Positions 1 to 17,597 of a stretch of DNA of 17,597 bases are shown piece by piece. Under the pieces are notes generated by a model. The model was not told the origin of the DNA. It searched no databases and was given only the letters and a program-made list of their open reading frames with translations. The stretch is from Gemmataceae bacterium. GTDB taxonomy: Bacteria > Planctomycetota > Planctomycetia > Gemmatales > Gemmataceae. The position numbers were made by a program, and so were the translations under genes. The stretch lies in contig CANLGS010000012.1 of assembly GCA_947490035.1 (NCBI GenBank), positions 1 to 17,597 on the forward strand, given 5' to 3'. Numbering within the stretch: the stretch's first letter is position 1; each line of letters starts with the position of its first letter.

Positions 1-626
1 ACCAGAAGGAGCAGCGCCACGAGTGCCACGACCGGCGCGAGCGGGAGCGGGCGTTTCAGGTTTGCGGCACGCACCGCTAACCACACCAACCCGGCCGCGA
101 GTAGCGCCGAGTAGACGTGGCTGAAGCTCGCGTCGTAGGTGCCGTAGCTGTACAACCCGGTGCCGAACGTGAGCATCAGCACGGCCGCATTCGCCCACAG
201 CGTCGAAGCGCCGACCTTGTAGCACGCGTCCAGGCAGAGAACGGCGGTCGCAGCCAGCGCGAGCGCGCCGAGCGCGAGGCAGGCCCAGTGTTCGGCGGGC
301 GAGTACGGCAGGCCGTTGCGCGACGAGTCGGTGACGCACGCCATCACCGGCAGCCGGATGAGCGCGACGCCGAGCGGGTACTTGCACGTGTACCGCTTCA
401 CGTCGGGGTCGGGTTGGTGGAGCGCCACGTCCGAAGGTTCACCCTCATACCACGAGAACGACAGATCGCCCTTGAGGATGGCGTAAGTCCAGATGTGATA
501 GCCGCAGCCGTCGGAGCGGATCGGCGGCCAGTTGGAGTAGGTCGGGTACACCGTCACGGTGGCCGCCGCGAGCGCGACCACCAGAACGGAACTCCACCGC
601 CAGCACCACGCGCGAACGCTGGTCAT
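1..626 (-). CDS. Partial polytopic membrane protein, glycosyltransferase-like (3' end outside window)
   Basis: An open frame runs from ATG at 626 to the left edge without a stop, giving about 208 residues; the C-terminus lies outside the window. It begins MTSVRAWCWRWSSVLVVALA, so a first membrane helix is likely at about residues 12-30. A periplasmic-type stretch follows with SDGCGYHIWTYAILKGDLSF, then KYPLGVALIRLPVM, and then at least four more hydrophobic segments (for example WACLALGALALAATAVLCL and VYSALLAAGLVWLAVRA). A first helix, then an acidic loop, then many helices recalls PMT/ArnT-type membrane glycosyltransferases (GT-C fold) and related planctomycete proteins; that assignment is inference from memory. 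AAGG lies about 9 nt before the ATG. Other frames over this stretch are low-complexity and Arg-rich, as expected of shadows. I am fairly sure of the gene and unsure of the family. Confidence 0.72.
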   Translation of the reverse strand, partial: MTSVRAWCWRWSSVLVVALAAATVTVYPTYSNWPPIRSDGCGYHIWTYAILKGDLSFSWYEGEPSDVALHQPDPDVKRYTCKYPLGVALIRLPVMACVTDSSRNGLPYSPAEHWACLALGALALAATAVLCLDACYKVGASTLWANAAVLMLTFGTGLYSYGTYDASFSHVYSALLAAGLVWLAVRAANLKRPLPLAPVVALVALLLL

Positions 627-690
627 GCGCTCTTGCCTTGAGAGTGGTCACCCGCCCTACGGCAGCGTGGTACACGTGAAGACGTGACGG

Positions 691-827
691 CGGAGGAGTA
701 AGAGCCGCAGATGACGCAGAGAGACGCAGATCAGAACAAGACAGAAGAGTGGTTTTAAAGAACTCTTGGTCTTCGGTCTTGATCTGATCTGCGGCCCTCT
801 GCGTCATCTGCGGCTCTTACTCCTCTG
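691..827. repeat. Long imperfect hairpin between thrS and the upstream membrane protein gene
   Basis: The outer arms 693-721 and 797-825 are perfect 29-bp inverted repeats containing GCCGCAGATGACGCAGAG and its complement. Pairing continues inward: CGCAGATCAG at 725-734 pairs with 784-793, and further pairs leave a short AT-rich centre (TTTTAAAG). The stretch fills most of the gap between the thrS stop (834) and the ATG at 626. Phrases such as CGCAGATNACGCAGA are, from memory, common dispersed intergenic repeats in planctomycetes and verrucomicrobia. It could act as an RNA-stabilising or terminating hairpin at the thrS 3' end, but that is not shown. Confidence 0.85.
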
Positions 828-833
828 CTTCTA

Positions 834-2675
834 TTACGGCACCAGTTTCAGGGTGCGCGACTTCACGACCGCTCCCAGCAGCGCGACGAACTCCGCGACC
901 GGCTTCAGGCCGATGTCGGTGCCGCCACGGAGCCGGACCTTGACGCCGTTGGCCGCGAGTTCCTCGTCGCCGATCACCACGATGTACGGCACCTTCTGCT
1001 TTTCCGCGTCGCGAATCTTCGAGTTCATCCGCTTGTCGCTCAGGTCCGCGTCCACGCGGTAGTCGGCGTCGAGCAGCGTGTCGGCCAGCTTCTGCGCGAA
1101 CTCGAAGTGCCGGTCGGCGATGGGCACGATCGCCACTTGCACCGGCGCCAGCCACACCGGGAACGCGCCCGCGTACAGTTCGATGAGGTACGCGATCATG
1201 CGTTCCATGGTGCTGATGACGCCGCGGTGGATCATCACGGGGCGCTTCGCGGTGTCGTCGGTGTCCTTGAACTCCAGTTTGAACTGCTCCGGTAGGTGCT
1301 GGTCGAGTTGGATGGTCGAGAGAGTCTCCTCGCGGCCCATCACGTCCTTCACCTGCACGTCGATCTTCGGGCCGTAGAACGCGGCTTCGCCATCCGCCTC
1401 GAAGAACGGCAATCCCGATTCGACGAGCGCCTCGCGCAGGGTGGTTTCGCTGCTCAACCACATCGCCGGGTTATCGACGTACTTCACCTTGTCACTTGCG
1501 TCGTGCTTCGACAGCCGGAACCGGTACTCGCCGATGCCCAAGTCCGCGTATGCCTTCTTCATCAAGGTCAGCACGCCCGCGATCTCGACCTTGACCTGAT
1601 CAGGCCGCACGAACAGGTGCGCGTCGTTGAGGGTCATGCACCGCACGCGCGAGAGGCCGCCGACGACGCCGGACTTCTCGTAGCGGTACATGGTGCCGAG
1701 TTCCGCGATGCGCACCGGCAGGTCGCGGTAACTGCGCGCCTTCGACTTGTACACCTGGATGTGGTGCGGGCAGCACATCGGCCGCAACACGAGGTCTTCG
1801 TCTTCGCCTAAGCTCATCGGCGGGAACATGCCGTCCTTGTAGTGCTCCCAGTGGCCCGACTGGATGTACAACTCCTTCTTCGCGGCGTCCGGGGTGTACA
1901 CGTGCAGGTAGCCGGCGCGGCGCTCGTAGTCGGTGATGAAGGTTTCGAGCAACCGGCGGATGGTCGCGCCCTTCGGCAGCAGCATCGGGAAGCCGGACCC
2001 GAATAGCGGTTCGTTCGCGAACAATTCAAGCTCACGCCCGACCTTGCGGTGATCGCGCTTCGCGGCTTCTTCGAGGCGCGCGAGGTGGGCTTTCAGATCG
2101 TCGCCACTTGCCCACGCGATGGCGTGGAACCGCTTCAGCGCCTTGTTCTTTTCGTCCCCGCGCCAGTACGAACCGGTCACCTGGGTGATCTTGAAACCCT
2201 TCGCGTCCAGGTTCCCGGTGGTCTCGACGTGCGGCCCGCGACACAGGTCGGTGAAGGTGTCTTGCTGGTACACGGTGATGGTCGCGGCGGTGGCGTTCGC
2301 GTTGCCGTACTCGTCCTGACCTTTGGTGAGTCCGTCGATGAGTTCGAGCTTGTACGGGTTGTCCTTGAAGATTTCGCGACCTTCGGCGGCGGCGATCTCG
2401 CGCACCTTGAACGGGTGCTTGCCGCGGATGATGGCCTGCATCCGGTCCCGAATCCAGTTCAGTTCACCGTCAGTTGGGTTCACGTCGAGGTCGAAGTCGT
2501 AGTAGAAGCCGTACTCGATGGGCGGGCCGATGGTGGGTATCGCCTGTGGGAAGCGTTCGACCACGGCCTGCGCGAGAACGTGTGCGAGCGAGTGCCGCAA
2601 CTTGTAGAGTGCCGGGTCGTAATCTTTGGGGATGTACCGTTCGCCCGCGGCCTTCAGCTCTGCTTCGGATGCCAT
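834..2675 (-). CDS. thrS: Threonine--tRNA ligase (ThrRS), TGS-less
   Basis: This is a class II aminoacyl-tRNA synthetase that charges tRNA-Thr in the cytoplasm. The start is ATG 2675 (MASEAELKAAGERY), with AAGGA 9 nt upstream, giving 613 aa. An upstream GTG at 2708 would add 11 residues but has no such support. The editing domain is present: HSLAH (H28/H32, the HxxxH motif) and CRGPH (the CxxxH motif). The catalytic core shows RPMCCPHH (zinc Cys), motif 2 (YRYEKSGVVGGLSRVR), NDAHLF (zinc His), and motif 3 (MIHRGVISTMERMIAYLIEL). The C-terminal anticodon-binding domain starts at WLAPVQVAIVPI. Escherichia coli ThrRS has about 642 aa and begins with a TGS domain of about 60 residues. Here the protein starts just before the editing domain, so TGS is missing. 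The usual NCPGH is CCPHH. The gene is monocistronic by spacing. The assignment is secure. Confidence 0.97.
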   Translation of the reverse strand: MASEAELKAAGERYIPKDYDPALYKLRHSLAHVLAQAVVERFPQAIPTIGPPIEYGFYYDFDLDVNPTDGELNWIRDRMQAIIRGKHPFKVREIAAAEGREIFKDNPYKLELIDGLTKGQDEYGNANATAATITVYQQDTFTDLCRGPHVETTGNLDAKGFKITQVTGSYWRGDEKNKALKRFHAIAWASGDDLKAHLARLEEAAKRDHRKVGRELELFANEPLFGSGFPMLLPKGATIRRLLETFITDYERRAGYLHVYTPDAAKKELYIQSGHWEHYKDGMFPPMSLGEDEDLVLRPMCCPHHIQVYKSKARSYRDLPVRIAELGTMYRYEKSGVVGGLSRVRCMTLNDAHLFVRPDQVKVEIAGVLTLMKKAYADLGIGEYRFRLSKHDASDKVKYVDNPAMWLSSETTLREALVESGLPFFEADGEAAFYGPKIDVQVKDVMGREETLSTIQLDQHLPEQFKLEFKDTDDTAKRPVMIHRGVISTMERMIAYLIELYAGAFPVWLAPVQVAIVPIADRHFEFAQKLADTLLDADYRVDADLSDKRMNSKIRDAEKQKVPYIVVIGDEELAANGVKVRLRGGTDIGLKPVAEFVALLGAVVKSRTLKLVP

Positions 2676-2684
2676 TGGAAGATG

Positions 2685-2689
2685 TCCTT
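2685..2689 (-). promoter_or_regulatory. Ribosome binding site deciding the thrS start
   Basis: AAGGA on the minus strand lies 9 nt before ATG 2675. The alternative GTG at 2708 lacks a comparable site. This supports the shorter thrS product, whose first residues are MASEAE. Confidence 0.6.
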
Positions 2690-2722
2690 CGTGCGACGCC
2701 CGTGGCACCCGGTCCTTTCACA

Positions 2723-2767
2723 GCCCGCACCGCGCGTCACTTGCTCGCGCAATCTTGCTGTGCGGGC
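2723..2767 (-). repeat. Hairpin element upstream of thrS, copy 1 (GNRA-loop core)
   Basis: The outer arms 2723-2730 (GCCCGCAC) and 2760-2767 (GTGCGGGC) pair perfectly over 8 bp. The enclosed core 2731-2760 matches 9401-9430 at 28 of 30 positions. Read on the thrS-coding strand, the core contains TTGC-GCGA-GCAA, a 4-bp stem closed by a GNRA tetraloop. In the other copy the loop is GAAA, and the outer arms differ in sequence but still pair. The element ends about 48 nt before the thrS start, so it may be transcribed as part of the leader. It could be a dispersed repeat or a structured RNA motif. Confidence 0.7.
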
Positions 2768-3205
2768 CGACAGCCGGAACCTCCCGAAGCGTCGCTAACC
2801 ATGTTACGAGTTGAGTGACACCGCGACACAGTGAAGAGGTTCGCCGGAGACGAACTCAGACCTCGGGTCAGCCGAGAGTTGCGAAGTGTCGGTTGGGTTG
2901 CCCCCCGTGGCCCCCCCCTCGGAGGCCGCTTCGCCGCGAACGCTGGGATTTTCAGCGTTCTCGCGGTTTTGGCTGTTGGAGGGTGGCCTTTATGAGCAAT
3001 TTCCACTGGAATTTCCAGTGTTCGGTTAATGCCAGGGGTGACCTTAACGACACGCGCACGGGACAACGCGGCCGTTTCGCCATTCTGCCTGACCCAAACT
3101 CACAGTGGCCATTAGCCAACTAATATCATGAGCCATTACTGAACGCCTGTCAAGTCATCGCGGCGTTGGGCAACTGCAATCACGGCACTCCTGCTGCTAT
3201 CGTCA
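2768..3205. other. Intergenic stretch without a credible gene; small palindromes
   Basis: No reading frame here has a recognisable product, a good ribosome site or normal composition. The stretch holds a hairpin at 2935-2965 (CGCGAACGCT against AGCGTTCTCGCG, one bulge), a near-perfect palindrome at 3004-3020 (CACTGGAA-T-TTCCAGTG), and an 8-bp hairpin at 3186-3211 (CACTCCTG/CAGGAGTG). There are C-runs at 2900-2920. A promoter for thrS is expected at about 2780-2850 on the minus strand, but no clear -10/-35 pair was found. Confidence 0.6.
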
Positions 3206-3450
3206 GGAGTGACGCAGTTGGCGGTTTTAGCCCTCGGAGAGGGCGTGGGCGTGTAGCCAGAGGTGAAGTGAGGCTTTGCGAACGAAACCCCTGGCGGACA
3301 AGGCGGACAATCGGTGAGCGTTGTTGCCATCGGGTTTCACGCGATGCGCGCCAGGGGTTACGCTCGCAAAGCCTCACTTCACCCCGGCTACACGCCCACG
3401 CCCTCTCCGAGGGCTGAAAACCACACCCTCTCTGCCAACTGCGTAACTCC
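3206..3450. repeat. 245-bp imperfect palindrome with ~90-100 bp arms
   Basis: The left arm 3206-3296 and right arm 3349-3450 are near reverse complements. Shared blocks include AAGTGAGGC, GTAGCC, GGGCGTGGGCGTG, CCCTCGGAGAGGGC and GACGCAGTTGGC, with a roughly 11-nt insertion in the right arm (about 3419-3435). The arms themselves carry a self-complementary GCCCTC-GGA-GAGGGC. The 50-bp centre is unrelated. Short frames that read EVRLCERNPWR on both strands are by-products of the symmetry. There is no transposase and no clear target duplication. It may be a miniature inverted-repeat element or a planctomycete dispersed palindrome. Confidence 0.85.
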
Positions 3451-3474
3451 TAACAGTCTCAAAAACCCACATTA

Positions 3475-3503
3475 TTCTTGCGCCTCACTTCGTTCGGCAA
3501 GAA
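3475..3503 (-). terminator. Possible weak terminator downstream of the FGE-fold gene pair
   Basis: On the minus strand TTCTTGC (3497-3503) pairs with GCAAGAA (3475-3481) around a 15-nt loop, and five T residues follow at 3461-3465, about 9 nt beyond the stem. The geometry is poor for an intrinsic terminator. It is listed because it is the only candidate at the 3' end of the operon. Confidence 0.25.
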
Positions 3504-3506
3504 AGA

Positions 3507-3545
3507 GAAGAGAAAATAGTAAAACGATCAAACAGAAAATAGTAA
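3507..3545 (-). repeat. 39-bp AT-rich 3' block, copy 1
   Basis: This block is identical over 39 of 39 bases to 4597-4635, and each copy sits at the 3' end of one FGE-fold paralogue. It contains the 12-mer TTACTATTTTCT (coding strand) twice, 23 bp apart. It is strikingly AT-rich for this genome. In copy 1 it lies just after the TGA stop. In copy 2 the coding frame runs into it. If the adjacent segment is a DGR variable region, this is where an initiation-of-mutagenic-homing sequence would be expected, but no known IMH consensus or cruciform was recognised. Confidence 0.9.
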
Positions 3546-3546
3546 C

Positions 3547-4506
3547 TCAGTCCAGGCGGAAACAGAACCGAAAACCGATGAAGTTGAAACGGTTCGCGGG
3601 CGCGTACCAGTCGCGGTACGCGGCGCGGCAGTACCGTGGGTAGCTGTTCCACGAACCACCACGCAGCACGCGATATTCGTTTGATTGTTTATCATTTGCA
3701 TACGGGTCGGTCTGCTCGTCGTCGGTGTACGGCGTGTACCAGTCCGCGCACCACTCCCGCACGTTCCCGTGCAGGTCGCGCAGCCCCCACGGGTTCGCGG
3801 GGAACGAACCCACGTCTGTCGTCTTCTTGCGGTTCTTACCCTTCGGTGAGCCGTTCCAGGTGTACTTCCCGTCGTAGTTCGCGAGGTCGGTGTTGAGCAT
3901 GTCCCCGAAATGGTATTCGGTCGTCGTCCCCGCGCGGCACGCCCATTCCCACTCGGCTTCGGTGGGCAACCGCACCGTCGCGGTTCCCTGCTGGCCCTCC
4001 GTGAGTTTCGCGCAGAACTCCTGGCACTCCTCCCACGACACTTTCTCGACCGGGCGGTTCGGTCCTTTGAACCGGCTCGGCTCGGTCCCCATCACCGCCA
4101 ACCATTGTGCTTGCGTGACCGGATGCGCCCCCATGAACCAACCGCGGGTGAGAGTCACCTTGTGAACCGGTTGCTCGTCGTCCTCGACCGTTCCACCCAT
4201 CAAGAACGAGCCGGGCGGAACGAACGCGCCGACCAGCGGCATCCCACCCGGAAGGGTGAGCGTGTGCTGGGGAACGCACGGCACAACACCCGCGCCGAGT
4301 AGCGCGACCACGCGAGCCTGCCACGCCGCGCGTTCCGGGTGGGCGTCCGGTTCGCAACAGGTGTTTAGCAGCCGGCGGTGCAATCGCAGCAGTTCGGACC
4401 GGCGCGGGTCGTCGTACTCCTCCAGCCAGTCGGCCAGGACGAGCCACCGCGTCTCTTCGAGCGGGTCGGACACAATCCCCGATAAGAGCGCATCAAGCGT
4501 ATTCAT
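3547..4506 (-). CDS. TIGR02996 + FGE/C-type-lectin-fold variable protein, copy 1 (putative DGR target)
   Basis: The product has 319 aa. Start ATG 4506 (MNTLDALLSGIV) has a GGGGGAGAG site directly upstream; a longer frame from 4566 lacks support. Residues 1-45 are a TIGR02996 domain (LVLADWLEEYDDPRRSELL). Residues 88-319 are a formylglycine-generating-enzyme/sulfatase-modifying-factor fold (PPGSFLMGG, HPVTQAQW, RLPTEAEWEWACRAG, DLHGNVREWC, RVLRGGSW, GFR). True FGE needs two cysteines in the RGGS(Y/W)xC....C segment; here the first is Ser288 and only Cys293 remains, so FGE catalysis is unlikely. Compared with the upstream paralogue, residues 287-314 differ at N287, Y289, R291, Y292, Y297, D299, N305, F307, N308 and F314, by adenine-biased changes with no silent ones. 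That is the hallmark of a DGR variable region. Probable role: surface or sensor ligand binding (inference). No signal peptide is seen. It is last in a run of minus-strand genes, 111 nt after its paralogue. Confidence 0.93.
   Translation of the reverse strand: MNTLDALLSGIVSDPLEETRWLVLADWLEEYDDPRRSELLRLHRRLLNTCCEPDAHPERAAWQARVVALLGAGVVPCVPQHTLTLPGGMPLVGAFVPPGSFLMGGTVEDDEQPVHKVTLTRGWFMGAHPVTQAQWLAVMGTEPSRFKGPNRPVEKVSWEECQEFCAKLTEGQQGTATVRLPTEAEWEWACRAGTTTEYHFGDMLNTDLANYDGKYTWNGSPKGKNRKKTTDVGSFPANPWGLRDLHGNVREWCADWYTPYTDDEQTDPYANDKQSNEYRVLRGGSWNSYPRYCRAAYRDWYAPANRFNFIGFRFCFRLD
3553..3672 (-). other. Putative DGR variable region VR1
   Basis: These are 40 codons from CGC (3670-3672) to CTG (3553-3555). 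Aligned without gaps to 4642-4761, they show 13 nucleotide differences in 10 codons, all at codon positions 1 or 2. Twelve of the 13 sites have A in one of the two copies on the coding strand. Nine of the ten variable codons end in C, as expected when AAC codons of a template are mutated to NNC. The exception is CGG/CAG. Variable codons lie between 3565 and 3648. Confidence 0.85.
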
Positions 4507-4617
4507 CTCTCCCCCGCACTTGCGCCCCGCGCCGACGGGCCGCGCCCAATCACCCGCGTCCCGCACACGTCCGACACATGCCGACCAAACAAAGCCGAAG
4601 AGAAAATAGTAAAACGA
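4507..4617. other. Spacer between the two FGE-fold paralogues
   Basis: These 111 nt hold part of the 39-bp AT-rich block (4597-4617) and the ribosome site of copy 1. No separate promoter was recognised, so co-transcription with the upstream paralogue is plausible. Confidence 0.5.
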
Positions 4618-4635
4618 TCAAACAGAAAATAGTAA
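4597..4635 (-). repeat. 39-bp AT-rich 3' block, copy 2
   Basis: It is identical to 3507-3545. The frame of the copy 2 gene continues into it and stops at TGA 4618-4620, adding residues QLLFSV. Between this block and the variable region, copy 1 has 5 nt (3546-3550) where copy 2 has 4 (4636-4639). This short patch therefore differs by substitutions and an indel, while both flanks are conserved. Confidence 0.9.
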
Positions 4636-5598
4636 TTGATCCAGGCGGAAACAGACCCGAAAACCGATGAAGTCGTTACGGACCGCGGGCGCGTACCAGC
4701 TGCGGCACGCGGCGCGGCAGAACTGTGGGTTGCTGTACCACGAACCACCACGCAGCACGCGCGTATTATCGTTAGATTGTTTTACGTCTACGTTCGGGTC
4801 GGTCTGATCGTCAGGAGTGTATTCCGCGTACCCGTCCACGCACCACTCCCACACGTTGCCGTGCAGGTCGTAAATCCCCCACGGGTTCGCCGGAAATGAC
4901 CCCACATCCGTCGTTTTCTTGCGGTTCTTACCCTTCGGTGAGCCGTTCCAAGTGTACGTCCCGTTGTAGTTCGCCGCGTCCGCGCTCGGCACGTCCCCGA
5001 AGTGGTAGTGCGTCGTCGTCCCGGCCCGGCACGCATGTTCCCACTCCGCCTCCGTCGGCAGCCGCACCGTTGCGCGCCCGCTCAACTGCGCCGTAAGCTT
5101 CGCGCAGAACTGCTGACAGTCCTCCCACGAGACTTGCTCGACCGGGCGGTTCGATCCTTTGAACTGGCTCGGCTCGGTCCCCATCACCGCCTGCCACTGC
5201 GCCTGCGTCACGGGGTGGACACCGAGGAACGACCCCGCCGTGAGGGTGACGCGATGAACCGGCTTCTCGCTGTCGAACTCGGCCCCGCCCATCAGGAACG
5301 CACCCGGCGGCACGAACGCGAACATCATCGGCACGCCGCCGGGGAGCGTGAGCGTTTCCTGCGGCACGCACGGGCGCGCGCCGGCGACGAGCAGTTCCAC
5401 CATACGCGACTGCCACTCCGCGCGCTGCGGGTGCGCGTCGGGTTCACAGCAGGTCGCGAGCATCTTGCGGTGCAAGCGAAGAAGCTCGGACCGGCGCGGG
5501 TCGTCGTACTCCTCCAGCCAGTCGGCCAGGACGAGCCACCGCGTTTCCTCACGCGGGTCGGTCACGATCCCGGCGAGCATCGCGTCGAGTTCGGTCAT
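4618..5598 (-). CDS. TIGR02996 + FGE/C-type-lectin-fold variable protein, copy 2 (putative DGR target)
   Basis: The product has 326 aa. Start ATG 5598 (MTELDAMLAGIV) has GAGGG about 6 nt upstream; the longer frame to 5832 overlaps the neighbouring gene and is rejected. The domain order matches the downstream paralogue: TIGR02996 (residues 1-45), then the FGE-type fold (PPGAFLMGG, HPVTQAQWQAVMG, RLPTEAEWEHACRAG, DLHGNVWEWC, RVLRGGSW, GFR). The position of the first FGE catalytic cysteine is Ser289 and the second is Cys294, so enzymatic FGE activity is unlikely. Residues differing from copy 1 within the putative variable region are Y288, N290, Q292, F293, C298, S300, V306, N308, D309 and V315. 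The C-terminus is 7 residues longer than copy 1, because CAA replaces the stop of copy 1 and the frame enters the 39-bp AT-rich block. It starts 14 nt after the 161-aa gene, so it is probably in the same operon. Confidence 0.93.
   Translation of the reverse strand: MTELDAMLAGIVTDPREETRWLVLADWLEEYDDPRRSELLRLHRKMLATCCEPDAHPQRAEWQSRMVELLVAGARPCVPQETLTLPGGVPMMFAFVPPGAFLMGGAEFDSEKPVHRVTLTAGSFLGVHPVTQAQWQAVMGTEPSQFKGSNRPVEQVSWEDCQQFCAKLTAQLSGRATVRLPTEAEWEHACRAGTTTHYHFGDVPSADAANYNGTYTWNGSPKGKNRKKTTDVGSFPANPWGIYDLHGNVWEWCVDGYAEYTPDDQTDPNVDVKQSNDNTRVLRGGSWYSNPQFCRAACRSWYAPAVRNDFIGFRVCFRLDQLLFSV
4642..4761 (-). other. Putative DGR variable region VR2
   Basis: This is the counterpart of 3553-3672 at a constant offset of 1089 bp. 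Variable codons lie between 4654 and 4737. Outside it, both genes have accumulated ordinary silent changes: 8 in the 25 identical residues from TWNGSPKG to PANPW. Inside it, no third-position change is seen over 40 codons. Confidence 0.85.
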
Positions 5599-5612
5599 GG
5601 TGGCCCTCGCGG

Positions 5613-6098
5613 TCAGCCCGCGGTTCGCTTGGGGAGTTCGGCGGCGACGGAGGCGAGCGGCGCGGCGCGATCGGCTTCGCTCAGCGCGCGAAGCGCGAAC
5701 ACGAGTTCCTCGAACGCGATGCGAACCGGCAGCGGGAGTGTGTCGTCCGGCCCCGCCATTGCCGGATCGAAGAAACCGCGGCCGACGGGCACCGCGAGTT
5801 CTTCGGCCGTGAGCGGGGGGTTCGGCTCGCACGGCTCGCGCATAGCTTTCAGCCGTAGCATTTCCGCACGCGCGCGCACTTCCGGGCTGACCTGCCGAAG
5901 CGCGGGGCGACTTGGCTTCAGGCCAGGAACCGCAGGAGCCTTTGGTTTCGGTTTAACCACCGGCGCGGTCGGTGCGGCTCCGGTCTGGTTCGTGGCTTGC
6001 AGCGTGCGCAGCGCCTCGGTCAACAGGTGCTGCACAATCTCCAAGTGGCCGGCCGCCTGGGGCGGCGCGACCGATTCAGGAAGCGTCTCGAGCGACAT
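5613..6098 (-). CDS. Hypothetical protein, 161 aa, with Pro/Ala linker
   Basis: The start at ATG 6098 is well supported by GGAGG (6105-6109) 6 nt upstream. I do not recognise the family. The N-terminal third (residues 1-40) looks helical and ends in LEIVQHLLTEALRTLQ. It is followed by a Pro/Lys/Ala-rich linker (APVVKPKPKAPAVPGLKPSR). The C-terminal half is again helical: SPEVRARAEMLRLKAM, an acidic/aliphatic stretch, and FEELVFALRALSEADRAAPL. There is no signal peptide or membrane segment. It follows the 149-aa gene by 28 nt and precedes the first variable FGE-fold gene by 14 nt, so it is probably co-expressed with them. It does not look like Avd, the small helical-bundle DGR accessory protein, although that was considered. 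It could be an adaptor for the variable proteins, which is speculation. Confidence 0.85.
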   Translation of the reverse strand: MSLETLPESVAPPQAAGHLEIVQHLLTEALRTLQATNQTGAAPTAPVVKPKPKAPAVPGLKPSRPALRQVSPEVRARAEMLRLKAMREPCEPNPPLTAEELAVPVGRGFFDPAMAGPDDTLPLPVRIAFEELVFALRALSEADRAAPLASVAAELPKRTAG

Positions 6099-6126
6099 AA
6101 ATTACCTCCGCGTGGTGAACCGATCC

Positions 6127-6576
6127 TTATTCGCGTGCTTCAAACCGCTCGCGTGCCAACGGCCCGTCGAACCCGTCGGCCCACAACTGAAACTCGTAGA
6201 TACCGGTACCCGCGAGAAAGATGTTCGAGATCTTCAGCCCGTAGCACTCGACGTAATTCTCGCCCGGAATCGCGATCTCCCACGGCCCGTAATCTCTCAG
6301 GCTCTGTTCGACTTCTTCGCCCTCGGCAACCACGATCTCGATTAAGCGAACGCGGACGATGTACTCTCCCGGTGCTCCGTGGAGTTGAGCGTACAAGAAC
6401 AGCCAGGGCAACCGGTATGGGTAGCCGTCCGGAGCGCGAATATGCACAACGACCCGACTGAGCGTATAGCCGCAGTCCGCGTTGGTGTTATCGTACCACA
6501 AGGTGTGGCACGCGATCAAATTGGAACAGACGAGGTAGCGCTCCCCGTCTGCTCCGTTCGGGTCGTATTCGTCCAC
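6127..6576 (-). CDS. Small beta-rich hypothetical protein, 149 aa (GTG start)
   Basis: The start is GTG 6576, chosen because GGAGGAA (6582-6588) lies 5 nt upstream. The product begins (M)DEYDPNGADGERYLVCSN and has alternating hydrophobic patterns typical of a beta-sandwich: YTLSRVVVHIRAPDG, LPWLFLYAQLHGAPGEYIVR, VRLIEIVV, GLKISNIFLAGTGIYEFQLW. The end resembles small uncharacterised immunoglobulin-like families such as DUF6941, in which a final GxYxFxLxxDG strand is usual. This is a weak, memory-based match. There is no signal peptide. It lies 50 nt after the BNR gene and 28 nt before the 161-aa gene, as expected of an operon. The function is unknown. Confidence 0.85.
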   Translation of the reverse strand: MDEYDPNGADGERYLVCSNLIACHTLWYDNTNADCGYTLSRVVVHIRAPDGYPYRLPWLFLYAQLHGAPGEYIVRVRLIEIVVAEGEEVEQSLRDYGPWEIAIPGENYVECYGLKISNIFLAGTGIYEFQLWADGFDGPLARERFEARE

Positions 6577-6581
6577 AGACT

Positions 6582-6588
6582 TTCCTCC
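6582..6588 (-). promoter_or_regulatory. Ribosome binding site for a GTG-start gene
   Basis: GGAGGAA on the minus strand lies 5 nt before GTG 6576. It is one of the strongest Shine-Dalgarno matches in the window and decides the start of the 149-aa gene, which has no ATG nearby. Confidence 0.75.
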
Positions 6589-6626
6589 ACGGTTGCCTCT
6601 CGCTCGCCTTCGGCTTGCGGCTCACT

Positions 6627-9254
6627 TCACTCGTCCGCGCCCTTCTCTACCGCCAGTTCCTTCACCGTCACCTTCTGCGATTGCGCCACGTCGCCGGCTT
6701 TCAGCGTGATCGTGTACTCGCCTGCTTCCTTCACGTCGAACACGTGCCGGTCCAGACCGGCGGTGTCGCGGCCCAGGTACACGCCCACGCGCTTGCCCTT
6801 CGCGTCGGTGCATGTCACCTCGACCTTCCCCACGCTCTTCGCCGTCGTGAGGAAGGACACGGGAATGCCGCTCGGCGGGTTCGGCGCCTTGAAGCCGGCC
6901 GCCGGCGCCACCGCGCGCGCCGCCGGCTTGGAAAGGTACGCGGGCTTGACCGCGAACAGGTGCGCGTCGGCCTTCAGCACGTCTGCCGTGAGTTGCTCCA
7001 GCGGGGCGATGTCCATTACCCAGATGCCGCGACCGTGCGTGCCGATCACCAGTTCGCGCTCCCGCGGGTGAATTACGAGGTCATCGACGCGGACCGCTGC
7101 GGGCAGGCCGCTCTTGGTGACGTGGTGCCACTTCGTGCCGCCGTCGAAGGTGACGTACAGCCCCAACTCCGTCCCCGCGAACAGCACGTCCTTGTCCTTC
7201 GACGACTGCCGCACCACGCCGACCACCGCGCCGGCCGGCAGGTTGTTCGCGAGCGGCTTCCACGTCTCGCCGTGGTCCGCGGTCACGAAGATGTACGGCT
7301 TGAAGTCGTCGTTGCGGTGCCGGTCGATGGCGACCATCGCGGCGCCGGCGGCGAAGTGCGAACACTCGATCTTCGCGACCGCGCGAGCCTTCGGGCCGGG
7401 CAGTTTGTCGCTCACGTCGGTCCACTCCTTGCCGCCGTCCTTCGTCACCCACAGCTTGCCGTCGTCGGTGCCGGCCCACAGCACGCCGGCCTTCAACGGC
7501 GACTCCGCCAGCGCGAGGACCGTGTGACCCGAAGGGGCCAGACCTTCCTTCGGTGCCGCGCTCAGGTCGGCGCTGATCTTCTCCCACGTGTCCCCGCGAT
7601 TGGTCGATTTGAAGACGAACTGCGAGGCGTAGTAGAGCGTCTTCGGGTCGTGCGGCGAAAGTAGGATGGGCGCGTTCCAGTTGTACCGGTTCGCGGTGCC
7701 CGCCCCCGCCTTCGGCGCCGGCGGGCGGATCGCCTTCGTCGTCGGTCCCTTCGCCCCGCCGCGCAAGCTCACGCGGGTGAGGCCGCCGTACTGACTTTCG
7801 ACGTACACCGTGTCCGGGTCGGTCGGGTCCACCGCGGCCTGGAAGCCGTCGGCGCCGAGCAGCCGGCGCCAGTCGGCGAGGGTCACGCCGTCGGCGAAGT
7901 GCGTCGCGGTCGGCCCGCCCCAACTGCCGTTATCTTGAAGCCCGCCGTACACGCGGTAAGGCGTGCGCATGTCCACGCCGACGCCGTAGAACTGGCTGAC
8001 GACGAAGCCGCGGTGCGCGGCGAACGTCGCGCCGCCGTCCTTCGACGAGTACAGCCCGCCGTCGTTGCCGACGATGACGTGCTTCGAGTCCTTCGGGTTA
8101 ACCCACAGCGCGTGCTGGTCGGCGTGGATGGTTTGCCCGATGGTCTTGAAGATCAGTCCGCCGTCGGCGGAGGTCTGGAGCGTCACGCCGAGGACGTACA
8201 GCCGCTTCTCGTCGCTCGGATCGACGCGAATCTGACCGTAGTAGAACGGCCGCGGCACGATGTCGTTGATCTTCTTCCACGTCTCGCCCTTGTCCGCCGA
8301 ACGGAACACGCCGCCGGTTTCGACCTTGCCCGGCGTGCCGGGCTTGCCGTCCTTCGTCACGGGTGTCGCCGCTTGTCCGGCGTTCGAGAGCGCGCCGACC
8401 GTGTCGCCCGTCTGCACGATGGCGAACACGACGTTCGGATCCTTGCGGTAGATCGCCAGCCCGCAGCGGCCGTAGGCGCCTTCGGGCAACCCGCCCTTCA
8501 TCTTCTCCCACGTCTTGCCGGCGTCGGTCGTCTTGAACAGCCCGCCGGTCGCGCCGGTCTGCGTGCGCGGGCTGCCGCCGGAGAACGCGGCGCGGCGAAC
8601 CGGCCACGCGGCGGCGTAGAGCGTGTCCGGGTCGGCCGGGTCCATCTGCACGTCCACGAACCCGGTGCTGTTGTCGATGAACTTGCTCTTCTCCCACGTC
8701 TTGCCGCCGTCGGTCGTCTTGAACAGCCCGCGCTCAGCGTTCGGCCCCCAGAAGTGCCCGACCGCCGCGACATACGCGATGTCGGGGTTCTTCGGATGCA
8801 CCGCGATGCGGCCGATGTGGTGCGCGTCCTTCAGCCCGCACGCGGTCCACGTCTTGCCGCCGTCGGTGGTCTTGTAGACGCCGCTCCCCCACGACACCGA
8901 GTTCCGCGGGTTGCCCTCGCCGGTGCCGACGTACACCACCTCCGGCTTGCCCTGGCACAGGTCGATGGCGCCGATGCACTGCGTCGGCTGGTCGTCGAAG
9001 ATGGGCTTGAGCGTGGTGCCGCCGTCGGTGGTCTTCCACACGCCGCCGCCGGCGGTGGCGACGTAGTACGCGTCGGGGTTGCTCTCGACGACCGCGAGTT
9101 CGGTGACGCGGCCGCCCATGTTGGCGGGGCCAATGCACCGCGCCGACAGCCCGGTAAGGATAGGTTCGTACCGGTCCGCTTGCGCGAGCGCGACCGGCGC
9201 GGCGAACAGTACGAGCGCGACGGCCGCGCCCCGCGCGAGGAGCGAAAGCGACAT
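6627..9254 (-). CDS. Secreted Asp-box/BNR (VPS10/sortilin-like) beta-propeller protein
   Basis: The product has 875 aa. Start ATG 9254 has GGAG 8 nt upstream and opens a signal peptide (MSLSLLARGAAVALVLFAAP...ALAQA). The longer frame to 9446 would read through a palindromic repeat and is rejected. About ten Asp-box units of the form xxxTxDGGxTW are visible (VWKTTDGGTT, VYKTTDGGKTW, LFKTTDGGKTW, LFKTTDAGKTW, VFRSADKGETW, LYSSKDGGATF, VFKSTNRGDTW, LWVTKDGGKEW, IFVTADHGETW, LYVTFDGGTKW). IGTHGRGIWVMD closes the propeller region, as in VPS10/sortilin-type bacterial proteins. The C-terminal ~100 residues look like a beta-sandwich (KVEVTCTDAKGKRVGVYLG, AGEYTITLKAG). It probably acts in the periplasm or outside the cell, binding or hydrolysing glycans or binding protein; catalysis cannot be read from sequence. 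It is first in a possible operon with the variable FGE-fold genes. Confidence 0.93.
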   Translation of the reverse strand: MSLSLLARGAAVALVLFAAPVALAQADRYEPILTGLSARCIGPANMGGRVTELAVVESNPDAYYVATAGGGVWKTTDGGTTLKPIFDDQPTQCIGAIDLCQGKPEVVYVGTGEGNPRNSVSWGSGVYKTTDGGKTWTACGLKDAHHIGRIAVHPKNPDIAYVAAVGHFWGPNAERGLFKTTDGGKTWEKSKFIDNSTGFVDVQMDPADPDTLYAAAWPVRRAAFSGGSPRTQTGATGGLFKTTDAGKTWEKMKGGLPEGAYGRCGLAIYRKDPNVVFAIVQTGDTVGALSNAGQAATPVTKDGKPGTPGKVETGGVFRSADKGETWKKINDIVPRPFYYGQIRVDPSDEKRLYVLGVTLQTSADGGLIFKTIGQTIHADQHALWVNPKDSKHVIVGNDGGLYSSKDGGATFAAHRGFVVSQFYGVGVDMRTPYRVYGGLQDNGSWGGPTATHFADGVTLADWRRLLGADGFQAAVDPTDPDTVYVESQYGGLTRVSLRGGAKGPTTKAIRPPAPKAGAGTANRYNWNAPILLSPHDPKTLYYASQFVFKSTNRGDTWEKISADLSAAPKEGLAPSGHTVLALAESPLKAGVLWAGTDDGKLWVTKDGGKEWTDVSDKLPGPKARAVAKIECSHFAAGAAMVAIDRHRNDDFKPYIFVTADHGETWKPLANNLPAGAVVGVVRQSSKDKDVLFAGTELGLYVTFDGGTKWHHVTKSGLPAAVRVDDLVIHPRERELVIGTHGRGIWVMDIAPLEQLTADVLKADAHLFAVKPAYLSKPAARAVAPAAGFKAPNPPSGIPVSFLTTAKSVGKVEVTCTDAKGKRVGVYLGRDTAGLDRHVFDVKEAGEYTITLKAGDVAQSQKVTVKELAVEKGADE

Positions 9255-9352
9255 GAGCGAATCTCCGAACGGGCGGTGAGAAACGGACGAGTGGTGGAGG
9301 ATACTCAGACGGGAAGCGTCTGGGTACGAGAAATGTGAAGGAGCGCAGCTTT

Positions 9353-9469
9353 GTTTAGCGGCAACCCCGAAGGGGTGCGCGCCCTTTCCAGCGCACGCGC
9401 CGCGCGTCACTTGCTTTCGCAATCTTGCTGCGCGTGCGCCGCGCAACCCCTTCGGGGTTGCCGCTAAAC
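9353..9469. repeat. Long inverted repeat between the BNR gene and the Dabb gene
   Basis: The arms 9353-9376 and 9446-9469 are perfect 24-bp complements (GTTTAGCGGCAACCCCGAAG plus GGGT, and its reverse). Each arm contains a small palindrome, ACCCC-GAA-GGGGT. Inside lies the second copy of the hairpin element (9391-9439). The repeat fills much of the 226-nt gap between the Dabb gene stop and the BNR start, and is probably in the BNR upstream region. Confidence 0.9.
9391..9439 (-). repeat. Hairpin element upstream of the BNR gene, copy 2 (GNRA-loop core)
   Basis: The outer arms GCGCACGCGC (9391-9400) and GCGCGTGCGC (9430-9439) pair over 10 bp. The core 9401-9430 matches the thrS-upstream copy at 28 of 30 positions. 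The two differences fall in the tetraloop: GAAA here, GCGA there, on the minus strand. Both fit GNRA. The outer stem differs in sequence from copy 1 yet still pairs. Confidence 0.7.
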
Positions 9470-9480
9470 GTCACACCACG

Positions 9481-10167
9481 TCACGGCGCCGGCTTCTTCG
9501 ACTCGAAGTCGTACACCACCGGCGCCTCCCACTTCTTCAGGTGCTTGTCGGCGAACTTGGTGTGAACCGTGTCGTTCAGGTACGTCTTCAGCCCGGCCGC
9601 GTCGTCGAACAGGAACACCAGCGCCACCGTGTAGTCGGGCGCGGCCTCCGCCGTCGTGCTCTTCGCGGACGGCTTGCCGGCCCACACGCCGCGCACCGTC
9701 TTGATCTTCGACAACTGCGAGTAAGTCTCGTCGATCAGCAGTTGCGGTTCGGTCGTGGGCGAATCGGTCTTCAGCTTCAGCACCACGACGTGAACCAGCC
9801 CGGCCCCGCGGTAGCCGTCGATGGCCGTCTGGAGCGCCTTGAGCGCCTTGTCGTCCTTCCCGTCGTCGATCTTCTCCTTCTTGATGACCGCCTCCAGCCG
9901 GTTGTTCTCCGCTTGAAGCTTGGCGTTCTGGTTCTTCAGTTGGAGCGCGTCGTTCTTGATCGCGTTGTACTGCTGCGCCGCCTGGTTAAATTCCTGCTGT
10001 GCGGCCTTGAGTTGCTTCTCGAGCGCGGAGACCTGCTTCTCCAGCGACGCGACGGTGGGCGCGTCCTTCTTGTCCTTCTTGTCCTGGGCGCCGACCGGGT
10101 CGCCGCGCTGGGCGACCAGCAGACACGACGCGCCGAACAGGAGCGCGCACACGGCGATGCGGGACAT
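9481..10167 (-). CDS. Exported coiled-coil protein with C-terminal Dabb (stress-responsive A/B barrel) domain
   Basis: The product has 228 aa. Start ATG 10167 has GAGG 8 nt upstream; the GTG at 10209 is less likely. A signal peptide is seen (MSRIAVCALLFGASCLLVAQ). A Lys/Asp-rich stretch (DKKDKKDAP) follows, then a coiled coil at about residues 37-100 (SLEKQVSALEKQLKAAQQEF, KNQNAKLQAENNRLEAVIKK). The C-terminal ~105 residues fit the Dabb ferredoxin-like fold: GLVHVVVLKLKTD, a helix with TYSQLSKIKTVRGVWAGKP, DYTVALVFLFDDAAGLKTYL, and HTKFADKHLKKWEAPVVYDF. Dabb proteins are usually small, dimeric and without a signal sequence; this one is exported and carries its own oligomerisation helix. The exact role is unknown. 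It lies 72 nt after pdxA and may be co-transcribed. Confidence 0.9.
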   Translation of the reverse strand: MSRIAVCALLFGASCLLVAQRGDPVGAQDKKDKKDAPTVASLEKQVSALEKQLKAAQQEFNQAAQQYNAIKNDALQLKNQNAKLQAENNRLEAVIKKEKIDDGKDDKALKALQTAIDGYRGAGLVHVVVLKLKTDSPTTEPQLLIDETYSQLSKIKTVRGVWAGKPSAKSTTAEAAPDYTVALVFLFDDAAGLKTYLNDTVHTKFADKHLKKWEAPVVYDFESKKPAP

Positions 10168-10239
10168 GACGAATACCTCGCGAGTGAAACGGACACGTGA
10201 CTTCGACACTTTAACACCCCATGAGACGCGGAGGTTCGG

Positions 10240-11199
<960 letters not shown>

Positions 11200-11213
11200 G
11201 AGCAGGTCGTTCC

Positions 11214-11241
11214 TTGCGGGCGGGACCGCGCGGGTTAGAAT
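11214..11241 (+). promoter_or_regulatory. Possible promoter for the acyltransferase gene
   Basis: TAGAAT (11236-11241) is a good -10 match, with TTGCGG (11214-11219) 16 bp upstream as a weak -35. It lies in the 104-bp divergent region, and transcription would begin about 50-55 bp before the ATG at 11304. No experimental support. Confidence 0.35.
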
Positions 11242-11264
11242 GCCCGCTATTGTACGAACGCACT

Positions 11265-11284
11265 CGGAGGGCTTACGCCCTCCG
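11265..11284. repeat. Hairpin in the leader of the acyltransferase gene
   Basis: CGGAGGGC (11265-11272) and GCCCTCCG (11277-11284) pair over 8 bp with a TTAC loop. CTCGCCTT follows at 11285-11292 and recurs as CGCTCGCCTT near 6601-6610. The hairpin ends 19 nt before the start codon. From memory, this GGGC-TTAC-GCCC type is a frequent planctomycete intergenic motif. Confidence 0.7.
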
Positions 11285-11303
11285 CTCGCCTTCTGGGAAT
11301 CCC

Positions 11304-12485
11304 ATGTCGTCACCCTCCCCCGCACCGGCGCGCGTCGCGTCCGTGGACGCGTACCGCGGCTTCGTCATGCTGCTGATGCTCGCCGAGGTGCTGAACCTGC
11401 GGCGGATGGGGAAGAACTTCCCCGGCGACGCGTTCTGGGAGTTCCTCGCGTTCCACCAGGACCACGTCGCCTGGCGCGGGTGTTCGCTGCACGACCTGAT
11501 CCAGCCGTCGTTCTCGTTCCTCGTGGGGGTTGCACTGCCGTTCTCGCTGCTGTCGCGCGCCGGCCGCGCGGAACCGCTGTGGCTGGGCTGGCGGCACGCG
11601 GTCTGGCGCGCGGCTCTGCTTATCGCGCTCGGCGTGTTCCTGCGCTCGATGGGCAAACCGCAAACGAACTTCACCTTTGAAGACACGCTCTCGCAGATCG
11701 GCCTCGGCTACGTGTTCCTCTACGGCCTGGGCCGGCTGCGCCCGCGGTGGCAGTGGCTCGCGTTCGGCGCGCTCCTCGTCGGCTACTGGCTCGCGTTCGC
11801 GGCGTACCCGCTGCCGCCCGCGGACTTCAACTACAAGGCGGTGAACGGCTTGCCCGCCGAACAGCGGCCGACCGGGCTCGCGGCGCACTGGGACAAGAAC
11901 ACCAACGCGGCGTGGGCGTTCGACGTGTGGTTCCTGAACCAGTTCCCGCGCGAATCGCCGTTCACGCACAACCGCGGCGGGTACGCGACGCTCAGCTTCA
12001 TTCCCACGCTCGCGACGATGGTCCTCGGCCTGCTCGCGGGCGGGTGGCTGCGAACCCCGACCGCGCCGCGCGCGAAGATCAAACGGTTCGTCGCGGTGGG
12101 AATCGCGCTGCTCGCGTCCGGCTACCTGCTCGACGCGACCGGAACCTGCCCGAACGTGAAGCGCATCTGGACGCCCGCATGGGTGCTGTTCAGCGGCGGG
12201 TGGTGCTTTCTCCTGCTCGCCATGTTCGCGGCGCTGCTCGATACCGGGTTACCGGGCGGGTGGGCGTTCCCGTTGAAGGTGATCGGCGCGAACTCGATCG
12301 CGGCCTACGTCGGCGAACACCTCATCAAGGGGTTCCTGGTGGAGTCGTTCAAAATCCACTTCGGCGCGAGCGTGTTCGCCCAGTTCGGGCGGTACGAACC
12401 GCTCGTCGGCGGCCTCGTGCTGCTGACGGTGTTCTGGCTCATTTTGTTGTGGATGTACCGCGGCAAGGTGTTCGTGCGGATTTGA
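11304..12485 (+). CDS. DUF5009/NagX-like membrane acyltransferase
   Basis: The product has 393 aa and about ten hydrophobic segments. The start at ATG 11304 ([20 protein letters not shown]) matches family N-termini; a longer frame from 11214 would include the leader hairpin. The ribosome site is weak (GGGAAT). Family features visible are [17 protein letters not shown] in helix 1, [20 protein letters not shown] (helix 2, with the conserved H-D-L-I-Q-P), RRAALL-type helices such as [16 protein letters not shown], and a C-terminal [14 protein letters not shown]. These are shared by the DUF5009/COG4299 group related to heparan-alpha-glucosaminide N-acetyltransferase and NagX, which are thought to acetylate amino sugars across the membrane. 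The substrate here is not known. It is convergent with the WD40 gene; a palindrome lies between them. Confidence 0.9.
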
Positions 12486-12511
12486 GAGCAGCCTGCCACT
12501 CCGTGGCGGTT
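12484..12511 (+). repeat. Half copy of the 17.5-kb palindromic repeat, overlapping a stop codon
   Basis: It matches 17499-17526 at 24 of 28 positions (GAGAG..GCC.GCCA.TCCGTGGCGGTT). It begins inside the TGA of the acyltransferase gene. It carries the small palindrome of that repeat (GCCACTCCGTGGC). Confidence 0.65.
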
Positions 12512-12523
12512 TTCTGTTTTACT

Positions 12524-12598
12524 TCTTGTGGCACAGACATTCCTGTCTGTGTCCTTCGAGGGGCCAGCCGCACAGACAGGAATGTCTGTGCCACAAGA
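12524..12598. repeat. Nested inverted repeat between convergent genes
   Basis: The arms 12524-12551 and 12571-12598 are perfect 28-bp complements with a 19-nt loop. Each arm is itself a hairpin: CACAGACA-TTCC-TGTCTGTG on the left and the complementary loop GGAA on the right. It sits between the 3' ends of two convergent genes (12485 and 12637), where a bidirectional terminator would be useful. No T-run follows. It resembles dispersed planctomycete repeats containing GGCACAGACATTCCTGTCTG. Confidence 0.9.
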
Positions 12599-12636
12599 GA
12601 AGACCGGTCGCGGAGTGACCGGACCACGACGAACGG

Positions 12637-13641
12637 TCAGCCGAGTTTATGCACCGTGATGCGGTTGTGGCCGACGCTGGTGATGAGGTCGCCGGCGGCG
12701 GAGATGGCGAAGTCGTGGACGTGCATCATCAACTTCTCCTGGCGCAGCGTCTTCTTGTTGGCCGGGTCGAAGAAGCACAGGAAGCCTTCGCCGGCGCCGC
12801 CGCCCGCGACGAGCCACGAGCCGTCCGGCGCCCACGCCAGCCGGTTCACCAGCCCGGCGAACTTGTCGCCGGGGAACTCGACCGTCTGCTTGCCCGCCTT
12901 CCAGTCGAACACCTCCACGCGCGCCTTGCCTTCGAGGTGGTCGATGTTGCCGACCTTCCCCATGCCGCCGACGGCGAGCGACTTGCCGTCCGGCGAGAAC
13001 GCGAGCGAGCGGATGCCGCCGATGGAGTGGAGCCGCTGCTGCTTGTCCCACGTGTACATGACCGGGGCTTCGCAGGTGCCGAGTTCCTTGCCGGTCTTCG
13101 CGTCCCACACGACGACGTGCCCGACCTTGTCGCCGGTCGCGAGCAGCGCGCCGTCCGCCGAAAACGCGACCGCGTACAGCATCGAGTTGAAGTCGTTGGG
13201 CGTCTTCTCCTTGTGGCCCTTGAGCGTGTGAACGATCTTGCCGGTCTTCGCGTCCCACACCTTGCACAGCATGTCGTCGGCGATACTCGCGACGAGCTTA
13301 CCGTCCGGCGACGCGATGACCTTGCGAATCCACTTCGCGTGCGCGTCGTCGGTGGTGCGGACCGTCTCGCCTTCCTCGGTGTCATACCACGTCAGTTTGC
13401 CGTCGTAACTGCCGCTGACGAGCGTGGTCCCCGCGAGCGCGACGCCGGTGACGTAGCTCTCGTGGGCGTACAGTTCCTTCGGCTCGAACTTCGCGGCGGC
13501 GAGGTCGGCGGCGTACACCTTGAAGTCGGAGCAGCCGAGGTACGCGGTGTCCGAGCCTTCGGCGCGAGCGACTGCGAACGTGATCGACGGGCGGGCGAAG
13601 TCCTTGACCGACTTCAGCGTATCCGGGTTGGGAGCTTTCAT
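12637..13641 (-). CDS. WD40-repeat beta-propeller protein
   Basis: The product has 334 aa and no signal peptide. Start ATG 13641 overlaps the stop of the upstream protease gene as ATGA; no Shine-Dalgarno is present, so translation is probably coupled. At least six WD-type blades are visible: VTGVALAGTTLVSGSYDGKL, a SPDGKLVASIADD blade ending CKVWDAKTGKIVHTLKGH, FSADGALLATGDKVGH with VVVWDAKTGKE, FSPDGKSLAVGG with VEVFDWKAGK, WAPDGSWLVAGGGAGEG, and VHDFAISAAGDLI. A cytoplasmic scaffold for protein interactions is likely; the partner is unknown. It is last in the minus-strand run that begins at 17381. Confidence 0.92.
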   Translation of the reverse strand: MKAPNPDTLKSVKDFARPSITFAVARAEGSDTAYLGCSDFKVYAADLAAAKFEPKELYAHESYVTGVALAGTTLVSGSYDGKLTWYDTEEGETVRTTDDAHAKWIRKVIASPDGKLVASIADDMLCKVWDAKTGKIVHTLKGHKEKTPNDFNSMLYAVAFSADGALLATGDKVGHVVVWDAKTGKELGTCEAPVMYTWDKQQRLHSIGGIRSLAFSPDGKSLAVGGMGKVGNIDHLEGKARVEVFDWKAGKQTVEFPGDKFAGLVNRLAWAPDGSWLVAGGGAGEGFLCFFDPANKKTLRQEKLMMHVHDFAISAAGDLITSVGHNRITVHKLG

Positions 13642-14057
13642 GGTTGAGACGTGGAGGTTGAGGTAGGTGGGTATCGGAACCAGAAGTCGGTGGCGTTGCC
13701 GCCGTATTCGGCCAGGCGGAGAATCGGCAAGCCGACAAGCCCCATGAAGTTCGGATCAGACGCAGCAACGCCGACCGAGAGGTTGTAGTTGGAGTACCCG
13801 TGAACGCGCTGTACCAGCCCGCACGCCGACATATCGATGTCGAGCCATCCACCGAGCATGAAACCCCAACTGCTGAAGTAACTCGACGCGATCCCGTGCG
13901 TAATCAGGTCGAACGCCGACTTACGGAGAACGATCGCGTCGTCGCTGCCGGTATCGACCATCAAATCGAATGTATGCGTCGTGCCGTCGGGTGCGCGGAA
14001 GTCGAGACGCATCCAGGCCCGCGGCGTCATGCCCCGATACGGGAATCGAAACTCCAT
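13638..14057 (-). CDS. Retropepsin-like aspartic protease family protein
   Basis: The product has 139 aa. Start ATG 14057 lies inside the preceding gene, with GGAGGGG a few bases upstream. The motif FDLMVDTGSDDAIVL has the catalytic D35-T-G-S of clan AA aspartic proteases, preceded by a beta strand (MRLDFRAPDG). Near the C-terminus MGLVGLPILRL matches the GLPxL segment that follows the second half of such folds. A single DTGS and this length fit a homodimeric, retropepsin-like enzyme. It has no signal peptide and so is presumably cytoplasmic. Its start overlaps the DUF5678-like gene by 31 nt and its stop overlaps the WD40 start by 4 nt, so the three are probably translated as a unit. The substrate is unknown. 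Confidence 0.85.
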   Translation of the reverse strand: MEFRFPYRGMTPRAWMRLDFRAPDGTTHTFDLMVDTGSDDAIVLRKSAFDLITHGIASSYFSSWGFMLGGWLDIDMSACGLVQRVHGYSNYNLSVGVAASDPNFMGLVGLPILRLAEYGGNATDFWFRYPPTSTSTSQP

Positions 14058-14329
14058 AGCCCCCTCCCCGCCGCGGCGATCGCAGTCATTCCAGGGAACG
14101 CCGCCTGACCGGGAATCGGATCCCCGGCCCGGTCGATCAGCGCCTCCATCCGGCCGATCCCAAGCGCGTCGAGTTTCTCCTGAAGTTTCTTGAAGTCCAC
14201 ATCATCGGCCACGATCTTCCCGCCGGCGATGGCGACGAACTGCCCAGGCGGGTAGCCCGCGTCGATGGTAGGTTTCTGTGCGTAAAACGCCGCCATGTGG
14301 GCGCAAGCCTGAGCCTCTTCGCGTGTCAT
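14027..14329 (-). CDS. Small DUF5678-like protein
   Basis: The product has 100 aa. Start ATG 14329 has GAGGA 7 nt upstream. Central segment YPPGQFVAIAGGKIVADDVD followed by FKKLQEKLDALGI fits the small DUF5678 type (a beta-hairpin with WVAI-like GGKIVA, then a helix); this is a memory-based match. The N-terminal REEAQACAHMAAFYAQKPTI is probably helical. It shares 31 nt with the protease gene in another frame. Small proteins of this kind next to aspartic-protease-like genes suggest a functional pair (partner, inhibitor or substrate), which is inference. It begins 48 nt after the DUF1501 stop. Confidence 0.78.
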   Translation of the reverse strand: MTREEAQACAHMAAFYAQKPTIDAGYPPGQFVAIAGGKIVADDVDFKKLQEKLDALGIGRMEALIDRAGDPIPGQAAFPGMTAIAAAGRGLWSFDSRIGA

Positions 14330-14377
14330 GTCGTTTCCTCGGGTATCGGGCGTCAGCCCAACATACCGCGCGGCGGG

Positions 14378-15682
14378 TCACTTCAGCACGGCCTTGATCG
14401 GCTCGACGCCGGGGTTCACGAGCGGGATCGGCCGGGCGCCGACGTGGTAGTTCTTGTTCGGGTCGAGGCCCAGCGCCGAGTAGATCGTCGCGAACAGGCT
14501 GCCCGCGTCCACTTCCTCGGACACGACGGTTTGGCCCTTCGGGTCGCTCTTGCCGTACACCGAGCCGCGCTTGATGCCGCACCCGGTGATGGTGCTGCTC
14601 CACGCGCTCGCGAAGTGGTCGCGGCCGAGACTCGCGTTGATGCTCGGCGTGCGGCCGAACTCCGCCAGCGTCACGATCATCACGTCGTCCATCATGCCGC
14701 GTTCGGTCAGGTCGTCGATCAGCGTCGCCATGACGTGATCGAGTTCCGGCACCATCTCCTGGTGCGTCTCGAAGTTCTGCCCGTGGCTGTCCCACCACGC
14801 GCGGCCGACGCGAACGAACGGCACACCGGCTTCGACTAGCCGGCGCGCGATCAGCACTTGCTCCGCGAACTGCGTCGGGCCGTAGCGGTCACGCACCTTC
14901 TGCGGCTCCTGCGTCACGTCGAACAGTTTTTCGCTCGCCATGATCCCGCGAACGCGCTGGTACGCTTCGTTCTGGCTGCTCATCGTTTCGGAACTGCGGC
15001 CCTGACCGAAGTTCTTGCCGAGCAGGTCGCGGAGTTCGCCGCGTTCGAGGTGGTCGAGGTCGGTGATGCCGTCGAGCTTCTTGATGAACTCGGGGTAGTT
15101 GTTCGTGGTCAGTTCCATCGGGGCGTATCGCGCGCCGAGGAACCCGCTGGTGCCGGGCGCCATGCTCCGGCCTTCGGTCTGCGTGTAAAAGGTGACGTAA
15201 TCCGGCACCTTGCTGTCCGCGCGGCCCATCTCGCGAGCGACGACCGCACCGAGGTCCGGGTAGCGCAGCGCGGCTTCGTCGCGCCGGCCCTTCATCATGG
15301 TGATGGCGGCGCTGCCGTGGTCGCCGTTCTTGGTGTTCAGCCCGCGGATCACGCACGTCGTCTTCATGCGCGACGCCATCTTCGGCATCAGCTCCGAGAT
15401 GCGAAGACCGGGCACGTCGGTCTGGATCGAGCGGAACGGCCCGCCGGTCGTCGCGCCCGGCTTCGGATCCCACGTTTCGAGTTGCGACGCGCCGCCGGCG
15501 AGCCACAGCAGGATGACGCGCTTCTGCGTCTTCTTGAGCGCGCCGTTGGTGCCGGGCGCGGCGAGTACGTTGAGCGCGGTCATGTCGGCGGCAACGGTCG
15601 CGCCGGCCGCGGCGACACCGCCGAGGAACGCGCGGCGGTCCATCGCGTGGGCGGCGGAACGGCAGAACGTGTTACGAGGCAT
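14378..15682 (-). CDS. DUF1501 family protein with Tat signal
   Basis: The product has 434 aa. Start ATG 15682 has GGAG 8 nt upstream; the internal M14 just before the twin-arginine motif has no ribosome site. The export signal is MDRRAFLGGVAAAGATVAAD (Tat, R16/R17). DUF1501 features of the sulfatase/alkaline-phosphatase-like fold are visible: KRVILLWLAGGASQLETWDP, FRSIQTDVPGLRISELMPKM, NTKNGDHGSAA, PFVRVGRAWWDSHGQNF, and VMIVTLAEFGRTPSIN followed by GRDHFASAWS. Such proteins are very common in planctomycetes and almost always pair with DUF1549/DUF1553 proteins, as here (the partner is 73 nt upstream). Their substrate is not established; processing of sulfated or otherwise modified polysaccharide has been suggested. 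It is exported and probably periplasmic. Confidence 0.95.
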   Translation of the reverse strand: MPRNTFCRSAAHAMDRRAFLGGVAAAGATVAADMTALNVLAAPGTNGALKKTQKRVILLWLAGGASQLETWDPKPGATTGGPFRSIQTDVPGLRISELMPKMASRMKTTCVIRGLNTKNGDHGSAAITMMKGRRDEAALRYPDLGAVVAREMGRADSKVPDYVTFYTQTEGRSMAPGTSGFLGARYAPMELTTNNYPEFIKKLDGITDLDHLERGELRDLLGKNFGQGRSSETMSSQNEAYQRVRGIMASEKLFDVTQEPQKVRDRYGPTQFAEQVLIARRLVEAGVPFVRVGRAWWDSHGQNFETHQEMVPELDHVMATLIDDLTERGMMDDVMIVTLAEFGRTPSINASLGRDHFASAWSSTITGCGIKRGSVYGKSDPKGQTVVSEEVDAGSLFATIYSALGLDPNKNYHVGARPIPLVNPGVEPIKAVLK

Positions 15683-15696
15683 GGTCAGGCTCCGAA

Positions 15697-15750
15697 GTAG
15701 GACAGGCCGCTGGCCTGTCGAAGAAATGACAGGCCAGCGGCCTGTCCTAC
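15697..15750. repeat. Nested inverted repeat between DUF1553 and DUF1501 genes
   Basis: The arms 15697-15719 and 15728-15750 are perfect 23-bp complements (GTAGGACAGGCC.. and ..GGCCTGTCCTAC) with an 8-nt loop. Each arm contains GACAGGCC-GCT-GGCCTGTC, so it can fold alone. It lies inside a probable operon, where it may stabilise or attenuate the downstream transcript. Similar GACAGGCC palindromes are, from memory, dispersed in planctomycete genomes. Confidence 0.92.
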
Positions 15751-15755
15751 ATCAG

Positions 15756-17381
15756 TCAGTAGCTGAACCGGAACTCCGGGGCCGTCACCAGCGCCCAGAG
15801 CACTTGCTTGTACGCTTCGGCCTCGCGGCCAACTCGCTTCTCGACGTAGCCGACCAGCGCCTTCAACTCGGTCTCGGTCGCGCTGCGGCCGTAGGCGGTC
15901 TTCACCAGGAACTCGACCGCTTCCTTCGGCTCCTTGATCGTCTTCACGCGGCCGAGCGTGGTGCCGGCGCCGTCCGTGAGAAACTCTTTCATCAGCCGGT
16001 CGCCGTTGCTGAAAAGCAGCGCCTCGCCGACGCCGATCTGGAAGTTGTCGGTCGGCTGCGCGAGTAGCGACGCGAAGCCCTTCGCCGCGTTCTCGGCTTG
16101 CTCCATCTTGGTCTCGAACTCCGCGGGCTTCAGCCCGTCGAAGCTCGCGGGGTCGGTGGACGCGATCTTGAGCGCGGTCGCGAGTTGTTGCGGCGTCATT
16201 GGCTTGAGTCTCGCGACCGCGAACGTCTTGAACGCCGGCGCACTCTCGGAGCCTTCGTACCGGCTGCTCCGCGAGTACACCTTGCTCATCACGATGCCGC
16301 GAACCAGCCGCTTGATGTCGTACCCGTTGGCGGCGGTGTCGCGTGCCAGCCACGCGAGCAACTCCGGGTGCGATGAGCGGTTCTCGCTGTGCATCTGGTC
16401 GAGCGGAGAAACGAGGCCGGTGCCGAGGAAGCGGTGCCACAGCCGGTTCGCGAGCGACCGCGAAAAGAACTCCGCGTTCTCGCCCTTCAGCGCGACCTCC
16501 ACGAGCTTCGCCCGCGCGCTGAACTTCGGCGCCGGCGGCGGGGTCTTCGCGGCCTTCGCCTTGTCGAGCATGTCCTTCTCGGCCTTCATCGCCGTGGCGT
16601 CGGGGTCTTTCGCGTTCGCGTCCTCGATTGACGCGCCCGTCAGGAACATCATCTTCGCGGTGCGCTCCGGGCCTTTGGTCGGCTTGTACTTGATCGTGCC
16701 GTACCCGCGTTCGCCGAGGAAGCCGCCGTTGTCGAAGGTGCGCGCGAGGAACGCCTTCATCCCGTAGAAGTGGTCCTGAGTCCAGTCCTCGACGTGCGGG
16801 TGGTTGTGGCACTGCGCGCAACTCACGTTCACGCCGAAGAACGCGACGCTCACGTCCGCGGTGAGTTTGTCGGCATCGCTGACGCGCCCGCGAAGGAACT
16901 CGGCGGCGCCCTTCAGCTTCGCGTCGCTCTCGTCGGGCAGCATCACCTCGCGGAAGATTTCGTCCCAGGGCTTGTTCTCTTTGAGCGCCTCCGTGAGGTA
17001 CGCGCGGAACGCGCCGTTCCCGCGGCGGTCGCCTTCGGGGTTCAGCATGATGTCGAACAGCGCCGCCTGGTGCCGCACGAACGCGGGCGACGCGATCAGT
17101 CGGTCAACCAACTTCGCGCGTTTGTCGGCTTCGGTGGACTTCAGGTAGGCATCGACTTCGCCGGCGGTGGGAATGCGGCCGACGAGGTCGAGCGTGAGCC
17201 GGCGGATGACGGTGGCGTCGTCGGCCTGACCCGCGGGGGTCACACTCGCTTCAGTGAGCGCGGCGTCAACGATTTGGTCGATAACCTGTTCGATCGGTTT
17301 GGAAGCGGGCGGAAGATCGGCACGTGCCGCCGAGGGCGCGAGGGCGCAGATAGCCGCGAGTAGCAGCGAACGGAGCCGCAT
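15756..17381 (-). CDS. DUF1549/DUF1553 family exported protein
   Basis: The product has 541 aa. Start ATG 17381 has GGAG 8 nt upstream and a signal peptide (MRLRSLLLAAICALAPSAARA). The DUF1549 part spans about residues 30-240: RRLTLDLVGRIPTAGEVDAY, FDIMLNPEGDRRGNG, then C188-A-Q-C191-H192, a CxxCH motif within CHNHPHVEDWTQ, and HFYGMKAFLAR. The DUF1553 part follows, about residues 290-541: RSLANRLWHRFLGTGLVSPL, HPELLAWLARD, RLVRGIVMSKVYSRSS and a final VTAPEFRFSY. Many homologues carry an extra N-terminal PSCyt1 cytochrome-like domain and exceed 700 aa; this is the short form without it. It is paired with the DUF1501 gene, the usual planctomycete arrangement. Whether the CxxCH binds haem or a metal is not settled by sequence. 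Confidence 0.95.
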   Translation of the reverse strand: MRLRSLLLAAICALAPSAARADLPPASKPIEQVIDQIVDAALTEASVTPAGQADDATVIRRLTLDLVGRIPTAGEVDAYLKSTEADKRAKLVDRLIASPAFVRHQAALFDIMLNPEGDRRGNGAFRAYLTEALKENKPWDEIFREVMLPDESDAKLKGAAEFLRGRVSDADKLTADVSVAFFGVNVSCAQCHNHPHVEDWTQDHFYGMKAFLARTFDNGGFLGERGYGTIKYKPTKGPERTAKMMFLTGASIEDANAKDPDATAMKAEKDMLDKAKAAKTPPPAPKFSARAKLVEVALKGENAEFFSRSLANRLWHRFLGTGLVSPLDQMHSENRSSHPELLAWLARDTAANGYDIKRLVRGIVMSKVYSRSSRYEGSESAPAFKTFAVARLKPMTPQQLATALKIASTDPASFDGLKPAEFETKMEQAENAAKGFASLLAQPTDNFQIGVGEALLFSNGDRLMKEFLTDGAGTTLGRVKTIKEPKEAVEFLVKTAYGRSATETELKALVGYVEKRVGREAEAYKQVLWALVTAPEFRFSY

Positions 17382-17455
17382 GAAAGGTGCTCCAGGCGAA
17401 AGCGGGTGGGGTCGAGCGCGTGGCGGGAGAGTCCGGCGGGCTTGCTAATGATGGA

Positions 17456-17461
17456 AGTATA
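17456..17461 (-). promoter_or_regulatory. Possible -10 element for the DUF1549/DUF1553 run
   Basis: TATACT on the minus strand lies about 75 bp before ATG 17381. No convincing -35 was found at the usual spacing, so this is tentative. Confidence 0.3.
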
Positions 17462-17498
17462 ACACCGGCCGAATTGGAAGCCAGCGGAAAACCAGCAG

Positions 17499-17570
17499 GA
17501 GAGTCGCCCGCCAGTCCGTGGCGGTTATGCTCTTGAGAGTCGCCCGCCACGGAGTGGCGGGCGACTCTCA
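17499..17570. repeat. Nested inverted repeat near the right edge
   Basis: The arms 17499-17524 and 17544-17569 are 26-bp complements with one mismatch (GAGAGTCGCCCGCCA.TCCGT). An alternative fold pairs 17534-17550 with 17554-17570 over 17 bp with a GGA loop. A half copy lies at 12484-12511. The remaining bases from 17382 to 17597 hold no credible gene. Confidence 0.9.
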
Positions 17571-17597
17571 CGACCCCGCGGGCACGGCGCGCGAAGC

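Follow-up and report, generated by a model that had tools for sequence, protein, structure and literature searches.

Diversity-generating retroelements (DGRs) that rewrite the ends of binding proteins have been described before in other bacteria. In the accessible parts of the respective reports, the TvpA DGR of Treponema denticola is described as having several remote targets per template, with targets also present in strains without the reverse transcriptase (RT) and template repeat (TR) (PMC4891356), and the remote CLec targets of cyanobacterial DGRs are described as dispersed, with fusions to Ser/Thr kinases and orthocaspases (PMC7517822). For the DGR of Bordetella phage BPP-1, the available portion of the report places a target mark after the variable region (VR), namely an IMH and then a hairpin (PMC3240598). 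The FGE domain has been proposed, in the available sections of three sources, to be a DGR-diversified intracellular invader sensor (PMC7159879, PMC8195603, and PMC10907252), and planctomycetes are named among the multicellular carriers in the last of these. The accessible part of the DGR literature mentions a TRADD-N protein of Gemmata massiliana with fusions to cyclase, FGS, and caspase domains; neither TIGR02996-FGE targets nor the name TIGR02996 appear there, and no description of such DGR targets in the present lineage was found in the portions available.

The window analyzed here, the whole of a 17,597-nt stretch of planctomycete DNA, contains two paralogous genes, g1 and g2, the compared 3' ends of which are designated VR1 and VR2 (Table 1). 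The TIGR02996 scores of the two proteins were 41.1 and 42 bits against a cut-off of 29.05, and those for PF03781 (FGE-sulfatase domain), at the C-terminus of which the VR lies, were 177.5 and 167 bits; TIGR02996 and FGE were the only matches above their cut-offs, with no NTPase or effector domain among them in either protein. The g2 frame extends beyond the site of the g1 stop codon. The comparison with Treponema TvpA made in the preliminary description was apt, as TvpA (2y3c) is the best PDB sequence match. In the sequence alignment, column 288, which we take to be the catalytic first-cysteine position of FGE, holds a serine (S288), bearing out the earlier claim that this cysteine is replaced by serine in both copies; the column also belongs to the variable columns of the homologue alignment. 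The pair of active-site cysteines of the catalytic formylglycine-generating enzyme was not found in g1 or g2. Probably, g1 and g2 are binding or sensor proteins with FGE domains that do not serve as FGE enzymes. The AlphaFold2 model had a mean pLDDT of 63 and fell below 50 over 194-249 and 257-311, too low in the relevant region for the model to be used here.

Table 1. Features of the g1/g2 locus (positions in the window) and of the DGR cassette on contig C142 of the same assembly
Feature	Position	Strand	Description
g1	3547-4506	-	319 aa; TIGR02996 N-terminal, PF03781 (C-type-lectin-like FGE) C-terminal; VR1 at end
g2	4618-5598	-	326 aa; g1 paralogue, domains as in g1; VR2 at end
VR1	3553-3672	-	Last 40 compared codons, g1 codons 279-318
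VR2	4642-4761	-	Same 40 codons in g2; differs from VR1 at 13 bases
T-rich tract after g1 stop	3507-3545	-	39 nt, identical to tract after VR2
T-rich tract after VR2	4597-4635	-	First bases within g2 coding sequence
Possible degenerate CGAAG hairpin	3475-3503	-	7-bp outer stem by eye, ACGAAGT core 1 bp; weak
Avd	C142:314-670		NF033474 equivalog 113.3 bits (cut-off 80); PF22296 69.3 bits (cut-off 40)
DGR-type RT	C142:673-1734		Carries IPIGNQTSQ; aligns with 11 DGR-type RTs from related genomes
C142 template	C142: starts at 1739		Directly after RT stop codon (1735-1737)

VR1 and VR2 align without gaps, and their base differences fall in 10 codons. The distribution of these differences over codon positions 1, 2, and 3 was 7/6/0, whereas that in the remaining 278 compared codons of g1/g2 was 51/37/107, and an A was present in one copy at 12 of the 13 VR differences as against 78 of the 195 in the rest; Fisher tests of the VR against the rest of the genes gave P = 5.5e-5 for position 3 and P = 2.3e-4 for A. 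The lone VR difference without an A in either copy is in codon 314 (TTC/GTC). Recomputation thus reproduced the counts of the preliminary description (13 nucleotides in 10 codons, none at position 3, 12 with an A), which had also reported eight silent differences upstream; seven of these were tabulated in codons 226-240, and the eighth was seen by eye at codon 216. At the gene-body rate, 15.4 third-position changes were expected per 40 codons and none was seen (Poisson 2e-7); the VR was the only 40-codon window of g1/g2 with none, and codon 319, directly after it, shows a third-position difference (GAC/GAT). Since VR1/VR2 carry no silent change and the rest of the genes carries about 15 per 40 codons, the last rewriting would have been recent.

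The residue alphabet of homologues points in the same direction. Matches to the g1 protein at E <= 1e-40 numbered 5933 among 7995 candidates scored, and the 120 best of these, including g1 itself and the g2 sequence, formed the test set. K, Q, E, M, and W occupied 16 of 1316 cells (1.2%) in 11 VR columns of >2.8 bits, compared with 295 of 1160 cells (25%) in 10 equally variable non-VR columns (>2.8 bits), and nearly all residues in the 11 VR columns of these 120 matches are obtainable from AAY codons. Ordinary selection as the source of the VR variation was rejected on the near absence of these five residues. When 13 templates (one from the same assembly and twelve foreign) were compared with VR1/VR2, 8-12 of the 13 differences coincided with template adenines (hypergeometric 1.4e-8 to 6.8e-4, for templates that are mutually related). 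Variation matching template adenines, as in a DGR target, was found by the position and alphabet tests and with these 13 related templates standing in for that of VR1/VR2 themselves. A TIGR02996-FGE pair in another genus (genome G038) showed 8/5/0 differences by codon position in the VR as against 20/20/48 elsewhere; most other VR pairs of TIGR02996-FGE genes do have third-position differences, which were present in 12 of the 14 pairs compared.

Gene conversion between tandem copies is common, and conversion may have homogenized the 3' ends of g1 and g2 before positive selection on the ligand surface changed ten residues. Such conversion would fit the identity of g1 and g2 that continues past the VR into a T-rich tract, with a small difference directly before the tract, an extension that copying of the template by a DGR would not by itself explain. 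However, selection of this kind would have used K, E, Q, M, and W in the 11 VR columns too, the changed positions match adenines of templates from other genomes, and the same pattern arose again in one pair of another genus; we consider this explanation highly improbable. Our reading is that the C-terminal FGE domains of g1 and g2 were very probably shaped by a DGR.

An alignment of FGE C-termini in related genomes, a check proposed in the preliminary description, revealed rewriting almost only at template adenines. Taking relatives and the cassette of the present assembly together, 11 VRs had a close template within their own genome, and these were changed at 178/308 adenines and 17/979 other bases. 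In the family genome G088, caspase-FGE and kinase-FGE targets were rewritten at 13-19 of 27-30 template adenines and at 0 of 87-90 non-adenine template bases; the C2 template of this genome has three targets, with non-adenine changes at 0/87. The targets with a close template were caspase-FGE, kinase-FGE, or FGE proteins with the start mostly cut off, and no TIGR02996-FGE gene with an exact same-genome template was found. In the present assembly, all 12 differences within a kinase-FGE pair (C557/C624) lie at codon positions 1 or 2, and an FGE gene on C85 encodes kinase, nSTAND1, and FGE domains.

The assembly that contains the window is 68% complete, and its contig C142 carries a DGR cassette. 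Besides a DGR-type RT and Avd, this cassette has a template and a VR of its own, which is changed at 23/29 adenines and 7/88 other bases of that template. The IPIGNQTSQ motif of this RT is presumably a mark of DGR RTs. No other DGR-type RT was found in the assembly: the C269 RT is group II-intron-like (RVT_N, GIIM), the C88 and C126 RTs have retron type XIII models as their best matches, and the RT matches on C200 and the short C696 are without class. The search for an RT and template in the genome, as suggested earlier, was therefore successful for the RT, Avd, and a template, and this template does not match VR1/VR2. As the carrier of the sole DGR-type RT found in the assembly, the C142 cassette might be taken to rewrite VR1/VR2 with its present template; however, that template has 34 (VR1) and 33 (VR2) non-adenine mismatches within 123 nt, compared with 7/88 for its own VR, which makes it a most improbable donor. 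The C142 RT protein could still work in trans with a different template.

In the assembly, neither a DNA search, with 40 of 50 candidates scored, nor a comparison of eight contigs gave a template for VR1/VR2. None was found in 95 family genomes either, for each of which at most eight candidates were scored, so that a template may have escaped detection. The missing template would also fit a sub-case of the DGR reading in which g1 and g2 are relics of past diversification, the cassette having since been lost, and now evolve normally. At 1e-30, eight of the 13 family genomes that contain VR-like DNA gave no match to an RT, the hairpin described below is degraded or missing after VR1/VR2, and the available part of the T. 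denticola report gives a precedent for target genes without RT and TR (PMC4891356). In a profile search of those eight genomes, four were without an RT match at 1e-8; the RT matches in G003, G011, G018, and G050 were rejected as DGR RTs since they carry a PQ...SP motif and not PIG(N/S)..SQ, a rejection that covers the four aligned rows L044, L042, L043, and L058; G003 had a second match besides. Against the relic scenario, the absence of silent VR1/VR2 changes in 40 codons indicates recent rewriting, and the assembly is far from complete; we regard the scenario as conceivable but somewhat doubtful. VR1 and VR2 are, somewhat more likely than not, still DGR targets now. Most likely, they are remote targets of a second DGR that is missing from the assembly or lost, and we infer that a second cassette outside the assembled part of the genome holds or held their template.

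The sequences downstream of the VRs were also compared. VR1 is followed by GAC TGA, giving the end CGCCTGGACT, as in VRs of related DGRs, and the G088 C2 template ends in CGCCTGCACT. The VR end reads CTGGACT in VR1, as in related VRs, and CTGGATC in VR2; 10 of 12 VRs terminate in GGACT, where their templates read GCACT or GTACC. In related genomes, similar T-rich tracts are seen behind most VRs that have a template, but not behind the templates themselves. T accounted for >= 40% in 22 of 42 rows counted, which include FGE genes without a clear VR, the tract having been seen first and counted later. A CGAAG hairpin follows nine of the 11 VRs with a close template; by a CGAAG-centred scan, this hairpin of intact relatives was not intact after VR1 and was absent after VR2. 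Hairpins of at least 7 bp followed 3/35 VR-like C-termini versus 35/660 random same-locus stretches, with no clear enrichment, and CGAAG-centred stems of at least 3 bp followed 11/35 versus 49/3300 random stretches, a post-hoc count for which the core was picked after the 7-bp results had been viewed. The VR of G002, whose template has 10 non-adenine mismatches, has neither T-rich tract nor hairpin. The T-rich tract and the hairpin may mark a DGR target, and we found no description of this tract after the VR in the literature available.

Adenine-type variation in VR1/VR2 and their relatives, a DGR cassette in the same assembly, and exact template-target relations in relatives were observed here. 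In the proposed mechanism, a DGR RT and Avd would copy a template RNA with misreading at its adenines, and the cDNA would substitute the last ~120 nt of distant chromosomal target genes with a matching 3' end. As a tentative generalization, Gemmata-like planctomycetes may possess several DGR cassettes, each with its own template, that rewrite in trans a chromosome-wide set of FGE sensors, either bare TIGR02996-FGE proteins or fusions with kinase, caspase, TIR, or STAND NTPase domains. Three elements after the VR would form the address, namely an IMH of the GGACT type, a T-rich tract that contains TTTAC motifs, and the CGAAG hairpin, so that any gene gaining this 3' module would become a target. 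On this interpretation, a large and for the most part unnamed protein family (the 5933 g1 matches, with the adenine alphabet found in the 120 best) would be subject to programmed hypermutation. The g1/g2 pair could then serve for testing whether planctomycete DGRs act in trans, and the T-rich tract and hairpin are a candidate target address. If a retroelement rewrites the ends of g1 and g2 at chosen sites, this uncultured planctomycete would gain a repertoire of binding proteins that keeps changing.

TvpA is a surface lipoprotein. Like this FGE-subtype C-type lectin of T. denticola, g1 and g2 carry the VR at the C-terminus of an FGE-fold protein, although they have an N-terminal TIGR02996 domain and belong to another phylum. 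The caspase-FGE and kinase-FGE targets of G088, with their exact template, and the kinase-FGE genes of the present assembly resemble the targets of cyanobacterial DGRs, from which the system differs in its planctomycete host and TIGR02996-FGE targets. The domain combination encoded on C85 resembles those of FGS/FGE conflict systems and the DGR targets of Thiohalocapsa PB-PSB1, whereas g1 and g2 themselves have no NTPase or effector match above the cut-off. As in BPP-1, the VR end differs from the template end and a hairpin comes next in the majority of VRs that have a close template; unlike in BPP-1, no phage context was noticed here, and a T-rich tract lies between the VR and the hairpin in most VRs with a template.

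The variable regions (VRs) of the two tandem TIGR02996-FGE genes, g1 and g2, differed at 13 bases in the last 40 codons compared, with a distribution of 7/6/0 over codon positions 1/2/3, whereas the 278 codons compared outside the VR differed at 195 bases (51/37/107). At the rate of the gene bodies, the probability of zero third-position changes across 40 codons is 2e-7. One copy carried A at 12 of the 13 VR differences, compared with 78 of 195 elsewhere in g1/g2, and the sole exception was codon 314 (TTC/GTC). Both the position bias and the adenine bias claimed in the preliminary description were borne out by these counts. The top PDB sequence match of the two proteins was TvpA of Treponema denticola (E = 1.9e-26). 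The serine reported at the first FGE cysteine was confirmed as S288, at an alignment position that we take to be the first catalytic cysteine site of FGE and that is itself a variable column in our 120-sequence alignment; loss of this first catalytic cysteine argues against g1 and g2 being FGE enzymes. Just downstream of g1 lies a long MITE-like fold-back built from nested inverted repeats, whose arms measure 21, 34, and 44 nt and are 86-97% complementary.

Of 7995 candidates scored in a protein search, 5933 matched at E <= 1e-40, and the best 120 of these, including g1 itself and the g2 sequence, were aligned. Two of the 120 bear the name Gemmataceae bacterium and one that of Frigoriglobus tundricola, from which the assembly is probably a Gemmataceae member. 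Twelve C-terminal columns exceeded 2.8 bits and were interspersed with nearly fixed columns. In 11 of these VR columns, the residues that are unreachable from AAC or AAT through adenine changes (K, Q, E, M, and W) occupied 16 of 1316 cells, whereas they occupied 295 of 1160 cells in the 10 remaining columns above 2.8 bits. Nearly all cells of the 11 columns are compatible with the adenine-limited variation proposed in the preliminary description. The twelfth, column 291, contained mostly Q, R, L, D, V, E, and G, with 48 of 119 cells outside the set reachable from AAC/AAT, and looks like an AAG codon.

The assembly to which the window belongs as contig C12 (4.67 Mb, 754 contigs, 68% complete) carries a diversity-generating retroelement (DGR) cassette on contig C142, in the order FGE-like VR frame, accessory gene avd, reverse transcriptase (RT) gene, and template repeat. 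The C142 VR departed from its template at 23 of the 29 adenines and at 7 of the 88 remaining bases. This template was ruled out as the donor of VR1 and VR2, because 34 and 33 non-adenine positions differ, respectively. A DNA search of the same assembly with VR1 (40 of 50 first-look candidates scored) revealed no template for VR1; apart from VR1 and VR2 themselves, it recovered just two C-termini, on C51 and C557, both matching less well. The DGR-type RT and template named as a check in the preliminary description are thus present on C142 in this 68%-complete assembly, but that template does not match VR1/VR2.

Coordinates of the features discussed
Feature	Contig	Position	Strand	Description
Fold-back	C12	3202-3454		nested inverted repeats
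g1	C12	3547-4506	-	319 aa; N-terminal TIGR02996 domain and FGE-sulfatase domain
g2	C12	4618-5598	-	326 aa; N-terminal TIGR02996 domain and FGE-sulfatase domain
VR frame	C142	from 78		open frame end with FGE-like C-terminus and VR; too short for Pfam match
avd	C142	314-673		Avd gene
RT	C142	673-1737		including stop; motif IPIGNQTSQ
Template repeat	C142	from 1739
nSTAND1 gene (L175)	C85	2-4354	-	kinase-nSTAND1-FGE protein
TIR gene (L081)	C219 of genome G088	1505-2860	-	N-terminal TIR domain (TIR_2, 44.8 bits), VR-like FGE C-terminus

Besides the C142 RT, the assembly has a group II intron RT, a pair of retron-XIII-like genes, an unclassified RT, and a short piece, likewise unclassified; retron type XIII models were the best PADLOC match of the RTs on C88 (L014) and C126 (L016). 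Two kinase-FGE genes, on C557 (L018) and C624 (L174), have VRs with 12 base differences, none at codon position 3, and nearly identical T-rich 3' flanks; they represent a third class of VR within the assembly. On C85, the contig end falls inside the VR-like C-terminus.

Among 95 family genomes, 11 (own included) matched the C142 RT at 1e-30 and 13 matched VR1 DNA at 1e-10 (at most 8 candidates scored per genome). A close template in the same genome, with no more than 7 non-adenine mismatches, was available for 11 VRs (own C142 pair included); in these, 178 of 308 adenines but only 17 of 979 other bases were changed. This sum excludes six VRs whose best template had 9-22 mismatches at non-adenine positions (G002, 10; G088 C303, 9; C465, 21; C159r, 22; C219, 21; C137, 21). 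The template on C2 of G088 had three targets, one about 17.5 kb away. Of its 30 adenines, 18, 19, and 18 were changed in the respective targets, and of its 87 other bases, none; two of the three, read at full length, are caspase-FGE proteins, and the third ran past the end of the sequence analysed. The G088 C190 template had a kinase-FGE target with 13 of 27 adenines and 0 of 90 other bases changed. In genome G088 (L059, L051, L056, L061, L083), the template repeats number at least five, and there are four genes for DGR-type RTs. By eye, an AAGTCC motif recurs 3' of 10 of 13 template repeats (L012, L049, L059, L083, and others) and may be part of a template RNA structure.

When the window was compared with 13 templates (12 from other genomes), 8-12 of its 13 differences coincided with adenines of the template (24-30 of the 117 positions; P = 1.4e-8 to 6.8e-4); the templates are mutually related and do not constitute 13 independent tests. 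A TIGR02996-FGE pair of another genus (G038 C62/C174b) showed the same pattern, with 8/5/0 in the VR versus 20/20/48 in the body. Third-position VR differences were present in 12 of 14 TIGR02996-FGE pairs (4 to 10 in each of the remaining nine G038 pairs, 7 in the G088 pair, and 8 in both window-versus-G008 comparisons), as would be expected if their templates differed.

Of 12 VRs with a same-genome template, 10 ended in GGACT where the template read GCACT or GTACC; those of G002 and G027 C423 departed from this pattern. The mean T content of the following 45 nt was 49% when the 12 were taken together with VR1 and VR2, versus 15% past 13 templates (Mann-Whitney, 1.5e-4). Among the 11 closely templated VRs, nine had at least 40% T after the stop, and nine had a CGAAG hairpin of at least 4 bp. 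The 3' flanks of VR1 and VR2 have a 39-nt T tract in common; no intact CGAAG hairpin was found after either. Homing in BPP-1 is reported to depend on an IMH (target mark) together with a hairpin downstream of the VR (PMC3240598); most of the templated family VRs have a T-rich tract between the VR and the hairpin. Among the listed open-licence papers on DGRs or variable repeats, none mentioned a T-rich tract, which faintly suggests that it is new.

In no genome did we find a TIGR02996-FGE VR together with its exact template, several templated targets having been read without the gene start. No RT was detected at 1e-30 in 8 of the 13 family genomes with VR-like DNA. A profile of 12 DGR RTs had no match at 1e-8 in G035, G038, G060, and G066, and only weaker matches in G008, G011, G017, and G075; the one weak match aligned, G011 C27, was not DGR-type. 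DGR loci, being repeats, would be easily lost from draft assemblies; alternatively, the cassette itself may have been lost, as recorded in Treponema (PMC4891356). We therefore consider it very probable that VR1 and VR2 were shaped by a DGR, and somewhat more likely than not that they are still a DGR target now.

Sensing of invaders has been suggested as the role of DGR-diversified FGE or C-type-lectin domains in multicellular bacteria, cyanobacteria among them (PMC7159879, PMC8195603, PMC10907252). The sister genes with fused kinase, caspase, TIR, and STAND NTPase domains fit this proposal; since no effector domain was found in g1 or g2, we only infer a sensor role for them. Earlier work on Treponema, cyanobacteria, and Thiohalocapsa already describes FGE or CLec targets that are remote and multiple, fusions to kinases and caspases, and genomes with several DGRs (PMC4891356, PMC7517822, PMC10907252). 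We found no description of TIGR02996-FGE as a DGR target family in the open-licence literature searched; to these known remote-target DGRs, the window adds a planctomycete lineage and TIGR02996-FGE targets.
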